NCBI GenBank assembly: GCA_021268355.1
Contig: JAJETY010000002.1
Location: 1 to 61,363, forward strand
Length of the DNA stretch: 61,363 nt
Source: Candidatus Nitrosopumilus sp.
Lineage (GTDB): Archaea; Thermoproteota; Nitrososphaeria; Nitrososphaerales; Nitrosopumilaceae
Direction of reading: 5' to 3'
Part shown: positions 1-61,363 of the stretch, piece after piece
Numbering within the stretch: position 1 is the first letter of the stretch
Layout of the letters: each line of letters starts with the position of its first letter
Position numbers and translations under genes: made by a program
The notes under the pieces: model-generated
The model's database searches: none
Told to the model about the DNA's origin: nothing
Seen by the model: the letters and a program-made list of their open reading frames with translations, nothing else

Positions 1-561
1 GTAAAAAAACCAGTTACTCTGAAAATTCGTTCTGGAGTAACAGAAGCCAGCAAATTCCTTTTCAAAGACATTGCAGAAATTGCAGAGGATGAAGGGATAC
101 AAATGATAACTTTTCATCCTAGAACTGTCAGTCAGGGATATTCTGGAAATGCCGATTGGAAATTGATCAAAGAACTAAAGGAAATTTCCAATATTCCTAT
201 TGTTGGAAATGGAGATATCACTAAACCTGAAGATGCTAAAATTATGCTTGATGAGACAAACTGTGACTATGTTATGATTGGTCGTGGTGCTATGGGAAAT
301 CCATTTTTGTTTGAACAGATTAATGATTATCTTAAGACAAATTCCTACAAAGAATATTCTTTCAAAGATAGATTGGACTCTTTTTTTGATTATCTTCATC
401 TCACAAATCAATACAAAATCAAATTTGCTAACATCAAAAGCCAAGCAATGAGATTTACAAAAGGATTGAAAGGGGGTTCTAAACTCCGTTCTAAAATTAC
501 ATTCTCAAAAAACCCCGAAGAACTAGAAAAAATAATGCATGAAGCATATTCTATGTCTTGA
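1..561 (+). CDS. dus: tRNA-dihydrouridine synthase, 3' part (5' end outside window)
   Basis: The reading frame is open from the first base, so the gene begins before the window; about 186 C-terminal residues are visible. Dus enzymes are flavoproteins that reduce uridine to dihydrouridine in the D-loop of tRNA. The visible part has the end of the TIM barrel: KIRSG, then HPRTVSQGYSG with NADW, then VGNGDI and MIGRGAMGNP, which form the FMN-phosphate site in this family. A helical tRNA-binding tail follows, with a basic stretch near KGLKGGSKLRSK. The catalytic Cys region lies upstream and cannot be checked. Family assignment is firm; which uridine is modified cannot be told. Confidence 0.9.
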   Translation, partial: VKKPVTLKIRSGVTEASKFLFKDIAEIAEDEGIQMITFHPRTVSQGYSGNADWKLIKELKEISNIPIVGNGDITKPEDAKIMLDETNCDYVMIGRGAMGNPFLFEQINDYLKTNSYKEYSFKDRLDSFFDYLHLTNQYKIKFANIKSQAMRFTKGLKGGSKLRSKITFSKNPEELEKIMHEAYSMS

Positions 562-697
562 ATTTACTTTCAAAAATTATTATTTCCTTAACATCTGTAA
601 ATTGTTTTACTAAAATAATCTTGAATTTTTAACTGAATTAGATTATTCTTATATATTTCAGGATGGTATTTTAATTATGAACGGAGTTAAATCATAA

Positions 698-937
698 TTG
701 GCAACAGCTTATGTTCTCATAAACTGTGAGCTAGGTTCAGAAGAGAATGTCATCTCTGAATTAAAATCTATTGAAGGTGTTGTTGAAGTACATGGCACAT
801 TTGGGGCATATGACATTTTGGCAAAAGTTGAGTCAGATCAAGTGGAATCTTTGCGTGAAACAATTACTTGGAAGATAAGGAAAATCCCAAAAATCAGATC
901 AACATTGACCTTGATGGGAATTGAAGGACAGGAATAG
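698..937 (+). CDS. stand-alone Lrp/AsnC effector (RAM) domain protein, copy 1
   Basis: A 79-residue protein made only of the alpha/beta ligand-binding domain found at the C-terminus of Lrp/AsnC regulators (HGTFGAYDIL, then a closing LTLMGIEGQ). It has no DNA-binding helix-turn-helix. Such domains form dimers and octamers and bind amino acids; alone they may act as small-molecule sensors or partners of full-length Lrp proteins. The start is TTG at 698, supported by the paralogue at 31396, which starts with ATG at the same residue. The two copies are about 85% identical, differing at about 12 of 79 positions. The following sequence is a convergent gap before the P-II gene. Confidence 0.85.
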   Translation: MATAYVLINCELGSEENVISELKSIEGVVEVHGTFGAYDILAKVESDQVESLRETITWKIRKIPKIRSTLTLMGIEGQE

Positions 938-1017
938 TTCTAAATCCTCTGCTTTTATACTTAGATTGTAATACTATTACATCCCTTCAAAAAACATGTC
1001 CTCCAAAAGGATACCTC

Positions 1018-1041
1018 CTGAGAGGAGATATTTCCTCTCAG
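1018..1041. terminator. perfect hairpin in the convergent gap between the RAM gene and glnK
   Basis: CTGAGAGGA (1018-1026) pairs perfectly with TCCTCTCAG (1033-1041) across a six-base loop that can close by two further pairs. It lies between convergent genes ending at 937 and 1089. It may end transcription or be part of a small RNA; a TATA-like TTTTATACTTAG precedes it around 953. A 17-codon ORF (996-1049) spans the hairpin but has no recognisable product. Confidence 0.4.
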
Positions 1042-1088
1042 CAGCTTAATTTCTAAAACACATGAACAATTTTAATAAAATAAAATGA

Positions 1089-1430
1089 TTAGAGGGCTTC
1101 AGAACCCGTCTTTTTAGATGCGATATTTAGGGCACTATCTATGGTGGATACTGTGATAATTCCATCTCCACCATGACCTGTAAAAGCTGCATCAGCAATT
1201 GCTGAAGTTACCTTTTCTAAATTTGCGTCATCTACTATTGTTACTATTGTTGCAACTTTGTTAAATTCTGCAGTGAATGAACCTGTACCTCTTCCTGATC
1301 TGATCTCTTGTCTTTTTCCAGAACCCCTACCTTTTCCTTCATAGATGGTATATCCTCCAACATGATCTTTTATTGCATCAGAAACAGCACCTGCTTTATC
1401 TGCTTGAACAGTTGCCTCAACTCGTTTCAT
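1089..1430 (-). CDS. P-II family nitrogen regulatory protein
   Basis: 113 residues with the P-II (GlnB/GlnK) fold: a KRVEA first strand, a Gly/Arg-rich T-loop region around residues 34-56, and the B-loop signature TGHGGDGII near residue 90. P-II trimers bind ATP/ADP and 2-oxoglutarate and report nitrogen and energy status to transporters and enzymes. The T-loop lacks the tyrosine uridylylated in bacterial GlnB; Ser-Phe stands at about that place, so signalling by uridylylation is unlikely. No ammonium transporter gene is next to it here, so it is not a classical amtB-glnK pair. In an ammonia oxidiser the regulated target is unknown. Confidence 0.85.
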   Translation of the reverse strand: MKRVEATVQADKAGAVSDAIKDHVGGYTIYEGKGRGSGKRQEIRSGRGTGSFTAEFNKVATIVTIVDDANLEKVTSAIADAAFTGHGGDGIITVSTIDSALNIASKKTGSEAL

Positions 1431-1532
1431 TTTTTTTGATTTTCTACTATTGTTTAAAAAAGATTATATGTAATTTTTACAATTTTATGATACATTATAG
1501 GTTATTTCATAATCCTCTGAGCTTTTTAGTAT

Positions 1533-1727
1533 ATGAAATACATGAAAATTATGAAAAGTGATGAAAAAAGATCTCACAGACTGAACTATCTTCTAAAATT
1601 CTATTTGAGTAATCCTCAAGAAAATGCCCTTTATCAGAGGGCAAAACAGATGGGTGTATCTGATTCTACTGCAAAAGATTACATCAGAACTGTCATTATT
1701 CAGGCACAGAAGATTTATTCTCAATAA
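1533..1727 (+). CDS. small hypothetical protein with a helix-turn-helix-like segment
   Basis: A 64-residue basic protein; ATGs at residues 5 and 7 are alternative starts. The C-terminal two thirds read like an HTH: ALYQRAKQMGVSDSTAKDYI has the spacing of a helix, a turn at GVS and a recognition helix. It may be a small DNA-binding regulator. It is divergent from the P-II gene with about 100 bp between them. I do not recognise the family. Confidence 0.5.
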   Translation: MKYMKIMKSDEKRSHRLNYLLKFYLSNPQENALYQRAKQMGVSDSTAKDYIRTVIIQAQKIYSQ

Positions 1728-1815
1728 CCTCAAATCCTATTTTTTAGATATGAACGGAATCATTCGAAATCTTAAACAAGGAATTCATAAATAATCAAAA
1801 TAGGAGAAATTATTC

Positions 1816-2520
1816 GTGAATGATGATCTACTTGATGATGTAAAGGCTCTTTTAGAAAAGGATTTTGGCGATGATAGAATTTTAAAACAAATTCGACGTG
1901 CATGTGAAAATAATGAAGTAATTAGTAATTTTGAGAGAAATTATGTTAGAAAATTAGCAGAAAAACATCTTGGACGGAGACCTGAAACACCCATTCCTGC
2001 TGAAAAGCCAATTGTACCGGATGTTGAAATACCTAAAACTTTATCTATTCAAAACACTACTCAAAAAATTCAGACAATTAGAAAAGAACCAACTAGAATT
2101 TCTTCCGGGTCACGTAAAAATTCAAAAGTGATGATAGGTGGTGGCGCTATAGCATTGGCAGTAATTATTGCAATTGCTGTATCTTTTAGCGGAACCTCAA
2201 ATATGACTCCTGACACTATAAAGAATCCAACTGAAACTGTTACTGAATCACTAATGATCAAGACCGACTTTGCATCTTATAACAAAAAGGATATCATTTC
2301 CATTAATGGAATTTCAGATACAAGTGGATTCGTAAATCTAACCATAGAAAATCAAAAAGGTGAACTTGTTTGGGCAGAACAAATATCTCTGAAGAAAGAT
2401 GGACGATACTCTACACTTGCAATTGCTGGTGGTCCTGGATGGGAAAATTCTGGCACCTACACCATCAAAGTAGATAATGGTCAAGAAACAAAATCTAGTA
2501 CATTTTCATTTACTGCATAA
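1816..2520 (+). CDS. membrane-anchored protein with extracellular Ig-like domain
   Basis: 234 residues from a GTG start. Residues 1-55 are a charged, probably helical cytoplasmic domain (LLDDVKALLEKDFGDD). A basic linker leads to a single membrane segment at about residues 112-132 (MIGGGAIALAVIIAIAVSF). The last 90 residues look like a beta-sandwich exposed outside the cell (SYNKKDIISINGISDTSG). Such carbohydrate-binding-like or Ig-like domains are common in archaeal surface proteins, so a role at the cell envelope is inferred. Its end overlaps the convergent gene at 2510-3094 by 11 bp. Confidence 0.65.
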   Translation: MNDDLLDDVKALLEKDFGDDRILKQIRRACENNEVISNFERNYVRKLAEKHLGRRPETPIPAEKPIVPDVEIPKTLSIQNTTQKIQTIRKEPTRISSGSRKNSKVMIGGGAIALAVIIAIAVSFSGTSNMTPDTIKNPTETVTESLMIKTDFASYNKKDIISINGISDTSGFVNLTIENQKGELVWAEQISLKKDGRYSTLAIAGGPGWENSGTYTIKVDNGQETKSSTFSFTA

Positions 2521-3094
2521 CTCTATCAAATTCCTTCCAATGTGAATCAATAATATCTCTTAATTTCTCTACACTTACCTCTTCCATGTATTCTCGAAAA
2601 ACTATGAACTTGTTTTGTCTACTTGGTTCATCTCCGTAAATGTCGCTAGTATTTTTTGGAATAACATTTGATTTCCAATGATTCATCTCAAATATCCATA
2701 TTTTTGCATCTGGATTTGAAAAATCAATGTCATCACATCCTACAATGTACAAATAACATTTTGCAGACAGGTTTAGTTTTTCATGCAACTTTTCATAGGC
2801 AATCATCTGACCTTTTGCAATGTTTATCTTATCATTATGAAACCCTTTGAACTCTAGAATTACAAATCCTCCTTTGTGCTCAATTAACCAATCGATATCC
2901 GTGCCTCCAGAGGCTATCATTCCATGTACTATGAGGTCTCCCAGAACCTCTCTTCCACGGGTAAATTCTGACTCATCAAAAATTTGATACTTTGCTTTTT
3001 GACTTTTACGAATCACTTGAGGCTTGTGGTTATTTTGTATTTTTTCATTTTTGTCATAAATTGTATCAATCAAATCACTAGTTTCATTGACCAT
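2510..3094 (-). CDS. putative PD-(D/E)XK nuclease-like protein
   Basis: 194 residues. The middle holds GGTDIDWLIEHKGGFVILEFK: an aspartate, then a strand ending in E-F-K, which fits the D...ExK metal-binding core of the PD-(D/E)XK nuclease superfamily. In other members this core cuts DNA or RNA. The rest has no recognised domain, so substrate and biology are unknown; defence or repair are the usual settings for such genes. The catalytic claim is inferred from the motif only. The start at 3094 is an ATG. Confidence 0.5.
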   Translation of the reverse strand: MVNETSDLIDTIYDKNEKIQNNHKPQVIRKSQKAKYQIFDESEFTRGREVLGDLIVHGMIASGGTDIDWLIEHKGGFVILEFKGFHNDKINIAKGQMIAYEKLHEKLNLSAKCYLYIVGCDDIDFSNPDAKIWIFEMNHWKSNVIPKNTSDIYGDEPSRQNKFIVFREYMEEVSVEKLRDIIDSHWKEFDRVMQ

Positions 3095-3166
3095 TAAATT
3101 CTTGAATCAAAAACCCAATGATAAGAGAGTTTGTAAAATATAGTAAAGTTATTCTATTTTTCTGAC

Positions 3167-3388
3167 TTATCTGCAGAAAAATTCTCCACCTGCGCCTTTG
3201 TACAAAATAAAATATTCATCAGAATTTTTTCTCTCTTTTTTTGCATTTAATGCATCTTGATACATTTCAAAATGTTCTACAAGATACAATTGATTCCCAA
3301 TATCTGAAAAATAATCAATCCCAACTAAATTAAATCCGTTATCTGGAGTCAATCCTTCCTTCTCTTTTTGAAAATTATCTACCGACAA
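3167..3388 (-). CDS. hypothetical small protein
   Basis: 73 residues from a TTG start at 3388. No signal peptide or membrane segment; no known motif. Aromatic and charged residues are mixed through the chain (IDYFSDIGNQLYLVEHFEMY). It sits 17 bp downstream of the TBP gene on the same strand and may be co-transcribed with it. I do not recognise it. Confidence 0.5.
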   Translation of the reverse strand: MSVDNFQKEKEGLTPDNGFNLVGIDYFSDIGNQLYLVEHFEMYQDALNAKKERKNSDEYFILYKGAGGEFFCR

Positions 3389-3405
3389 TCTTAATTTCGT
3401 TATGT

Positions 3406-3969
3406 CTATTGATCATAGATCATTAGATTTTTTTCTTCTAGAACTGAATGAAGATTGTGAACAGAACGATACACATCTGATTCTTTCTTAGCACCAGTAC
3501 ATACTAACTTGCCTGATGCAAATAACAATATGACTGTTTTTGGATCAAGCATTCTGTGAATGAGTCCTGGAAATTGTTCAGGTTCATACATACTTCTAGG
3601 GAGTGTTCTTGCTGCTTTCTCCAAATGTATTTTTCCGCCTAAGTTGATTGCAGCAACAATATTTTGAACAGTTATCACTGCATCATTTTTTATTTTGATT
3701 TTTCCTTTTCTAAGTTTTTGAACAACAGTGTTTACAGCTTTAATTGCCATTTCCTCTGATTTAGCACCTGTGCAAACCATCTTTCCAGTTCTAAAAATCA
3801 GAGTTGCCGTTCTTGGACTGCTTAATCTAAAAACTAATCCTGGAAATTGTTCTGGGTGATATTCTGTATCTGGAAACTTTTCTGTGATTTCATTTAGGTC
3901 TATTTTTTGATCAACTGATGCGGAGGCAACAACATTTTCCACACTCACAATAGGCTTTGTTTGAGGCAT
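3406..3969 (-). CDS. tbp: TATA-box-binding protein
   Basis: 187 residues forming the two direct repeats of the TBP saddle. Repeat 1 carries YHPEQFPGLVFRL...ATLIFRTGKMVCTGAKS and repeat 2 carries YEPEQFPGLIHRM...ILLFASGKLVCTGAK. The phenylalanines that wedge into the TATA minor groove are within these stretches. It recruits TFB and RNA polymerase to archaeal promoters such as those noted elsewhere in this window. Full length for the family. An ATG start at 3969 is followed by MPQTKPIVSVENVVAS. Confidence 0.97.
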   Translation of the reverse strand: MPQTKPIVSVENVVASASVDQKIDLNEITEKFPDTEYHPEQFPGLVFRLSSPRTATLIFRTGKMVCTGAKSEEMAIKAVNTVVQKLRKGKIKIKNDAVITVQNIVAAINLGGKIHLEKAARTLPRSMYEPEQFPGLIHRMLDPKTVILLFASGKLVCTGAKKESDVYRSVHNLHSVLEEKNLMIYDQ

Positions 3970-4032
3970 AACGTCGGACTTTAAATACGCCCTTTATATA
4001 TACTAGTCAAATCTTTTGGAAACATTTGTGAC

Positions 4033-4488
4033 TTAATGGTGACCAATCCACTGGTATCTGTATTCTTCATCAATAATGTCTGTTACAATTTCTCTGTTCT
4101 TGATCTTTGTTTTTGGAAGTTCAACTTCAAATAATCCTAATTGTCCCTTGTAAGGAATTGGAATTCTAAGTGATTTTGCATTTTTTAGTAAAAACCCATA
4201 TGTTTTTTCTTGAAAATTTCTTGATGCAAAATGAAATTTTTGATCTGACTGTAGTTGTTTTGGCGAATCATATTTTTTAACATCGTAAATTTCGACTTTG
4301 CCAACAATTGCACCTATTACAAATTTTTTATCAATCTTTAATCTCTTGGCATCTTCTTTTCTAATTTTTAGTGGTGCATGAATCAATAGCTCTCCACGAT
4401 AATTTGTATTCCATTTGCGTAATTCAATTGTTTTTTTCCCTAAAATTATCAGATCAGCAAATGGTTGTGATACTGAAAGGCATTTCAA
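4033..4488 (-). CDS. ASCH domain protein
   Basis: 151 residues beginning MKCLSVSQPFADLIILGKK, the typical opening of ASCH domains, which are small beta-barrels related to PUA that bind RNA or nucleosides. The motif GKKTIELRKWNTNYRGELLIHAP fits the family's conserved core, including the ExR-type residues seen in RNA-binding and N4-acetylcytidine amidohydrolase members. It follows the PLP-enzyme gene by one base on the same strand, so the two are probably co-transcribed. The precise substrate is unknown. Confidence 0.8.
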   Translation of the reverse strand: MKCLSVSQPFADLIILGKKTIELRKWNTNYRGELLIHAPLKIRKEDAKRLKIDKKFVIGAIVGKVEIYDVKKYDSPKQLQSDQKFHFASRNFQEKTYGFLLKNAKSLRIPIPYKGQLGLFEVELPKTKIKNREIVTDIIDEEYRYQWIGHH

Positions 4489-4489
4489 A

Positions 4490-6031
4490 TTATTCTCTAG
4501 CTACCTGAATGTACTCGCCAGGATTTTTTCCTCTCCCTTCAGGTAAATTTGTTATTCCACCATTCAAACTCTGGGTAACTATTCCTTTGCTTGCCAGTAC
4601 TTGTGCAGTCATTAATGATGTGTTTCCTGCCATACAAATTAACAATGATTTTCCTTTGGAACCTTGCAATTCTTTGTTTAATTCTTCAGGAACTTGCTGT
4701 GTTGATAAAAGATTGTTAATAGTGGATGCTTTTGGCACAGTAATTTTTGATTTGTCGACACCAAGTGATTTTGCAATCATTTCTATTCCTTCATCTTTTG
4801 GTGTGTATTGTGTATGAACCCAAATAATATTGTCATAATCACCTGCAACAGCTGCTGCATCTTCCAGTGATACTCTCATTGGAATATTGCTTTTTCCAAT
4901 CATCTCAAAGTTCTTTCTATATTTTCCAATACCATCACAAATCATTACCACTGCCTTTTTGATTTCACCTTTGTATGCCATCTCTAGTGCTGCAAACAAT
5001 TCTAATGCACTGCTCTCACCAATGTCGTGTCCCTTGTCAACCATATACTTTAGAATTAATTTTGCGTTTTCAAAATCAATCTCGTGTTCTGTATATGATT
5101 CAGGATTGTATAATGTCAATCCTTCTGCCTTTGATTTTGTTCTAATTCCTGCAACATCTTGGCCAAGTGGGGGAAATACTACGTGAACTGGCTTTTTGTT
5201 GTATTTTTCATACATGTATTTGCTCAAGCCCCCTGATGTACCACCTGTTCCAAATGAACAATACAATGCATAATCTTCTAATGAATCGCCTAGATCGTGT
5301 AATTGTTGATCAATTTCAGGAGCAGTTACTGTATTGTGAATGTCAATGTTTAATTCATTATCATATTGTTTTGGACAAAATAGATCATAAATCTCTGCAA
5401 GGAATCTAGCCAAGTTAATGATGTCTTGTTTTGCTAACAATGCTTCAATCTCAGCTAGATTATTGTCAAAGATTTGAGGATCAAAGCCCATCTCAGTTAA
5501 TTGCGAACGAATGTTTGCTGCAGTTGCTTTTGCCGCCATCTCATCGGCTTTGTTTTCCATTCCTGGAGCAGGACAGATATCCATATCTAAATCCATAATT
5601 TTGATATTTTCATTTCGTAGTTCCTTGAATACACCTTCTTGTAATTTTCTTGAAACAAGTGCAACTACAGTAACTCCAAGTTTTGATAATAATCCCAATG
5701 CAATTCCAAAGTTTCCTGATGTGGCTTCAATTACTACTCTTTTTCCATTACATTTTCCTTCTTTGATAGCTTCGTGAATGATGTGTGTTGCTGCTCTAGC
5801 TTTGATAGAACCACTAGGCAATTCTGAATCAAATTTTCCATAAATTTTGAAATCTTTGTCATCAAGATTTAGTTTAAAGACACTTTTTGCACACTCTTTC
5901 AAATCTGCAGTTAGATTAACTAGCGGTGTTGGATTAACAATTTTGTCACCTTCTAAATGTGGAATCTTACTCCATATCTCATGCTCAAATTTTTCTAGCA
6001 GTGCAGGGTTGTAATCTTGTGTTTCTGACAA
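4490..6031 (-). CDS. PLP-dependent cysteine-synthase-like enzyme fused to a rhodanese-like domain
   Basis: 513 residues, start TTG at 6031. Residues about 30-390 are a fold-type II PLP enzyme: SGSIKARAA carries the Schiff-base lysine, EATSGNFGIALG is the substrate loop, and GTGGTSGG binds the cofactor phosphate. This resembles cysteine synthase or cystathionine beta-synthase, but a long insert (about residues 150-235) is unusual. The last 110 residues look like rhodanese: CMAGNTSLMTAQVLASKGI has the Cys-x-x-Gly-x-x-Ser active-site loop and NGGITNL follows. A sulfur-handling role is inferred: making a sulfur amino acid or persulfide in one chain. Exact donor and acceptor cannot be told from sequence. 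Confidence 0.75.
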   Translation of the reverse strand: MSETQDYNPALLEKFEHEIWSKIPHLEGDKIVNPTPLVNLTADLKECAKSVFKLNLDDKDFKIYGKFDSELPSGSIKARAATHIIHEAIKEGKCNGKRVVIEATSGNFGIALGLLSKLGVTVVALVSRKLQEGVFKELRNENIKIMDLDMDICPAPGMENKADEMAAKATAANIRSQLTEMGFDPQIFDNNLAEIEALLAKQDIINLARFLAEIYDLFCPKQYDNELNIDIHNTVTAPEIDQQLHDLGDSLEDYALYCSFGTGGTSGGLSKYMYEKYNKKPVHVVFPPLGQDVAGIRTKSKAEGLTLYNPESYTEHEIDFENAKLILKYMVDKGHDIGESSALELFAALEMAYKGEIKKAVVMICDGIGKYRKNFEMIGKSNIPMRVSLEDAAAVAGDYDNIIWVHTQYTPKDEGIEMIAKSLGVDKSKITVPKASTINNLLSTQQVPEELNKELQGSKGKSLLICMAGNTSLMTAQVLASKGIVTQSLNGGITNLPEGRGKNPGEYIQVARE

Positions 6032-6096
6032 TTTCTAATTTGGCTAAATTTTTCTCAATAAAATATCTATAGAAAATTAGTTCAGCCTATTTGGAT

Positions 6097-7659
6097 TTAG
6101 ATATCTAAAATTTTAATGACTTTGTTTGGAATATCTCTTAAACGGCTTACTGCCATAGTTTTTTCATAACCCAAGTGCCTTAGATTGTTTGCAATGGTAG
6201 TTGCCCTTACTGTATTAGGTCCAAGACCTAGGGCAACCATGCTTATGCCTAGTCCTTTGAGTGATTTTGTCATATTTCTGACTGCATCAGGGTCTGATGG
6301 TTCTCCGTCAGTCAATGTTAGGAAAATGTTTGGTCTCTTTGACTGTAGGATTGGAAACATCTTGTCATAAACTTCAGCAAGAGGTGTGGAACCGTTTGCA
6401 ACTATTTGTGCTAGTCTCTTTGCAGTGACATTATTCCATTTCATATTGTCTGGCTTTATTGACCAGCAGACTACTGCTCTGTTCTCTGTGCTAAATGCAT
6501 AGACAGCAAATTTTACTTTAAGATATGACAATACTTCACAAAGTGCGAGTGTTGCTTTTTTGTACTCTATTGCATCTGAAGATATGCTAGAGGAGTGATC
6601 CAACAGAATGACAATTTTTGTTTTAATTGATTTTTTGATATCTGTAAAAAATGGCTGATTTCCTTCTATGTAACTTTCTTCATCAAACTCGTCTCCTGAT
6701 CTCAAATGCTGCTCTTTCCAACCTGTTTTCCATTCCTTGAATTTTGTTTTCAAACCGTTTATCAAACTTAAATCATAGATTATTGTCTCGTCTACATTTT
6801 TTGTAGTTGGGATTTGAATTCCAATGGCCTCTGGCATTAGTCCTTTGTTTTCTGTTTTCTTATCTTCATCTAACAAAACATTGTATTCGTCAATTACATC
6901 CTCTCCTCTCAATATTGCTTTAGGATCCACATTACCAAAGTCTCCCTCTTTATTTTTAGAAACTATTTTCAAAACTCTTAACAGTTCTTCTTCAGAAAGT
7001 GGCATCCCTGCTTTCATAAATGGTAACGATACAGGAATCGTTAGGAGGGAATCAATTTCTAGAATCTTGATGATTTCACTGACATTTTTTTCAAGCCACT
7101 CTGTATCGTGGTTTTCTTCTATTGCTTTGTTAACAATTTTTTTTGCAAATGCATCAGCTTGCCTAATCTTTTCAAAATGGGTGGACTGAACCTCTCCTTT
7201 GATTGCACCGAACATGAAATACTGATAGAATGCCTCTACAATCCTTGCTTTTCCGTAAACAGTGTGTAATTGGGGTCTAGCAACAAGCATGTAGGCGTAA
7301 TTAAAGATGATTTCATCATCCATTCCTCTCCAAATCTTTCTTCCTAATTCTTCAACACGTCTGGTCTCCATGGTATTTAGGATAAATCCAAATGCATGAT
7401 CATTGCTTAGAATCTTTTTACAAAACTTTACTCTCATTGCCTCGTACCATAATGAAGTTCTAAACTGTCTGTACTTTTGAAAATCATTTCCAACTCTTTT
7501 TTCTAATGGTGTTAGAATTACCTTATTTTCATTCAATCTTGTTTTTGTTTCAATCTTATCTGAGATTTCCACAACAATGTTGTCTCTTTCAGACCATCGT
7601 CTTACAAGAAATGTGGCAATCTCTACTAATGATTCATTTTGAAGCTTAACAGACTGCAT
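6097..7659 (-). CDS. VWA-domain protein of the MoxR/VWA chaperone type
   Basis: 520 residues. The C-terminal 190 form a von Willebrand A domain: VILLDHSSSIS is a DxSxS MIDAS motif, and LTDGEPSD supplies a later metal ligand. The N-terminal part is helical without a known motif. Proteins like this (NorD, CbbO, CoxE) work with a MoxR-family AAA+ ATPase to insert metals or remodel enzyme complexes. Its partner ATPase gene ends exactly where this gene starts (7659/7660). The client is unknown; a copper or haem enzyme is a guess. Confidence 0.85.
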   Translation of the reverse strand: MQSVKLQNESLVEIATFLVRRWSERDNIVVEISDKIETKTRLNENKVILTPLEKRVGNDFQKYRQFRTSLWYEAMRVKFCKKILSNDHAFGFILNTMETRRVEELGRKIWRGMDDEIIFNYAYMLVARPQLHTVYGKARIVEAFYQYFMFGAIKGEVQSTHFEKIRQADAFAKKIVNKAIEENHDTEWLEKNVSEIIKILEIDSLLTIPVSLPFMKAGMPLSEEELLRVLKIVSKNKEGDFGNVDPKAILRGEDVIDEYNVLLDEDKKTENKGLMPEAIGIQIPTTKNVDETIIYDLSLINGLKTKFKEWKTGWKEQHLRSGDEFDEESYIEGNQPFFTDIKKSIKTKIVILLDHSSSISSDAIEYKKATLALCEVLSYLKVKFAVYAFSTENRAVVCWSIKPDNMKWNNVTAKRLAQIVANGSTPLAEVYDKMFPILQSKRPNIFLTLTDGEPSDPDAVRNMTKSLKGLGISMVALGLGPNTVRATTIANNLRHLGYEKTMAVSRLRDIPNKVIKILDI

Positions 7660-8454
7660 TTAGTTTCCAAACATTGAGGTAATGATGTCACTTACTTTTT
7701 GATATTCTATATCTCCCCACTGTGTGTAAACATTTCCAAAAACGAAATTTGCTGCTTCCTTTGCAACCATTCCTCCATCTAATAATTTTCCAAAAGCAAT
7801 TGTTTCCCTTAAACTTGGAGAGTAAAACAACTCTTCAACTGCTGCTGCTTGTCTTAGTGTATTTGCTAGTTTTATTGCTTGAGATATTTCTGAATCATGT
7901 TCCCCTGAAACATGTTTTTTCACAATTTCCAACTCTACTTCTTCAGGTGGGTACTCTAGTCTGATCCTAACTGGAAATCTGCTTAATAGTTGTGGCGGTA
8001 ATTCTTTTGTCCCACTGTGAGTTAATGGATTGATTGTTGCAATAACAAACCAATTATCTTTTGCCTTTACAACCTCTCCAGTAGATTCCTTTAATGCAAT
8101 TTGTCTTCTGTCATCCAGTGCTTCGTCTAATCTAAGTAAAACATCAGCTTCAGCAGAATTGATTTCATCCAAGTATAACATGCTGCCTTCTCTCATTGAT
8201 TTTATCAAAACTCCTTCATCAAAACTCACGGTTCCATCTGTGAGAGTTTTGGTTCCAATCAGGTGGCTTTCTCTCGTTCTGAGACTAAAATTGATTGATT
8301 CTAGATTAATTCCCTTACTTTTTGCAAAATCTCTGACTAGTGATGTCTTACCTGTTCCTTTTGGTCCTATAATTAACACAAAAAGTCCTGCTTCGTATGC
8401 CTTGCTTAGAATCTGACTCGAACTATTCCAATCTAAATATTGTACTTCTTCCAA
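7660..8454 (-). CDS. MoxR-family AAA+ ATPase
   Basis: 264 residues, start TTG at 8454. Walker A is GPKGTGKTS (about residue 30), Walker B is MLYLDEINSAE, and sensor 1 is WFVIATINPLTHSGTKELPPQ. A Cys-free C-terminal lid follows. Members of the MoxR/NorQ/CbbQ group form hexamers that use ATP to activate or assemble partner enzymes. It is immediately followed by the VWA protein at 6097-7659, the usual partner, so the two form one functional unit. Confidence 0.9.
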   Translation of the reverse strand: MEEVQYLDWNSSSQILSKAYEAGLFVLIIGPKGTGKTSLVRDFAKSKGINLESINFSLRTRESHLIGTKTLTDGTVSFDEGVLIKSMREGSMLYLDEINSAEADVLLRLDEALDDRRQIALKESTGEVVKAKDNWFVIATINPLTHSGTKELPPQLLSRFPVRIRLEYPPEEVELEIVKKHVSGEHDSEISQAIKLANTLRQAAAVEELFYSPSLRETIAFGKLLDGGMVAKEAANFVFGNVYTQWGDIEYQKVSDIITSMFGN

Positions 8455-8494
8455 AGTATGTTTTGATGATTTTCAACAATATTTATTGTTAGAT

Positions 8495-9952
8495 CTATTT
8501 TCCAAATGCTTCTACTTTTGCAAAAGCTTGATCCATTCTTCCATGAAGTGTTTTGTTCCACTCATCAAAACCTGATGGGTCATTTGGATAATTGTTATAA
8601 TGTTCTACTAACCATTGGTTTTCTTTTGATGTATATCTTAATCCATCTGCAACTGTCTTATTCATTGCACCTCTGATAATCATTCCAATTTTTCCTAATC
8701 CTGAGAAGTCGGGATGTTCACCTTTGCTGATTGATTCAACATCCATGTTTCCCAAAAAGTGTTTCATACCATAACTGATTTGTTCATTTGTCATTTGTTG
8801 AACAAGTCTTCTAAATAATTCGAGACCTGCTGTTTTGTATCCATATTCTTTAATGAAATCTTTGTTGTACTGCCACAAACCAGCTTCAGAAACATCGTTT
8901 GCTTCTAATGCTTGTGCAACGTTGTTTCCTAGAATAGTTCCTGCAATTAATGCTGGACCAATTCCTCCTGCGTCAATTGGTTTTGGCATCCATGCAGAAT
9001 CTCCAACCATCATATATCCCGCTGAAACCATACAATCATTTTGTCTTCTAACTGAAACTTGGAAGATTCCTGAATTATTGTTAATGTCTTCAGTATCTTC
9101 TGAAAGTTTTGGATTTTTAATTACAGTGTTTCTATGCAAATATTCTTTCATTAATGATTCAACATTGTCTTTTTTGCCTAATCTTTTGTTTCTTCTTTCT
9201 AAAAGTGATTTTTCAACTCCTAAACCGATATTTACTTTATTTTCTGCTTTAGGAAAAACCCATCCGTATCCACCTGGAGCAATGTCTTGGTCTAAGTGAA
9301 TAATACAATAATCAGGATCAAACTCTGATAGATCTTTTTGTCCTGGCTCAAAGTACATGATGTATCTGCCAGTTGATTCCAAATCTCTTCTGTCTATTCT
9401 CTTTTCTACTTTGGTAGAGTTCTTGAGTCCATTTCTGAGCATGGATGCTACACCTGTTGCGTCAATGACAATTTTTGCTGTTTTCTTAAATGGCTCATTT
9501 GTTTTGCTGTCTGTTCCTTGAACGCCGATAACTTGCTGACCATCATAAATTAAACCTGATAGATTTTTTTCAAATTCAAATTCAATTCCCATTTTTTGGC
9601 ATCTTTCATTTTGAATCTCTGGGAGTTTTTGACGGTTTAACATGTAACCTGCACCATCAAATGGAATTGCAGTTTCTTTGTCTGGAGAAAATGCCATTAC
9701 ACCTTTTACATCATGTTCGATTTCTGGTCTAGTCCATTTAATATTGATTCTCTCTGACATAAAGTCTACTGCTTCTTTGGAGCATGCATCTCCACAAACC
9801 CATCCAGACAATGACTTTCTACCAGGTAATGTGTATGAGTTTCTATCAACTACCAAGATCTTTGCATTTTGATTTGAGTAATGAGAAATAGCTTGAGCTG
9901 TAATAGTTCCTGCAAGTCCTCCACCTGCAATTATGACATCGTAATCTACCAC
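8495..9952 (-). CDS. geranylgeranyl reductase family flavoprotein
   Basis: 485 residues with an N-terminal FAD-binding Rossmann motif (VIIAGGGLAGTITAQ) and a later GDSAWMPKPIDAGGIGPAL, the second FAD motif. The family includes digeranylgeranylglycerophospholipid reductase, which saturates the isoprenoid chains of archaeal membrane lipids. Cys residues in GWVCGDACSK near residue 50 match the conserved pair in this group. A role in lipid saturation is likely, but the family also acts on other isoprenoids. An ATG start at 9952 lies about 26 bp from a TATA-like TATTTAAAATAA. Confidence 0.85.
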   Translation of the reverse strand: MVDYDVIIAGGGLAGTITAQAISHYSNQNAKILVVDRNSYTLPGRKSLSGWVCGDACSKEAVDFMSERINIKWTRPEIEHDVKGVMAFSPDKETAIPFDGAGYMLNRQKLPEIQNERCQKMGIEFEFEKNLSGLIYDGQQVIGVQGTDSKTNEPFKKTAKIVIDATGVASMLRNGLKNSTKVEKRIDRRDLESTGRYIMYFEPGQKDLSEFDPDYCIIHLDQDIAPGGYGWVFPKAENKVNIGLGVEKSLLERRNKRLGKKDNVESLMKEYLHRNTVIKNPKLSEDTEDINNNSGIFQVSVRRQNDCMVSAGYMMVGDSAWMPKPIDAGGIGPALIAGTILGNNVAQALEANDVSEAGLWQYNKDFIKEYGYKTAGLELFRRLVQQMTNEQISYGMKHFLGNMDVESISKGEHPDFSGLGKIGMIIRGAMNKTVADGLRYTSKENQWLVEHYNNYPNDPSGFDEWNKTLHGRMDQAFAKVEAFGK

Positions 9953-10006
9953 GATAAAACGTGAGTTCGTCCGTATTTAAAATAATACCATAAAATTGTC
10001 TAAGGA

Positions 10007-10130
10007 ATGGGTATTTTTGATAAATTGATCGATTCAAAATTTGGGGTCGGTTCGTCGCGGCGTCTTCAATGCTTTCGCTCAGACTGGAGCGGCTGTTATC
10101 TCCTCATTCCCAACTGATCTTACAGTTTAA
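10007..10130 (+). pseudogene. possible small gene broken by a +1 frameshift
   Basis: ATG at 10007 opens MGIFDKLIDSKFG; removing one base in the run of four G at 10043-10046 joins it to a frame ending GVFNAFAQTGAAVISS and a TAA at 10128-10130, giving about 40 residues. A TATA-like TATTTAAAATAA lies about 27 bp upstream of the ATG, although the same box could serve the divergent gene at 9952. The stretch is richer in CG-containing codons than its neighbours. It may be a disrupted gene, a sequencing error, or chance. A shorter uninterrupted ORF from TTG at 10041 is also possible. Confidence 0.3.
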
Positions 10131-10141
10131 TTCTATTTAAT

Positions 10142-10567
10142 TTAGTTGGCAATTTGAAAAATTTCAGTAAATATTTTGACTGTGTCTTTCTTGTTGTATA
10201 TTGGGGTGTGAATTTTCAGTTTAATTGTATCCTTTTCACTAATTGTGACCTTTCCATTTACCAGTTCCTGTTTGTCTAATCTCATATGAAATCTAGAATC
10301 CACAGTTCTCTCGTCAATCTCGTTTACCAACTCGTTAATCTGTTCTCTAGGAAGTAACTCTACCAGTTTTTTGAGAAAATTTAGAGCCTGTTTTTTGATA
10401 ATCTTTGCATTTAGTATGATTATTGGGTTGTCAAAATGACCTGTAGTTTCATTAATGTTGAAATCCTCTTCTTTTAATTCTAAAATCTCAAATGCTTGAA
10501 AAATCTTTGAAATATCTTCAGTTGCATGAACTATTGCATCTATTGTGATCTCTATCTTATCATTCAT
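10142..10567 (-). CDS. RNA-binding protein of the archaeal exosome-associated type
   Basis: About 141 residues if started at ATG 10567 (MNDKIEITIDAIVHATED); a longer frame to 10600 would overlap the S3ae gene. The sequence pattern, with VHATED near the start, a FNxxxTxGHFDNPI middle and KLKIHTPIYNKKDTVKIF at the end, matches the archaeal family with an L5-like RNA-binding fold often annotated as an exosome subunit (COG1325-like). It probably binds RNA in processing or decay. It is downstream of rps3ae in a ribosomal and translation cluster, which fits. Confidence 0.7.
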   Translation of the reverse strand: MNDKIEITIDAIVHATEDISKIFQAFEILELKEEDFNINETTGHFDNPIIILNAKIIKKQALNFLKKLVELLPREQINELVNEIDERTVDSRFHMRLDKQELVNGKVTISEKDTIKLKIHTPIYNKKDTVKIFTEIFQIAN

Positions 10568-10589
10568 GATTGCACAAGAATATGATTGA

Positions 10590-11201
10590 TTATGCTTCAA
10601 GCAAAACTGTTTCTTTCTCGGCAGTTCTGATGAGTTTTACCTTTTCTAGACCAACATGTCTAACTCTGATGACTTTCTTAAATGCTGCCATAATATCAGA
10701 ATTAATTTTACTGTAACATGTTGCTTGAACAAATTGTTCAATTGTCATATCTGGAATTGTGTTGTTAATTACATCTCTTGCAATTAATCTCAATGCGTGT
10801 TTTCTAGATGTGTTAAGTTGTCTATGTGTTAGAGCGATAACTTTGATTCTAAAGATGTAGCCATCTTTTGTTTTTACATCTATAATGAAATTAATTTTTG
10901 ATGAACCACGTCTTACAAGACTACGCAAAAATTCTTTTGAATATTCAAATCTCTTGAAAATTGTTGATGCCTTGTCTCCATCAACTTTGTTAATTTGGAA
11001 GTAGATTTTGTATTGGTGCTGTGAAGGATCTCCTTTTAGAATGTCATAGAGTGTAACTTCTAAAACTCTACCTTCTGCATTTTCTTCGTCTGTTATTGGT
11101 ACGTATCCAATTGGTACATTGTTAAATGAATCTGGAGCGTTTACAGTAACCCAGCGTTTTTCACGCCACTTGTCCTTTACTCTGCCTTTTCTACGTGCCA
11201 A
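10590..11201 (-). CDS. rps3ae: 30S ribosomal protein S3ae
   Basis: 203 residues, the usual length for archaeal S3ae. The opening ARRKGRVKDKWREKRWV and the core KRFEYSKEFLRSLVRRGSSKI are characteristic. S3ae binds near the platform of the small subunit and contacts translation factors; it has no bacterial counterpart. It lies between serS and an RNA-binding protein gene on the same strand. Start ATG at 11201. Confidence 0.96.
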   Translation of the reverse strand: MARRKGRVKDKWREKRWVTVNAPDSFNNVPIGYVPITDEENAEGRVLEVTLYDILKGDPSQHQYKIYFQINKVDGDKASTIFKRFEYSKEFLRSLVRRGSSKINFIIDVKTKDGYIFRIKVIALTHRQLNTSRKHALRLIARDVINNTIPDMTIEQFVQATCYSKINSDIMAAFKKVIRVRHVGLEKVKLIRTAEKETVLLEA

Positions 11202-11241
11202 TTATTATCGACCTTTAAATCCAAAATATAAGGGTATGTCA

Positions 11242-12507
11242 CTAGATCTCTTTCTGGTTTCCCATATAGCTCTGTAAAACATGAGGAATTTTGATATGAC
11301 CATCCTTAGTCTGAAAATTCTCCATTATTGAGACCAGAACTCTAGTTGTGGCTACTAGAGTGCTGTTTAACGTGTGCAAAAACTGCGTATCTTCATTTGT
11401 TTTATCTCTGAACCTGATCTTCAATCTCCTAGATTGATAATCTAGACAGTTTGAACATGAGACAATCTCTCTATATGAATTCTGTCCTGCCATCCATGCT
11501 TCGATATCATATGTTTTAGCCGAAATTTTCCCCATATCTCCAGTAGATAACAACATTACTCTGTGAGGAATCTCCAGTTTCTGGTAAAACTCTTCAGCCA
11601 CTCCCAACATCTTCTCATGTTCCTTCCACGAGTCTTCAGGTCTTGCAAATACAAATTGCTCAATCTTGTCAAACTGATGAACTCTGAATATTCCCTTCTG
11701 ATCTCTTCCATGAGCACCAGCTTCTTTTCTAAAACATGGGCTTACTCCTGCATATCTTATTGGAAGATCTTTCCCTTCTAAGATTTCTTTTGAATGCATC
11801 GCCGCCATTGCATGTTCTGATGTTCCAATCATGTAGAGATCTTCTTCTTCAACCTTGTAGATTACTTCCTCAAAGTCATCTGCAATAACTGCACCTTCCA
11901 TTGATTCCCGATTAATCATGTATGGAGGTTGAACAAGTGAGTATTCTTTTTCTGTAAGAAAATCTAATGCAAAATGAATCAGTGATTGATTCAATCTAAC
12001 TAAATCATTTTTGAGATAATAGAATCTAGCACCTGCAACTTTTGCTGCTCTCTCTAAATCAACTAATTCTAAATTTTCAGACAGATCAATGTGATCATGA
12101 ATTTTAAAATCAAATTTAGGAATCTCTCCCCACTTTCTTACCTCTTTGTTTGCAGTATCGTCGGGTCCAACTGGAACCGATTCATGAACCAAGTTAGGTA
12201 TTGTAAATGCTAATCTGGCATATTTACTTTCAATCTCTTCTTGCAATGATTCTAATTTTGCAAGTTCTGCTGAGACATTTTTCATTTCTGCTAGAATTGA
12301 TGATGTATCTTCTCCAGCCTTTTTCTTTTGAGATATTTCATTTCCTATCTCGTTTCTTCTCTTCTTGAATTCATCAGTCTTGAAAATTAATTCACGTCTT
12401 TTTTGGTCAGATTCAATTAATCCATCTAAATCAAAATCAACTGCCCTTGCTTTGAGCATGTCTTGAATAATTTGTGGATTTTCTTTGAGTATTTTTGGAT
12501 CTAGCAT
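11242..12507 (-). CDS. serS: seryl-tRNA synthetase
   Basis: 421 residues from ATG 12507, which overlaps the Pcc1 stop (ATGA). An N-terminal coiled-coil arm (about residues 30-100; FKKRRNEIGNEISQKKKAG) that grips the tRNA long variable arm is followed by the class II catalytic core: motif 2 near SPCFRKEAGAHGRDQKGIFRVHQF and motif 3 near NSTLVATTRVLVSIMEN. This is the common SerRS type, not the rare methanogen type. It charges tRNA-Ser with serine in the cytoplasm. Confidence 0.95.
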   Translation of the reverse strand: MLDPKILKENPQIIQDMLKARAVDFDLDGLIESDQKRRELIFKTDEFKKRRNEIGNEISQKKKAGEDTSSILAEMKNVSAELAKLESLQEEIESKYARLAFTIPNLVHESVPVGPDDTANKEVRKWGEIPKFDFKIHDHIDLSENLELVDLERAAKVAGARFYYLKNDLVRLNQSLIHFALDFLTEKEYSLVQPPYMINRESMEGAVIADDFEEVIYKVEEEDLYMIGTSEHAMAAMHSKEILEGKDLPIRYAGVSPCFRKEAGAHGRDQKGIFRVHQFDKIEQFVFARPEDSWKEHEKMLGVAEEFYQKLEIPHRVMLLSTGDMGKISAKTYDIEAWMAGQNSYREIVSCSNCLDYQSRRLKIRFRDKTNEDTQFLHTLNSTLVATTRVLVSIMENFQTKDGHIKIPHVLQSYMGNQKEI

Positions 12508-12749
12508 CACTCTATCACCTTTAATGCTAGTTGGATATGGTCCATAACTTCATCAATTGTTCCAATTAACTGCTTCATGTTTTTTCTACTTTCAAAATTA
12601 AAAACTAGTTTGTTATCAACATTTTGAACATCTAGACTCAATCCCTCTGGAAAATCCACATTATCTGGCTCTAGTGCTTTTTTGACAGTCTCTGCCTTTT
12701 CTCTTGTAATGTTACTGAGAACTATCTGTACTTGACACGTTAACGACAT
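12507..12749 (-). CDS. KEOPS complex subunit Pcc1-like
   Basis: 80 residues, the size of Pcc1. The pattern LDVQNVDNKLVFNFESRKNMKQLIGTIDE, with conserved Arg followed by a helix, fits the Pcc1/CTAG fold, the dimerisation platform of KEOPS that makes t6A at tRNA position 37. It overlaps the DHH gene upstream by 38 bp and serS downstream by one base, so the three are translated from one message. Other t6A genes (Cgi121 fusion, Sua5) are at 59-61 kb. Called from the pattern, moderately sure. Confidence 0.75.
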   Translation of the reverse strand: MSLTCQVQIVLSNITREKAETVKKALEPDNVDFPEGLSLDVQNVDNKLVFNFESRKNMKQLIGTIDEVMDHIQLALKVIE

Positions 12750-14133
12750 TTACTTCTAAATAATTGAGGAACTCATCTAATTTGTCTTTAGTTATTTTTG
12801 CACCAGCTGCAGCATCGTGACCTCCACCTATACCTTCAAACTTCTCAGCAGCGGATCTCATTAATTCACTAAGATTGATGTCTGATTTACATCCAAAGGA
12901 TTTTCTTGATGAAAACTTGATCGTGTTCTCTTCTCCATTCGTTCTCAAAATTACAATTTTTCCTGAATTTTTTGGAGAACCTGCGATAAGTGATGAAATG
13001 GTACCTGTCATGGTTTCAGGAACAATGTCTTCACCATTGACCATTACGCATGTCTCACTCTCTGAAATTCTCCATCTTTCATTTGATAGGATGTTCATGT
13101 ATTCTCTAATCATTTTTCTATAATCTGTCAAGATGGTCTCTCCTTCTCTTAGTATCTTGTTTCTATCTCCCATACATATTGCCATTCCAACTCCTGAACG
13201 ACTAATCCTTCCACAAGAATTAAGCATGGTTGAAAATTCTCTACCATCTCTTAAGAAACTCCTCTTATCCTCTCTTGGAAATGTGTATGTATATCCGATT
13301 AATTCTGACATGATCTCAGTGGCATTCTTTCCAGCTGTAAATTGAGTGATTGATTCAATGACTTGTCTCTTTTCCTCCTCATCTAATTCTGCAGGAACTC
13401 TCCATCTACCTTCATCTTTTAACTTAATTCCAGATGAATTTAGTAGGGAAAGACAGGCATCTCTGTTCCAAGTTAATCCTTCAATAAATGGCTGTGAAGT
13501 AAATGCAAGAGCATCTGGAAGTGGTCTTGTTTCTCTTCCAACCAATAATAGGTCTAAATCAATCTCTACTAGTCCCTCTTCTTTAGCTGTGTTTGCAATC
13601 TCAAAATTCTTTCCAGTGAATGACTTTCTTTCTCCCTGATCTTGTCTGTCTCCTAGAGCTGATACAACTGCTATTGATGATAAATCTGAATTTTTTTCAT
13701 CTAATGCCATGGCTGCAAGATATGCCATTCCACCTGCACAAATCTCTAATCCCCCATCAATTCCATATTTCCATGCATTAATCACATTAGGATTTTCTTT
13801 CTCCTCTTCTGAAATTTGGTGATGATCCAAAACAATCCAGTTGTCTCCCAAGTTCTCATTAAGGTCCTTTGCAAAACCTCCACCAAGATCTGTAACAATA
13901 TGGAAATCTCTAGAATCTGTTTTGAAAGAATTAACAACATTTCTGCTAAATTCTTTTGATGTCCTGACAGTACAATTTGCTCCAGCTCTAATCAGAGCTT
14001 TAGTAATTATACTTCCAGAAGTTAGCCCATCACAATCAATATGGGTAGTAACAAAAATTGATTTTTTTGATCTTATACAATCTGTAACTTTATCTTTGAA
14101 AAACGAAAGTGACTCATCAAGTGATTTTGTCAT
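12712..14133 (-). CDS. DHH-family phosphoesterase, archaeal RecJ-like
   Basis: 473 residues. Motifs in order: VTTHIDCDGLTSG (DxDG metal site), TDLGGGF, VLDHHQ (DHH), and near the C-terminus GGGHDAAAGA of the DHHA1 domain. These are the hallmarks of RecJ-type exonucleases; archaeal versions associate with the replication helicase (GAN) or act on RNA. The ATG overlaps the stop of rps15 (TAATG). Nuclease polarity and substrate (DNA or RNA) cannot be told. Confidence 0.88.
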   Translation of the reverse strand: MTKSLDESLSFFKDKVTDCIRSKKSIFVTTHIDCDGLTSGSIITKALIRAGANCTVRTSKEFSRNVVNSFKTDSRDFHIVTDLGGGFAKDLNENLGDNWIVLDHHQISEEEKENPNVINAWKYGIDGGLEICAGGMAYLAAMALDEKNSDLSSIAVVSALGDRQDQGERKSFTGKNFEIANTAKEEGLVEIDLDLLLVGRETRPLPDALAFTSQPFIEGLTWNRDACLSLLNSSGIKLKDEGRWRVPAELDEEEKRQVIESITQFTAGKNATEIMSELIGYTYTFPREDKRSFLRDGREFSTMLNSCGRISRSGVGMAICMGDRNKILREGETILTDYRKMIREYMNILSNERWRISESETCVMVNGEDIVPETMTGTISSLIAGSPKNSGKIVILRTNGEENTIKFSSRKSFGCKSDINLSELMRSAAEKFEGIGGGHDAAAGAKITKDKLDEFLNYLEVNVVNVSSTDSSQ

Positions 14134-14582
14134 TACTCTAGTTGAGCTACTACTGATTTATATTTCCAAGTTGCTGGAATTCTTCCGATCTTTTTGTAAT
14201 AGACAGATAGTCTGTGAACTTTGGCTTCAATCAATTCCAAAGATCTAACATTTCTTCTATCTCCTTTGTTGTCTTTGAGATGCTTTTGAAGGCCTACTGC
14301 TTTTTTGACAATGTTTTCCAAGTCTTCTGGCATTTCTGCTTTCAAATCATTTTCTTCTAAAATCTCACCAACTGTTTTTTTTGTAATTGGTTTGATTAGT
14401 GGAATTGAATGTTGATCTCTTAGTTTAATTCCAATTTGACTAGGAGTTAATCCGTCTTTGGAATATTTTACTACTAATTCCTCAATTTCTGCAGGACTTT
14501 GTGTAATCCATGAAGGTGCACGCAATGTAGCTGGTCTAATAGAATGTGACTTTCCGTGTCTGTGAGTGTGCATTCGTCCCAT
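14133..14582 (-). CDS. rps15: 30S ribosomal protein S15
   Basis: 149 residues from ATG 14582 (MGRMHTHRHGKSHSIRP). The archaeal/eukaryotic S15 (uS15, eukaryotic S13) has this His-rich opening, then RAPSWI, and the rRNA-binding helices ending with SLELIEAKVHRLSVYYKKIGRIP. It binds the central domain of 16S rRNA. It is the first gene of the minus-strand run that continues with the DHH protein, Pcc1, SerS and S3ae. Confidence 0.96.
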   Translation of the reverse strand: MGRMHTHRHGKSHSIRPATLRAPSWITQSPAEIEELVVKYSKDGLTPSQIGIKLRDQHSIPLIKPITKKTVGEILEENDLKAEMPEDLENIVKKAVGLQKHLKDNKGDRRNVRSLELIEAKVHRLSVYYKKIGRIPATWKYKSVVAQLE

Positions 14583-14618
14583 GATTTGGCTCACTTAAGA
14601 GCAGAATTAAACGTTACT

Positions 14619-14674
14619 TATACTGATCTCGTACATTATTCGAATTTTGGGGCTCAGAATAAAGTTTTAAATAA
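14619..14674 (+). promoter_or_regulatory. promoter region of the 14707 gene with the AMO-region motif
   Basis: The 16-base sequence TATACTGATCTCGTAC at 14619-14634 recurs exactly at 15081-15096. About 30 bp downstream lies a TATA-like GTTTTAAATAA (14664-14674), some 36 bp before the ATG at 14707. Its repetition before two neighbouring genes, and related versions before amoA, amoB, amoC and amoX, suggest a regulator site. Confidence 0.5.
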
Positions 14675-14706
14675 GTATTGTTCGTCCAACGGATTAGGTA
14701 ATCGGT

Positions 14707-15039
14707 ATGAATACAAAAGTACTATTAACAGCAACCATGCTATCTGTATTTTTCTTCGGTGCCATCGGTGCAGCTTCTGTTGCATTTGCCCAGTACATGG
14801 GTAACGTTGGTGACGAGGGACAAACCGGATCTTACACATTAGAGGAAGCACTTGAGATTCAAAGAAGAAGAATCGAATCTGCTGAAGCAAACCCAGGTTC
14901 TGGCTCAGGAACTCCATATCTTGATGCTAGTGGTGTCGTCGGCGCAGCAGTAATTGCAGGTGCTGTCTTTGGTGGTGTTGCAGGAGCTTTCTTCATTAGA
15001 GGAAGATCTGGCAAATACGCAGCAATGGGCAGAGGATAA
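14707..15039 (+). CDS. small membrane protein next to amo, candidate additional AMO subunit
   Basis: 110 residues. Residues 1-28 are a signal peptide or N-terminal membrane helix ending SVAFA; a short soluble part (EEALEIQRRRIESAEA, helical) follows, and residues about 72-96 form a Gly/Ala-rich membrane helix (GVVGAAVIAGAVFGGVAGAFF) with a basic end. It lies in the amo region and shares a 16-bp upstream motif with the gene at 15148. Archaeal AMO is reported to have extra small subunits (AmoY, AmoZ) beyond A, B, C and X; this and its neighbour are candidates by size, membrane topology and location. Which is which I cannot say. Confidence 0.6.
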   Translation: MNTKVLLTATMLSVFFFGAIGAASVAFAQYMGNVGDEGQTGSYTLEEALEIQRRRIESAEANPGSGSGTPYLDASGVVGAAVIAGAVFGGVAGAFFIRGRSGKYAAMGRG

Positions 15040-15080
15040 AATACCTCACTTTTCTCTTATTTTATTATCTATTCCTAGTG

Positions 15081-15126
15081 TATACTGATCTCGTACTTTG
15101 CGATAATAAAAGAAATGTATATATCG
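15081..15126 (+). promoter_or_regulatory. promoter region of the 15148 gene with the AMO-region motif
   Basis: Exact second copy of TATACTGATCTCGTAC (15081-15096). A TATA box ATGTATATATCG (15115-15126) follows about 20 bp later and is 26-28 bp from the ATG at 15148, which implies a leaderless message and favours that ATG over the one at 15115, which would lie inside the TATA box. Confidence 0.55.
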
Positions 15127-15147
15127 CAGAAATTGAGCCAAAATATC

Positions 15148-15417
15148 ATGACTCCTATCGTAGGAACTTTCCTAAGCATCCTGTCATCACTAACAGGACA
15201 ACTAGGACCAAACTATGATCCATTATTCTATGATGTAATGATTTACATCTTCGGAACCATGATGTTCACTGTATTCCTTCTTGGAATTATCTCATTCTGG
15301 TTACGTGTTCACGGATGGGCATACAAAGACAACCGTGAGAGATGGGTCGACGAATTGGACAGACACTTTGAAAGAGAAGGTATCGGTCTTATTCCAGACA
15401 ACGGAAAATACTGGTAG
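15148..15417 (+). CDS. small membrane protein next to amo, candidate additional AMO subunit
   Basis: 89 residues from ATG 15148 (MTPIVGTFLSILSSLTGQ). A weakly hydrophobic N-terminus is followed by one clear membrane helix (about residues 32-52, IYIFGTMMFTVFLLGIISFWL) and a charged C-terminal tail with many aromatic residues ending GKYW. The placement between the 14707 gene and amoB, and the shared upstream motif, suggest a link to the ammonia monooxygenase complex (AmoY/AmoZ-like). A longer frame from 15115 would place the TATA box inside the gene. Function is inferred from context. Confidence 0.6.
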   Translation: MTPIVGTFLSILSSLTGQLGPNYDPLFYDVMIYIFGTMMFTVFLLGIISFWLRVHGWAYKDNRERWVDELDRHFEREGIGLIPDNGKYW

Positions 15418-15518
15418 AAATACTACCTTTTTCATTTTCATTATTTTTAATTACTTAGAGCAATCTATCTGTAAGTCGTTTTAAGAAACATACTATTTTT
15501 TACAAAGTCAACAATTGG

Positions 15519-16043
15519 CTAATTTTCTGGTAGGAAGTCCCTGTCCTTTGATTCGTCATATGCCTTTGACGTAAATTCAGCTCTGTAGTTATATCCGTCT
15601 TGCAGGGGATGATTGATGAAATGAGGTGACTCTTTACCATTAACGTATATTGTTGACTTACTTTGGTCCATGTCTCTTAGTGGAAAGTCCCACATCCACA
15701 AAAAATGACCAATTTCAAATGGAAAATCCTCTTCCCATTCAGCGTAAATCGTACCGTCATTCGTTAGAGTGTACATAGTTCTTTGACATTCGCCGTCTAG
15801 ACCTGAATTGATGTTTGCTGGAATTTCAGCTGGAATGCCATCAATTATCAACTCTAGGGTTACTTTGATTTTGTAAGGTGTATTTCTATCGTTAATGCAA
15901 ACTTTGAGGGGATCATCTTGACTTAACTGACCCTGAATTATACTGCTTGCAACACCAACTGATATTGCGATAGCTGCAGTTATAGCTAGAAACTTTAGTG
16001 TCTTTTTTCTCTTGTATGGATCACCAGTTCCAGGCCATATCAT
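15519..16043 (-). CDS. membrane-anchored extracytoplasmic protein, unknown function
   Basis: 174 residues: a short cytoplasmic basic start (DPYKRKKTLK), one membrane helix (about residues 17-37) and an outside domain of about 135 residues with two Cys that could pair (KVCINDRN, GECQRT). The domain is rich in aromatics around a WEEDFPFEIGHFLWMWDFPL stretch. It lies within the amo region on the opposite strand, so a role in the cell envelope or in copper-enzyme biogenesis is possible but unproven. Family not recognised. Confidence 0.6.
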   Translation of the reverse strand: MIWPGTGDPYKRKKTLKFLAITAAIAISVGVASSIIQGQLSQDDPLKVCINDRNTPYKIKVTLELIIDGIPAEIPANINSGLDGECQRTMYTLTNDGTIYAEWEEDFPFEIGHFLWMWDFPLRDMDQSKSTIYVNGKESPHFINHPLQDGYNYRAEFTSKAYDESKDRDFLPEN

Positions 16044-16083
16044 GCTAGGATAATTCTAGCCAGATTCCTTAAAGTCCTTTCTC

Positions 16084-16398
16084 TTAGTCATAAACAATCT
16101 CGATTGTATCTAGTTGGTCTTGGTGGTCTGCAAGAAAGTAGGTGATGTCATCAGAGTCAATCTCCAGCCATTCTGATTCTCCCATGTATGGAAGGTAGTC
16201 TTCTACAAATAATTCTCCTGGACCCGAAAATCTCACCAAGACATTTTGTCTTTTTGGATTTATCTCAAAAGGGAGTTTGAGGACTTTGCCTCTTCTTTGA
16301 TTTTGAACGTTTACTTTGTATGGGTCTTCTCTAAATTCTACTTCTCCAAAAAAGTAACTTTGGAAAATATCTAGTTTTTTAATTTTGAAATTCAACAT
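16084..16398 (-). CDS. hypothetical protein in the amo region
   Basis: 104 residues, soluble, with no Cys or His clusters. Mostly beta-strand character (VLVRFSGPGELFVEDYLPYMG). It precedes the 15519 gene on the same strand by 40 bp, so they may be co-transcribed. It is in the gap downstream of amoB. I do not recognise the family and no function can be assigned. Confidence 0.55.
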   Translation of the reverse strand: MLNFKIKKLDIFQSYFFGEVEFREDPYKVNVQNQRRGKVLKLPFEINPKRQNVLVRFSGPGELFVEDYLPYMGESEWLEIDSDDITYFLADHQDQLDTIEIVYD

Positions 16399-16471
16399 TG
16401 TACTTTACCTACTTTCCTGTTATTGATAAAATTAAGTTTTTTTTACTTACGTTAATCGTAGTGATTATTAG

Positions 16472-16495
16472 AAAATGAAAAGGAAAAGGTTGGGT
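16472..16495 (-). terminator. amoB trailer, identical to the amoA trailer over 24 nt
   Basis: Immediately after the amoB stop the minus strand reads ACCCAACC followed by pyrimidine tracts and CATTTT. The same 24 bases follow amoA at 19157-19180. Poly-pyrimidine, U-rich runs are how archaeal genes end transcription, but sequence identity over 24 bases is more than termination needs. Confidence 0.6.
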
Positions 16496-16498
16496 GGT

Positions 16499-17068
16499 TT
16501 AGATTACTTGCCAGGGTCGTGTTGCAAACGTAATGACATATCCAACACCAATCATAATTGATTGATATGCGATGTTGGTATATGGGATTGGTTTGATAAT
16601 TGGTTCGCCTTCAACGACAACTGTTTGACCTGGACCAAGTCCTGGACCAACTTTGGCTACATTGAGTTGGGTGTGTACGTGGTATACACCTGCTTCAAGT
16701 GCTTTTGCAGATAGTGAATATTCGATGACAGAGTTTCCTGGAATGTCAAAGACGTTTCCTGGTGGGTCTCTGGCTAACATTTCCCATCTGTTACCTGCAT
16801 TGGTTGACTCTGAGAAAATGGAAATCCATCCTCTAAGGTCTCTTTCTACAAGACTGACTAATGTTCCTTGAAGTGTCAAGGTTTCGCCAGTTTGCAGGGA
16901 TTGTCTGTTAAAGGTTTCATCTTCAATTCTGATGAAACGACTCTGGAGTTGTGCTTGGACACCGTGTGCATCTGCAGTTGGAAGGATAGACTCAACCCAG
17001 TTGAAACCTAAAGTTCCTAGTGCAAGTACGACAGCTAGTCCGAATACGAAAATCTTTTTTTCGACCAT
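16499..17068 (-). CDS. amoB: ammonia monooxygenase subunit B
   Basis: 189 residues from ATG 17068 (MVEKKIFVFG), the size of archaeal AmoB, which lacks the second cupredoxin domain and second membrane segment of bacterial forms. A signal peptide ends before ADAHGVQAQ, so the histidine stands at or near the mature N-terminus; with the pair in YHVHTQLNV it makes up the three-His copper site known from PmoB/AmoB. A C-terminal hydrophobic helix (YQSIMIGVGYVITF) anchors it. It is divergent from amoC. A longer frame to 17095 is less likely. Confidence 0.96.
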   Translation of the reverse strand: MVEKKIFVFGLAVVLALGTLGFNWVESILPTADAHGVQAQLQSRFIRIEDETFNRQSLQTGETLTLQGTLVSLVERDLRGWISIFSESTNAGNRWEMLARDPPGNVFDIPGNSVIEYSLSAKALEAGVYHVHTQLNVAKVGPGLGPGQTVVVEGEPIIKPIPYTNIAYQSIMIGVGYVITFATRPWQVI

Positions 17069-17104
17069 AGTTATCCCTAATATTGTGAAAGACAATACAC
17101 GTCG

Positions 17105-17138
17105 TTATATGTTTTACCTTCATTGCGAGGATCGATAC
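17105..17138 (-). promoter_or_regulatory. amoB promoter with a diverged AMO-region motif
   Basis: On the minus strand, GTATCGATCCTCGCA (17124-17138) resembles the GATCTCG core of the 14619 and 15081 motif, with one extra C. A TATA-like CATATAA (around 17105-17111) lies about 15-20 bp downstream and about 40 bp before the amoB ATG, leaving a short leader. ATCGAT occurs at 17131-17136 and again at 17156-17161, 25 bp apart. Confidence 0.4.
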
Positions 17139-17283
17139 TAAAATATATGATAATCATCGATGTTAAACACCGAAAATGAAAAAAAATCATTGTTATTTTT
17201 ACACTAAAAAGAATATAAAATGAATTTATTTTATAAAATAATGCAAAATACATTAAAAATTTTATATAAATTAGACTAATTGT

Positions 17284-17302
17284 AATCTCTTACTTTATAT
17301 TC
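17284..17302 (+). promoter_or_regulatory. amoC promoter
   Basis: AATCTCTTAC (17284-17293) differs at two positions from GATCTCGTAC, and directly adjoins a TATA box TTTATATTC (17294-17302). The TATA centre is about 26 bp before the second ATG at 17324, pointing to a leaderless message from that ATG. The motif is closer to TATA than in the other promoters. Confidence 0.45.
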
Positions 17303-17323
17303 TCTACATACACCATGGTTATC

Positions 17324-17887
17324 ATGGCACAGATGCCCGCATTAATCCCAAAAGAAGTTGAGATTCAGAGACTAAAGAAAATCTGGCTCATCGTTATTGC
17401 TATGGGATCTACCGCAGCATCAGTCGAAGTAGATAACTTCGTTGATGGTTCTCTACATCAGACTTCTATCAGAGATAGTGCATTTACTCCAGCTCACTGG
17501 TGGTTATATTCCCACTTTGTAGCACTTCCACTCGGATGGGGTTCAGCAGCAATCTATGATAGAAAAGTTCCAGTTCTCAGAGGTCCAAATAACTCAATGA
17601 ACACTGGTTTGAAAATGACCATTCTTGGTTACTTAGCAACTATGTTCACAATTGGAGTCAATGAGATGTGGCACTTCTGGTTTGTAGAGGAAATCTTTGC
17701 AGTTCCAAACCATTGGATGTTTAACATGGGTGTTGTAGTAGCATTCATGGGTGCACTTGCATACGTAGTCAGAGTATATGCTAGACTCGTAGAACTAGGT
17801 GCTGAGACTCCAGGTGAGAACCCATATGTCGCAGAGATGTACAAGATGGCCTTAGAAGGCAAATTGTATAGTAGATCTATTCCATAG
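17324..17887 (+). CDS. amoC: ammonia monooxygenase subunit C
   Basis: 187 residues from ATG 17324 (MAQMPALIPKEVEIQRLKK); an in-frame ATG at 17315 is possible but the TATA spacing favours 17324. It has several membrane helices. DSAFTPAHWWLYSHF holds the Asp-x(n)-His-x(4)-His copper-ligand set of the CuC site in PmoC/AmoC, and NEMWHFWFVEE plus NHWMF lie in the neighbouring active-site helices. With AmoA, AmoB and AmoX it forms the membrane enzyme that oxidises ammonia to hydroxylamine. First gene of amoC-amoX-amoA. Confidence 0.96.
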   Translation: MAQMPALIPKEVEIQRLKKIWLIVIAMGSTAASVEVDNFVDGSLHQTSIRDSAFTPAHWWLYSHFVALPLGWGSAAIYDRKVPVLRGPNNSMNTGLKMTILGYLATMFTIGVNEMWHFWFVEEIFAVPNHWMFNMGVVVAFMGALAYVVRVYARLVELGAETPGENPYVAEMYKMALEGKLYSRSIP

Positions 17888-17942
17888 ACAAAATGTGCAA
17901 TAGCACAATTTTTTCTTATTTTATTATTTTCTAGAAAGGACG

Positions 17943-17984
17943 TAGATCGTACTCTTCATGGCAGTTTAAGAAAGACTTAAAAGG
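17943..17984 (+). promoter_or_regulatory. amoX promoter with motif-like GATCGTAC
   Basis: TAGATCGTACT (17943-17953) resembles the GATCTCGTAC core with two bases missing. About 20 bp on is a TATA-like GACTTAAAAGG (17974-17984), 26-34 bp before the ATG at 18009. The presence of a separate promoter suggests amoX can be transcribed independently of amoC. Confidence 0.4.
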
Positions 17985-18008
17985 ATTCTCTATTAGAATA
18001 ATTCCATA

Positions 18009-18371
18009 ATGACTCTTCCAAAGGGATTCGGTTCAGGCGGTGGCGGTGGATCATCCAGCGCTGACGTAGAACGAATGATTGGACGACGCGTTGAAAACAT
18101 GACTGGTATGATCACAATTTCATACTGGGCAGCATTATTAGCTACTTTTGGTGGTACTGCAGCCGGATACTTCTATTATCCATGGGCATATCCAACAGCA
18201 AGTGGCCACTTTGCATTCATCGTACTTGCAATCATTGAGGCAATAGGTTACATCTTCTGTGTTAAAGTCATGGAAGAAGGTTCTAACAAGAACAGTAATG
18301 GTATAGTTGGCGGCAGTATTGCAGCAACCGTAGCATTCGTAATATTCGTAACCATGTTCGTCGGTCGTTAA
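18009..18371 (+). CDS. amoX: AMO subunit AmoX
   Basis: 120 residues lying between amoC and amoA, as in other ammonia-oxidising archaea. A Gly/Ser-rich start (GFGSGGGGGSSS) is followed by three membrane helices (about residues 38-55, 65-85 and 97-117). AmoX is a conserved archaeal-only subunit reported in the purified complex. It carries no obvious metal site, so a structural role is likely. Its 3' side ends with a T-rich run near 18400. Confidence 0.92.
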   Translation: MTLPKGFGSGGGGGSSSADVERMIGRRVENMTGMITISYWAALLATFGGTAAGYFYYPWAYPTASGHFAFIVLAIIEAIGYIFCVKVMEEGSNKNSNGIVGGSIAATVAFVIFVTMFVGR

Positions 18372-18448
18372 ACAGAAGGCAACCCCTTCAGAACACTTCT
18401 TTTTCATTTTAATTTTTGAGAAATACCTGTGGTATTTGCCAAATCAGT

Positions 18449-18483
18449 GACGATCTCCATCAAACTCTAAAATTTTATATACT
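18449..18483 (+). promoter_or_regulatory. amoA promoter with motif-like GATCTC
   Basis: GACGATCTCCATC (18449-18461 approximately) shares GATCTC with the 14619/15081 motif. A TATA box AATTTTATATACT (18471-18483) follows about 10-20 bp later, its centre about 27 bp before the amoA ATG at 18504, implying a leaderless message. Confidence 0.45.
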
Positions 18484-18503
18484 GACCCTTTCATCAACTT
18501 GAT

Positions 18504-19154
18504 ATGGTCTGGTTAAGACGATGTACACACTACTTGTTCATAGTAGTGGTTGCAGTTAACTCTACACTGTTAACAATTAATGCAGGAGACTACATCTTCT
18601 ACACTGACTGGGCTTGGACTTCGTACACGGTATTCTCAATATCGCAAACGTTGATGCTTATTGTAGGTGCAACATATTACCTTACATTTACAGGCGTTCC
18701 AGGCACAGCAACGTACTACGCTCTGATTATGACAGTTTACACATGGATTGCAAAGGCAGCCTGGTTCTCACTAGGTTATCCATATGACTTCATTGTAACA
18801 CCAGTTTGGTTACCATCAGCAATGCTGTTGGACTTAGTCTACTGGGCAACAAAGAAGAACAAGCACTCCTTGATACTGTTCGGCGGCGTACTAGTAGGAA
18901 TGTCATTACCATTATTCAACATGGTAAACCTGATAACAGTAGCAGACCCACTAGAAACGGCATTCAAGTATCCAAGACCAACATTGCCACCATACATGAC
19001 ACCGATAGAACCCCAAGTAGGTAAGTTCTATAACAGCCCAGTCGCTCTCGGTGCAGGTGCAGGTGCAGTTTTGGGATGTACATTTGCAGCATTAGGTTGT
19101 AAATTGAACACATGGACTTACAGATGGATGGCCGCTTGGTCAAAGTGGGACTAA
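18504..19154 (+). CDS. amoA: ammonia monooxygenase subunit A
   Basis: 216 residues, the full length of archaeal AmoA, the standard marker of this group. It begins MVWLRRCTHYLFIVVVAVNS and has about five to six membrane helices; DYIFYTDWAW and the loop before the last helix (TLPPYMTPIEPQVGKFYNSP) are characteristic. It is part of the membrane ammonia monooxygenase. Its stop is followed by the trailer shared with amoB. A Dam-type methylase is convergent downstream. Confidence 0.97.
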   Translation: MVWLRRCTHYLFIVVVAVNSTLLTINAGDYIFYTDWAWTSYTVFSISQTLMLIVGATYYLTFTGVPGTATYYALIMTVYTWIAKAAWFSLGYPYDFIVTPVWLPSAMLLDLVYWATKKNKHSLILFGGVLVGMSLPLFNMVNLITVADPLETAFKYPRPTLPPYMTPIEPQVGKFYNSPVALGAGAGAVLGCTFAALGCKLNTWTYRWMAAWSKWD

Positions 19155-19156
19155 AA

Positions 19157-19180
19157 ACCCAACCTTTTCCTTTTCATTTT
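19157..19180 (+). terminator. amoA trailer, identical to the amoB trailer over 24 nt
   Basis: The bases after the amoA stop repeat exactly the 24-nt sequence that follows amoB (minus strand 16472-16495): ACCCAACC, pyrimidine runs, then CATTTT. The T-rich part continues to about 19185 and fits an archaeal terminator. Confidence 0.6.
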
Positions 19181-19237
19181 ATTATCTACTTCTAGTGAAA
19201 ACTTTAGAAAATTTTTTTGAAAAATAATTTTAGAAAT

Positions 19238-20101
19238 CTAATAGTTTTTGATTAGGAGTTCAAAGTGACCTGTTCTCTTTTTTGAATTGGAGTTTATGGA
19301 GCGGTTAGCTTGAATCCTGTTTACTTTCCAAGGTTTTTCTGAGAAGATATCAGAAACTTGTTTTGAATCTGAATTTGATAATAGGACTTTACATCCTTTA
19401 GAATCTAATCTATTACACAGGTCTGCTAATCTTTCCAAATCTTTATCGGTAAAATCCTTATTTGTATAACTTGTAAAATTTGCAGTATTACTTACTGGTT
19501 GGTATGGTGGGTCAAAATATACTAGATCTCCTTTTTTGACATCTCGTAAAACTGCCTCAAAATCACGACATTTGATTGAGACTTGGGTTGTTTGTAGAAT
19601 ATTACTTACCGAGCGAAGATTATCTTCATTTACAATATTTGGATTAGAGTATCGTCCTAATGGGACATTGAATTTTCCTTTACTGTTGACTCTGTATAAT
19701 CCGTTAAAACAGGTTCTGTTCAAAAAGAGCAATCTTGATGTCTTCTCAATCTCGCTTCTAGGATTTGATTCGCGTACAGAATAATAATATGATTTTGAAT
19801 CCTTATGATAATTTTTTTCGTGATTTTTGAGAGATAAAATCAGATCATCAATTCTGTTTCGAATTGTGGTATATGCTAAAACTAGATCAGAGTTCAAATC
19901 AGAGATGCTGCATTTTTGGTCATTTCTATCAGTAAGAATGTGGAAGAGTAAAGCACCACCTCCGATAAATGGTTCATAATAGGTTCCAAAATTCTCTGGT
20001 AAATTCTCGTTTAGTATTGGAATCAACTGGCGTTTTCCACCTGCCCATTTTACAAATGGTTTTGGGACTACGGGAGATACTTGGGAGTATACTTGTTTCA
20101 A
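19238..20101 (-). CDS. D12-class (Dam-type) DNA adenine N6-methyltransferase
   Basis: 287 residues from TTG 20101. FVKWAGGKRQLIPIL is the AdoMet-binding FxGxG-like motif of D12 enzymes and VYFDPPYQP is the DPPY catalytic motif; FNGLYRVNSKGKFNVP lies between, as in Dam and DpnM. The group usually methylates adenine in GATC. No restriction endonuclease is next to it, so it looks solitary and may act in regulation, repair or protection. It sits convergent to amoA. Confidence 0.88.
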   Translation of the reverse strand: MKQVYSQVSPVVPKPFVKWAGGKRQLIPILNENLPENFGTYYEPFIGGGALLFHILTDRNDQKCSISDLNSDLVLAYTTIRNRIDDLILSLKNHEKNYHKDSKSYYYSVRESNPRSEIEKTSRLLFLNRTCFNGLYRVNSKGKFNVPLGRYSNPNIVNEDNLRSVSNILQTTQVSIKCRDFEAVLRDVKKGDLVYFDPPYQPVSNTANFTSYTNKDFTDKDLERLADLCNRLDSKGCKVLLSNSDSKQVSDIFSEKPWKVNRIQANRSINSNSKKRTGHFELLIKNY

Positions 20102-20250
20102 TACTTTGTATTGCAGAATTTTTTAACAATTTAGAAGATAAAAAAAATTGATCTAGGACTAGGTTTTTCCTAGTTGAGTGAGAAGTTAAATACAAACTTC
20201 GTAAATCTCTTGAAAATCCATTTTTGAATGATAATTTTGAAAATTGAAAA

Positions 20251-20324
20251 AGCTTCGAACGGGATCCGAACCCGCGACCTTTACCTTACCAAGGTAACGC
20301 TCTACCAGGCTGAGCTATCGAAGC
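20251..20324 (-). tRNA. tRNA-Thr (GGU anticodon)
   Basis: Reads GCTTCGA at the 5' end pairing with TCGAAGC at the 3' end. The anticodon stem-loop is TTACC-TTGGTAA-GGTAA, giving GGU; T-arm GCGGG-TTCGGAT-CCCGT. No intron. Discriminator is U. No encoded CCA. Confidence 0.93.
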
Positions 20325-20442
20325 ACAAATTGACCCTGTAGAAAATCCTTATAATTCTTCATTATCGGGGCAAAAATCTGTAAACTGTTAAATTTCACAC
20401 AGATTTTTACCATTTTGGAGGAGTAATCAAGCCTGGCCAAAG

Positions 20443-20466
20443 TAAGTGCACTTTGTGCTTTTGGAC
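20443..20466 (+). other. tRNA-Leu intron 1, in the D-arm
   Basis: Helix CCAA (exon) pairs with TTGG (intron 3' end); the bulges are AG|T and AC|A; an inner stem AAGTGC/GTGCTT closes a loop ACTTT. These are all parts of a bulge-helix-bulge cut site. Non-canonical position, between about bases 23 and 24. Confidence 0.75.
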
Positions 20467-20480
20467 ATGCAGGACTTAAG

Positions 20481-20495
20481 ATCAAATAATGGGTG
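20481..20495 (+). other. tRNA-Leu intron 2, canonical position 37/38
   Basis: Exon CTTA pairs with intron TGGG (with two G-U pairs); bulges are AG|A and TG|A and the outer helix is the anticodon stem CAGGA/TCCTG. Only 15 nt long. Confidence 0.78.
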
Positions 20496-20547
20496 ATCCT
20501 GTCTCTCAGGAGTTCGTGGGTTCAAATCCCACCTCCTCCATACACAA

Positions 20548-20931
20548 CTATTTTTGTCTAATTCCTCTAGCGTTTAGAACTTCATAGACTTCTGGTATGG
20601 ACCAGACAAAACCAACATGGACACAATCTTTCTCGTCACAGAGCTGACAATATAATTCACCTTTCTGAACTGCAACTTCTGCAATTCTATTTTTGATGTT
20701 GTCTTTAAGAATAATTCTATCATCATCAACTGAAATCTTTTCAATCTTTGGAGCGTATCTTGCAAAGGTCCTATCCTTTTGCATCATCTCCTCTAACATG
20801 TAAGTTACATATCCTGAGAAACTGTTGACTCCCTTCATTGCTAGGTCGTCTTTACTCTTTTGATAAACTTCTTGGAATTTATCATAGACAGTTTCAGAAA
20901 CGGTAATTGATTTGAATCCTGCTTTTGGCAA
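20548..20931 (-). CDS. hypothetical protein, ribbon-helix-helix-like start and Cys/His cluster
   Basis: 127 residues. The first 50 (GFKSITVSETVYDKFQEVYQ) look like a ribbon-helix-helix DNA-binding segment: a short strand followed by two helices. Near residue 95 a cluster CQLCDEKDCVH could bind zinc. A small transcription regulator is a reasonable guess, not shown. It lies between tRNA-Leu and the divergent regulator gene at 21051. Confidence 0.55.
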   Translation of the reverse strand: MPKAGFKSITVSETVYDKFQEVYQKSKDDLAMKGVNSFSGYVTYMLEEMMQKDRTFARYAPKIEKISVDDDRIILKDNIKNRIAEVAVQKGELYCQLCDEKDCVHVGFVWSIPEVYEVLNARGIRQK

Positions 20932-21050
20932 TTTACTTTCCTCTTACCGTACTTTAAAGTACCTTCTATATAACATTTTATTTTAAAAAATAGTTCTCAC
21001 ACAATTAATGAAAATTAGTGTTTATACAATACCTTCATCATAGAGCAATA

Positions 21051-21944
21051 ATGGGAAAAGGATATTCTGAAGAAGATATTCGAGAAAAACTAATCTCTGT
21101 TTTGAAGCATTCTGAATCTGGAATGTCTGGTGTAGAGATTTCCGAACAAATGAAAGTTAATCGTATCACTATGACAAAGTATCTTAAAGTATTTGCAGCT
21201 GAGGGACTTGTCCGACAAAAAAATATTGGAAACATAACACTATGGTTTTTAGAACCTGGACAAGAATCATTCCACTTTCCAGATGATTATTTCAAAATAG
21301 CACCAAAGTTTCTTGATTTTCTGATAAAAGGAAATGAAGATCAAGTCTCTTCTTTAATTAGAAACTCTCTTCATTCTGGTGCCACCATAAATCGTTTGAT
21401 ACTTGAAATTATTTTGCCTGCAATTGACGCAGTGAAGAATCTGTTTGATGATGGAAAGATTGGTACTGCTGAGCAAAATCTTCTCAGAACAATTATTTCA
21501 AAATCTCTTCAAATATTAGACCAGATTCCTATAGTTGCCGACTCTAAAAAAAATGTAATTGTACTTTCTGCCGACTTTCAAAGTAGTTTAATTGCAGAAG
21601 CAGCTTCTACTGCCTTTCACTCTGATGGGTGGAAAGTATATCATCTTGGAGATATGTCGTCCGCCATCGACGTCCTCTTTGATCTTGATTTTCAGAAGTT
21701 GATTGGAAAAGTTTGGAAACAGAAACCTGGTGTCCTGATTGTAGTTGTTTTTTCACAAACCGATGAAGGTTTGAATTTCTTTGCTGATTCAATAAATCCA
21801 ATAAAATCAAAATCTGGAAAAAATATGAAATTGATTCTTTGTGGAAGTACTTCAAAGAAAGCCAAAACTGAATCAGACCTAGTGACAGACAAACTTGATC
21901 AAATTATCCAATGGTCTCAAACAGTATATCAAAATCAAAAGTAA
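21051..21944 (+). CDS. winged-helix regulator with B12-binding-like domain
   Basis: 297 residues from ATG 21051, about 26 bp after a TATA-like sequence; a GTG at 21018 is less likely. Residues 1-70 are a winged HTH (SGVEISEQMKVNRITMTKYLKV). Residues about 85-165 are helical, like the cap module of methionine synthase and CarH. Residues about 170-280 are a Rossmann-like B12 domain, with LIAEAASTAFHSDGWKVYHLGD. The cobalamin-binding histidine of the DxHxxG/ExH motif is absent: the place reads SADFQSSL. It may sense another ligand or light-dependent cobalamin in another way. The stop is one base before tRNA-Ile. Confidence 0.7.
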   Translation: MGKGYSEEDIREKLISVLKHSESGMSGVEISEQMKVNRITMTKYLKVFAAEGLVRQKNIGNITLWFLEPGQESFHFPDDYFKIAPKFLDFLIKGNEDQVSSLIRNSLHSGATINRLILEIILPAIDAVKNLFDDGKIGTAEQNLLRTIISKSLQILDQIPIVADSKKNVIVLSADFQSSLIAEAASTAFHSDGWKVYHLGDMSSAIDVLFDLDFQKLIGKVWKQKPGVLIVVVFSQTDEGLNFFADSINPIKSKSGKNMKLILCGSTSKKAKTESDLVTDKLDQIIQWSQTVYQNQK

Positions 21945-22019
21945 TGGGCCCGATGAGATTCGAACTCATGACCTTTCGATTATCAGTCGAACGCTCCAGC
22001 CAAGCTGAGCTACGAGCCC
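21945..22019 (-). tRNA. tRNA-Ile (GAU anticodon)
   Basis: Acceptor GGGCTCG/CGGGCCC; anticodon stem-loop TTCGA-CTGATAA-TCGAA gives GAU; T-arm ATGAG-TTCGAAT-CTCAT; discriminator A. No intron. It begins immediately after the convergent regulator gene's stop. Confidence 0.93.
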
Positions 22020-22052
22020 ACGAACAAATCTCTAGGTCAGAGTCATTTAAGT

Positions 22053-22607
22053 CTAATTTTCTTTCCACTTGATAGAACAACCAATTGAGGGGTCAAAGTC
22101 CTTTTCAATTTTTTGACCAGATACTAGTGTGTGTATGTTATTGATCATTGTCTTTTCAGTTGCAGTATCCTCAGGCTTCATGGCATTGTCAATCCTTCCA
22201 TGAAAAACTAACTGTTTTTGAGCATCAAACAAGAATGGGTCTGGAGTACACATTGCTCCATATTTCTTGGCAATTTCTTGTGTCTCATCAACCAGATAAT
22301 CAAATTTGAATCCCTTTTCCTTTGCAGTCTCTTTCATTGCTTCAAAACTGTCTTCAGGATAATCAGTAGAATCATTACTGTTAATTGCAATCATAGCTAC
22401 ATCATTACCGCATTTCTCATGCAACTCATTGAGTGCATCAACTTTGGCCTTGACATAAGGACAATGATTACACATGAAAATCACTAGATATCCCTTGTAA
22501 TCATTATAGTCATTTAGGGCATGTTTTTTATCATCAATTCCTAAAAGTTCAAAATCCGGTGCTGAATCTCCAGTCTTTAACTTAACTTGGGATTCTAAAA
22601 GTACCAT
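22053..22607 (-). CDS. thioredoxin-fold protein of the AhpC/TSA type
   Basis: 184 residues from ATG 22607. The start GDSAPDFELLGIDDKKHALNDY is typical of peroxiredoxin/thioredoxin-like proteins; FMCNHCPYVKA holds a CxxC pair. Members of this group (thioredoxin family protein, similar to RedB/ResA-like) act as thiol oxidoreductases in redox balance or peroxide removal. No signal peptide, so cytoplasmic. A further CTPDPF supplies the cis-proline region. Peroxidase versus disulfide reductase cannot be decided here. Confidence 0.8.
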   Translation of the reverse strand: MVLLESQVKLKTGDSAPDFELLGIDDKKHALNDYNDYKGYLVIFMCNHCPYVKAKVDALNELHEKCGNDVAMIAINSNDSTDYPEDSFEAMKETAKEKGFKFDYLVDETQEIAKKYGAMCTPDPFLFDAQKQLVFHGRIDNAMKPEDTATEKTMINNIHTLVSGQKIEKDFDPSIGCSIKWKEN

Positions 22608-22687
22608 GTGCAAAGGTTCTTGTTTTCAAATAAAATCCTTGCCTAGAAGACAACAATTAAAATCCACAGATAAATCTAGACACGTGT

Positions 22688-22761
22688 GGGCCGGTAGTAT
22701 AGCCTGGTAGTATACCCGCCTTGCACGCGGGGGGTCACGGATTCAAATTCCGTCCGGTCCA
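22688..22761 (+). tRNA. tRNA-Ala (UGC anticodon)
   Basis: Acceptor GGGCCGG/CCGGTCC with A73; anticodon stem CCCGC/GCGGG, loop CTTGCAC gives UGC; T-arm ACGGA-TTCAAAT-TCCGT. No intron seen. Followed by a T-run. Confidence 0.93.
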
Positions 22762-22840
22762 CTTTTTGGTTTTATACGCGATCCATGCTGAATTTCGAAC
22801 GGCTAAATGGATTTAAATAGGACAAGTTTGAGTTTTTTTC

Positions 22841-22942
22841 ATGGCAAGCGCAGTTGATGGATGGCCTGTGTTCATTCCACTTATTGTTGGTTTAGCTCCA
22901 GGATTAATTTACTGGTTAGCAATTACCGCAAAGAGAAACTAA
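22841..22942 (+). CDS. 33-residue single-helix membrane peptide
   Basis: ATG 22841 to TAA 22942. The product has a short polar start (MASAVDGWPV), one membrane helix of about 20 residues (PLIVGLAPGLIYWLAIT) and a basic end AKRN. A TATA box ATTTAAATA (22811-22819) lies about 26 bp before the ATG and a T-rich terminator follows (near 22950). Together these support a real, leaderless gene. Small single-helix subunits are common in respiratory complexes; any such role is a guess. Confidence 0.6.
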   Translation: MASAVDGWPVFIPLIVGLAPGLIYWLAITAKRN

Positions 22943-23061
22943 ACTTACATCTCTTTTTATTATTTTATTTGTTTAGTGTAAACTAGGTTTAACGATGTTA
23001 CCTTACTTGTTCACTATTTGATATGTTGTAGAAAATTAATCTCCTTACAAAACAATCATTG

Positions 23062-24126
23062 ATGAATAACTTCACTCTTTCAGTTTTTTTGATTTTTTTG
23101 TTAATGCCACTTTCTCAAGCATTTTCAGCCGAGGTTACTGATACTCCATCAACACTTTCTGTATCTATAACCAGTGAAGCTCCTTTTGTCTACCAAGATT
23201 CTGAAGGATATACTGTTGTGGTGGGTACAGTCAAGAATCATAACACTCTGACTTCAGTGACTAATGTAATAATTCAAGTAAATTATTTTGATGATTTTGA
23301 TCCTAGTCCAATAGAGGTCAACAGTGGAAGAACTATTCTTGAAGTAATTCCACCCAATGGGGAATCTCCATTTGCTATTCGTTCTGAAACACCTAACCCT
23401 GAAATCACAGAAGCATCAGTCACTTTGCTTGGATTTGATTCCTCTTCTTCAAAACAAAAAGGTCTTATGGTATATTCTAGTGAAATATCCCTTGATAATC
23501 GTCTGAGCTTTAAGGGAGTTCTGGAAAACAGCGGAGCTCCAAATTCTAACACCAATGTTTACATGGCATTGTATGATGGATTTGAACCATCTAGAATTTT
23601 AGAAGTAATTACAATTGATCTAGGTGATGTTGAATCTGATGATGAGGTTTCCTTTAATGTTGATAGACAAATTGATTCAAGGGCAATAGGATTTTTGCTG
23701 TTTGCAGAATCTGATGTGTTCTCTTCTAATTTTGTCGATGTGAAAATTCCAAAACCTCAATTACTAACAAAACTTGTATCTATCTCTAATGTGTCTGTGA
23801 CAAATTCACAGGGTGATACACTTTCTATAATTCCAGTTGATTCTGTGGTAAATGTTAGAAGCCAAACATGGATTCAATTTGCTGCAGACCAGACTACAAA
23901 TGAAACTCCATACACATATTATATTCAAGTCAAGGAGGCTGAAACTAGTAAAGTTGAATATATTGGAAAAGATGACGGCCGCTTTATTGGCACTGGATTA
24001 CAGTTCCCGACAATAGATTGGATACCAACAAACACTGGACTCTATTTCATTGAGACATTCGTTTGGGATAGAAACAATATTCCAATAGCAGAACAGGGTC
24101 CATTTGTTCTCATTAATGTTCAGTAG
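23062..24126 (+). CDS. secreted beta-rich protein, unknown function
   Basis: 354 residues from ATG 23062 with a signal peptide (MNNFTLSVFLIFLLMPLSQAFSA). The mature part is made of beta-strand repeats like those of surface or adhesion proteins (VVGTVKNHNTLTSVTNVIIQV; LSFKGVLENSGAPNSNTNV), with a FxxPxxDWxP-like end. These resemble FxLYD or CARDB-type domains. It probably faces the outside of the cell. Function unknown. Confidence 0.65.
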   Translation: MNNFTLSVFLIFLLMPLSQAFSAEVTDTPSTLSVSITSEAPFVYQDSEGYTVVVGTVKNHNTLTSVTNVIIQVNYFDDFDPSPIEVNSGRTILEVIPPNGESPFAIRSETPNPEITEASVTLLGFDSSSSKQKGLMVYSSEISLDNRLSFKGVLENSGAPNSNTNVYMALYDGFEPSRILEVITIDLGDVESDDEVSFNVDRQIDSRAIGFLLFAESDVFSSNFVDVKIPKPQLLTKLVSISNVSVTNSQGDTLSIIPVDSVVNVRSQTWIQFAADQTTNETPYTYYIQVKEAETSKVEYIGKDDGRFIGTGLQFPTIDWIPTNTGLYFIETFVWDRNNIPIAEQGPFVLINVQ

Positions 24127-24159
24127 TAAGTTTATTTTCAAATATATTCCATAATTAAC

Positions 24160-24636
24160 ATGTCTCAGTTTTCTCTTGTTGCTATGGGTGGAACTTTTGA
24201 CATAATCCATAGAGGACACATAACATTACTTACAAGTGCATTTGAAATATCAGATAAAGTAATCATTGGTTTAACAAGTGATGATTTTGCAAAAAAGAGA
24301 GGAAAGACTCTTTATCATAACTATGAAACGCGATTGACAAATCTTACTGAAACAATCATCAACGAATTTCCAAGTCCCTCCTTTCAAATAAGTAAACTAG
24401 ATTCCGATTTTGGTCCTGCTGTGCTGGAACCCGAAGTTCAAGCATTGGTTGTAAGCGATGAGACAAGCAGTCAGGGAGAAGTACTAAATGATTTGAGGGC
24501 TAAAAAGAAACTTTCTCCTGTGAAAATAATTACTGTCCCAATGCATTTGGCAAAAGACGGGACAAGAATATCTACAACCAGAATTAAAAATTCTGAAATT
24601 GATTCAGAAGGAAACTTGTTATCAGTTGACAAGTAG
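24160..24636 (+). CDS. coaD: phosphopantetheine adenylyltransferase, archaeal type
   Basis: 158 residues. MGGTFDIIHRGHITLL carries the nucleotidyltransferase GGTFDxxHxGH motif and SDETSSQGEVLND plus ISTTRIKN fit the archaeal CoaD family. It transfers AMP to 4'-phosphopantetheine, the penultimate step of coenzyme A synthesis. Start ATG at 24160. Archaeal CoaD is similar to the human PPAT domain rather than bacterial CoaD. Confidence 0.92.
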   Translation: MSQFSLVAMGGTFDIIHRGHITLLTSAFEISDKVIIGLTSDDFAKKRGKTLYHNYETRLTNLTETIINEFPSPSFQISKLDSDFGPAVLEPEVQALVVSDETSSQGEVLNDLRAKKKLSPVKIITVPMHLAKDGTRISTTRIKNSEIDSEGNLLSVDK

Positions 24637-24688
24637 CTTGCACAACTTTGAGTAATTATAATAAAACAAAATTACAAGATTCATGCAC

Positions 24689-25018
24689 ATGGCAATAATA
24701 CCTCATATGATGAAGAAGATAGATAATGATATTTCCAATCTAAAACAGGGACTCCATCCTCAAAATTTATCCTACTGGTTCGATAAAATCATCAAAGAGA
24801 CAATTGAAATGGCACCCCCCTGGCTTCAAGACAAAATCAAAGTTCACCAAGACCCAATTTTGTTGATGAAATTTAATTTGGATATATCAAAACGTGCAGT
24901 TCGCTATTTCATGATTGCGGTAGATAATAATCTGGATGATATGCCATACTCTACAAGACTCTATTTTCTCAAAGTTCAAGAAATAATGTCTACTGAAATG
25001 GATAAATCCCTAGTTTGA
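24689..25018 (+). CDS. hypothetical protein
   Basis: 109 residues from ATG 24689, which is 26 bp from a TATA-like TAATAAAACAAA; ATG 24683 adds two residues. All-helical by composition (FDKIIKETIEMAPPWLQDKI, ISKRAVRYFMIAV). No known motif. Between CoaD and a zinc-finger protein gene on the same strand. Confidence 0.6.
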   Translation: MAIIPHMMKKIDNDISNLKQGLHPQNLSYWFDKIIKETIEMAPPWLQDKIKVHQDPILLMKFNLDISKRAVRYFMIAVDNNLDDMPYSTRLYFLKVQEIMSTEMDKSLV

Positions 25019-25092
25019 TTGAATTTCTTCATTCTAGGCATAAATGAGACCTCTAAGTATCTATAACCAAACGATTCCTCATAATTAGAATC

Positions 25093-25851
25093 ATGGACCT
25101 TTACAAATCAAAGTATTCAGATAAGAAAAAATCTGGAATTAGACGAAGAGATGACGCATCTCGTTCTTTTAGAAATTCCAGAGATGATAGATACTCTAGA
25201 GATAGAAAAGAATCCGCAACAGTAACTTGTGCTGATTGTGGTGATCAATGTGAAGTTCCATTTGTTCCAAGAACTGATAGACCTGTTTATTGTAGTGATT
25301 GTTTTAGAAAAAATAAGCCACAAGATTTAGGAGATGATCAATATTCAAGAGATGACCGAAGAGAATCCAGAAGAGATGATAGAGGTTCTAGATATTCAAG
25401 AGATGACCGAAGAGAATCCAGAAGAGATGATAGAGGTTCTAGATATTCAAGAGATGACCGAAGAGAATCCGGCAGAGACAAACCTAGAAAACTAAATGAC
25501 AAATTATCAAAAAAACGAGAGAGCTTTTTCAGTAATGGTTCAGATAAATTCTATGCTGCAATTAAAGAAAAATTGTTTGAAATTTTAGGTGGTAAAGTTT
25601 GCTCTAGTTGTGGATTTAGAGATGAACGAGCTTTAGGATTTAGTCATATTTCTGATGATGAAACGTTTGATAGTATTAGACGTGGTGGTACAGCTTCCTC
25701 ATGGGGAAAATACATCTCAGATCCAGATTTGGCAAGAGAAGAATTGAAAATACTGTGCTTGAATTGCAATGAAATTAGACAGCCAATAGCAAAACCAAAA
25801 GAACAAAGTTCAAGCGCTAAACGTAAAAAAAGCAAATTTTTCCCAAGATAA
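25093..25851 (+). CDS. zinc-ribbon protein with Arg/Asp repeats and an HNH-like end
   Basis: 252 residues. After a basic RD-rich start comes a zinc ribbon, TCADCGDQCEVPFVPRTDRP then YCSDCF (two CxxC pairs). Residues about 84-130 are tandem 17-residue repeats rich in Arg, Asp, Ser and Tyr (RDDRRESRRDDRGSRYS). The last 90 residues have VCSSCGFRDERALGFSHI and ILCLNCNEI, like the CxxC/His/CxxC core of HNH nucleases. The CxxC ribbon is common in bacterial candidate-phylum and archaeal small proteins. A nucleic-acid-binding role is inferred; cleavage is not shown. Confidence 0.6.
   Translation: MDLYKSKYSDKKKSGIRRRDDASRSFRNSRDDRYSRDRKESATVTCADCGDQCEVPFVPRTDRPVYCSDCFRKNKPQDLGDDQYSRDDRRESRRDDRGSRYSRDDRRESRRDDRGSRYSRDDRRESGRDKPRKLNDKLSKKRESFFSNGSDKFYAAIKEKLFEILGGKVCSSCGFRDERALGFSHISDDETFDSIRRGGTASSWGKYISDPDLAREELKILCLNCNEIRQPIAKPKEQSSSAKRKKSKFFPR
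25341..25472 (+). repeat. tandem 51-bp repeat coding for Arg/Asp-rich 17-mers
   Basis: Two identical copies of a 51-bp unit start with ATATTCAAGAGATGACC at 25341 and 25392, with a third partial copy from 25443 to about 25472. The DNA copies are exact, suggesting recent duplication by slippage or recombination. Confidence 0.9.
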
Positions 25852-25910
25852 TCAAAATCGTTCTTGAGAATTTATTAACACTTTAATTATAATAATTTTA
25901 AAAATAGAAT

Positions 25911-25994
25911 ATGAATGGCGATAATAAAGCATTAGGGATTGCTTTAATTGCAGTAGTTGGCGTTGTGGCCCTCTGGGTTGCATTTGGTGCTTAG
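25911..25994 (+). CDS. 27-residue membrane peptide
   Basis: ATG 25911 to TAG 25992-25994. The product is a polar start (MNGDNKALG) followed by a single hydrophobic helix to the end (IALIAVVGVVALWVAFGA). A long A/T-rich upstream stretch includes TATA-like elements near 25885-25905. The size and composition match other tiny membrane peptides in this window. Function unknown. Confidence 0.5.
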   Translation: MNGDNKALGIALIAVVGVVALWVAFGA

Positions 25995-25996
25995 AT

Positions 25997-26278
25997 TCAA
26001 CCTTTGACAATCTCTACTTGATTTCCTAGAATCTTGGTTGAGATTATTTTATGTTCTTTATCAATTATTGATTGTGCAAAATCTGCAAATTTTTCCACAT
26101 TGGATTCATTTTCAAGTAAAACACTGTGAGCAGATTTATCTTTAAGAGATACGACTAACTCATTTTCTACTAAATTCAATATCCCTGTGATAAATGTCTC
26201 ATTCCCATCTTTGATGAATATAAGACTGGCTAATTTTTGGGCTTCGTACTCATCCTCACAAACAATTGTAATCTTCAT
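25997..26278 (-). CDS. hypothetical protein in the trpS operon
   Basis: 93 residues. Its ATG overlaps the trpS stop by four bases (26275-26278), so they share a message. Sequence pattern MKITIVCEDEYEAQKLASLIFI is alpha/beta with no motif. It may be a small translation-linked protein, but nothing shows this. Not recognised. Confidence 0.6.
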   Translation of the reverse strand: MKITIVCEDEYEAQKLASLIFIKDGNETFITGILNLVENELVVSLKDKSAHSVLLENESNVEKFADFAQSIIDKEHKIISTKILGNQVEIVKG

Positions 26279-27387
26279 TTATTTTCAAAAAGAAATTCGT
26301 TTATGTGGTCTTTAGCTTTTTCTCTTTTTTCTTGATGGATGGATAGAAACGTGTTCATCTTTTCAATTAAAATTGCTTTTAATTCTCCTGAAAGTAATTT
26401 ACCCGACTTGTAATCATCATAGATTGTTTTTAGTTTGTTATCGTCTGGTTCAAAAAATATTCTAAGATACTGATATGAGACATCAATGTCTGGATTTCCA
26501 CCAAGCTTTCTATGTTGTTCTAGATCTGGTTGTCCACCTGAGAATGCATACTTGTTAATCTTCTTTTTAACAACATTTGGAGCGTCTGTCGTGTAAACCG
26601 TACCATTTTCATCTGAAGCTGACATTTTACCTCCTGGTCCCTCTAGCGCTGGAATCATTATGTTGTGAATCAGGGCTGGTTTCTGTTTTCCAATCTTTGG
26701 GGCAATATCTCTTGTCAATCTAAAGTGAGGGTCTTGATCAACTCCCAGAGGAATTAGTACTGGCTTGTCTTCAATGAAACATGGAGCAGACTGGAGTGAT
26801 GTATAAAAAATCATTCCAAGGTTAGTCTCATTTGTAAATCCAAATGTGGCTTTTGTATTTGAGAAATTAATCTTCTTTGCAACTTGAGCTGCAATTGGGT
26901 ATAGTGTCTGGATGTTTCTGGTATTGATGATAATTTTAGTTTTTTCTGGTTTGAAACCTAATGCAATAAAGTCCAATGCATTTTCATATGCAAAGTTTTT
27001 TGTCTCCTCCAAAGTTAGATTTGGTTTTGAGAAAAACTTCTCATCATCAGTTAATTGAAAGTACATGTTGACATCAAATTTTTCTTGAAGCCATTTTGCA
27101 AACACCCATGGAACCAAATGACCAATGTGGGTATGTCCTGAGGGACCTCTTCCAGTGTATAAGAAGAATTTATTGCCTTTTTCATAATCATCGAGAATTC
27201 TATTCATCTCTCTATGAGAGAAGAAAATTCCTCTCCTGAGCATGAAATGATCTTCTCCTGTGATTTTCTTGATTCGTTCCAGCAGTTCTGGCGAAATCTT
27301 TTGAGTCCCAAACTGCTTGATTAATTTATCATAATCTATATCTCCTTCAACGTGCCAAGGAGTAACAACAAAATCGTCAGCTGACAT
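26275..27387 (-). CDS. trpS: tryptophanyl-tRNA synthetase
   Basis: 370 residues of archaeal/eukaryotic TrpRS type. The class I signatures are GHTHIGHL (HIGH) and GKMSASD (KMSKS), with GRGPSG before HIGH. It charges tRNA-Trp, whose intron-bearing gene is at 35271. Divergent from pheS at 27432 with 44 bp between; the pair probably has back-to-back promoters. Confidence 0.95.
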   Translation of the reverse strand: MSADDFVVTPWHVEGDIDYDKLIKQFGTQKISPELLERIKKITGEDHFMLRRGIFFSHREMNRILDDYEKGNKFFLYTGRGPSGHTHIGHLVPWVFAKWLQEKFDVNMYFQLTDDEKFFSKPNLTLEETKNFAYENALDFIALGFKPEKTKIIINTRNIQTLYPIAAQVAKKINFSNTKATFGFTNETNLGMIFYTSLQSAPCFIEDKPVLIPLGVDQDPHFRLTRDIAPKIGKQKPALIHNIMIPALEGPGGKMSASDENGTVYTTDAPNVVKKKINKYAFSGGQPDLEQHRKLGGNPDIDVSYQYLRIFFEPDDNKLKTIYDDYKSGKLLSGELKAILIEKMNTFLSIHQEKREKAKDHINEFLFENK

Positions 27388-27431
27388 TCAAATTGACTTA
27401 GGTTAAGGTTTAAAAAGTCTTTTTCGAAGTT

Positions 27432-28823
27432 TTGGTGTTGTCACAGGTCTTTCATGATATTGAAAAAAAAATTATTACATCACTAAAAGACAATCCAAAG
27501 CAAACTCCTGAGAATCTTGAAGAATCTACAAAACTTTCACCAGATCAAATTAGACGCGGAATTGAATGGCTCAAGCTAAAAGAACTTGCAAATGTCGAGG
27601 AATCAAAATCTAGTATCATAAGCTTGGGGGAAAATGGTAAGGAATCACTTGAAAAAGGACTCCCTGAAAGAAGACTCTTGGATTTACTAAAGATCAAATC
27701 AACGTTATCTGATTTACAAAAAGAATTGGGTCCAGTATTTGGTCCTGCTATGGGACTTGCAAGAAAAAATAACTGGGTTGAGGCTGTTGGAAATACAATT
27801 ACTCTGAAGAATCCTCCGGATGTTTTACCTGGAGAAAAATCTCTAAAACAAATTGGAGATTCTAAATTATCTTCTGATGAACTTGACTCAGATGACTTTT
27901 CAGGACTCTTAAAACGTCCAAACTTTGTCATAGAAGAAATTGTAAAAACAAAACAGATCAGCTTAACTGATGCTGCAAAATCAATCAATCTTGATACATC
28001 TTCAGGAGGAATTGATGTTGAAGCAAAAGTCCCCGAAATCTTTGTTGCTAGAACTCATCCACTTAAAGACACTATTGATGAGATTCGAGAAATTTTCGTA
28101 ACCCTTGGATTTTCAGAAATTTATGGAAACATGACACAGTCAAGCTTTTGGAACTTTGATGCACTATTTACCCCCCAAGATCATCCTGCAAGGGAATTAC
28201 AAGATACGTTTTATCTTGATGGAATCTCTGCAAAGAAAATTGCAACACCTGAACAAATAAGAAAAGTTTCAGATTCTCACAAAAATAATTGGAGATATCA
28301 ATGGGACATTAACGAAGCACGTAAGATGGTTTTGCGTACACATACAACTTGCGTTACAATCAAACATCTTGCTGAAACAAAACCTGATGAAGCAAGAGTG
28401 TTCTCTTTAGGTCGCGTATTTAGAAATGAAAAAGTAAGCTACAAACATCTTGTTGAATTTAATCAAATTGAAGGTGTTGTTGTTGGAAAAGATGCTAATC
28501 TACGAAACTTGATGGGGATCCAAAGAGAGTTTTACAAACGTATTGGAATTACAAAAATAAAATTCTGGCCAACATTCTTCCCATACACAGAACCATCACT
28601 TCAAACCATGGTGTACAATGAAAGATTGGGAAAATGGGTTGAGCTATTTGGAATGGGAATCTTTAGACCCGAAGTTACAAAGCCTCTGGGAATCACAAAA
28701 CCTGTATTGGCATGGGGCGGCGGTATTGAAAGAATTGCAATGCTAAAGTATGGTCTGGATGACGTGCGAGAATTTTACAATAATAATCTGAATTGGTTGA
28801 GGAGTGTATCAAAATGCCAGTAG
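27432..28823 (+). CDS. pheS: phenylalanyl-tRNA synthetase alpha subunit
   Basis: 463 residues of archaeal PheRS alpha: an N-terminal winged-helix part (KELANVEESKS), then the class II core with TFYLDG, VLRTHTTCVT and FNQIEGVVVG, and GGGIERIAMLKYG (motif 3). The start is TTG 27432, GTG 27435 or TTG 27438; a TATA-like GGTTTAAAAAG (27407-27417) allows any. It overlaps pheT by ten bases. Confidence 0.95.
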   Translation: MVLSQVFHDIEKKIITSLKDNPKQTPENLEESTKLSPDQIRRGIEWLKLKELANVEESKSSIISLGENGKESLEKGLPERRLLDLLKIKSTLSDLQKELGPVFGPAMGLARKNNWVEAVGNTITLKNPPDVLPGEKSLKQIGDSKLSSDELDSDDFSGLLKRPNFVIEEIVKTKQISLTDAAKSINLDTSSGGIDVEAKVPEIFVARTHPLKDTIDEIREIFVTLGFSEIYGNMTQSSFWNFDALFTPQDHPARELQDTFYLDGISAKKIATPEQIRKVSDSHKNNWRYQWDINEARKMVLRTHTTCVTIKHLAETKPDEARVFSLGRVFRNEKVSYKHLVEFNQIEGVVVGKDANLRNLMGIQREFYKRIGITKIKFWPTFFPYTEPSLQTMVYNERLGKWVELFGMGIFRPEVTKPLGITKPVLAWGGGIERIAMLKYGLDDVREFYNNNLNWLRSVSKCQ

Positions 28824-30457
28824 TGGAGTTATCTTATTCAAGTCTTCAGAAATTAATTGGAAAAGTATCAAAAAAACAGATTGCAGACTCTTTACCTTTT
28901 CTGGGACTGGATATTGAATCTGAAGACAAGGACCTTGTAAGAATTGAGTACAGTCCAAATAGACCTGATTATTCAACTGATTTTGGAATTGCACTTGGGA
29001 TGCAAGGACTACTTGGAATTAAAACTGGCGCACTCAAACTCAAAATCAAAAAATCAAAACAATATTCTATCTCTGTGACGCATGATGTTGCCAAGGTACG
29101 ACCATTTGTGACTGGAATTGTTGCAAAAAATGGCAAAATCGTTGATAAAACAATCAAGCAACTCATGGCAATGCAAGAGGACCTTCACTTTGGTATCGGA
29201 AGAAAGAGAAAGAAATCCTCAATTGGAATTCATGATTTAGATAAAATCCAATTCCCTCTGGTATACACCACAACTGATAGAAAACACAAATTCATCCCAC
29301 TCAATTCAACCAAGGAACTTTCCATAACTGAAATTCTAGAGACAACTGAAGTTGGAAAAGACTATGGAAATCTACTTGCAAACTCTACAAAGATGCCAAT
29401 AATTCTTGATGCAAATAAAAACACCGTATCTTTTCCACCAATCATTAATGCCGCAGTAACTACCGTTACAACAAAGACAAAGAATCTCTTTGTTGAAGTT
29501 ACTGGAATAAACAAAGATGATGCTGAAGACATGCTATCTGTAGTTGCAACAATTCTGCAAAGCGCGGGATTCTCCTTGGAAACAGTTACAATTTCTGGTG
29601 CAAAAAACTCTACACCAAAACTTGCTGAAAGAAAGATGACTGTCAGTCCATCACTTATCAATCAGACGCTTGGTTTGGATCTTAATGTCTCCAAAATCAT
29701 ATCATCATTGAAAAAATCGAGGCTAGATGCAGCCGCAAAAGGCAAGAATATTGTCTGCACAATTCCTGCATATCGTTTTGATATCTTTGGTGAGATGGAC
29801 TTGGTTGAAGAAGTTGCACTAGGTTATGGAATTCAAAATCTCGAGCCAACAATTTCTCCATCTCAAACACTTGGACAAACAAATCCAGTTTCATTACAAC
29901 TAAAGTCACTTAACCTAACAATGATTGGACTGGGATATCTTGAAGCACTAAACTCTAGCTTGACAAGCAAACGTGTTCTCTATGAAATGACAAACAGGGA
30001 ATCAAAAACAATCATCTCTGTACTTGATTCAAAAAGTCTAGAGCATACAATTCTGCGTGATTCAATTTTACCTGGATTGCTAGAGAACCTATCAAAAAAT
30101 ATTCACGAATCATATCCTCAGAAATTATTTGAAACTGGAACTGTATTTTCTTCAGGCAATCCAATTTCAGAGACAATCAATCTATCTGGAATCAGCGCAC
30201 ACAAGGATGCAAATTTCACTGAAATCAAATCTGTTTTGCAATCAGCACTCAAGACAGGATTTGATTTAGAGATTGCAACAAAGACTACAGAGCATCCAAC
30301 ATTTGAGAAAGGTCACTGTGCAGATGTACTAATCAACAACAAAGCAGTTGGTGTCATTGGAGAGATAAATTCCAAAATAATTGAAAACTACAAAATCCGT
30401 GTACCTGTAGTTGCCTTTGAAATCTCTCTATCTGAATCCATTCTCAAATCTCTTTAG
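28814..30457 (+). CDS. pheT: phenylalanyl-tRNA synthetase beta subunit
   Basis: 547 residues from ATG 28814. The archaeal beta subunit carries B1/B5 domains and an editing-like domain that hydrolyses Tyr-tRNA. YSPNRPDYSTDFGIALG (B1 region) and YRFDIFGEMDLVEEVALGYG (B5 and motif) are diagnostic. It forms an alpha2-beta2 enzyme with pheS, whose stop it overlaps. Convergent with a small membrane protein gene, overlapping by about 30 bp. Confidence 0.95.
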   Translation: MPVVELSYSSLQKLIGKVSKKQIADSLPFLGLDIESEDKDLVRIEYSPNRPDYSTDFGIALGMQGLLGIKTGALKLKIKKSKQYSISVTHDVAKVRPFVTGIVAKNGKIVDKTIKQLMAMQEDLHFGIGRKRKKSSIGIHDLDKIQFPLVYTTTDRKHKFIPLNSTKELSITEILETTEVGKDYGNLLANSTKMPIILDANKNTVSFPPIINAAVTTVTTKTKNLFVEVTGINKDDAEDMLSVVATILQSAGFSLETVTISGAKNSTPKLAERKMTVSPSLINQTLGLDLNVSKIISSLKKSRLDAAAKGKNIVCTIPAYRFDIFGEMDLVEEVALGYGIQNLEPTISPSQTLGQTNPVSLQLKSLNLTMIGLGYLEALNSSLTSKRVLYEMTNRESKTIISVLDSKSLEHTILRDSILPGLLENLSKNIHESYPQKLFETGTVFSSGNPISETINLSGISAHKDANFTEIKSVLQSALKTGFDLEIATKTTEHPTFEKGHCADVLINNKAVGVIGEINSKIIENYKIRVPVVAFEISLSESILKSL

Positions 30458-30688
30458 AAAAGACGCTCCTAGCAAACCAATTCCTGCAGCAAACAATCCT
30501 ACTCCAACAGTAATCTCAATCTTCATTCTTTGATGAATATTCTTTTTTTCTTCATCAAGCATGTAATATGACTCTGAATCCAAATTGTCTAAAACCTGCA
30601 GTTGCGGATAATCAAAAATTATGATTAGTGTGCCCAAAATCAAAACAATAATTCCAACAAAAAACAGCGTTTGATTTTTGATTTCCAT
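30428..30688 (-). CDS. small two-helix membrane protein
   Basis: 86 residues from ATG 30688 (MEIKNQTLFFVG); an extended frame to 30739 would run into the guide RNA. Two membrane helices (about residues 8-26 and 58-76) enclose a polar loop with YYMLDEEKKNIHQRMK. Its 3' end overlaps pheT. Unknown function. Confidence 0.6.
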   Translation of the reverse strand: MEIKNQTLFFVGIIVLILGTLIIIFDYPQLQVLDNLDSESYYMLDEEKKNIHQRMKIEITVGVGLFAAGIGLLGASFLKRFENGFR

Positions 30689-30712
30689 TATGGTTTTTAG
30701 TAGGATGGCCTC

Positions 30713-30720
30713 TATAATTA
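30713..30720 (+). promoter_or_regulatory. TATA-like box upstream of the H/ACA-like RNA
   Basis: TATAATTA lies 16-23 bp before the first stem (30736). Archaeal initiation about 26 bp downstream of the box centre would start the transcript near the base of hairpin 1, about 30737-30743, or slightly before. Confidence 0.45.
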
Positions 30721-30735
30721 ATCGCCCAAGAGCAG

Positions 30736-30888
30736 GCACGCAGACGGATTAGGATGATGTCGATCGTAATGATACCAATGATTTCTAATTCACCCAGGCG
30801 TGCTACATTATGGGCGCCCCGGTTTCAGAACCCAAGGAGGTTTTGGCTAAAATACCAATGATCTTGTGCGAGTCAGAACCGGGGAACA
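30736..30888 (+). ncRNA. probable double-hairpin H/ACA guide RNA
   Basis: Two 68-nt hairpins in tandem, 81 nt apart. Hairpin 1: GCACGC (30736-30741) with GCGTGC (30798-30803), internal loop, then upper stem GGATTAG/CTAATTC. Hairpin 2: CCCCGGTTT (30817-30825) with GAACCGGGG (30876-30884). Each hairpin carries ATACCAATGAT on its 3' side (30772-30782, 30852-30862), which contains CCAAUGA as in the U4-type K-turn that binds L7Ae. Each stem is followed after one base by ACA (30805-30807, 30886-30888). These are the defining parts of archaeal H/ACA RNAs that guide pseudouridylation. No convincing ORF lies here. Targets are not assigned. Confidence 0.7.
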
Positions 30889-30932
30889 TTTCATAAACCA
30901 TTAAACATCCCTTGGTGCAACAAAATTTGAAA

Positions 30933-31352
30933 ATGGTAAACTATTGGTTGGCAAAACAAGAACCAAGCGGACCTAGAGGTTACAACTTTGAACAACTGAA
31001 AAAAGACAAAACCACAGTTTGGGATGGAGTCCACAACAATCTAGCTCTAAAACACATGAGAGAAATGAAACCTGGTGATCTTGTGTTTTTCTATCATACC
31101 GGCGATGAAAGACAAGCAGTTGGAATTATGGAAGTTACTTCCAAGCCATATTCAAATCCCAAAGAAGATGTTGAACGCTTTATTGTTGTTGATGTAAAAT
31201 ACAAAAAATCACTTAAACGTCCTGTAACCCTTGACGAACTGAAAAATAATAAAAAATTCAAAGATTGGGAATTAATCCGAATATCAAGATTATCTGTTAT
31301 GCCTGTCCCAAAACCAATTTGGGAAGAGATTTTAAAGATTTCTCAAACTTGA
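30933..31352 (+). CDS. EVE domain protein
   Basis: 139 residues from ATG 30933 (MVNYWLAKQEPSGPRGYNFEQL). EVE domains belong to the PUA-like superfamily and read modified bases; the sequence WDGVHNNLALKHMREMKPGDLVFFYHT is diagnostic, as is the end around SVMPVPKPIWEEIL. In other organisms they bind modified DNA or RNA such as modified cytosine. It follows the guide RNA by 45 bp. An in-frame TTG at 30912 would add seven residues. Confidence 0.88.
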   Translation: MVNYWLAKQEPSGPRGYNFEQLKKDKTTVWDGVHNNLALKHMREMKPGDLVFFYHTGDERQAVGIMEVTSKPYSNPKEDVERFIVVDVKYKKSLKRPVTLDELKNNKKFKDWELIRISRLSVMPVPKPIWEEILKISQT

Positions 31353-31395
31353 ATGTAATCGGTTTATTGATATAGTCGAATTATGTAATTATTTC

Positions 31396-31635
31396 ATGGC
31401 AACAGCTTATGTGTTAATCAACTGTGAACTAGGTTCAGAAGAGGCTATTATCGGCCAACTAAAGGGCCTAGAAGGTGTCAAAGAAGTTCATGGAACTTTT
31501 GGTGCATATGATATTTTGGCCAAAATCGAATCTGATACTGTAGAAAAACTAAGAGAAACAATCACTTGGAAAATCAGAAAAATTGAGAAGATTCGTTCAA
31601 CACTAACCCTCATGGGTATTGAAGGCCAGACATAA
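31396..31635 (+). CDS. stand-alone Lrp/AsnC effector (RAM) domain protein, copy 2
   Basis: 79 residues, about 85% identical to the product of 698-937. Same fold, no HTH. It starts with ATG. The two could form mixed oligomers. Next to the EVE protein gene and a metallopeptidase-like gene; no link is evident. Confidence 0.85.
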   Translation: MATAYVLINCELGSEEAIIGQLKGLEGVKEVHGTFGAYDILAKIESDTVEKLRETITWKIRKIEKIRSTLTLMGIEGQT

Positions 31636-31653
31636 ACACCTTTTTTTCTTATT

Positions 31654-32226
31654 ATGATTTTACACTTTATTTTTGTTGTAAAAGAAGAAGAAAGAGAAGA
31701 ACGACAGTTTGAGTATCAATATGTCAAGAAGATGGCTCAATTTTTCAAAGTTTGGATCAAAGACAAATTTGGAAAAGACTATGAAATCCTATGCGATGAG
31801 ATGATAACAAAACCAACCAGTATTTTACAGCGAATCGACACTCACACTCTATTGCGTGATCATGAGCAAAGAGGAAAAGACATCTATCATTTTTACTTGA
31901 CTCACTTTAGACCTTTGTGGACAGATTGCACTTGTGAAGGATATCATGCAGAAAATTTTGGAATGGTGTTTTGGCAAAAACCAAAAGATGAAAATAACGA
32001 ACTATACCTAGCTGAAAAAAATTGTACAACTGTATCTCATGAAATACTTCATGAACAACTAAGACAAATGGGACGTAAAAATAATTCTAGAGAAGTTCAT
32101 GATGTTTGGACAAAACATCTCTTTGAACAATTGGAGTTTGAACAATATGGTGAAGACTTTAAACCAACTGATGGGAAACCAACTTTTCTAGCAATGGATA
32201 CTAGAGAACTAAATATTGAAAATTAA
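31654..32226 (+). CDS. hypothetical protein with a HExxH zinc-site motif
   Basis: 190 residues. TVSHEILHEQLRQMG has the HEILH pattern of zincin-type metallopeptidases, and a later EVHDVW supplies a possible third ligand. Several ATG alternatives exist near the start (residues 1 and 27), so the N-terminus is uncertain. The first residues are hydrophobic (MILHFIFVV). Peptidase activity is inferred only. Its stop overlaps the convergent gene at 32223 by four bases. Confidence 0.5.
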   Translation: MILHFIFVVKEEEREERQFEYQYVKKMAQFFKVWIKDKFGKDYEILCDEMITKPTSILQRIDTHTLLRDHEQRGKDIYHFYLTHFRPLWTDCTCEGYHAENFGMVFWQKPKDENNELYLAEKNCTTVSHEILHEQLRQMGRKNNSREVHDVWTKHLFEQLEFEQYGEDFKPTDGKPTFLAMDTRELNIEN

Positions 32227-32855
32227 CACTTTGTTACCGAGTAAATATTATTTTCAAAGTTGGCAGTTTTAAAATCTAATTTATTTTCAGCGTCATCTTT
32301 TCTTGATTTACTCAAATTCTCTAACTCCACTAACGCATCACCTCTGAATCCTACTGATGACCCATAGATTGCATCAGTTAGCATGGTTCCATGATCACCT
32401 TGTTTGATGTCATCTACCATGTCATAGAATTTGGCTGTATCTTTTTTGTTAACAGGGTTTCCCGTTGCTTTATTGTAGGCTACAGCAATGTACATTCCAT
32501 TATTTTTAACGGCTACAGGAATCTTGTGATTTTTACCTGTCTTCCCTGGAATTGTTTCATTTACTAAAACTTCGCATTTATGGTACATACTAGAGACGTA
32601 TGCATAAAATCTGTACTGAGCAAATTTTCCTGCTTTGTCTTCATCACATTCTACAAACACTTTGTGCAATAATTCTAATGCATCATCATTCATACTTTGT
32701 AATCTGTCATCAATTCTACCTCTCTCAAGAAGATCCGATTTGCATTCTTTTGCAACTAGAACTAAAATGAAATCTGGTAAATTATAATTTTTTAATGCTG
32801 CTACAAATGCACCGGCTTGAGACATGCCAAATTTTGGAAAACCTTTATTGACCAT
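32223..32855 (-). CDS. hypothetical protein
   Basis: 210 residues, charged and soluble, no motif recognised. Two regions stand out: DLLERGRIDDRLQSMNDDALELLHKV, a helical stretch, and VAVKNNGMYIAVAYNKATGNPV, beta-like. Start ATG 32855. Promoters for this gene and for acn lie in the 147-bp divergent gap at 32856-33002. Confidence 0.6.
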   Translation of the reverse strand: MVNKGFPKFGMSQAGAFVAALKNYNLPDFILVLVAKECKSDLLERGRIDDRLQSMNDDALELLHKVFVECDEDKAGKFAQYRFYAYVSSMYHKCEVLVNETIPGKTGKNHKIPVAVKNNGMYIAVAYNKATGNPVNKKDTAKFYDMVDDIKQGDHGTMLTDAIYGSSVGFRGDALVELENLSKSRKDDAENKLDFKTANFENNIYSVTKC

Positions 32856-33002
32856 TCTTACACCTCAAAATTGCGAACTCCACAACAATGTAATAGAAAC
32901 CCGCTTTTGGCTTATAATTGTTAAGAATTTACATGCCTATGGCGTTAATTTTGGAATTTTTTAATTGTAAATATTAAATTCGGGATGTATTTTTTGCATT
33001 AT

Positions 33003-35267
33003 GTGAACATTGATTCTACTCCTGAACTTGTTTCAGATGTTTATTCTAAATTAAAAGAAAATATAACAAAATTCCGAAACGTTATTGGAAGACCATTAAC
33101 TCTTACTGAAAAAATCTTATCTGGACATCTAAATGAAATAGATGATACGAAATTTGCTGGCGGAAAAGACTATGTCTTTCTTAAACCTGACAGAGTTGCA
33201 TTACAAGATGTAACTGGACAAATGGTAATGTTACAGTTTATGCAAGCTGGATTGAAACAAACAGCTTTGCCAACCACTGTTCATTGTGATCACCTGATTA
33301 GAGCTGAAGTACAAGGAGATATCGACATGAAAGTATCCCTTGATGAAAACAGCGAAGTCTTCAAATTTTTACAATCAGCTGCTGCAAAACATGGATGTGG
33401 ATTCTGGAAACCAGGTGCAGGTATCATACACCAAGTAGTTCTTGAAAACTATGCATTTCCTGGTGGACTGATGATTGGGACTGATTCTCACACTCCAAAT
33501 GCAGGCGGACTAGGAATGATTGCAATTGGTGTGGGTGGTCTTGATGCAGCTGAGACTATGGCTGGAATGCCTTGGGAATTACTGTATCCAAAAAGAATTG
33601 GTGTCAAACTAACTGGCCAGCTAAACGGATGGACTGCTCCTAAAGATATCATCCTAAAGGTTGCTGAAGAACTTACAGTTTCAGGCGGAACAAATTCCAT
33701 TGTAGAATACTTTGGACCTGGAACAAAATCAATCAGCTGCACTGGAAAAGCTACTATCACTAACATGGGAGCTGAAATTGGTGCAACATGTTCTATATTC
33801 CCATATGATGAAAGGATGGAAACTTATCTGAAATTTACAAATAGAAACGATATAGCTGAACTTGCAAATCAAAACAAAGATTCACTAGTAGCTGATCCTG
33901 AAGTTGAATCAAATCCTGAAAAATTCTTTGATAAAGTAATTGAAATTAATCTTTCAACACTAGAACCACATATTGTTGGACCACATACTCCTGACTTGGC
34001 ACGTTCAATTTCCAAACTATCTGATGATGTAAAGTCAAATGATTATGTCGATCCAATATCTGTTGCACTAATTGGAAGTTGTACGAACTCTTCTTATGAA
34101 GACATGTCAAGGGCTGCTAGTCTAGCGGAACAAGCAAAAGCAAAGGGCATCAAAGCAAAGATTCCATTATTGGTTACTCCTGGTTCTGAGCAAATTAGAG
34201 GAACAATTGAACGCGATGGGCAGATGGATTCTCTAAAAGATATTGGGGCAACTGTACTTGCAAATGCATGCGGTCCTTGCATTGGTCAATGGAATAGACC
34301 GGAGTTAAACAATGATGAACAAAATACCATTGTTACTACCTTTAATCGAAATTTCCCTGGAAGAAATGACGGACATAGAAGTACATTGAATTTCATTGGC
34401 AGTCCTGAAATGATTATTGCATTATCTTTAGGTGGCAGATTATCTTTCAACCCATTAGTTGATGAGTTGACAGCAGCCGATGGTACTAAATTCAAACTGG
34501 AACCACCAAAACCTGCTCCTGAAGTTCCTGAACAAGGATTCTTGAGACCAGAAGGAATCTTTGTTGCACCCCCTGAAAACTCTGATGATGTTGAAGTAAT
34601 CATTGATCCTAATAGCAAACGACTCCAAAGACTTGAACCTTTTCCACAGTGGGATGGCAAAGACTTTGAAGAGGTTCCCATAATGGTAAAGGCCAAAGGC
34701 AAGTGTACTACCGACCATATCTCTCCAGCAGGTGCATGGTTGTCTCTCCGTGGCCACCTGGATAATCTCAGCGATAACATGTTGCTAGGTGCAGTAAACG
34801 CATACAATGACGAAGTTGGAAAAGGCAAAAACGTTCTGAACAACGAAATTGAATCATTTTCAAAAATTGCAAGACAGTACAAAGAAAAACAGATGCGTTG
34901 GGTAATTATCGGCGATAACAACTATGGTGAGGGAAGCAGTAGAGAACATGCAGCGATGACTCCTAGATACCTTGGCTGTGCCGCAGTAATTACAAAGAGT
35001 CTTGCAAGAATTCACGAGACCAATTTAAAGAAACAAGGCTTGTTAGCATTTACATTTAGCAATCCTGATGACTATGAAAAAATTCTAGAAGATGATAAAA
35101 TCAGTCTAGTTGATTTGAATAACTTAGCACCTGGTAAACAAGTCAAATGCATAATTACTCATCTAGACGGAAACAAAGAAGAAATCATGCTGAATCATTC
35201 TTACAACAATTCCCAAATTGAATGGTTCAAAGCTGGTTCAGCACTAAACGTTTTAAGAAACAAGTAG
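33003..35267 (+). CDS. acn: aconitate hydratase
   Basis: 754 residues from GTG 33003; ATG 32985 is possible, but TATA-like TAAATATTAA at 32968-32977 fits a leaderless start at 33003. Cluster ligands are in GSCTNSSYEDM and NACGPCIGQW; TDSHTPNAGG and GEGSSREHAAM bind substrate. It is the mitochondrial-type aconitase that isomerises citrate and isocitrate with a [4Fe-4S] cluster. The tRNA-Trp gene follows convergently three bases after the stop. Confidence 0.95.
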   Translation: MNIDSTPELVSDVYSKLKENITKFRNVIGRPLTLTEKILSGHLNEIDDTKFAGGKDYVFLKPDRVALQDVTGQMVMLQFMQAGLKQTALPTTVHCDHLIRAEVQGDIDMKVSLDENSEVFKFLQSAAAKHGCGFWKPGAGIIHQVVLENYAFPGGLMIGTDSHTPNAGGLGMIAIGVGGLDAAETMAGMPWELLYPKRIGVKLTGQLNGWTAPKDIILKVAEELTVSGGTNSIVEYFGPGTKSISCTGKATITNMGAEIGATCSIFPYDERMETYLKFTNRNDIAELANQNKDSLVADPEVESNPEKFFDKVIEINLSTLEPHIVGPHTPDLARSISKLSDDVKSNDYVDPISVALIGSCTNSSYEDMSRAASLAEQAKAKGIKAKIPLLVTPGSEQIRGTIERDGQMDSLKDIGATVLANACGPCIGQWNRPELNNDEQNTIVTTFNRNFPGRNDGHRSTLNFIGSPEMIIALSLGGRLSFNPLVDELTAADGTKFKLEPPKPAPEVPEQGFLRPEGIFVAPPENSDDVEVIIDPNSKRLQRLEPFPQWDGKDFEEVPIMVKAKGKCTTDHISPAGAWLSLRGHLDNLSDNMLLGAVNAYNDEVGKGKNVLNNEIESFSKIARQYKEKQMRWVIIGDNNYGEGSSREHAAMTPRYLGCAAVITKSLARIHETNLKKQGLLAFTFSNPDDYEKILEDDKISLVDLNNLAPGKQVKCIITHLDGNKEEIMLNHSYNNSQIEWFKAGSALNVLRNK

Positions 35268-35306
35268 ACGTGGGGCCGACCGGAATCGAACCGGCGACCT
35301 ACGGGT

Positions 35307-35359
35307 CACTACAGCTCCAAACTTACATCATCCGTGAGTCAGTTTAGCTTAGTTTACCT
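35307..35359 (-). other. tRNA-Trp intron 2, position 37/38
   Basis: 53 nt beginning AGGTAAACT and ending GTAGTG. Exon GGCTCC can pair with intron GGAGCT. The 3' junction is a relaxed bulge-helix-bulge, so its boundary is less sure. It contains GATGATG (C-box-like) and ACTGAC (D-box-like), as in euryarchaeal tRNA-Trp introns that carry a C/D guide. Confidence 0.55.
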
Positions 35360-35368
35360 CTGGAGCCC

Positions 35369-35395
35369 TTAGCGGTGATCTTTTTCGTAGACACT
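35369..35395 (-). other. tRNA-Trp intron 1, inside the anticodon stem
   Basis: Between bases 28 and 29. Exon GGCG pairs with intron CGCT; bulges AC|A and AA|G; inner stem GTG/CAC extended by TCT/AGA. A good bulge-helix-bulge without the outer helix. Confidence 0.7.
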
Positions 35396-35515
35396 GTCGC
35401 CCTACCAGGCTAGGCTACGACCCCACAATCAAGAATGAAATAGACTTGAATTTTAAGTTACTTTTAACCAAGATTTATTTGCAATAATCATCAAATTGTA
35501 TTAGTCGATCAAATT

Positions 35516-36049
35516 ATGGCAAAAAAAATGTTAATCGCATTAGGAGCAATTCCTGTTATTGTTGCATTATTGATTTCAGTTCCGTTACTAACAAAAAATG
35601 AAATTCCAATTTCAGCTGCAAACTCTTTTGATAGACTAGATATTGAATACACAAAACACCAGCTAAAGAAAATTGATTATGGGGTAACTGAACGCGTTGG
35701 TTCACAAAAGACAGAGATATTGCTTATCAAAAATGATGGTGATGTAAAATATTCTGTGACAGAACAAGGATATCTTCAACCTGACATTAGGTCGCAATTG
35801 GATGAAAAAACACTAAACAAGATTAAGGCAATAATCAAAGAAACCGGATTCATGCAAATACCATCTTCTTCTTTTCCAATTTTAGAAAATATCACTGAAT
35901 ATCAAAAATCTAATGTAAAAATTACGTTGAATGGACGGGACCAGGAAATACATTGGCCGGAACAAAATGCTACTGATGGTTTTATTCCTCCAATAATTAC
36001 CATGGTTGAAACTGAACTTGATCAGATAATTAAGGAAATTAGTGAATAG
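35516..36049 (+). CDS. membrane-anchored extracytoplasmic protein
   Basis: 177 residues: an N-terminal membrane helix (about residues 5-27, LIALGAIPVIVALLISVPLL) and an exported domain of about 140 residues. The end of the domain (NVKITLNGRDQEIHWPEQNA, IITMVETELDQII) is reminiscent of small secreted archaeal proteins of unknown function. It precedes pdxS by 30 bp but has no evident link. Confidence 0.6.
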   Translation: MAKKMLIALGAIPVIVALLISVPLLTKNEIPISAANSFDRLDIEYTKHQLKKIDYGVTERVGSQKTEILLIKNDGDVKYSVTEQGYLQPDIRSQLDEKTLNKIKAIIKETGFMQIPSSSFPILENITEYQKSNVKITLNGRDQEIHWPEQNATDGFIPPIITMVETELDQIIKEISE

Positions 36050-36079
36050 GTACAAATACTGTCTGAGAAGAATTAGGTT

Positions 36080-37048
36080 ATGCTTCCATTATCTGGAGAA
36101 CGCAGTAACGCAAAAGGAATTGTTTGTGAAAGAAAAGAATCATCTGATGTCCTGCGAGGCACATCTACTCTAAAACGTGGATTTGCCCACATGCTCAAAA
36201 ATGGTGTTGTAATGGATGTGACGACTGTAGAGCAAGCCCAGATAGCTGAAGAAGCAGGCGCAGTATCTGTAATGGTACTAGACAAACTTCCATCTGATGT
36301 AAGAAAAGCAGGTGGTGTTGCAAGAACTGCAAGTATTAGAGTTATTGAAGATATCATGGACTCGGTAACAATCCCTGTGATGGCAAAATGTAGAATTGGT
36401 CACGTTAATGAAGCACTTGTCTTACAAGAGACAGATGTTGACATGATTGATGAATCCGAAGTTTTGACTCCAGCTGATGAACTACGTCATATTTGGAAAT
36501 GGGATTTCACAACACCTTTTGTTAATGGCGCTCGTTCCTTGGCAGAAGCTTTGAGAAGAATTGAAGAAGGAGCTGCAATGATTAGAACAAAAGGTGAACC
36601 AGGAACTGGTAATGTTGCTGAAGCAATCACACATATCAAAAAAGTAAATGATGAATTGAGAACAATAAAATCAATTTATGATTCCGGTGACAATCAGGAT
36701 TTAGTCCGAATGGCAAGAGAGTTCAAAGTATCTTATGATATTGTAGAACAAACTGCAAAACTAGGAAGATTGCCTGTTGTCAACTTTGCAGCAGGAGGAA
36801 TCGCAACTCCAGCTGATGCAGCATATCTGATGTCATTAGGATGCGATGGAATCTTTGTCGGTTCAGGAATTTTCAATGCAAGTGATGCAGCAGAACGTGC
36901 AAGAGCAATTGTTTTGGCAACAACATTCTGGAATGAGGCAGACAAGGTCAAAGAAGCACAAAAAATGATTGATGAGAGACAATCAATGTTAGGATTAGAT
37001 GTAAAGACTCTGGAGTTACGTATGCAAGATAGAGGCGGTTCAGCATGA
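36080..37048 (+). CDS. pdxS: pyridoxal 5'-phosphate synthase subunit PdxS
   Basis: 322 residues. [38 protein letters not shown] and the phosphate-binding [12 protein letters not shown] are diagnostic. It condenses ribose 5-phosphate, glyceraldehyde 3-phosphate and ammonia from PdxT to make PLP. It overlaps pdxT by four bases (ATGA). The PLP made here serves enzymes such as the fusion at 4490-6031. Confidence 0.95.
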
Positions 37049-37662
37049 GTACAAAAATTGGAATTCTTGCCATACAAGGCGATGTTGCTGAAAATGTATC
37101 CTCATTGGTAGCATCTATTGCTGATCTGAATCAAGACGCAACAGTTCATGTTGTAAAGACTCCTGAAGAGATTTCTGCAATGGATGGATTGGTAATTCCT
37201 GGTGGTGAAAGTACTACCATTGGACAATTGTCTTTGGTTAATGGCTCTCAAAAAGTAATCAAGCAAAAGGTAGAGTCTGGAATGCCAGTACTAGGAATTT
37301 GCGCTGGAATGGTACTACTAGCAAGTAATGCAACTGATAGAGTTGTTGGAAAAATGGATCAACCGCTATTTGATTTTCTAGATATTGAGCTTGAGAGAAA
37401 CTCTTTTGGTAGACAACGCGAATCTTTTGAGGCAAAAATATCAATGGATTCAATTGGAATCTCAAACTATCATGGTGTGTTTATTCGAGCTCCTGCAATC
37501 TCATCAACTTCTGATGATATTGAGGTACTAGCAAGATTTAATGAGAAAATTGTTGCAATCAAAAAGGGAAACATCATTGGAACATCTTTTCATCCGGAAC
37601 TAACTGATGATTTGGCAGTTCACAAATATTTTGTAAATTTGGTTAAAGAATCTAAAAACTGA
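37045..37662 (+). CDS. pdxT: pyridoxal 5'-phosphate synthase glutaminase subunit PdxT
   Basis: 205 residues of class I glutaminase type. GGESTT binds substrate, GICAGMVLL carries the nucleophilic Cys, and SFHPELTDD gives the His-x-Glu of the catalytic triad. It supplies ammonia to PdxS. Start ATG 37045 overlaps pdxS. Confidence 0.95.
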
Positions 37663-37671
37663 TTCCATAAA

Positions 37672-39987
37672 TCATTCTAAATTATGCATTGATTGCAAAT
37701 CTTTCTTAAATTCAGATAAACTCTCAGGAACTTCAATTGCAATAGAGTCCTTTAATGACAATTCTTTTGCTTTTTTCTCATTCCAAACTTTGGAGTTAAA
37801 CTGGACTACTTCCTCAGTAGTTTTAGAATGGTCTTCTACATCTTCTGATTCAGCTTGTCTTTCTGTATGAATACTAGTCTCTGAATACAATGTCTGCCAG
37901 AGATATTCTGTGATAAATGGAGTAATTGGTGCCAATAATTTCAAGACTGTAGATAGTACTTTGTGTAATGTGTAGATGGCTGCATCTCTTTCTTCTTTAG
38001 AAAATCCTTCTCCATAGGCTCGTTTTTTGACCATTTCTATATAGTGTGCTGCAAAAAGATTCCAAGTAAATTCTCTAATTGCAATTGCTGGAACAAAGAA
38101 GTTGTATTCATCATATCCCTTTTTACAATCTTTAACTAAATTATTTAATTCAGATAAAATCCATTTATCAACTGTAGTTGGGTTTCCTTCTTTTACTACT
38201 GGGAAGCTAGACAAGAATCTTGAAACATTCCATAACTTGCTCAAGAACTTTTTAGTTGACTCTATCTTTTGTTCATTGCATCTAAAGTCATAACCGTGAT
38301 TAATCTCACTTGCACTCCAGAACCTAAACGTGTCAGCTCCAAACTTTTCAATTACTGGTAGTGGATCAATTGCATTTCCTTTACTCTTACTCATCTTCAT
38401 TCCTTTCTCATCAAGACCATATCCCATGATCCAAGCTTCACTCCATGGTTTCTTACCAGTTAACATATCACATCGCAAGAGTGTGTAATAGAGCCATGTC
38501 CTTACGATATCTTTTGCTTGAGGTCTTAGTGATGTTGGATATGTCTTCTCAAAGAATTCTGAATCCTTGTTATACTTTGTAACAAATAACGGTGATACAC
38601 TAGAATCCATCCATGTATCAAATGTTCTATCTTCTCCAGTAAACTCACCATTACTACACTTTACACATTTGTCAATTGGACATTTCTCCTTCCATGGTTG
38701 ATAGTACTTTCCTGGCTCAGGGACATGTGGTTCATTACAACTAGAACAATACCAGATAGGAATTTCAGTTCCATAGTATCTTCGTCTAGAAATTGGCCAG
38801 TCAATAGAAATGGAATCTAGCCAGTTCATCAAAATTTGCTTGTGCATAGAGGGGTAAAATGTGATTTCTGAGCCTAATTTTCGCATTTTTTCAATGGAAT
38901 CTTTCTGTTTGAGATAGTACTCCTCCATTGGAATTATTTCAATTGGAATCTTACTTCTCTCTGAAATTGGAGTTCTGTGATTAATCTCTTCGATTTTCTC
39001 TACAAATCCTCTAGCTTCTAAATCTTCGATAATTTTCTCTCTAGCTTGTTTTGGTTTTAGTCCTGCATATTCACCTGCAGCTTCAGTCATTCTTCCATCC
39101 AAACCAATTGCAACAATCTCTTCTAGCTCCATCTCTCTAAACAATGCAACGTCGTTCTGATCACCATAGCTACAAACCATTACAGCACCTGAACCAAAGT
39201 CTTGCTGAGCTGAATGGTGAGTTTTAATTTCAACTTCAGCTCCTGTAACTGGAACTATTACCTTGCTTCCAACAAATGGAGCATATCTCTCATCTTCAGG
39301 ATTTACAATAACGGTACGACATGCACAAAGTAATTCTGGTCTTGTACTTGCAATGATTATTTCTTTATCAGTATCTTTTATTTTGAATTTCATGTGGACT
39401 AGTTTTGTCTGCAAGTCCTGGTATGCAATTTCAGCATCAGCAATTGTAGTGCCAGATACCCAATCATAGTTGTTAGGTCTTGTAGCTAGAACAATTTTTC
39501 CTTCCTTCCATAAAGTGATGAATGTAGATTGTGTTAGTGCACGATACTCTTCTGAATCCGTTCTGTAATGGTTCTTCAAGTCACCACTAAGACCGAGATT
39601 AGTCATGATCAACACCATCTCTTCTTCCAAATCATCCAAAGCTTCTCTACATAAATTCAAGAATTCTCCTCTATCAGTTTCTCTCATTCTGATGTTGTGT
39701 TTTTTCTCAGTGTAGAACTCTACAGGTAAACCATTTCTGTCAATTCCAATTGGAAAGTAAACGTTTTTGCCATTCATTCTTGCAGTTCTTGCAATCATAT
39801 CTATCTGGGAGTAATGTGCTGCAGCTCCAATGTGCCAAGGCCTGCCTGATGGGTATGGTGGAGGCGTGTCTATGGTGTAATTATCATCAGTTGGAGTGAA
39901 TTTGTAAAGGTCTGAATCCTGCCATTTCTTTAGCACCTGTGCCTCTAACTCTGGATTCCAAGCCTTTTCTGTAATTTTTGGGTCCAT
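37672..39987 (-). CDS. valS: valyl-tRNA synthetase
   Basis: 771 residues from ATG 39987 (MDPKITEKAWNPELE). Class I signatures: PPPYPSGRPWHIGAAAHYS (HIGH-like) and KMSKSKGNAIDP. The editing domain CP1 lies in the middle, with a CxxC-like zinc site (WYCSSCNEPH, CIDKCVKC-like). The frame extends to 40071 but the shorter start fits the family. Immediately downstream of the PTPS-domain gene on the same strand. Confidence 0.95.
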   Translation of the reverse strand: MDPKITEKAWNPELEAQVLKKWQDSDLYKFTPTDDNYTIDTPPPYPSGRPWHIGAAAHYSQIDMIARTARMNGKNVYFPIGIDRNGLPVEFYTEKKHNIRMRETDRGEFLNLCREALDDLEEEMVLIMTNLGLSGDLKNHYRTDSEEYRALTQSTFITLWKEGKIVLATRPNNYDWVSGTTIADAEIAYQDLQTKLVHMKFKIKDTDKEIIIASTRPELLCACRTVIVNPEDERYAPFVGSKVIVPVTGAEVEIKTHHSAQQDFGSGAVMVCSYGDQNDVALFREMELEEIVAIGLDGRMTEAAGEYAGLKPKQAREKIIEDLEARGFVEKIEEINHRTPISERSKIPIEIIPMEEYYLKQKDSIEKMRKLGSEITFYPSMHKQILMNWLDSISIDWPISRRRYYGTEIPIWYCSSCNEPHVPEPGKYYQPWKEKCPIDKCVKCSNGEFTGEDRTFDTWMDSSVSPLFVTKYNKDSEFFEKTYPTSLRPQAKDIVRTWLYYTLLRCDMLTGKKPWSEAWIMGYGLDEKGMKMSKSKGNAIDPLPVIEKFGADTFRFWSASEINHGYDFRCNEQKIESTKKFLSKLWNVSRFLSSFPVVKEGNPTTVDKWILSELNNLVKDCKKGYDEYNFFVPAIAIREFTWNLFAAHYIEMVKKRAYGEGFSKEERDAAIYTLHKVLSTVLKLLAPITPFITEYLWQTLYSETSIHTERQAESEDVEDHSKTTEEVVQFNSKVWNEKKAKELSLKDSIAIEVPESLSEFKKDLQSMHNLE

Positions 39988-39988
39988 T

Positions 39989-40813
39989 TTACAAAGTGTC
40001 TTTTGAGATGTTTGATATAATGTGAGAGCCCTTGTTGTAACCCTCATAGATGTAAACACCAACTGCTTCAACGTTTGAAGGCATCTTAGGTGCTAGTAAT
40101 TTGATTAGTTCACTGGATAGATTCTCTACAGTAGCTTCGCCTTCTAAAAGATAGGTTGTATGTTTTGGAACTTGTAACTCAAACATTCCTTGAGGACCCT
40201 CAAATGATACAACATAGTGAGAGTCGTCTTCGGATTTCATATACTTTCTATTAATGAAAAACTTGTGATCAAATGCAGTCAACACTTCTTTGATAATCTT
40301 TTTTGCAACACCAAAGTCCAACAACAAATTATCTTTCATCTGTCCAACCAATTCAACCATAACAGATGATGTGTGTCCGTGTAGGATAGAGCATTTCTCA
40401 ACTAGTGGAAGGATATGAGCATAATCAAATGCAAATGATGCATCATCTAAAAAGATAGAACCAGTCTGTGGTGTCTTGTCATAAAATACAATATCTTGCA
40501 ACTCTTTTAGCTGTGCAGAATATTTTCCGTGTCCAATTGCCATTACTTTTTGATCAGGAAAATCATCTTTGATCTGTTTATACTTTGCAATATCGTCTTC
40601 ATTATCAATTACTTCAATCAATCCTTTTGCAGTTTTGAAATCAACTGTTACTTCAGTTCCATCTTTCAATGTAACCTTGTGATTGTATTCGTATTCATCT
40701 TCAAGAAAATCTAGCATCTGGGCTACTGTCAACTCTGTTCGAGTTCTCAGCAAATTTCCTTTCTTGTCAATATACTTGAAATCTGAATCCAATACTGCGG
40801 GACTTGTTGCCAT
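39989..40813 (-). CDS. 6-pyruvoyl-tetrahydropterin-synthase-like protein with N-terminal extension
   Basis: 274 residues. Residues about 120-265 are a PTPS/QueD domain: FAFDYAHILP, SILHGHTSSVMVEL, LLDFG and FDHKFF include the three zinc His, and TVENLSSELI closes the active site. The first 120 residues (about 1-115) are extra, charged and without a known motif. PTPS enzymes make tetrahydropterin or preQ0 precursors. A pterin carbinolamine dehydratase gene lies at 41834, so pterin metabolism is plausible. Which product is made is not clear. Confidence 0.78.
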   Translation of the reverse strand: MATSPAVLDSDFKYIDKKGNLLRTRTELTVAQMLDFLEDEYEYNHKVTLKDGTEVTVDFKTAKGLIEVIDNEDDIAKYKQIKDDFPDQKVMAIGHGKYSAQLKELQDIVFYDKTPQTGSIFLDDASFAFDYAHILPLVEKCSILHGHTSSVMVELVGQMKDNLLLDFGVAKKIIKEVLTAFDHKFFINRKYMKSEDDSHYVVSFEGPQGMFELQVPKHTTYLLEGEATVENLSSELIKLLAPKMPSNVEAVGVYIYEGYNKGSHIISNISKDTL

Positions 40814-40952
40814 GTGAAATCATCTGCCCAGAGTCATTATATAAATTCTGAAAATTTTACGCCTAAACCATTCATTTTAGGCACAAAATCCATTCTGATT
40901 TTTGATTTTATCATATATGCTAATATTCTAAAACAAATTCTGATATTTTGTA

Positions 40953-41792
40953 TTGGTTAGTCAGGGAATTCTAATTGGAATTGCAGTTGGAGTATTTTTT
41001 GCAGGAATAGGAATAGGCATTGCTGCTTTGCAAACAACATCAATGATGACTGGTCAAAACATGCAACAAATGATGAATGATCCTCAACAGATGAACCAGT
41101 GGATGAATACTATGATGAATGATCCGCAAGCAATGCAACAGATGCATGACATGATGATGTCAAATCCTCAACACATGAATCAGATGATGGGGACAATGAT
41201 GGATTCCATGATGAATGATCCAGAATTGCAGCAACAAATGATGACTCAGATGATGAATAATCAAGCAATGATGGACTATATGATGAATAATCAAGATGTA
41301 ATGAATATGATGATGGGAAGTAACATGATGGATGGAAATATGATGATGGGAGGACACATGATGGGTTCTGGAATGATGAGTTCCCAACCTTCTCAAACAA
41401 TTCCTGCAGATGCAGAACCACAAACTAGAACATTCCAAATCAGCATGGAAGAAGTAGAGTTTTACGCTGAAGTTGAAAATGAAAATGGAGAGGAAGAGAT
41501 TGCATTTGTTGAATTACATGTATGGGAGCCAAACATCATAATTGTTAATCAAGGAGATACTGTAGTTCTTGAAATTACAAATCCAAGAAAACATGCACAC
41601 ACATTAACAATTCCTGCATTTGATGTAAATTCTGAAATGCTTGAACCTAGAGTTGGAGCAGATACTGTAACCTTTGTTGCAGATACTCCGGGAGTCTTTA
41701 CATTCTATTGTGGATTGCCCTATGTTCCAGAGAAACTGTACTGTGATCCTGACCATAATATGATGACAGGAACTTTGATTGTGTTAGAATAG
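40953..41792 (+). CDS. membrane-anchored Met-rich cupredoxin with CuA-like motif
   Basis: 279 residues from TTG 40953. Residues about 4-27 are a membrane helix. Residues about 28-140 are extremely Met-, Gln- and Asn-rich (NMMQQMMN-like), an expected copper(I)-binding tract. The last 120 residues are a cupredoxin: RKHAHTLTIP supplies a His and FYCGLPYVPEKLYCDPDHNMM supplies C-x10-C-x3-H-x2-M, the CuA pattern with a loop seven residues longer. It may store, deliver or carry electrons through copper at the outside of the membrane. Its role is inferred from composition. Confidence 0.75.
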   Translation: MVSQGILIGIAVGVFFAGIGIGIAALQTTSMMTGQNMQQMMNDPQQMNQWMNTMMNDPQAMQQMHDMMMSNPQHMNQMMGTMMDSMMNDPELQQQMMTQMMNNQAMMDYMMNNQDVMNMMMGSNMMDGNMMMGGHMMGSGMMSSQPSQTIPADAEPQTRTFQISMEEVEFYAEVENENGEEEIAFVELHVWEPNIIIVNQGDTVVLEITNPRKHAHTLTIPAFDVNSEMLEPRVGADTVTFVADTPGVFTFYCGLPYVPEKLYCDPDHNMMTGTLIVLE

Positions 41793-41833
41793 TTTGAATT
41801 TTAGAAAAAATTCGTATTTGTCAAACTAACCGT

Positions 41834-42118
41834 CTAATGTTTTAGTAGAGAATTCAGGATTCTAGCCAGATTGATGTCATTACTAGTAATGCCGCCTGCA
41901 TCATGGGTTGTCAACTCTATTACGAGTTTGTTATACACGTTAAACCACTCTGGATGATGATTCATCTTTTCAATCTCCATTGCAGCCATTGTCATAAACC
42001 CAAATGCTTGGTTAAAGCTATCAAACTGAATTTCTCTATGTAATTTGTCATTTACGACACTCCATCCTGGTAGGTTTTTCAGTTCTTGTTCAATTTCTTC
42101 TTGTGATAATCTCATCAT
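41834..42118 (-). CDS. pterin-4a-carbinolamine dehydratase
   Basis: 94 residues (93 from the second ATG). [25 protein letters not shown] holds the conserved His-His-Pro-x-Trp motif of PCD/DCoH. It dehydrates the pterin carbinolamine formed by aromatic amino-acid hydroxylases or acts as a stability factor. In archaea it often occurs with molybdopterin or other pterin genes; the PTPS-like gene is 1 kb away. Confidence 0.9.
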
Positions 42119-42188
42119 TTTGTAGTATTATTCCATTCAATTAATAGTTAAAGAGTTTGATTCATTACCCTTTGTAGAATTTAAAGGG

Positions 42189-42950
42189 ATGTCCATGGAT
42201 CAGAAATACCAAGAACTATTTGATAAAATCAAAACTGCAATTAATCAAACTGCAACTGATAAAAAAATTGGAATTGCATTTTCAGGTGGTGTTGACAGCA
42301 CACTAGTATCAAAAATTTGCAAGGACATGGGTTATGATATCACTCTACTTACAATTGGATTTGCTGAATCCCATGACATCTTGTTTGCAAAAGAAGTAAA
42401 TGAACAACTCAATTATCCTCATCACATTTTAGAGATTGATCCAAAAGACTTTCCAAAAATACCCTCAGAGATTAATGAAAAAATAAAGACTGACAATCTA
42501 TCCTGGAATGAAAACTGTATTGCATTTTACTATGTATCAAAACTTGCAAAGAGTCTTGATATCAGTACAGTAGTTACTGCAAACGGAATTGATGAGCTAT
42601 TTTGTGGATACAATGCCTATAGAGAAGCGTATTCTGGTGGAGAATCCAAGATAATCGAAGTCATGGATGCAAAACTCGACAACGAACTCAAAATGATGAA
42701 GGCAGTCAATCTAATTGCATCTGAATTTGGCGTAAAAATTCTACAACCATTACTGTCTCCAGATTTCATCAATTATGCAAAGACAGTACCAATCACAGAA
42801 AAAATTACAGATTCTGAAGACATGTATCGCAAACACATCATAAGAAAACTAGCAAGTCAAATCGGTGTACCTGAAGTTTCATACAACAAGAAAAAGAAAG
42901 CACTACAGTATGGTTCTAAAATTCACAAAACTCTGCTAAAGACTAGATGA
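42189..42950 (+). CDS. asparagine-synthase-like ATP pyrophosphatase
   Basis: 253 residues. IGIAFSGGVDSTLVSKI is the PP-loop ATP site; VVTANGIDELFCGYNAYR resembles the asparagine synthase C-domain. There is no N-terminal glutaminase domain, so ammonia would have to be supplied from elsewhere or the enzyme has another substrate. Cytoplasmic. Start ATG at 42189. It is followed by UspA, 24 bp on. Confidence 0.8.
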   Translation: MSMDQKYQELFDKIKTAINQTATDKKIGIAFSGGVDSTLVSKICKDMGYDITLLTIGFAESHDILFAKEVNEQLNYPHHILEIDPKDFPKIPSEINEKIKTDNLSWNENCIAFYYVSKLAKSLDISTVVTANGIDELFCGYNAYREAYSGGESKIIEVMDAKLDNELKMMKAVNLIASEFGVKILQPLLSPDFINYAKTVPITEKITDSEDMYRKHIIRKLASQIGVPEVSYNKKKKALQYGSKIHKTLLKTR

Positions 42951-42994
42951 ACTAAAACTAAGCCAATAAATATTTGAAAATATGGTCTATTTTA

Positions 42995-43432
42995 TTGGAA
43001 AAGATTTTAGTCCCATTTGATGGCTCAGGTTATTCTCAAAAAGCATTTGAGAAAGCATTAGAGATAGCAGAAAAGTTTGATTCAAAACTCATACTTGTCA
43101 GTGTACTTCAATCGAAAGTGGGAGATTCTACTGGAATTTCTCTTGAAAGAATGCAAGAAATACAAGATGAAGAGAAAGAAGCTGCAACCACTATGTTAAA
43201 GAATCTAGAATCTCAGGTAACTGGTAAAAACATTTCTTTTCATATGGAAGTAATTCACAATCCATCATCTGCTGATGGAATAGTCACCTTTGCTGAAAAA
43301 AACAGTGTTGACTTGATTGTAATTGGCTCTCATGGAAGAACAGGTTTTAGAAAGATTGTTTTGGGTAGTGTTGCAAATGGAGTACTGGCACAAGCTAAAT
43401 GCCCTGTTTTAATTACTAAAGGAACACAATAA
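42995..43432 (+). CDS. universal stress protein UspA-like
   Basis: 145 residues from TTG 42995 (MEKILVPFDGSGYSQKAF), about 26 bp downstream of a TATA-like AATAAATATT, which favours this start over TTG 42974. GSHGRTGFRKIVLGSVANGVL is the ATP-binding G-2x-G-9x-G(S/T) motif. The UspA fold binds ATP or cAMP and helps stress survival. Two more copies are at 56537 and 56965. Confidence 0.88.
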   Translation: MEKILVPFDGSGYSQKAFEKALEIAEKFDSKLILVSVLQSKVGDSTGISLERMQEIQDEEKEAATTMLKNLESQVTGKNISFHMEVIHNPSSADGIVTFAEKNSVDLIVIGSHGRTGFRKIVLGSVANGVLAQAKCPVLITKGTQ

Positions 43433-43449
43433 TTCCTATTGATTGAAAT

Positions 43450-44820
43450 CTAAAGGAATTTCTTTACTGTTTTATGAACCGACTGGTTTACATTACTTAT
43501 AATTTTAGGTGATGCGCCAAGGTGTTTTTCAGGTGAGAATATTGCATCAATTTCTTTTTCAGTTAACTTTGATGTGAATGCCCTGTCATTTTTGATTGCA
43601 TCCTTGTAAAACATTCCCTTGTCATTTGCCAAAAATGCAACTCGTTGAACATCTCTGTATGCAACAAATCTGGGAACTCCTTTTTTGATTAATGCTTCTA
43701 GAACAAATTCTGCAAAGATTTGTCCCTTTGTGATGTAGAGGTTATCTACAATTCTCTTTTCATTAACAAATAGATTTGAAATAATTCTAGTCATGGTTTC
43801 AAGCATCTCGTCAACTAGAATTGAAACTGTAGGAATTACAAATCGCTCATTTGCTGAATTTGATAAATCACGCTCGTGCCATAGCGGGATGTTTTCAAAT
43901 GATACTGCTACTTGGCTTCTAACTAGTTTTGATAATGATGATACACGCTCACTTTTGATTGGATTTCTCTTTACAGGAACTGCACTGCTTCCCATTTGTC
44001 CTTTCTTGAATTGTTCTGCAACCTCGCCAATCTCTGTTCTCTGCAAGTTTCTTATCTCAATTGCAATTTTTTCCAAAGTGGAACCAATGAGTGCCAACTC
44101 AAAGACGTATTCTGCATATCTCTCTCGTGGAACAACTTGAGTTGTTACTTCTGCAGGGTATAGATTCAATCTTTTTGCAGCTCTACTCTGAACTTCAAGT
44201 GACTTTGCACCCATAAGGGAACCGGTTCCTACTACACCTAGTGTCTTACAAATCAAAATTCTCTTCTTGATTTCCTCAATTCTTTCTACGTGTTTTGCCA
44301 TCTCGGCTGCCCAGTTTGCAAATTTTAATCCAAATGAAATAATGCTAGCATGTTGTCCGTGTGTTCTTCCAACTGCTGGAATTTTAGAATGCTTTACTGC
44401 TTTTTTTGCCAAGATTGACGCAATCTTTGCAACCTTTGGTTCAATGATTTCCAATGCATCTCGCATTTGCATAGAGTTACTAGTATCTACTAAATCGTTA
44501 CTTGTCAATCCATAATGGATCCACGGTCTTGCATTTTTACTGCATTTCTCACTTAGTGATTCAACTAGAGCTGCAGTATCATGATCACTTTTAGCTTCAA
44601 GTTGCTTGATTCTTTTTGCGGTAATTTTTCCAGAGGTCGCTGCTTTATGGATTTCTTTGCCTATGCTTTTTGAAATCATTCCAATTTCACTTTGTGAAAT
44701 TGCAGCAGCACCTTCAATTTCCAATTGATAGTTGATTTTTTTCTGCTCACTAAAAATCTCCATCATTTCTTTGGTGCCATAACGACCACTATCAATAGGT
44801 AGAATTGCCAATACTTCCAA
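43450..44820 (-). CDS. purB: adenylosuccinate lyase
   Basis: 456 residues from TTG 44820. GSSAVPVKRNPIKSERV is the signature loop SSxMPxKxNP of the fumarase/aspartase superfamily and HYGLTSNDLVDT and VGRTHGQHAS are its partners. It makes fumarate in two steps of purine synthesis. Full length for archaeal PurB. Confidence 0.95.
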   Translation of the reverse strand: MEVLAILPIDSGRYGTKEMMEIFSEQKKINYQLEIEGAAAISQSEIGMISKSIGKEIHKAATSGKITAKRIKQLEAKSDHDTAALVESLSEKCSKNARPWIHYGLTSNDLVDTSNSMQMRDALEIIEPKVAKIASILAKKAVKHSKIPAVGRTHGQHASIISFGLKFANWAAEMAKHVERIEEIKKRILICKTLGVVGTGSLMGAKSLEVQSRAAKRLNLYPAEVTTQVVPRERYAEYVFELALIGSTLEKIAIEIRNLQRTEIGEVAEQFKKGQMGSSAVPVKRNPIKSERVSSLSKLVRSQVAVSFENIPLWHERDLSNSANERFVIPTVSILVDEMLETMTRIISNLFVNEKRIVDNLYITKGQIFAEFVLEALIKKGVPRFVAYRDVQRVAFLANDKGMFYKDAIKNDRAFTSKLTEKEIDAIFSPEKHLGASPKIISNVNQSVHKTVKKFL

Positions 44821-44851
44821 CTGAACTTATTGGAAAATAAATCTACCCTTG

Positions 44852-45049
44852 CTACTGTCGTGATTTCTTTACAGTGGCAATCTTCTTTTGAGATCTAGGT
44901 TCTTTTCCTTTGGATTTTGATTTACTCACTTTACCTTCTGTTTTCATGCTCTTTCCGCTTCTTCTTGCTGCTCTTGATGCTTTTGCTCTTGTCTTTTGCT
45001 CTTCTTTTTGTTTTTCCTTTTCTTCCTCAGTTAATTTTCCTCTAACCAT
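44852..45049 (-). CDS. small basic Lys/Arg/Ser-rich protein
   Basis: 65 residues, about 40% Lys and Arg, with no hydrophobic core (KTRAKASRAARRSGKSMK). Probably disordered and bound to nucleic acid. The size and composition are like other archaeal DNA- or RNA-binding tails. Upstream of purB on the same strand. No homologue recognised. Confidence 0.5.
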   Translation of the reverse strand: MVRGKLTEEEKEKQKEEQKTRAKASRAARRSGKSMKTEGKVSKSKSKGKEPRSQKKIATVKKSRQ

Positions 45050-45108
45050 GTTTTGTAAATATCATTAATCATAGATAAGTTCTATTGTCATTTTCAAATT
45101 TGAAATGA

Positions 45109-45231
45109 TTATCTATTTTTTCCAAAAGCACCTTGATGATCGGTCAAACAACATGCACATTGTTTTATGTAACACTCATCCACTTTTTCATGTCCGCATG
45201 ACCCACAATGACAAAAAGGATCGTTTCCCAT
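45109..45231 (-). CDS. 40-residue Cys-rich zinc-ribbon-like protein
   Basis: ATG 45231 to TAA 45109. The product has seven Cys and several His: CHCGSCGHEKVDECYIKQC, then ACC. The pattern CGHExVD..ECx4CxC is also in the 51814 protein. Two metal sites can be envisaged. Unannotated-size gene; supported by composition and a clean frame only. Confidence 0.55.
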   Translation of the reverse strand: MGNDPFCHCGSCGHEKVDECYIKQCACCLTDHQGAFGKNR

Positions 45232-45343
45232 AAACAATTTTGGTAATTATTGAACTTAAGCCTATCTCTTATTTTCAAAAATAAAATCATCCTCTGCTCT
45301 TCTGATGATTTAAATTGGATTGGACGAAAAATTCACCGTTACA

Positions 45344-46792
45344 ATGTCATCTATAACTCCAAAAAAAATTGGAGAGAATCAATACCAAATTGATGCAGAT
45401 TCTAATTTAGGAATGAAAGTTCCAGTCAAAATCTATGCAAATGAGGCATTATTGGAAAAAATGCTTTCAGACAGAACTATCATGCAAGCCAGAAACGTCT
45501 CATCTATTCCTGGAATTGTAGGACATAGTGTGGTTTTACCTGATGGCCATGAGGGTTATGGTTTTCCAGTTGGTGGTGTTGCTGCAATGGATGCTGATGA
45601 AGGAATGATTAGTCCTGGTGGTGTTGGATATGACATTAATTGTGGAGTAAGATTACTCCGTTCTAATCTAACTGAAGACTTGGTTCGATCTAAACTAAAA
45701 GATATTGTCACTGATCTGTTCAGCTCAATTCCTTCTGGTGTGGGCTCCAAGGGTGCAGTAAAACTTAGTCACTCTGAACTTGATGAAGTGTTGGTGAATG
45801 GTGTAAACTGGGCAATTGATCACGGTTATGGTTCAACAAACGATTCAGATGTATGTGAAGAAAATGGACAGATAAAAAATGCAGACCCTAACAAAGTTTC
45901 AGATAAAGCAAGAAAGAGAGGTGCACCACAACTTGGTAGTTTGGGTTCTGGTAATCATTTTCTTGAAATTCAAAAAGTTGCAGAGATTCATGATGAGGAA
46001 GCAGCTGAAAAAATGGGAATAAAGGAAGGAACAATCACAGTTTTGATTCATTGCGGTTCAAGAGGATTTGGACATCAAGTATGCAGTGATTACTTGAGAG
46101 TTGCAGAGCAGGCAATGAGTAAATACAACATCACTTTACCTGACAGAGAACTTGCATGTGTTCCAAATACTTCTGAGGAAGGAGACTCTTACAGAAAAGC
46201 AATGTTTGCAGCTTTGAACTTTGCTTGGAGTAACAGACAGATGATTACTCATTGGACTAGAAAATCTTTTGAACGTGTCTTTAACCAATCAGAGTCTGAT
46301 CTTGACATGAAACTAGTTTATGATGTTGCGCATAATATTGCTAAAGTTGAAAACCACAAAGTAAATGGTGAGGAGAGAAAGCTAGTCGTTCACAGAAAAG
46401 GTGCAACTAGGGCATTTCCTGCAAACCGAGATGAAATCCCTTTAAAGTATCGTCATTTGGGACAACCCGTCTTGGTACCTGGTTCTATGGGTACTGCAAG
46501 CTGGATTCTGCTTGGACAACCAAACTCCATGGAACTAAGCTTTGGTTCAACTGCACACGGGGCGGGAAGGACAATGTCTCGTTCCAAGGCAAGAAGAAAT
46601 TATACTGAAAATGATGTTAAAAAATCCCTAAGTGACAAGGGCATTTTTATCAAAGCATTGACCAGAGATGGAGTTGTGGAGGAGACACCGCAAGCATACA
46701 AAGACGTTGATTCTGTAGTTAACGTTTCTCATAATCTCGGAATTGCCACTAAAGTTGCAAAATTAGTGCCTATAGGTGTGATTAAAGGTTGA
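45344..46792 (+). CDS. rtcB: RNA-splicing ligase RtcB
   Basis: 482 residues from ATG 45344; a TTG frame to 45320 overlaps the TATA-like ATTTAAATTG (45309-45318), so the ATG is preferred. LPDGHEGYGFPVGGVAAMD, GVGYDINCGVRLL, GSLGSGNHFLEI and CGSRGFGHQVC supply the metal-binding Cys, His, Asp and GTP site. It joins tRNA exons after splicing, as needed by the tRNA-Leu and tRNA-Trp genes here. No intein. Confidence 0.95.
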   Translation: MSSITPKKIGENQYQIDADSNLGMKVPVKIYANEALLEKMLSDRTIMQARNVSSIPGIVGHSVVLPDGHEGYGFPVGGVAAMDADEGMISPGGVGYDINCGVRLLRSNLTEDLVRSKLKDIVTDLFSSIPSGVGSKGAVKLSHSELDEVLVNGVNWAIDHGYGSTNDSDVCEENGQIKNADPNKVSDKARKRGAPQLGSLGSGNHFLEIQKVAEIHDEEAAEKMGIKEGTITVLIHCGSRGFGHQVCSDYLRVAEQAMSKYNITLPDRELACVPNTSEEGDSYRKAMFAALNFAWSNRQMITHWTRKSFERVFNQSESDLDMKLVYDVAHNIAKVENHKVNGEERKLVVHRKGATRAFPANRDEIPLKYRHLGQPVLVPGSMGTASWILLGQPNSMELSFGSTAHGAGRTMSRSKARRNYTENDVKKSLSDKGIFIKALTRDGVVEETPQAYKDVDSVVNVSHNLGIATKVAKLVPIGVIKG

Positions 46793-47199
46793 GTGAAGAT
46801 TCAGAATTAGAGAGACTCAAAGCAAAACGACTTGCAGAGATGCAAAAAAACATAGTATCTAGACAGGATTCTGAAAAATCTTCAGAACTAACTAAAACAA
46901 ACCCTCCTGAAAATCCAAGAGACATTCTAATCAAATCTTTGGGATTTAGAGGAATGGAAGTTTTACAAAATGCAGAATCCCAATTTCCAAACGAAACTAA
47001 AATGATTGTGCAAAAATTATCTGAGTTGATTAAATCCGGAGAACTCAACGAAACTCTTGATGGCGGAAAACTTTTGGCACTCTTTAGAACAGTTGGACTA
47101 AACGTCAGAATGCAAACTAAAATTAATGTTGAACAAGATGGTAAGTTTGTTTCATTGACAGACAAACTTAGCAATCAATCTTCTGGAGACGATGATTGA
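46789..47199 (+). CDS. PDCD5-family DNA-binding protein
   Basis: 136 residues from TTG 46789. LERLKAKRLAEMQKN and the helix bundle with ALFRTVGLNVRMQTK fit the archaeal PDCD5/TFAR19 family, double-stranded DNA-binding proteins of unclear role. It overlaps the rtcB stop by four bases and is followed by another gene overlapping by one to four bases, so the three are one operon. Confidence 0.8.
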   Translation: MSEDSELERLKAKRLAEMQKNIVSRQDSEKSSELTKTNPPENPRDILIKSLGFRGMEVLQNAESQFPNETKMIVQKLSELIKSGELNETLDGGKLLALFRTVGLNVRMQTKINVEQDGKFVSLTDKLSNQSSGDDD

Positions 47200-47510
47200 T
47201 GGTGATAACTCTTGAAATTTCTACAAAAAATTATTCCGATGATGCATTCAATATCAAAAGAGCTCTTTCACACATGGAGTCTCTAACTGGAGCATACAAC
47301 GGATACATGTTTAGTGAGCCAAAAGAAAACTTTGGTTGGACTTTTTTTCAGATTGCATTCAAAGCTGACTTACATGATGGCATTGCTAGTAAGTTTGCAG
47401 ATATGATATCTCGTTATAGATCCGGAAAACCAGAAGAAAAGTTTGCTGAATTTTTGAGAGATTATTTTGCTTCTAAAAATTGTGAAGTAAAAATTAAAGT
47501 CGTTGTCTAG
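47196..47510 (+). CDS. hypothetical protein in the rtcB operon
   Basis: 104 residues; start TTG 47196 or ATG 47199, overlapping PDCD5's stop. [22 protein letters not shown] and a charged C-terminus. No known motif. Convergent with rps11 (4-bp overlap at 47507-47510). Confidence 0.6.
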
Positions 47511-48010
47511 ACTCTTCTTCCTCTCTTTCCACCCTTCTTTCTAGTGGTGTCGTGAGGAATAGGTGTTACATCATCAATTCTTCCAATCTTAAATCCGCCT
47601 CTTGCCAATGCTCTAATTGCAGCTTGTGCACCTGGACCTGGAACTCTTGAACCAACTCCACCAACAGCACGAACTCTGATGTGGAATCCTGTGAAGCCTT
47701 TTGTATGTGCCACTTCAACTACTGCATTTGCAGCTTTCATTGCAGCAAATGGTGATGATTCGTATCTGTCTGCATTGACATGAATTCCACCAGAACTGAT
47801 GGAAACAGTTTCTGCGCCAGTAAGATCAGTCATGTGAATTATTGTATTATTGTAACTACTGTAAATGTGAGCAATACCCCATTTTTCTGGACCCTCTTTC
47901 TTTGCCTCTGGTTGAGATTTTTCTACTACTGCCTCTGATTCAACTTCTTCGACAGATGCCTCAGTCTCTTCGACTGGTGCTTCCTCAACTTCGGCTTCAA
48001 TTTCTGACAA
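47507..48010 (-). CDS. rps11: 30S ribosomal protein S11 with acidic N-terminal extension
   Basis: 167 residues from TTG 48010. The conserved S11 core starts at about residue 40 ([27 protein letters not shown]) and ends GGKRGRRV. It lies at the mRNA exit in the small subunit. The first 40 residues are almost all Glu, Ala and Val ([20 protein letters not shown]), unlike typical S11. The function of the tail is not known; S17e at 58546 has a similar C-terminal tail. Confidence 0.95.
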
Positions 48011-48068
48011 TGACTACTCACACCTAAAGGGGTTTAAAAAACATTGATTTTGGAATTTTGCTTTAATT

Positions 48069-48446
48069 TTGCCACTTGGGCTAAAAATAACCATTCTTCT
48101 TATACTAAAAATCCCAATTCTAATTGTGGCTTCTATCTTGTTTCTGGCAATTGGAGTTGCAGTTGCTGCTGCATTGTTTGGATCTATGGCTATGCAATCA
48201 CTAACTCCGATCAATGAAGTGATTTTATCCCCTCAAGAGAAAAAGTGCCAAGAGATTGCAAATGAAGGATACAAAATGCATGCTCTATACCCAGAAGCCC
48301 ATCCGGATGATTTGCCTGAAGATGATAGAAAGCGATTGCTTTACCTTGATGAATTATGGATGAATGAGTGTGTTGCAGTTTTACCTGCCGAATCTGTATT
48401 TAGTATTGTAAATAATGTAGATCGAGACGTCTCACACGACGAATGA
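48069..48446 (+). CDS. small membrane protein
   Basis: 125 residues from TTG 48069. Two closely spaced hydrophobic helices occupy residues about 5-45 (ITILLILKIPILIVASILFLA, then VAVAAALFG). The rest is soluble and helical, with a CQEIANEGYKMHALYPEAHP stretch and two Cys. It is divergent from rps11 and convergent with thiL. Not recognised. Confidence 0.6.
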   Translation: MPLGLKITILLILKIPILIVASILFLAIGVAVAAALFGSMAMQSLTPINEVILSPQEKKCQEIANEGYKMHALYPEAHPDDLPEDDRKRLLYLDELWMNECVAVLPAESVFSIVNNVDRDVSHDE

Positions 48447-49394
48447 TTATCTAAAGTGTTTCCAACCTTTGTCTTTTAGTAGAATCTCTTTGTTGTCTCT
48501 TTGTATGAATACTCCTTTTCCATTAGTGACATGACCTATCTCAATTATTGGCGTTCTGAGTAATTTTGCATTTTTTAGAATGATTCTTTTATGTTTTGGA
48601 TTTATGGTAAACACAAACTCATATTCTTCTCCACCGTGAAAAACTAGATCGTCTTGATTTAGTTTTTGTGATTTTGCAAATTCTTCCAAATCTTTTTTGT
48701 GTGGGGAATTAGTAATGACAAATTTTTTCTTTGATTGTATTGCCATCTCATTTAGAGTAGTGGATAGGCCATCACTGGAGTCCATTGATGATGAAAAATA
48801 TTTTTTGTTTTTAAATCCGAAACTCACTCTTGGTTTTGCATGTATCACTGATTGGATTGCTTTTTTGACAAAATCTCCATCTATCTTCTTTTTGTTTAAT
48901 AATATATTCAATCCTGCAGCAGTGTTACCAAATGGACCTGTAACAAAAATCAAATCCTTATCTTTAGAACCCCTTCTGTATACAATTTCATCTGCACTCC
49001 CAAAAAGACATACGTTAAAGACGATTTCAAGTCCTGCATTTGTATCACCTCCTATTATGGAAATTTTAAACTCATTGCATGCCTTTCTAAATCCACTAGC
49101 GGCCTCCTCAATCTTTCTATGAGATATATTTGAAGGGAAATTAACTGAAATCATTCCATATTGGGGTTTAATTCCCTTTGCAGCAAAGTCACTTATGCAT
49201 GCTACGACACTCTTTCTTGCAGCCTCTTCCAGTCTCATTTTAGGGGGAATATCTGTACTTTCAACCAACGTGTCAGTCTTTGCTATGATTTTTGATTTAT
49301 TTGATTTGAAAATTTCTACATCTTCAGAATAATTCTTACATCCTAGTTTTCTCTGAAAAATTTTGATAATTTCAGACTCATCTAATCTGCTCAT
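48447..49394 (-). CDS. thiL: thiamine-monophosphate kinase
   Basis: 315 residues. KTDTLVESTDIPPKM, GGDTNAG and DSSDGLSTTLNEM are the ATP and substrate motifs of ThiL, which phosphorylates thiamine phosphate to thiamine diphosphate. The start overlaps the end of the phosphohexomutase gene by 17 bp. Confidence 0.92.
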   Translation of the reverse strand: MSRLDESEIIKIFQRKLGCKNYSEDVEIFKSNKSKIIAKTDTLVESTDIPPKMRLEEAARKSVVACISDFAAKGIKPQYGMISVNFPSNISHRKIEEAASGFRKACNEFKISIIGGDTNAGLEIVFNVCLFGSADEIVYRRGSKDKDLIFVTGPFGNTAAGLNILLNKKKIDGDFVKKAIQSVIHAKPRVSFGFKNKKYFSSSMDSSDGLSTTLNEMAIQSKKKFVITNSPHKKDLEEFAKSQKLNQDDLVFHGGEEYEFVFTINPKHKRIILKNAKLLRTPIIEIGHVTNGKGVFIQRDNKEILLKDKGWKHFR

Positions 49395-50676
49395 AACTTT
49401 GATTCACCAATTCTATAGTATCTTTTACAATCTGTTTGCATTTTATTTCGTTGTTTGATTCAGCTGAAACTCTGATAATATCTTCAGTGTTTGATTTTCT
49501 TATCAGTACCCAACTATTCTCGTCAATAATTCCCTTTACTCCATCAATTGTAATTACTTCAGAATATTTATTTGAAAATGAAGAGCTTATTTTGTCTATT
49601 ACTTTGTCATGGAATTTTGAATCGATTGCAGTTTTTTCTCTAATCTGGAAAAAACTTTCCATGAAATTCAAAACTTCATCAAACCTTACAGTTCCAATCA
49701 TTGATGAAATCAAACCACTAGTTAGAATTCCTTCTCTGCAATAATTGAATTCAGGTAAAATAAAACCTCCACTACTTCCTTCTCCTCCAGCTTGTGCTTT
49801 ATCTTTAATCATTTGTTCAATGACGTTTGCTTCTCCAACTTTAGTTCTTACAACTGTTCCACCATTTTCTTTGATGAATTTTTCAACTGAAACACTAGTG
49901 TCTATGCTCAGAACAAATTTCTTGTATCCAAGATCTAAAGACTTTGCAACTCCTAATCCTAATGTCACATCTGGTGTCTGTTTCTTTCCATTTCTGACAA
50001 CAACTAATCTGTCTCCATCCAAGTCAAATGCAAAACCGATCTCTTTTCCCGATGATGCTGAAATAAGTTCTGATAGGCTGTCCACTGTGGGATCTGGACC
50101 TCTGCTTGAATTCTCAAGATTTTCATTAATCACATTGACCTTGCATCCGATTGACTCTAACAGTTCAGGAGCAAATCCTTTTGCAGCACCACCTCCAATA
50201 TCTACTGCTATTTTGGGATTATTCTCTAAATTACCTATGATTTTTTTTGCATCTTCTATGTATGATGATGAAATTTCTGTTTCACTACCGATCATTGTCT
50301 TTGAAATCTCTTGATTCTCAATAATTTTTGGAAGTTCTTTTTCATTGATTCCCCTACCTTCAATGATGAACTTCAAACCATTCCATTCTATTGGATTGTG
50401 AGATGATGAAACAACTATCCCTGCTCCATACTTTCTTGCTTCTCTGAAAACCACTGGTGTCGGAGCAGTTTCTAAATTAAAAATGTCTATTCCATTTTTC
50501 ATAATTGCAGCACTTGCCGTATCTTTTATCATTGAACCTGATGGCCTAGTATCTTTTCCAATTACACATTTTCCAGATTTTATCAATGATGAAAAATTAT
50601 TACAAAATTCTAGTATGTCTTTTAGATTAAGATCTTCTCCAAATATTCCCCTAATTCCAGAAATTGTTTTTTTCAA
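49378..50676 (-). CDS. phosphoglucosamine/phosphomannomutase family protein
   Basis: 432 residues from TTG 50676. VVSSSHNPIEWNGLKFI holds the phosphoserine loop, FDLDGDRLVV the metal loop DxDGDR, and GEGSSGGFI the sugar loop. It interconverts 1- and 6-phosphates of hexoses or hexosamines for surface sugars or trehalose-like solutes. Which sugar cannot be read. Confidence 0.9.
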   Translation of the reverse strand: MKKTISGIRGIFGEDLNLKDILEFCNNFSSLIKSGKCVIGKDTRPSGSMIKDTASAAIMKNGIDIFNLETAPTPVVFREARKYGAGIVVSSSHNPIEWNGLKFIIEGRGINEKELPKIIENQEISKTMIGSETEISSSYIEDAKKIIGNLENNPKIAVDIGGGAAKGFAPELLESIGCKVNVINENLENSSRGPDPTVDSLSELISASSGKEIGFAFDLDGDRLVVVRNGKKQTPDVTLGLGVAKSLDLGYKKFVLSIDTSVSVEKFIKENGGTVVRTKVGEANVIEQMIKDKAQAGGEGSSGGFILPEFNYCREGILTSGLISSMIGTVRFDEVLNFMESFFQIREKTAIDSKFHDKVIDKISSSFSNKYSEVITIDGVKGIIDENSWVLIRKSNTEDIIRVSAESNNEIKCKQIVKDTIELVNQSYEQIR

Positions 50677-50729
50677 TCAATCCAACTCAGAAAGGCTTTT
50701 TATTAACTCTGATGGCTTTATCCAAAAGT

Positions 50730-50803
50730 GCCTTGGTAGCTCAGCCTGGTAGAGCGAACGCCTCGTAAGCGTTAGGTCGCGGGTTCAGATCCCGTCCGAG
50801 GCT
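50730..50803 (+). tRNA. tRNA-Thr (CGU anticodon)
   Basis: Acceptor GCCTTGG/CCGAGGC with U73; anticodon AACGC-CTCGTAA-GCGTT gives CGU; T-arm GCGGG-TTCAGAT-CCCGT. No intron. The U73 and D-arm match the other tRNA-Thr at 20251. Confidence 0.93.
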
Positions 50804-50832
50804 TAGTAATTTTTTCAAAAATATGTCGTAAA

Positions 50833-50919
50833 TCAGGAATTTCTTTCATCAAAGGTTTCTATGTCAATTTCTAATTCTTTTCCTAAACCTTCCCACCATT
50901 GTTTAGTTTGTTCTGTCAT
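50833..50919 (-). CDS. possible 28-residue protein
   Basis: ATG 50919 to TGA. The product (MTEQTKQWWEGLGKELEID...) is soluble, acidic and helical with two Trp. A TATA-like TCTATAAAGG about 30-38 bp upstream (50948-50957) fits. It may be a real small gene of the gap between tRNA-Thr and the 51007 gene; otherwise the gap holds nothing seen. Confidence 0.4.
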   Translation of the reverse strand: MTEQTKQWWEGLGKELEIDIETFDERNS

Positions 50920-51006
50920 AACCTTCACAATTTACCTGAAATTGTCCTTTATAGATCTGTCGGTTGATCAAATGTTGATCAATTCCTAACATTATCTGAA
51001 TTTTTT

Positions 51007-51192
51007 TTATTCTGTTTTTTCTTCTTGTTTTCTTTTGAATTTTCTGTACATGATTATCATAAGAGCAGCTCCTGCACATCCCCAAAATAATGGTGACAAT
51101 CCTGGTTCAATTGTTGGTTGAAAAGCTCCTACAAAACTTGCAAACATTATGACTATCAAACCTAATCCTCCCAACTCTAACATTTTTGCCAT
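51007..51192 (-). CDS. small two-helix membrane protein
   Basis: 61 residues. Two hydrophobic helices (about residues 8-24 and 32-48) and a basic C-terminal tail (RKFKRKQEEKTE). The head-to-head neighbour at 51245 has the same layout, and they are divergent with 52 bp between. Function unknown. Confidence 0.55.
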   Translation of the reverse strand: MAKMLELGGLGLIVIMFASFVGAFQPTIEPGLSPLFWGCAGAALMIIMYRKFKRKQEEKTE

Positions 51193-51244
51193 GTTTTCTC
51201 TGAGATTTTCAAAAAGATATATGGTTTTGTAAATAACATCTCAT

Positions 51245-51454
51245 ATGGACAAGTATCTTACTGTCATTTTGATTTTTATGGTTGTGACCATTGCAATAGC
51301 ATTTTTTGATCCAAGCACTGGACAAATGAGATTCATAGCACCTTTATTTTATGGTGGAATTGCCGGAATCATCATTATTGTAGTGTATACTTCCTACAAG
51401 GAGAAGAAAGCACGACAAGCAGCAAATGCTAAGAGAAAATCTAAGAAGAAATAG
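51245..51454 (+). CDS. small two-helix membrane protein
   Basis: 69 residues, similar in layout to the 51007 product: two hydrophobic helices, then a very basic tail (KEKKARQAANAKRKSKKK). Both have a FxPxxxPLF-like stretch between the helices (STGQMRFIAPLFYGG; TIEPGLSPLFWG), so they may be relatives or partners. Function unknown. Confidence 0.55.
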   Translation: MDKYLTVILIFMVVTIAIAFFDPSTGQMRFIAPLFYGGIAGIIIIVVYTSYKEKKARQAANAKRKSKKK

Positions 51455-51457
51455 ATT

Positions 51458-51739
51458 TTAGAGTTCTAAACCAAATGATTCAGCAATACTTGAAAAGTTT
51501 GCATAAGACTCCAAATACTGTCTTCCTTTTGGTGTAATTACAAAAGTGTTTTTTCCGTCATATTCGATTTTGTTGATTAGGCCTGCCCCAGTCAAGTTGT
51601 CTAGGAATTTTGATAGTCTGGAATGTGATAAATTGGCCTTTGTTAAAAGAGATGTTGTCTTGATGCCTTCCTGTCCTGACTGTTCAGTAACAGTCAACAA
51701 ATCAGCTACAATCTGCATGCTAGTTCTATAGGAAACCAT
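51458..51739 (-). CDS. winged-helix regulator, copy 1
   Basis: 93 residues. A winged helix: LLTKANLSHSRLSKFLDNLTGAGLI (helices 2 and 3) and ITPKGRQYL (wing). Same family as the 60994 protein (SHSR, then a GLL/GLI turn and a TPKGR/SQTGRE wing). Small, single-domain, so it may act as a dimer at an operator. Target unknown. Confidence 0.8.
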   Translation of the reverse strand: MVSYRTSMQIVADLLTVTEQSGQEGIKTTSLLTKANLSHSRLSKFLDNLTGAGLINKIEYDGKNTFVITPKGRQYLESYANFSSIAESFGLEL

Positions 51740-51813
51740 ACGTAGTCATTCTAAAACTCAGATATAAGGGTATTACCATCAATTCAGTTCAGATAAATAA
51801 TCTTCTGCCTAAT

Positions 51814-52401
51814 TTGTCATCATTGTCTGAAACATCGTGGTTTGATGAATTTTCTGGTATTGCTTACAGGTATTACGATCTAAGAATGAATGTCGTCCCG
51901 TTAGTTTCTGATCGAAAAGAATATGCTTCGTTATGGCATGATACGATTCGCTACTGGATAGATCCATCCATCAAAATTAGATTTGTTGAAACTGGTGACA
52001 AATACTGGTTTATCATGGGTGCTGACTCACAAAAGCCAGACTCCAACCTTTCATTTTACAAACTATTGCATAAGTCAGAACATTATGAGCGATTTAAGAA
52101 AGGTCATGGTGGAGAAGCATATCTCAGATTAGGTACATATGCACACAAATCACTAAATGAAGTTAAGAAGGATGAACTGTGTGAATGTGGTCATGAAGCA
52201 GTAGATCATGATGAAAATGATAACGATGAATGTTTGTATAACAAATGTGATTGCAAAAAATTCTCTACATTCCAAGTAAACTTGTTAAAAAGAAAAAAAA
52301 CAATTACTGACATTAAATTTCTTGACGAAAAAGATGTGAAAGATGATCCTCTTGTTCAAGATTGTTTTAATGCAAATAAATCAAAAGTAGATGAAATCTA
52401 G
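51814..52401 (+). CDS. hypothetical protein with a Cys/His cluster
   Basis: 195 residues. The N-terminal 120 are aromatic-rich and soluble. Residues about 125-155 hold CECGHEAVDHDENDNDECLYN followed by KCDCKKF, five Cys and two His able to bind metal. A shorter version of the motif is in the 40-residue protein at 45109. Function unknown. Confidence 0.6.
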   Translation: MSSLSETSWFDEFSGIAYRYYDLRMNVVPLVSDRKEYASLWHDTIRYWIDPSIKIRFVETGDKYWFIMGADSQKPDSNLSFYKLLHKSEHYERFKKGHGGEAYLRLGTYAHKSLNEVKKDELCECGHEAVDHDENDNDECLYNKCDCKKFSTFQVNLLKRKKTITDIKFLDEKDVKDDPLVQDCFNANKSKVDEI

Positions 52402-52565
52402 TCCAAGTCTTTGTTTACTCTAATATGATCTCCAGGATAATGTTCGTGAAGTTTTTTTGAATAACAATCCCCACAAATTGTGCCTTCAATTCCCCATTCC
52501 TTCATTGGATTAAATGGTAGTTCGATTTTTTCAGCACAAATTGCGCATTTGTCTTTTGAACCCAA
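52398..52565 (-). CDS. small zinc-ribbon protein
   Basis: 55 residues from TTG 52565; a longer frame reaches 52637, but a TATA-like TTTTTTATATCG lies about 26 bp before the TTG. Two CxxC pairs (CAICAEK, CGDCYSK) separated by 22 residues form a zinc ribbon. Small nucleic-acid-binding or adaptor proteins look like this. It lies just downstream of the AIPR gene, same strand. Confidence 0.55.
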   Translation of the reverse strand: MGSKDKCAICAEKIELPFNPMKEWGIEGTICGDCYSKKLHEHYPGDHIRVNKDLD

Positions 52566-52653
52566 ATCGATTCTTGCTCTTTCTAAACGATATAAAAAAC
52601 ATTCTCGAATAAAGATGAAAATTATGTTAAATACCACTTGTTTTTAGGAAAAT

Positions 52654-52715
52654 TAGGTAGTAGTCTGACCAATGTAAACCTCCTGCAAGATTTTTACTTG
52701 GTTGGACGCTGCCTA
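52654..52715. other. long imperfect hairpin at the 3' end of the AIPR gene
   Basis: TAGGTAG (52654-52660) pairs with CTGCCTA (52709-52715); inward GTC/GAC, ACCAA/TTGGT and GTAAA/TTTAC also pair, closing on a 14-base loop. About 20 pairs in all with small internal loops. It includes the AIPR stop. It could be a terminator or a structured RNA. Confidence 0.5.
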
Positions 52716-54464
52716 CAACAAATTAGTTGTAAGTTTCTTTATTGCTAAAATTTCGTCTTCTTCTTGTCTTATTTTTTTATCAATTACTCTAAGCATTGTA
52801 TCATTCCAAACATGTTGAGAAAAGAAATTATGTTTTGTATTTGCCATCTCAATTTCATCATCAACCACTGTGTCTTCAAGGAATTTTGTAACAATTACAT
52901 CTGCAAGCTTCAAAATTCTAGAGTTTAGTTTGAAACTACGGAAAATTGGCTCTATTTTTCTAATATCTCCCTTAAAATCTCCCTTTGATTCAAGAATTTT
53001 TTTCTGTAGGACTCGGAAGTAAACTGCAACATAAAACAAAGTTGCGTATCTTTTTGTCTTGTGACCTCCTTTCTTACCGTACTTTAATGCCATTTTTGCA
53101 TATTCTTTTACCAAATATGGATACAACAAAATTCTGTAATCATCTTTTAGATTGTCATTAAAGACATCATCATACTTGCTTCCTCTTGGAAGGAATTGAG
53201 CTGGGGAACTGTAAGCTTCAGTTGGTCTTTGCTCAATTCCTGCAACTAGAGATTGAATTGCATCTTTTGCAACAATTACTTTTTTGTGATTGTCGGGAAG
53301 ATAGTTGTTATATGTAGAATCTCCTGCATACTCGCATTGTTTTGATTTTGATTTTGTATCAAAGGAACCAGCTTGGATCTCATAAAAATAACCACAGCTT
53401 TTGAGCTGAGACTTTATTGACTTGTGAAAGTCCATCAAGGAAACCAAGTCTTTTCCTCTGACAGAATTTTGTGAATTTCTATATTTTGTAATATTGTTTT
53501 GTTCTTGCTCATCATCTGCTTTGATTATTGTTACTGTCATGGAACCATCCATGTTCTTTGTTCTCTTGGAATGGTCTAAAATGGAATTCGATGTTTGAGC
53601 ACCGTTTACAATTTGTGGTGCATGAAGTTCAATCATATTTTCACCTAATTCTGAAAAATCACTTACTACGATTGTTATTCCGTTATTGTAAAAGAAGAAT
53701 TTGTTGGGATTACTTTGTAATGTATCTCTTAGTCCCTTATTGACCGTAGTTTTGAACTGCATCCATTGCCTGATGTTTGATTCAAAAACGTAATCTCTGT
53801 TCTTACTAACAAACTCTGTTAGTTCACGCAGTTTTAGAATTCCTAGGATGGTGTTTTCATGTCTGAGCATCTTTTCTAATCGTATTGATGATTTTTTACC
53901 TGCAGCTGGTTTTTTTATTCTGTCCCAAAGTTTTTGAATAATCTTTTCCTCATCAATTACTTCGACAAATTCATCATGATATTCTACCTTTTGGTTAGTA
54001 ACGTAACAGCATTTTACTTTGAGATTCTTTTCCTTAATTTTTGTGACAAGTTGGGCTAATTCTGGTCTCATCTTTGTAACATCTTTTGCAAGCAGTCGTT
54101 TTGCGTCTTCTTTGAACTTTGCAATAGCTTCTAATGAATGAGATGTACCGTATTTTGACTGAAATAATCTGATTGTATTATCTGAAAAATCTACAGGCAA
54201 GTATGCATCAATACCCAAGTCATTTGCACCATCTACAATTGCATCCGCCGCGTCATCTTCTGTTGCCTCAAAGACTCTTGTTAAAATCCAATGGAGAAAG
54301 TTATTTCCCTTCTCAACCTCACCCTTCGAATTCTCAGCATATTCCTGTATGCTCTCTCTTACGTTTTCTTCAAATCCTTCAAGTGGAGGATTTGAATTTT
54401 TTTGCACAAGTAGTGTATGAGAGCCAGGAATGTATTCTAGTAATCCGTTTCTGTTTTGAGACAA
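52713..54464 (-). CDS. AIPR-type abortive-infection protein with N-terminal nuclease-like domain
   Basis: 583 residues. FFFYNNGITIVV and PQIVNGAQTSNSI are the hallmark motifs of the AIPR family, linked to phage resistance by abortive infection. The first 130 residues contain DLGIDAYLPVD followed by IRLFQSKYG, a D...QxK core like Mrr-type PD-(D/E)XK nucleases. It would thus be a nuclease guarded by an AIPR domain. There is no adjacent restriction, toxin-antitoxin or phage gene. Start ATG at 54464. Defence role is inferred from the family. Confidence 0.8.
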   Translation of the reverse strand: MSQNRNGLLEYIPGSHTLLVQKNSNPPLEGFEENVRESIQEYAENSKGEVEKGNNFLHWILTRVFEATEDDAADAIVDGANDLGIDAYLPVDFSDNTIRLFQSKYGTSHSLEAIAKFKEDAKRLLAKDVTKMRPELAQLVTKIKEKNLKVKCCYVTNQKVEYHDEFVEVIDEEKIIQKLWDRIKKPAAGKKSSIRLEKMLRHENTILGILKLRELTEFVSKNRDYVFESNIRQWMQFKTTVNKGLRDTLQSNPNKFFFYNNGITIVVSDFSELGENMIELHAPQIVNGAQTSNSILDHSKRTKNMDGSMTVTIIKADDEQEQNNITKYRNSQNSVRGKDLVSLMDFHKSIKSQLKSCGYFYEIQAGSFDTKSKSKQCEYAGDSTYNNYLPDNHKKVIVAKDAIQSLVAGIEQRPTEAYSSPAQFLPRGSKYDDVFNDNLKDDYRILLYPYLVKEYAKMALKYGKKGGHKTKRYATLFYVAVYFRVLQKKILESKGDFKGDIRKIEPIFRSFKLNSRILKLADVIVTKFLEDTVVDDEIEMANTKHNFFSQHVWNDTMLRVIDKKIRQEEDEILAIKKLTTNLL

Positions 54465-54539
54465 TTTACTTTTCTAGTATGTTATATATTTAGAGAATTT
54501 GGTAATTATGTTATAACTCAGTTTTGGATGTGAAATGAT

Positions 54540-54989
54540 TTGATTAAAAAAATAGTTGCTTCAAGCATAATTGGTATAGTAATCATCATTTCATTAGCTG
54601 TTGCATTTTCAACTGAATTGGAACTTGAATCAGAACCATCTCCTGAATCAACATCTCATTCAATGCAAGGAGATTTTGAATCTGATGTTATGACTGGTGG
54701 TGATGTGGTCATGCCTACCAAAGTCTCAAGACCTGGTTGTGAGGAAACAGACAGGTGTTACATTCCTTCTGTAGTTTCAATTAGTGCAGGCGAATCTGTT
54801 ACGTGGGTAAATGAAGATTCAGCATTTCACAGTGTCACCTCAGGATTTTATGATGCACCTATAGATCTTTTTGATAGCGGACATATGGATCCTTTTGATT
54901 CCTATACGCTAACTTTTGATGAATCAGGAAACTACGATTATTTTTGCACCCTTCACCCTTGGATGCAAGGTAAAGTTATTGTTGAATAA
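54540..54989 (+). CDS. plastocyanin-like blue copper protein
   Basis: 149 residues from TTG 54540. An N-terminal membrane anchor (about residues 6-24) is followed by a Ser/Glu-rich linker and a cupredoxin. The type 1 copper ligands are HSVTSG (His) and YFCTLHPWMQG (Cys-x2-His-x2-Met). Small copper proteins replace cytochrome c in ammonia-oxidising archaea, so it probably carries electrons outside the membrane. tRNA-Cys follows directly. Confidence 0.9.
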   Translation: MIKKIVASSIIGIVIIISLAVAFSTELELESEPSPESTSHSMQGDFESDVMTGGDVVMPTKVSRPGCEETDRCYIPSVVSISAGESVTWVNEDSAFHSVTSGFYDAPIDLFDSGHMDPFDSYTLTFDESGNYDYFCTLHPWMQGKVIVE

Positions 54990-55061
54990 AGGTACCCGAG
55001 GGAGTCGAACCCCCTTGTATAGGCTTTGCAGGCCCACGCATAACCGTTCTGCCAGAGTACC
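54990..55061 (-). tRNA. tRNA-Cys (GCA anticodon)
   Basis: Acceptor GGTACTC/GGGTACC with U73; anticodon TGGGC-CTGCAAA-GCCTA gives GCA; T-arm GGGGG-TTCGACT-CCCTC. No intron. It starts one base after the stop of the plastocyanin gene, which is convergent. Confidence 0.92.
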
Positions 55062-55114
55062 GTTTTGAAAAACACAAAATGAACAATTAAACTCTTGTGA
55101 TGATCTTTTACTAT

Positions 55115-56083
55115 CTATCTTAGATTTGTCTCAAAAAATTCTATAGTTTTTTCCCATGCATCCATTGCTGCCTCTGGTGCATGACGTTCTCCTGATGGAT
55201 TTGCAAATGCATGGTCTACTCCCGGATAGATGTGAATATCATTGACAATTCCTACCTCGTTTAATACAGATTCAAATTCATTTACTTGTGTAGGTGGAAT
55301 TCCTTGATCAAGTTCTGCAAATATTCCAAGTATTGGCCAATTAATTGAGGACAATAATTGAGGTTCTGTGATTAGTCTTCCATAATAGATTACAGTTGCA
55401 TCCATTTCTTCATTGTTTAGTGCAAGATTAAGTGATTGTTGTCCACCAAAACACCATCCAATTGAACCAATTTTTTCCGGTGAATATTGTTCTTGGATGA
55501 ACTGAGTTGCAACATTCATGTTTTCAATCCAATATTGTTCTTCAAATGAACTTCGCAACTGAACAGCTTCATTTACAGTTGTAGCTACTTGTCCATCATA
55601 CAAGTCAACTGCAAATACAACATATCCGTGTGATGCAAGTTTTTCTGCCATATCTCTAATGTTGTCATTGAGTCCCCACCATTCGTGAATCATAATTATG
55701 GCTGGATACTCTCCATTCTCATATGGTTTTGCCAAATACCCGTTAGAGTTTTGAAAATAATTTACATTGGTAACCTCAACTGAGAATTCCCCTAGTGTAA
55801 AAATTTCAGAGTTGTTGTTTTGATTTGTGTATTCTGGTAAGATGTGAATTGCCCACCCTCGCTGAATTAATTTTTCAACTGATGATGGTTTGATACATGC
55901 AGGTTGTCCATTTGAAAATTTTATCACCAATTCTAGACCTTCAGTACATGTAACCTTGGAAGGTTCAGTACCTTGCTGAATCTGCTTTAGTGGTGGAGGA
56001 AAATATGCAATACCATCTGCATTGTAGATTTGTGGTAATAACAACAATGACATTGCAAAAATTCCAAAAAGCAGACTTTTCAT
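55115..56083 (-). CDS. secreted dienelactone-hydrolase family protein
   Basis: 322 residues with a signal peptide (MKSLLFGIFAMSLLLLPQIYNADG). Residues about 30-85 are an extra domain with two Cys (TCTEGLELVIKFSNGQPACI). The rest is an alpha/beta hydrolase: GWCFGGQQ (Cys nucleophile), ELDQGIP and PGVDHAF (Asp and His). The substrate is unknown; carboxymethylenebutenolide is only the family name. Confidence 0.85.
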   Translation of the reverse strand: MKSLLFGIFAMSLLLLPQIYNADGIAYFPPPLKQIQQGTEPSKVTCTEGLELVIKFSNGQPACIKPSSVEKLIQRGWAIHILPEYTNQNNNSEIFTLGEFSVEVTNVNYFQNSNGYLAKPYENGEYPAIIMIHEWWGLNDNIRDMAEKLASHGYVVFAVDLYDGQVATTVNEAVQLRSSFEEQYWIENMNVATQFIQEQYSPEKIGSIGWCFGGQQSLNLALNNEEMDATVIYYGRLITEPQLLSSINWPILGIFAELDQGIPPTQVNEFESVLNEVGIVNDIHIYPGVDHAFANPSGERHAPEAAMDAWEKTIEFFETNLR

Positions 56084-56196
56084 AATCTATGTTTTATTGT
56101 CTGAAATTTAACTTGTTTTCCAAAGATGATTAATCCTATGGGAATTCAAACCAAAACTTGCAACTTTTTATATCTAATTTTACTAAAACAGTCAGA

Positions 56197-56409
56197 TTGA
56201 AGATAATTGTAAAAAATGGTGATTCAGTTGATGTCTTTTCTGATGCTAGTGATGTACAGGTTTATCCAAAAAGCAAACTTGTTAGAACATTTAATGAAGA
56301 TGGGTCTTTGAATGAAGAATTCAAACTTGTTGACAAAAAAATAGATCTGAAAGATGATTTTGATAAAGATAAAACTGAAATTATCGTAACTTTGGATGTT
56401 ACAAAATGA
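56197..56409 (+). CDS. hypothetical small protein
   Basis: 70 residues from TTG 56197 (MKIIVKNGDSVDVFSD...), 26 bp after a TATA-like TTTTATATC (56166-56174); the longer frame to 56158 would cover the TATA. Beta-rich and acidic toward the end (KIDLKDDFDKDKTEII). Not recognised. Confidence 0.5.
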   Translation: MKIIVKNGDSVDVFSDASDVQVYPKSKLVRTFNEDGSLNEEFKLVDKKIDLKDDFDKDKTEIIVTLDVTK

Positions 56410-56536
56410 ACAATTAAACCCTTGTGATGATTCCAATTGTTCTACAAAATTCCAATACCTGCCAAGATTCAAAAATTTGTAATTGAAAATCATCTTTTCT
56501 ATGAATATAAAAATAGAAGAAAAACTATCACATACT

Positions 56537-56965
56537 ATGGTAAAAAGAATAATGGTTTGTTTGGATGGTTCTAAAAATTCCTTAAGAGGATTAGATAAAG
56601 CAATTTCATTTGCAAAAGAATCCGGCGCCCTAATTGTTGGCGTTCATAGTGATACTACTTTCAGTGCTTTTTCTGCAGTTCGTACACCTATTCTTCCAAC
56701 TAAAAAATGGAAACAAGAAGCAAAAAAGTTAATGAATATTGCTCAGAAAAAAGTTGAAAAAAATAAAATTGAATTTGAAGGAATTGTAATTGGTGGCCAC
56801 ACTTCAGGTATTGATTTAACCACATTTGCTAATAACCCTGGAAACAGAATTGATCAAATTGTAATTGGTTCTAGAGGAATGGGATTTCCAAAAGAATTAT
56901 TCTTTGGAAGTACATCTAATTTTGTATTGCACAAGGCTAAAGCCCCTGTAACTGTGGTGAAATAA
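56537..56965 (+). CDS. universal stress protein UspA-like
   Basis: 142 residues from ATG 56537 (MVKRIMVCLDGSKNSLRGL), about 26 bp after GAATATAAAAATAG. GSRGMGFPKELFFGSTSNFVLHKA is the ATP-binding motif. It overlaps the next UspA gene by one base (TAATG), so the two make one message and may form mixed dimers. Confidence 0.88.
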   Translation: MVKRIMVCLDGSKNSLRGLDKAISFAKESGALIVGVHSDTTFSAFSAVRTPILPTKKWKQEAKKLMNIAQKKVEKNKIEFEGIVIGGHTSGIDLTTFANNPGNRIDQIVIGSRGMGFPKELFFGSTSNFVLHKAKAPVTVVK

Positions 56966-57426
56966 TGTACAAAAAAATTCTTGTTCCACACGCAGGTACA
57001 CCTGCAGGCGATAAAGCACTCAAACATGCAATACATATTGCAAAATTTGATTCTTCAGAGATTTTGGTTTTACATGTAGTTGAACAAATGCAAAGACCAC
57101 CAACATTTGCTTTATCTGGTTCTGAAAGTAAAGCACTAGTAAGAGAATTCAAAAAAGCAGCAGAGCAGTCTCTAATTAATAGCCAAAATGAGATGAGAAA
57201 AAAAATAGAACCCTACAAATCCCAAAATATCAAAATTGGATACAAGGTTGTAATTGGATATTCTGATGAAGTCATCACAAAATATGTGAAAAATCAAAAC
57301 TTTGATCTCATTGTTATGGCAAAAAGGAGAAAATTGTCTGGAATAAAGAAACTTTTGTCCCTAGGTAGTGTTTCAAGAAAAATTGTTGAGCTTGGAAACT
57401 GCCCTGTTTTGCTAATTGATGCTTGA
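56965..57426 (+). CDS. universal stress protein UspA-like
   Basis: 153 residues. The C-terminal motif is degenerate: MAKRRKLSGIKKLLSLGSVSRKIVEL instead of G-x2-G-x9-G-S/T, so ATP binding is less sure than in its neighbour. Translated with the gene at 56537 from an overlapping stop-start. Confidence 0.85.
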   Translation: MYKKILVPHAGTPAGDKALKHAIHIAKFDSSEILVLHVVEQMQRPPTFALSGSESKALVREFKKAAEQSLINSQNEMRKKIEPYKSQNIKIGYKVVIGYSDEVITKYVKNQNFDLIVMAKRRKLSGIKKLLSLGSVSRKIVELGNCPVLLIDA

Positions 57427-57440
57427 ACAAACTCTTTAGT

Positions 57441-57662
57441 TTAGAATTTGTTAAATGGTTTTGAAGCCAATTTCACATCTTCTCCTTTGACAGTTTTTCT
57501 ACCTGCATGAGAAGCCATGTCTACTGCACTTTTAGCAATTCCATTTGCCACTTCTTCGATAACTCTTCTTAATTCATCAGCAGACTCGTCACTTACTCTT
57601 TCAGCACCTGCTTTTTTTAGAATTCTATACATTGCAGATAGTCCTAATTCTGATGATTTCAT
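57441..57662 (-). CDS. archaeal histone
   Basis: 73 residues from ATG 57662 (MKSSELGLSAMYRILKKAGAERVS). The histone fold RRVIEEVANGIAKSAVDMAS, then HAGRKTVKGEDVKLA is the hallmark of archaeal histones that wrap DNA in tetramers or longer stacks. No N-terminal tail. Divergent from tatD, 98 bp away. Confidence 0.95.
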   Translation of the reverse strand: MKSSELGLSAMYRILKKAGAERVSDESADELRRVIEEVANGIAKSAVDMASHAGRKTVKGEDVKLASKPFNKF

Positions 57663-57759
57663 CAATCTTATTTTCATTTTTTGCGAAAAAAGATAATGAG
57701 TGAAAAAATATCACTAAGGAATCGATTTATACAGACTATTTTAAGAATTGATCAAGAAA

Positions 57760-58515
57760 ATGACTTGGTACTTTGATTCTCATATTCATCTCTCTGATCC
57801 GCAATATTCTCCTGACATGGATTTTATTTTGCAAGAGATGAATGCTCTCAAAATTAAAGCATGTTGTGTATCTATGGATGTCACAAATTCTCTAGAGACT
57901 TTGGAGCTTGCAAAAAATAGTGATTTTGTTTTGCCATTTATTGGAATTCATCCCGAATGCGCAAATGACGAACTAGAAAAAGTTGTCACCATGATTGATG
58001 ACAACAATGACAAACTTGCCGGAATTGGGGAGATAGGTCTGGACCCAACTTATACCAATAATGATCAAGACACTAAAAGGCAAACACATGTCTTTGAAAC
58101 TCTGTTATCATGTGCTGAAAAATACAACAAGCCAGTATCCATCCATTCAAGAAAGAGTCTGGATGATGTTTTTCAAGTAATGACTTCTTTTAACACCAAA
58201 CATGCCCTTCTTCACTGGTTTGATGGAAGCAAAAAACAACTTGCCAAGGCTATGGATATGGGATTTTTTGTTTCATTTGGACCTGTGATGGTTTATGCAA
58301 ATGACAAGCAGACCTTACTATCAAAAAGTGATGAATCAAAAATTCTAGTTGAAACTGATGGTCCTGTTAGATTTTCTAGATGCTTTGAGATGAAATCTGC
58401 TGATATTGGGTTTATTCCAAGTGTGATCTTTTGTGCCTCAAAAGTTCTAGGAAAATCATTTGATGAGACTGCAGAACTGCTTGAAAAGAATTCAAACTCG
58501 TATCTTGGAATATAG
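57760..58515 (+). CDS. TatD-family metal-dependent hydrolase
   Basis: 251 residues from ATG 57760 (MTWYFDSHIHLSDPQY), about 26-30 bp after CGATTTATACAGAC. FDSHIHL, GIGEIGLDPTY, SIHSRKSL and VETDGPV supply the two metal sites of the amidohydrolase fold. TatD proteins are DNases. It precedes the S17e gene. Confidence 0.9.
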   Translation: MTWYFDSHIHLSDPQYSPDMDFILQEMNALKIKACCVSMDVTNSLETLELAKNSDFVLPFIGIHPECANDELEKVVTMIDDNNDKLAGIGEIGLDPTYTNNDQDTKRQTHVFETLLSCAEKYNKPVSIHSRKSLDDVFQVMTSFNTKHALLHWFDGSKKQLAKAMDMGFFVSFGPVMVYANDKQTLLSKSDESKILVETDGPVRFSRCFEMKSADIGFIPSVIFCASKVLGKSFDETAELLEKNSNSYLGI

Positions 58516-58545
58516 GTATAAAATACCCTAATCTTTAGACGACTC

Positions 58546-58920
58546 GTGGACAGAATAAAGCGTCTTTCATACCAAGTTATGGATAATCATAAATCTAAAT
58601 TTGGTGAAGATTTTGCCGATAACAAAAAAGTTCTAGATCAAGTTTCAATCGTCCGCTCAAAGGGACTCAAAAATGAGATAGCAGGTTACATTACAAACTA
58701 TATCAAAAAAGAGATTAGGGAACAGAAAGCAAAACAAGCTCAAGCCGAAGCATCTAAAGTCCAAGAACAACAAGCTCAAAGAGAATCTGAATTAGTTGAG
58801 GAATCTACTGAAGATGCACCTACAACCGAAGAATCTGTTGTGGAAGAAGTATCTGTTGAGTCTGCCGAAGATGCACCTACAACTGAAGAATCTGAAGCCA
58901 CAGAAGAAAAATCTGAATAA
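58546..58920 (+). CDS. rps17e: 30S ribosomal protein S17e with acidic C-terminal extension
   Basis: 124 residues from GTG 58546. The S17e core (IKRLSYQVMDNHKSKFGEDF, then NKKVLDQVSIVRSKGLKNEIAGY) covers residues 1-55, close to the usual 60-65. The remaining 65 are Glu/Ala/Gln-rich and carry two copies of EDAPTTEES. The tail has no counterpart I know in S17e. Confidence 0.85.
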   Translation: MDRIKRLSYQVMDNHKSKFGEDFADNKKVLDQVSIVRSKGLKNEIAGYITNYIKKEIREQKAKQAQAEASKVQEQQAQRESELVEESTEDAPTTEESVVEEVSVESAEDAPTTEESEATEEKSE

Positions 58921-58961
58921 TACACTAAGTATTAATTTCAAACTTTTACCAAATCATCATA

Positions 58962-59735
58962 ATGATTACTGTAAAACTAGTTGGAGGTGCCAAAAAATCT
59001 TTTTCAACAGAAAAATTAGAACTTGAAAAATCAAACATCACAATTGGAGAACTACTTGACAAAATATTGGAAATAAAACCAAATAATTTACCAGAACTTG
59101 ATATTGAAAATATTCTGATTGCAGTTAATGGTGTTGATTCATCGGCTCTAGATGGAAAATCAACTATGATTAAAAATCATGATGTAGTAAGTATCATCCC
59201 CGTCATTCATGGCGGTGCTTCAAAAAAATTACTTTACAAAATTGGCTCAAAACAAATTCTAGTGGTCCAAATTAAAGGTAAAGATGACATTGATGTAAAA
59301 TTCCTTGATAATCTCAGAGTAAAGTTCCCAAAAATCCAGTTACAAGCAGTTTCAAGCCAGTATGTCTTGAATAGTTCACACCTCAAAAAGATACTTTCAC
59401 TGTCAATAGAATCTCAAAAAAATGATGTCTTGCTTTCAAACAAACTAGAGACTGATATTCTGATGCGCTTTGCAATATCAAAACAAATCTCTACTGCAAT
59501 TACTTCTGCAGGAATAAAACCAAAAAATGATTTTCTTTTAATTTCAATTGGAAACAAAACCAGTCTTGATTCACTATTCAAAGAATTATCTAAATTAAGT
59601 ATTCCTATGTTTTCAAAAAACAATGAAACATTCTTGAAAAAATCTTTCAATATATCAAAAAAACAAATTGACTCTGTTTATTCCAAAAACCCACTTGAAG
59701 AGATTCTTGTTGAAAAAGCAGCAGTTCTACTCTGA
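58962..59735 (+). CDS. fusion of a MoaD/ThiS ubiquitin-like domain and KEOPS subunit Cgi121
   Basis: 257 residues. Residues 1-86 are a beta-grasp domain ending NHDVVSIIPVIHGGA with the double Gly at 85-86, as in MoaD, ThiS and Urm1. Residues about 90-257 fit Cgi121: VSSQYVLNSSHLKKILSLSI, then LETDILMRFAISKQISTAIT and GIKPKNDFLLISIG. Cgi121 is a KEOPS subunit in t6A synthesis that binds tRNA 3' ends. The double Gly is followed by more protein, so it would be free only after cleavage. Sua5 (60245) and Pcc1 (12507) belong to the same pathway. Confidence 0.8.
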   Translation: MITVKLVGGAKKSFSTEKLELEKSNITIGELLDKILEIKPNNLPELDIENILIAVNGVDSSALDGKSTMIKNHDVVSIIPVIHGGASKKLLYKIGSKQILVVQIKGKDDIDVKFLDNLRVKFPKIQLQAVSSQYVLNSSHLKKILSLSIESQKNDVLLSNKLETDILMRFAISKQISTAITSAGIKPKNDFLLISIGNKTSLDSLFKELSKLSIPMFSKNNETFLKKSFNISKKQIDSVYSKNPLEEILVEKAAVLL

Positions 59736-60248
59736 CATACTTCGCTTAGTTTTTTCAGTGCTCAAAATATCAGACTTTTTTACCACGGAAATTCCTGTTT
59801 TGGTTCCTAGAATCTCAATTAAAACAACTTTGTCTGGGAATTCAAGTGATACTTGATTCTTTATCTTACTAGCAATTTTTTTTATGATTTCTTGACTAGA
59901 CATATTGGAATTTCTTTTCTCAATAGATATTCTATATTTTTCATCTTTAGAGATGTTGCTAGCCAGTTCTTCCACAACTTTTTCAATCTCTTCAATCCCT
60001 GTCTCAACGATTCTTTGAATTGGAATTATTCTCAAACAATACCTTACACTCCAAGGTTCATCGAGAAGTATTTCCTTGATTTTTCTTATTGTCTCAACTG
60101 GATCTAATTTTGTCTCTGCAGTAAGAATACCTGACATACTTGTGATTGTAACTTTGGGATCAGGATCTCCAAATTCATCCAAAAATCCCCTCAACTCCTC
60201 CTCTGCTTCAGGTTCAAGGTGTCTTGCGCAAGTTATAATTAGATTCAT
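59727..60248 (-). CDS. THUMP-domain protein (Tan1-like)
   Basis: 173 residues. LIITCARHLEPEAEEELRGFL and RYCLRIIPIQRIVET fit the THUMP fold that binds tRNA; RNSNMSSQEIIKKIASKI closes it. Tan1 with an acetyltransferase makes ac4C12 in tRNA-Ser and tRNA-Leu. It overlaps sua5 by four bases (60245-60248), so the two are co-transcribed, and its stop overlaps the Cgi121 fusion by nine bases. Confidence 0.85.
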   Translation of the reverse strand: MNLIITCARHLEPEAEEELRGFLDEFGDPDPKVTITSMSGILTAETKLDPVETIRKIKEILLDEPWSVRYCLRIIPIQRIVETGIEEIEKVVEELASNISKDEKYRISIEKRNSNMSSQEIIKKIASKIKNQVSLEFPDKVVLIEILGTKTGISVVKKSDILSTEKTKRSMSE

Positions 60249-60841
60249 ACCTTCAAAATCTCCTCTTTATTCAGAGAACCTTCTCTTATGATTTTGATCT
60301 CACCATCTTCTATCTGAATAATTGTGGATTCACCTTTGCTTGTAATTGTTCCCCCATCAACAAAGACATCATAGTTTTCTACACCTTTAATGCATTCATT
60401 TGGATCAAAAAATGATGGCTGTCCTGAGACATTTGCACTAGTTCCAATTAGATAATGACATTTCTCTAACAAATCTAAAGTGCATTTATGATTTGGTACT
60501 CTGAGTGCAATCTTATCTGAAAGATTTAGTGATTCCTTAAGTTTAAGATCCTTTAGTTTCAAAAGAATCGTCAACTGACCTGGCCAGAATTTCTCTACGA
60601 GTTTTTCTGAGATTTCATCAAATTCTGCAATCTGACTAGCTATCTCTTTAGAGTAAACTAGAACCGGAAACGGTTTTGAAAAATCTCTTGATTTAATCTC
60701 GTAAACTTTTTTTGCTGATTCTTTGTTGTATGGGTTGCATCCAATGCCGTATACTGTATCTGTTGGAAAAACAACAATTCCACCATCTTCAATAACTTTC
60801 ACTGCTTTCTCAATTCCTTGCTTGTCACAGTTTACTTTCAA
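60245..60841 (-). CDS. threonylcarbamoyl-AMP synthase (Sua5/YrdC)
   Basis: 198 residues. FPTDTVYGIGCNPYNKESAKKVYEIKSR is the YrdC signature; RVPNH and TSANVSGQPS follow. It makes threonylcarbamoyl-AMP from Thr, bicarbonate and ATP, the donor used by KEOPS to build t6A37. It lacks the C-terminal Sua5 domain, so it is the short YrdC type. Confidence 0.93.
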   Translation of the reverse strand: MKVNCDKQGIEKAVKVIEDGGIVVFPTDTVYGIGCNPYNKESAKKVYEIKSRDFSKPFPVLVYSKEIASQIAEFDEISEKLVEKFWPGQLTILLKLKDLKLKESLNLSDKIALRVPNHKCTLDLLEKCHYLIGTSANVSGQPSFFDPNECIKGVENYDVFVDGGTITSKGESTIIQIEDGEIKIIREGSLNKEEILKV

Positions 60842-60919
60842 TAATTTGCCCTAGTTTTTTTGTTTAATTACCATTTTCTTTTGAAAAGTTTTTAACATAA
60901 ATTTTTTCTATGATTACAT

Positions 60920-60997
60920 ATGTCTAGTGAAGATTATCAAGATACTGATTTCGAAGATGACTTTGATGATGAACTAGATGATTTGGATGAAGATTAG
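60920..60997 (+). CDS. 25-residue highly acidic peptide
   Basis: ATG 60920 to TAG 60995-60997. 17 of 25 residues are Asp or Glu (DFEDDFDDELDDLDED), with Tyr near the start. The neighbour at 60994-61281 is convergent and overlaps the stop by four bases. A clean frame in a small gap; function unknown. Acidic short proteins can bind metals or histones. Confidence 0.45.
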   Translation: MSSEDYQDTDFEDDFDDELDDLDED

Positions 60998-61281
60998 ATG
61001 CTTAATCCAAAGTTATCTGCAAAACTTGAAAATTTGTAATATGCCTGGAGAAATTCTCTTCCTGTTTGGCTAATTTTGTATTTATTGGAACCTTGACTAT
61101 CAACTTGTTCTAAAAGACCTTGAGAGACTAGAGTTTTTAAAATTCTTGAAATTCTAGAATGTGAAATGTTTGCCTTTCTAATTAGATAAGTTACAGTTGC
61201 ACCATCTTCATCTTGAAGGTCGTCTCTAGTGGTAGCTAGAATATCTCCGATAATTTTCATATGAGTTCTATACTCTGCCAT
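60994..61281 (-). CDS. winged-helix regulator, copy 2
   Basis: 95 residues. Helices 2 and 3 are ANISHSRISRILKTLVSQGLL, and the wing is ISQTGREFL. Same family as the 51458 protein. Unknown target. The remaining 82 bases to the window end hold nothing recognised beyond its probable promoter. Confidence 0.8.
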   Translation of the reverse strand: MAEYRTHMKIIGDILATTRDDLQDEDGATVTYLIRKANISHSRISRILKTLVSQGLLEQVDSQGSNKYKISQTGREFLQAYYKFSSFADNFGLSI

Positions 61282-61363
61282 ATCTTACTAATTCTCCTGA
61301 TAATTTCTATGATAGAGCGATGATATTGTGCAATATACAAAAAAGATAAAAGAATTTGACAAA

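Follow-up and report, generated by a model that had tools for sequence, protein, structure and literature searches.

Genes or gene pairs that carry several H/ACA hairpins have been described in archaea, namely the haloarchaeal HP1+HP2, Pab40 (Pf7) of Pyrococcus and Afu4 of Archaeoglobus (PMC2584109, PMC4652768), and productive archaeal guides have a GA stem of 10 bp with 14–15 nt between this stem and the ACA box (PMC4652768). In yeast, the pseudouridines at 25S positions 2264 (guided by snR3) and 2266 (snR84) correspond to E. coli 1921 and 1923 (PMC8307265; numbering by offset, PMC2584109). The equivalence of yeast 2264 with E. coli 1921 follows from its location six nucleotides after 2258, which equals E. 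coli 1915 (numbering of PMC2584109).

The locus analysed here comprises two tandem hairpins on the forward strand of a Nitrosopumilus genome, at positions 30732–30888 of the window (the whole stretch of DNA studied, 61,363 nt). The hairpins are hereafter called HP1 (30735–30804, with a 3′ ACA at 30805–30807) and HP2 (30817–30884, with a 3′ ACA at 30886–30888). The Pab40/Afu4/haloarchaeal HP1-HP2 group is the closest functional parallel, as its members act on helix 69 and, at E. coli 2586, on the peptidyl-transferase centre, two parts of 23S rRNA to which the present hairpins are also complementary. That group modifies 1915/1917, whereas HP2 of the present RNA points at 1921, and HP1, unlike its counterparts there, leaves five target bases open. 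Because the HP2 site differs and no archaeal H/ACA family of Rfam matched the RNA even at E ≤ 10, it was set apart from the Pab40/Afu4 family. The resemblance to snR3 and snR84 is one of position and not of shown sequence homology, and eukaryotic H/ACA snoRNAs have no kink-turn, whereas the present RNA has kink-turns. Within Rfam, SNORA62 (RF00091) aligned weakly with HP2 including CCAAUGA (14.9 bits, E = 1.8, against a gathering score of 80 bits), and the two share only the general H/ACA shape. A literature search for H/ACA RNAs in Nitrosopumilus, Thaumarchaeota and ammonia-oxidising archaea found none described. The RNA is new to Rfam and ordinary in kind, a small guide RNA found in marine ammonia-oxidising archaea; that it escaped the Rfam families is explained by the shortness and rapid divergence of H/ACA guides.

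That the locus encodes an H/ACA RNA we regard as virtually certain. The full reading, a two-hairpin archaeal H/ACA guide of ~160–168 nt that extends from 30724 to about 30891 on the forward strand and has two targets in 23S rRNA, is in our judgement very probable. Structure, conservation, complementarity to rRNA and the genes of the modification machinery were all computed, and the last of these, Cbf5, Nop10, Gar1 and L7Ae, are all encoded, each scoring over its curated cut-off.

Each hairpin consists of a lower stem, a pocket of two strands, an upper stem and a kink-turn that contains tandem sheared G.A pairs, and is followed by a 3′ ACA. The original prediction had placed the two hairpins correctly, with spans of 68 nt, an ACA-to-ACA period of 81 nt and the element ATACCAATGAT in both (30772–30782 and 30852–30862, 80 nt apart). 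It had also placed one base between stem and ACA in both hairpins, which holds for HP2, where a single A separates the two, and fails for HP1, where an additional basal pair, G30735.U30804, brings the ACA immediately next to the stem.

In HP1 the 5′ strand of the lower stem (30735–30741) pairs with 30798–30804, the 3′ strand in the genus alignment, and is paired in 99.2% of the alignment cells; the genus set has double changes in 3 of the 7 pairs, the wider set in 6. The 5′ guide AGACGG (30742–30747) leads into the upper or GA stem, whose 5′ strand (30748–30757) pairs with the 3′ strand (30780–30789), the terminal GA of the former belonging to the kink-turn and the first bases of the latter being the GA of AAUGA. 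This stem, A30748–A30757 with G30780–U30789, amounts to ten pairs including a U.U and two sheared pairs, and shows compensatory changes at three pairs. The apical (C) stem-loop together with the 3-nt kink-turn bulge AAU occupies 30758–30779 according to the comparative alignments, and the 3′ guide UCACCCAG (30790–30797) precedes the 3′ strand of the lower stem. The distance between the GA stem and the ACA is UCACCCAG plus GCGUGCU, i.e., 15 nt, which fits the published spacing rule exactly (PMC4652768).

In HP2 the lower stem is formed by CCCCGGUU (30817–30824) and AACCGGGG (30877–30884, from the genus alignment), is paired in 99.7% of the cells and is double-changed in 4 of 8 pairs of the wider set. 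The pocket strands are UCAGAA on the 5′ side (30825–30830), with AGA present in most homologues, and CGAGUCAG on the 3′ side (30869–30876), with the core guide GUCAG at 30872–30876. The upper stem has its 5′ strand at 30831–30838, including the terminal GA of the kink-turn, and its 3′ strand, which begins with GA, at 30860–30868; 3 of 6 pairs are double-changed. In the source species it is interrupted by a C.U mismatch and by a single bulged base, and the GA stem of HP2 reaches 10 pairs only with one bulge and non-standard pairs. Between the two strands lie the apical stem-loop GGUUUU..AAAAUACC and the bulge AAU (30839–30859), where 3 of 6 pairs are frequently double-changed (e.g., C-G/U-A and A-U/U-A). 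GUCAG, AACCGGGG and the single A add up to 14 nt, within the productive range (PMC4652768).

Folding of the single sequence was moderately better than that of dinucleotide shuffles, with z-scores of −2.0 for the whole element and −2.14 and −2.83 for the halves. Since these z-scores alone are weak, the case rests on relatives. A DNA search across 95 genomes of the genus returned the element from 81, including 54 of the 56 good ones, and 37 Nitrosopumilus sequences were aligned without the use of structure. The 40 proposed pairs were formed in 95.0% of the cells of this genus alignment, compared with 27–49% when the partner strand was slid by 1–3 columns, and 14 of the 40 were double-changed; none of 500 shuffles came as high. 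The compensatory changes that had been anticipated for related Nitrosopumilus genomes thus exist. RNAalifold, applied independently to the same alignment, arrived at the lower and apical stems as well as the upper stem of HP1, and gave 10 double-changed pairs.

A covariance model derived from the genus alignment matched 173 of 185 genomes of the family (128 of the 131 good ones), with all 20 genera represented, and also part of the order. The covariance search with H/ACA models that had been proposed earlier gave no match to the archaeal H/ACA families of Rfam. In 36 family and order sequences, aligned by fitting to the model, 33 of 45 modelled pairs were double-changed, and in that same model-fitted alignment the covariation score was 0.362 as against at most 0.100 in slid controls. 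While the stems vary, both ACA boxes, ACGG, ACCCAG and GUCAG are kept in 36 of 36 homologues, and the tandem sheared G.A/A.G pairs of both kink-turns, with the 3-nt bulge before GA, in 35 of 36. A stem shape preserved by compensation around pockets preserved letter by letter is what characterises a guide RNA. The original prediction of a double-hairpin H/ACA guide with L7Ae kink-turns is borne out by the compensation, the constancy of the sheared G.A pairs and the ACA boxes, the spacing of 14–15 nt, the encoded proteins and the pockets complementary to 23S rRNA, and the RNA appears to possess nearly all sequence-level traits of an archaeal box H/ACA guide sRNA. The accompanying proposal that the hairpins arose by internal duplication is unproven, as the score of the global HP1/HP2 alignment was reached by 10 of 1000 shuffles and the similarity is concentrated in the kink-turn.

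The alignment of relatives bears on whether the RNA could instead be a box C/D methylation guide, given that GATGATG and ATGA resemble C boxes and that GGAUGAUG of HP1 in particular resembles RUGAUGA. The C-like word is altered in many relatives (e.g., GGAUGAGU and GGAUGACG), no CUGA D/D′ boxes are present at the right places, and the conserved stems, pockets and ACA boxes fit H/ACA; the box C/D reading is contradicted by the alignment and its probability is negligible.

A wider covariance model extended the matches to further classes of the phylum, with E-values as low as 9e-13; in these classes HP1 keeps GACGG, (U)UACCCAG, the kink-turn and the ACA. Nine loci from other classes have an HP1 with GACGG/UUUACCCAG and a second hairpin where GUUAG and GAGAGAG replace GUCAG/AGA; this GUUAG could pair with CUGAC by way of a U.G wobble. 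In nine order-level loci of another family only an HP2-like hairpin with GUCAG was seen, and no adjoining ACCCAG HP1 was found. Three loci of one genus in a further family have a spacer between the hairpins, and HP1 and HP2 may be independent RNAs in this genus. Two genomes of one genus within the same family contain two copies of the RNA each; both assemblies are fragmented and one has 5% contamination, so a different strain may be the source of the second copy.

Targets were sought in rRNA genes taken from the source genome and from related genomes. The 23S stretches of the proposed sites are CUGGGUUUAGACCGUC for HP1 and CUGACUCUCU for HP2, and in the relatives that were examined neither site shows any difference, save for three genomes with an interrupted 23S. 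Because the rRNA sites are unchanged in relatives, no guide/target covariation could be used. In these three order-level relatives the 23S gene appears to be broken by an intron immediately upstream of CUUAAGG, at a point within the region targeted by HP2.

For HP2, GUCAG can pair with CUGAC and AGA with UCU in CUGAC[UC]UCUUAAGG of the helix 69–71 region of 23S, the sole such site in rRNA. CTGACNNTCT occurs once in rRNA, UCUGACUC also matches GAGUCAGA, and shuffled HP2 guides found a match in 2.7–3.4% of cases. HP2 pairs with the equivalents of E. coli 1916–1920 and 1923–1925, with a 3′ duplex of three pairs only, and the uridine in between is 1921. The base next to GUCAG varies between A and G, by which an A-U or G.U pair with U1921 is retained. 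U1923 was considered as the target on the basis of a 7-bp CUGACUC arm and rejected, as its 3′ side fits poorly and U1921 uses the conserved AGA. This 23S region is likely to be the target of HP2, and U1921 is the base that we favour, with a degree of reserve. A thaumarchaeal guide at U1921, a position also modified in yeast, bears on the age of that modification.

For HP1, the peptidyl-transferase centre contains CUGGGU-UUAGA-CCGUC, whose two arms are perfect complements of ACCCAG and GACGG. The pattern CTGGGTN{2,6}CCGTC occurs a single time in the whole 1.34-Mb genome, within the 23S gene, and with shuffled HP1 guides only 0.55% of trials produced a site of this type anywhere in rRNA. The site is what we take to be E. 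coli 2579–2594, in agreement with the 2584/2586 equivalences, and the open stretch then includes U2585 and U2586. A strict scan for targets with a two-base gap returned many middling HP1 sites, among them 16S GGUGAA[UA]CGUC, which was rejected since pairing there makes no use of the invariant CCAG and is broken in relatives with CCACCCAG. Pairing of the pockets with rRNA was found for HP2 with the usual two-base gap and for HP1 with two perfect 23S arms, but with five bases (UUAGA) open rather than two, which leaves the exact HP1 target base uncertain. We assign HP1 to this 23S region with good confidence, equal to that for HP2, and hold the chances of pseudouridylation at U2585/2586 to be evenly balanced. 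The RNA is nearly universal in the family, and both of its invariant guides have a named site in 23S.

The open stretch also suggests that HP1, or both hairpins, could act as an H/ACA-type folding or assembly chaperone on 23S that does not modify it. The eukaryotic snR30/U17 is an H/ACA-type RNA that acts as an rRNA chaperone without modifying. Five open bases in place of two would suit such a role, as would guide words that force this spacing, are invariant over the order and recur in other classes. On the other hand, HP1 has the features of a productive guide (a 10-bp GA stem, 14–15 nt to the ACA and a 5′ duplex of 6 bp), Haloarcula has a pseudouridine at 2621, the equivalent of the bracketed E. 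coli 2586 (PMC2584109), and a third unpaired target residue has already been proposed to be accommodated by the haloarchaeal HP2. A chaperone that leaves its target unmodified is on balance improbable, and modification guided by the two hairpins is the reading that we follow below. As the guides, the kink-turn and the ACA are kept in other classes, the odd spacing of HP1 is old. It is conceivable, though we hold it doubtful, that HP1 is a phylum-wide module whose invariant arms bracket an open U2585–A2589, that it either modifies through a relaxed three-way junction outside the UN rule or chaperones the catalytic core, and that it predates the split of the Thermoproteota classes.

The steps from transcription through RNP assembly to modification, and with them the exact target bases, are inferred as follows. 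The transcript would start near GCCCAAGAGC and end shortly after the second ACA. L7Ae would bind the kink-turn atop each hairpin and Cbf5-Nop10-Gar1 would occupy the lower stem and the ACA box, the pocket strands would pair with 23S, and an unpaired uridine would enter the active site of Cbf5. HP2 (GUCAG...AGA) on CUGAC[U C]UCU would lead to pseudouridylation of the uridine that corresponds to E. coli U1921, and HP1 (ACCCAG...GACGG), pairing on either side of UUAGA in CUGGGUUUAGACCGUC, would convert U2585 or U2586.

The 5′ end of the transcript is probably marked by GCCCAAGAGCA (30724–30734), which is nearly invariant across the genus. Upstream of it, the box-A-like element TTTTTAGTA (30694–30702, forward strand) lies 22–30 nt before the conserved start and is kept in most of 68 congeneric sequences, and its spacing suggests a role as promoter element. 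The sequence around it varies in these 68, including TATAATTA (30713–30720), which had been pointed out as TATA-like and, as a promoter, has to give way to TTTTTAGTA.

The RNA is flanked by a divergent gene for a small membrane protein (start about 30688) and by an EVE-domain gene on the forward strand (30933–31352; PF01878, 7e-41) that starts 45 nt downstream, and the order pheT - RNA - EVE is kept throughout the genus loci examined. Binding of archaeal L7Ae to kink-turns in mRNA is reported (PMC5539422), and the constant proximity of the EVE gene in congeneric loci would be compatible with a kink-turn leader by which L7Ae regulates this gene in cis. Such a leader has no need of ACA boxes, invariant pocket words or rRNA complementarity, one locus of another genus keeps the RNA with no EVE gene found beside it, and the RNA ends at the ACA, with a separate conserved AAACCATTAAAC-like element preceding the EVE gene. 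We therefore consider a cis-regulatory leader very improbable and retain the guide RNA. EVE domains bind modified nucleobases; the position of such a gene beside a modification guide is possibly meaningful and possibly due to chance. In much of the genus, ATGGTTT upstream (30690–30696) and AAACCAT downstream (30895–30901) form an inverted repeat flanking the RNA. A processing stem formed by the two was rejected, as the two sides show no covariation across relatives, and they are probably separate promoter-type elements.
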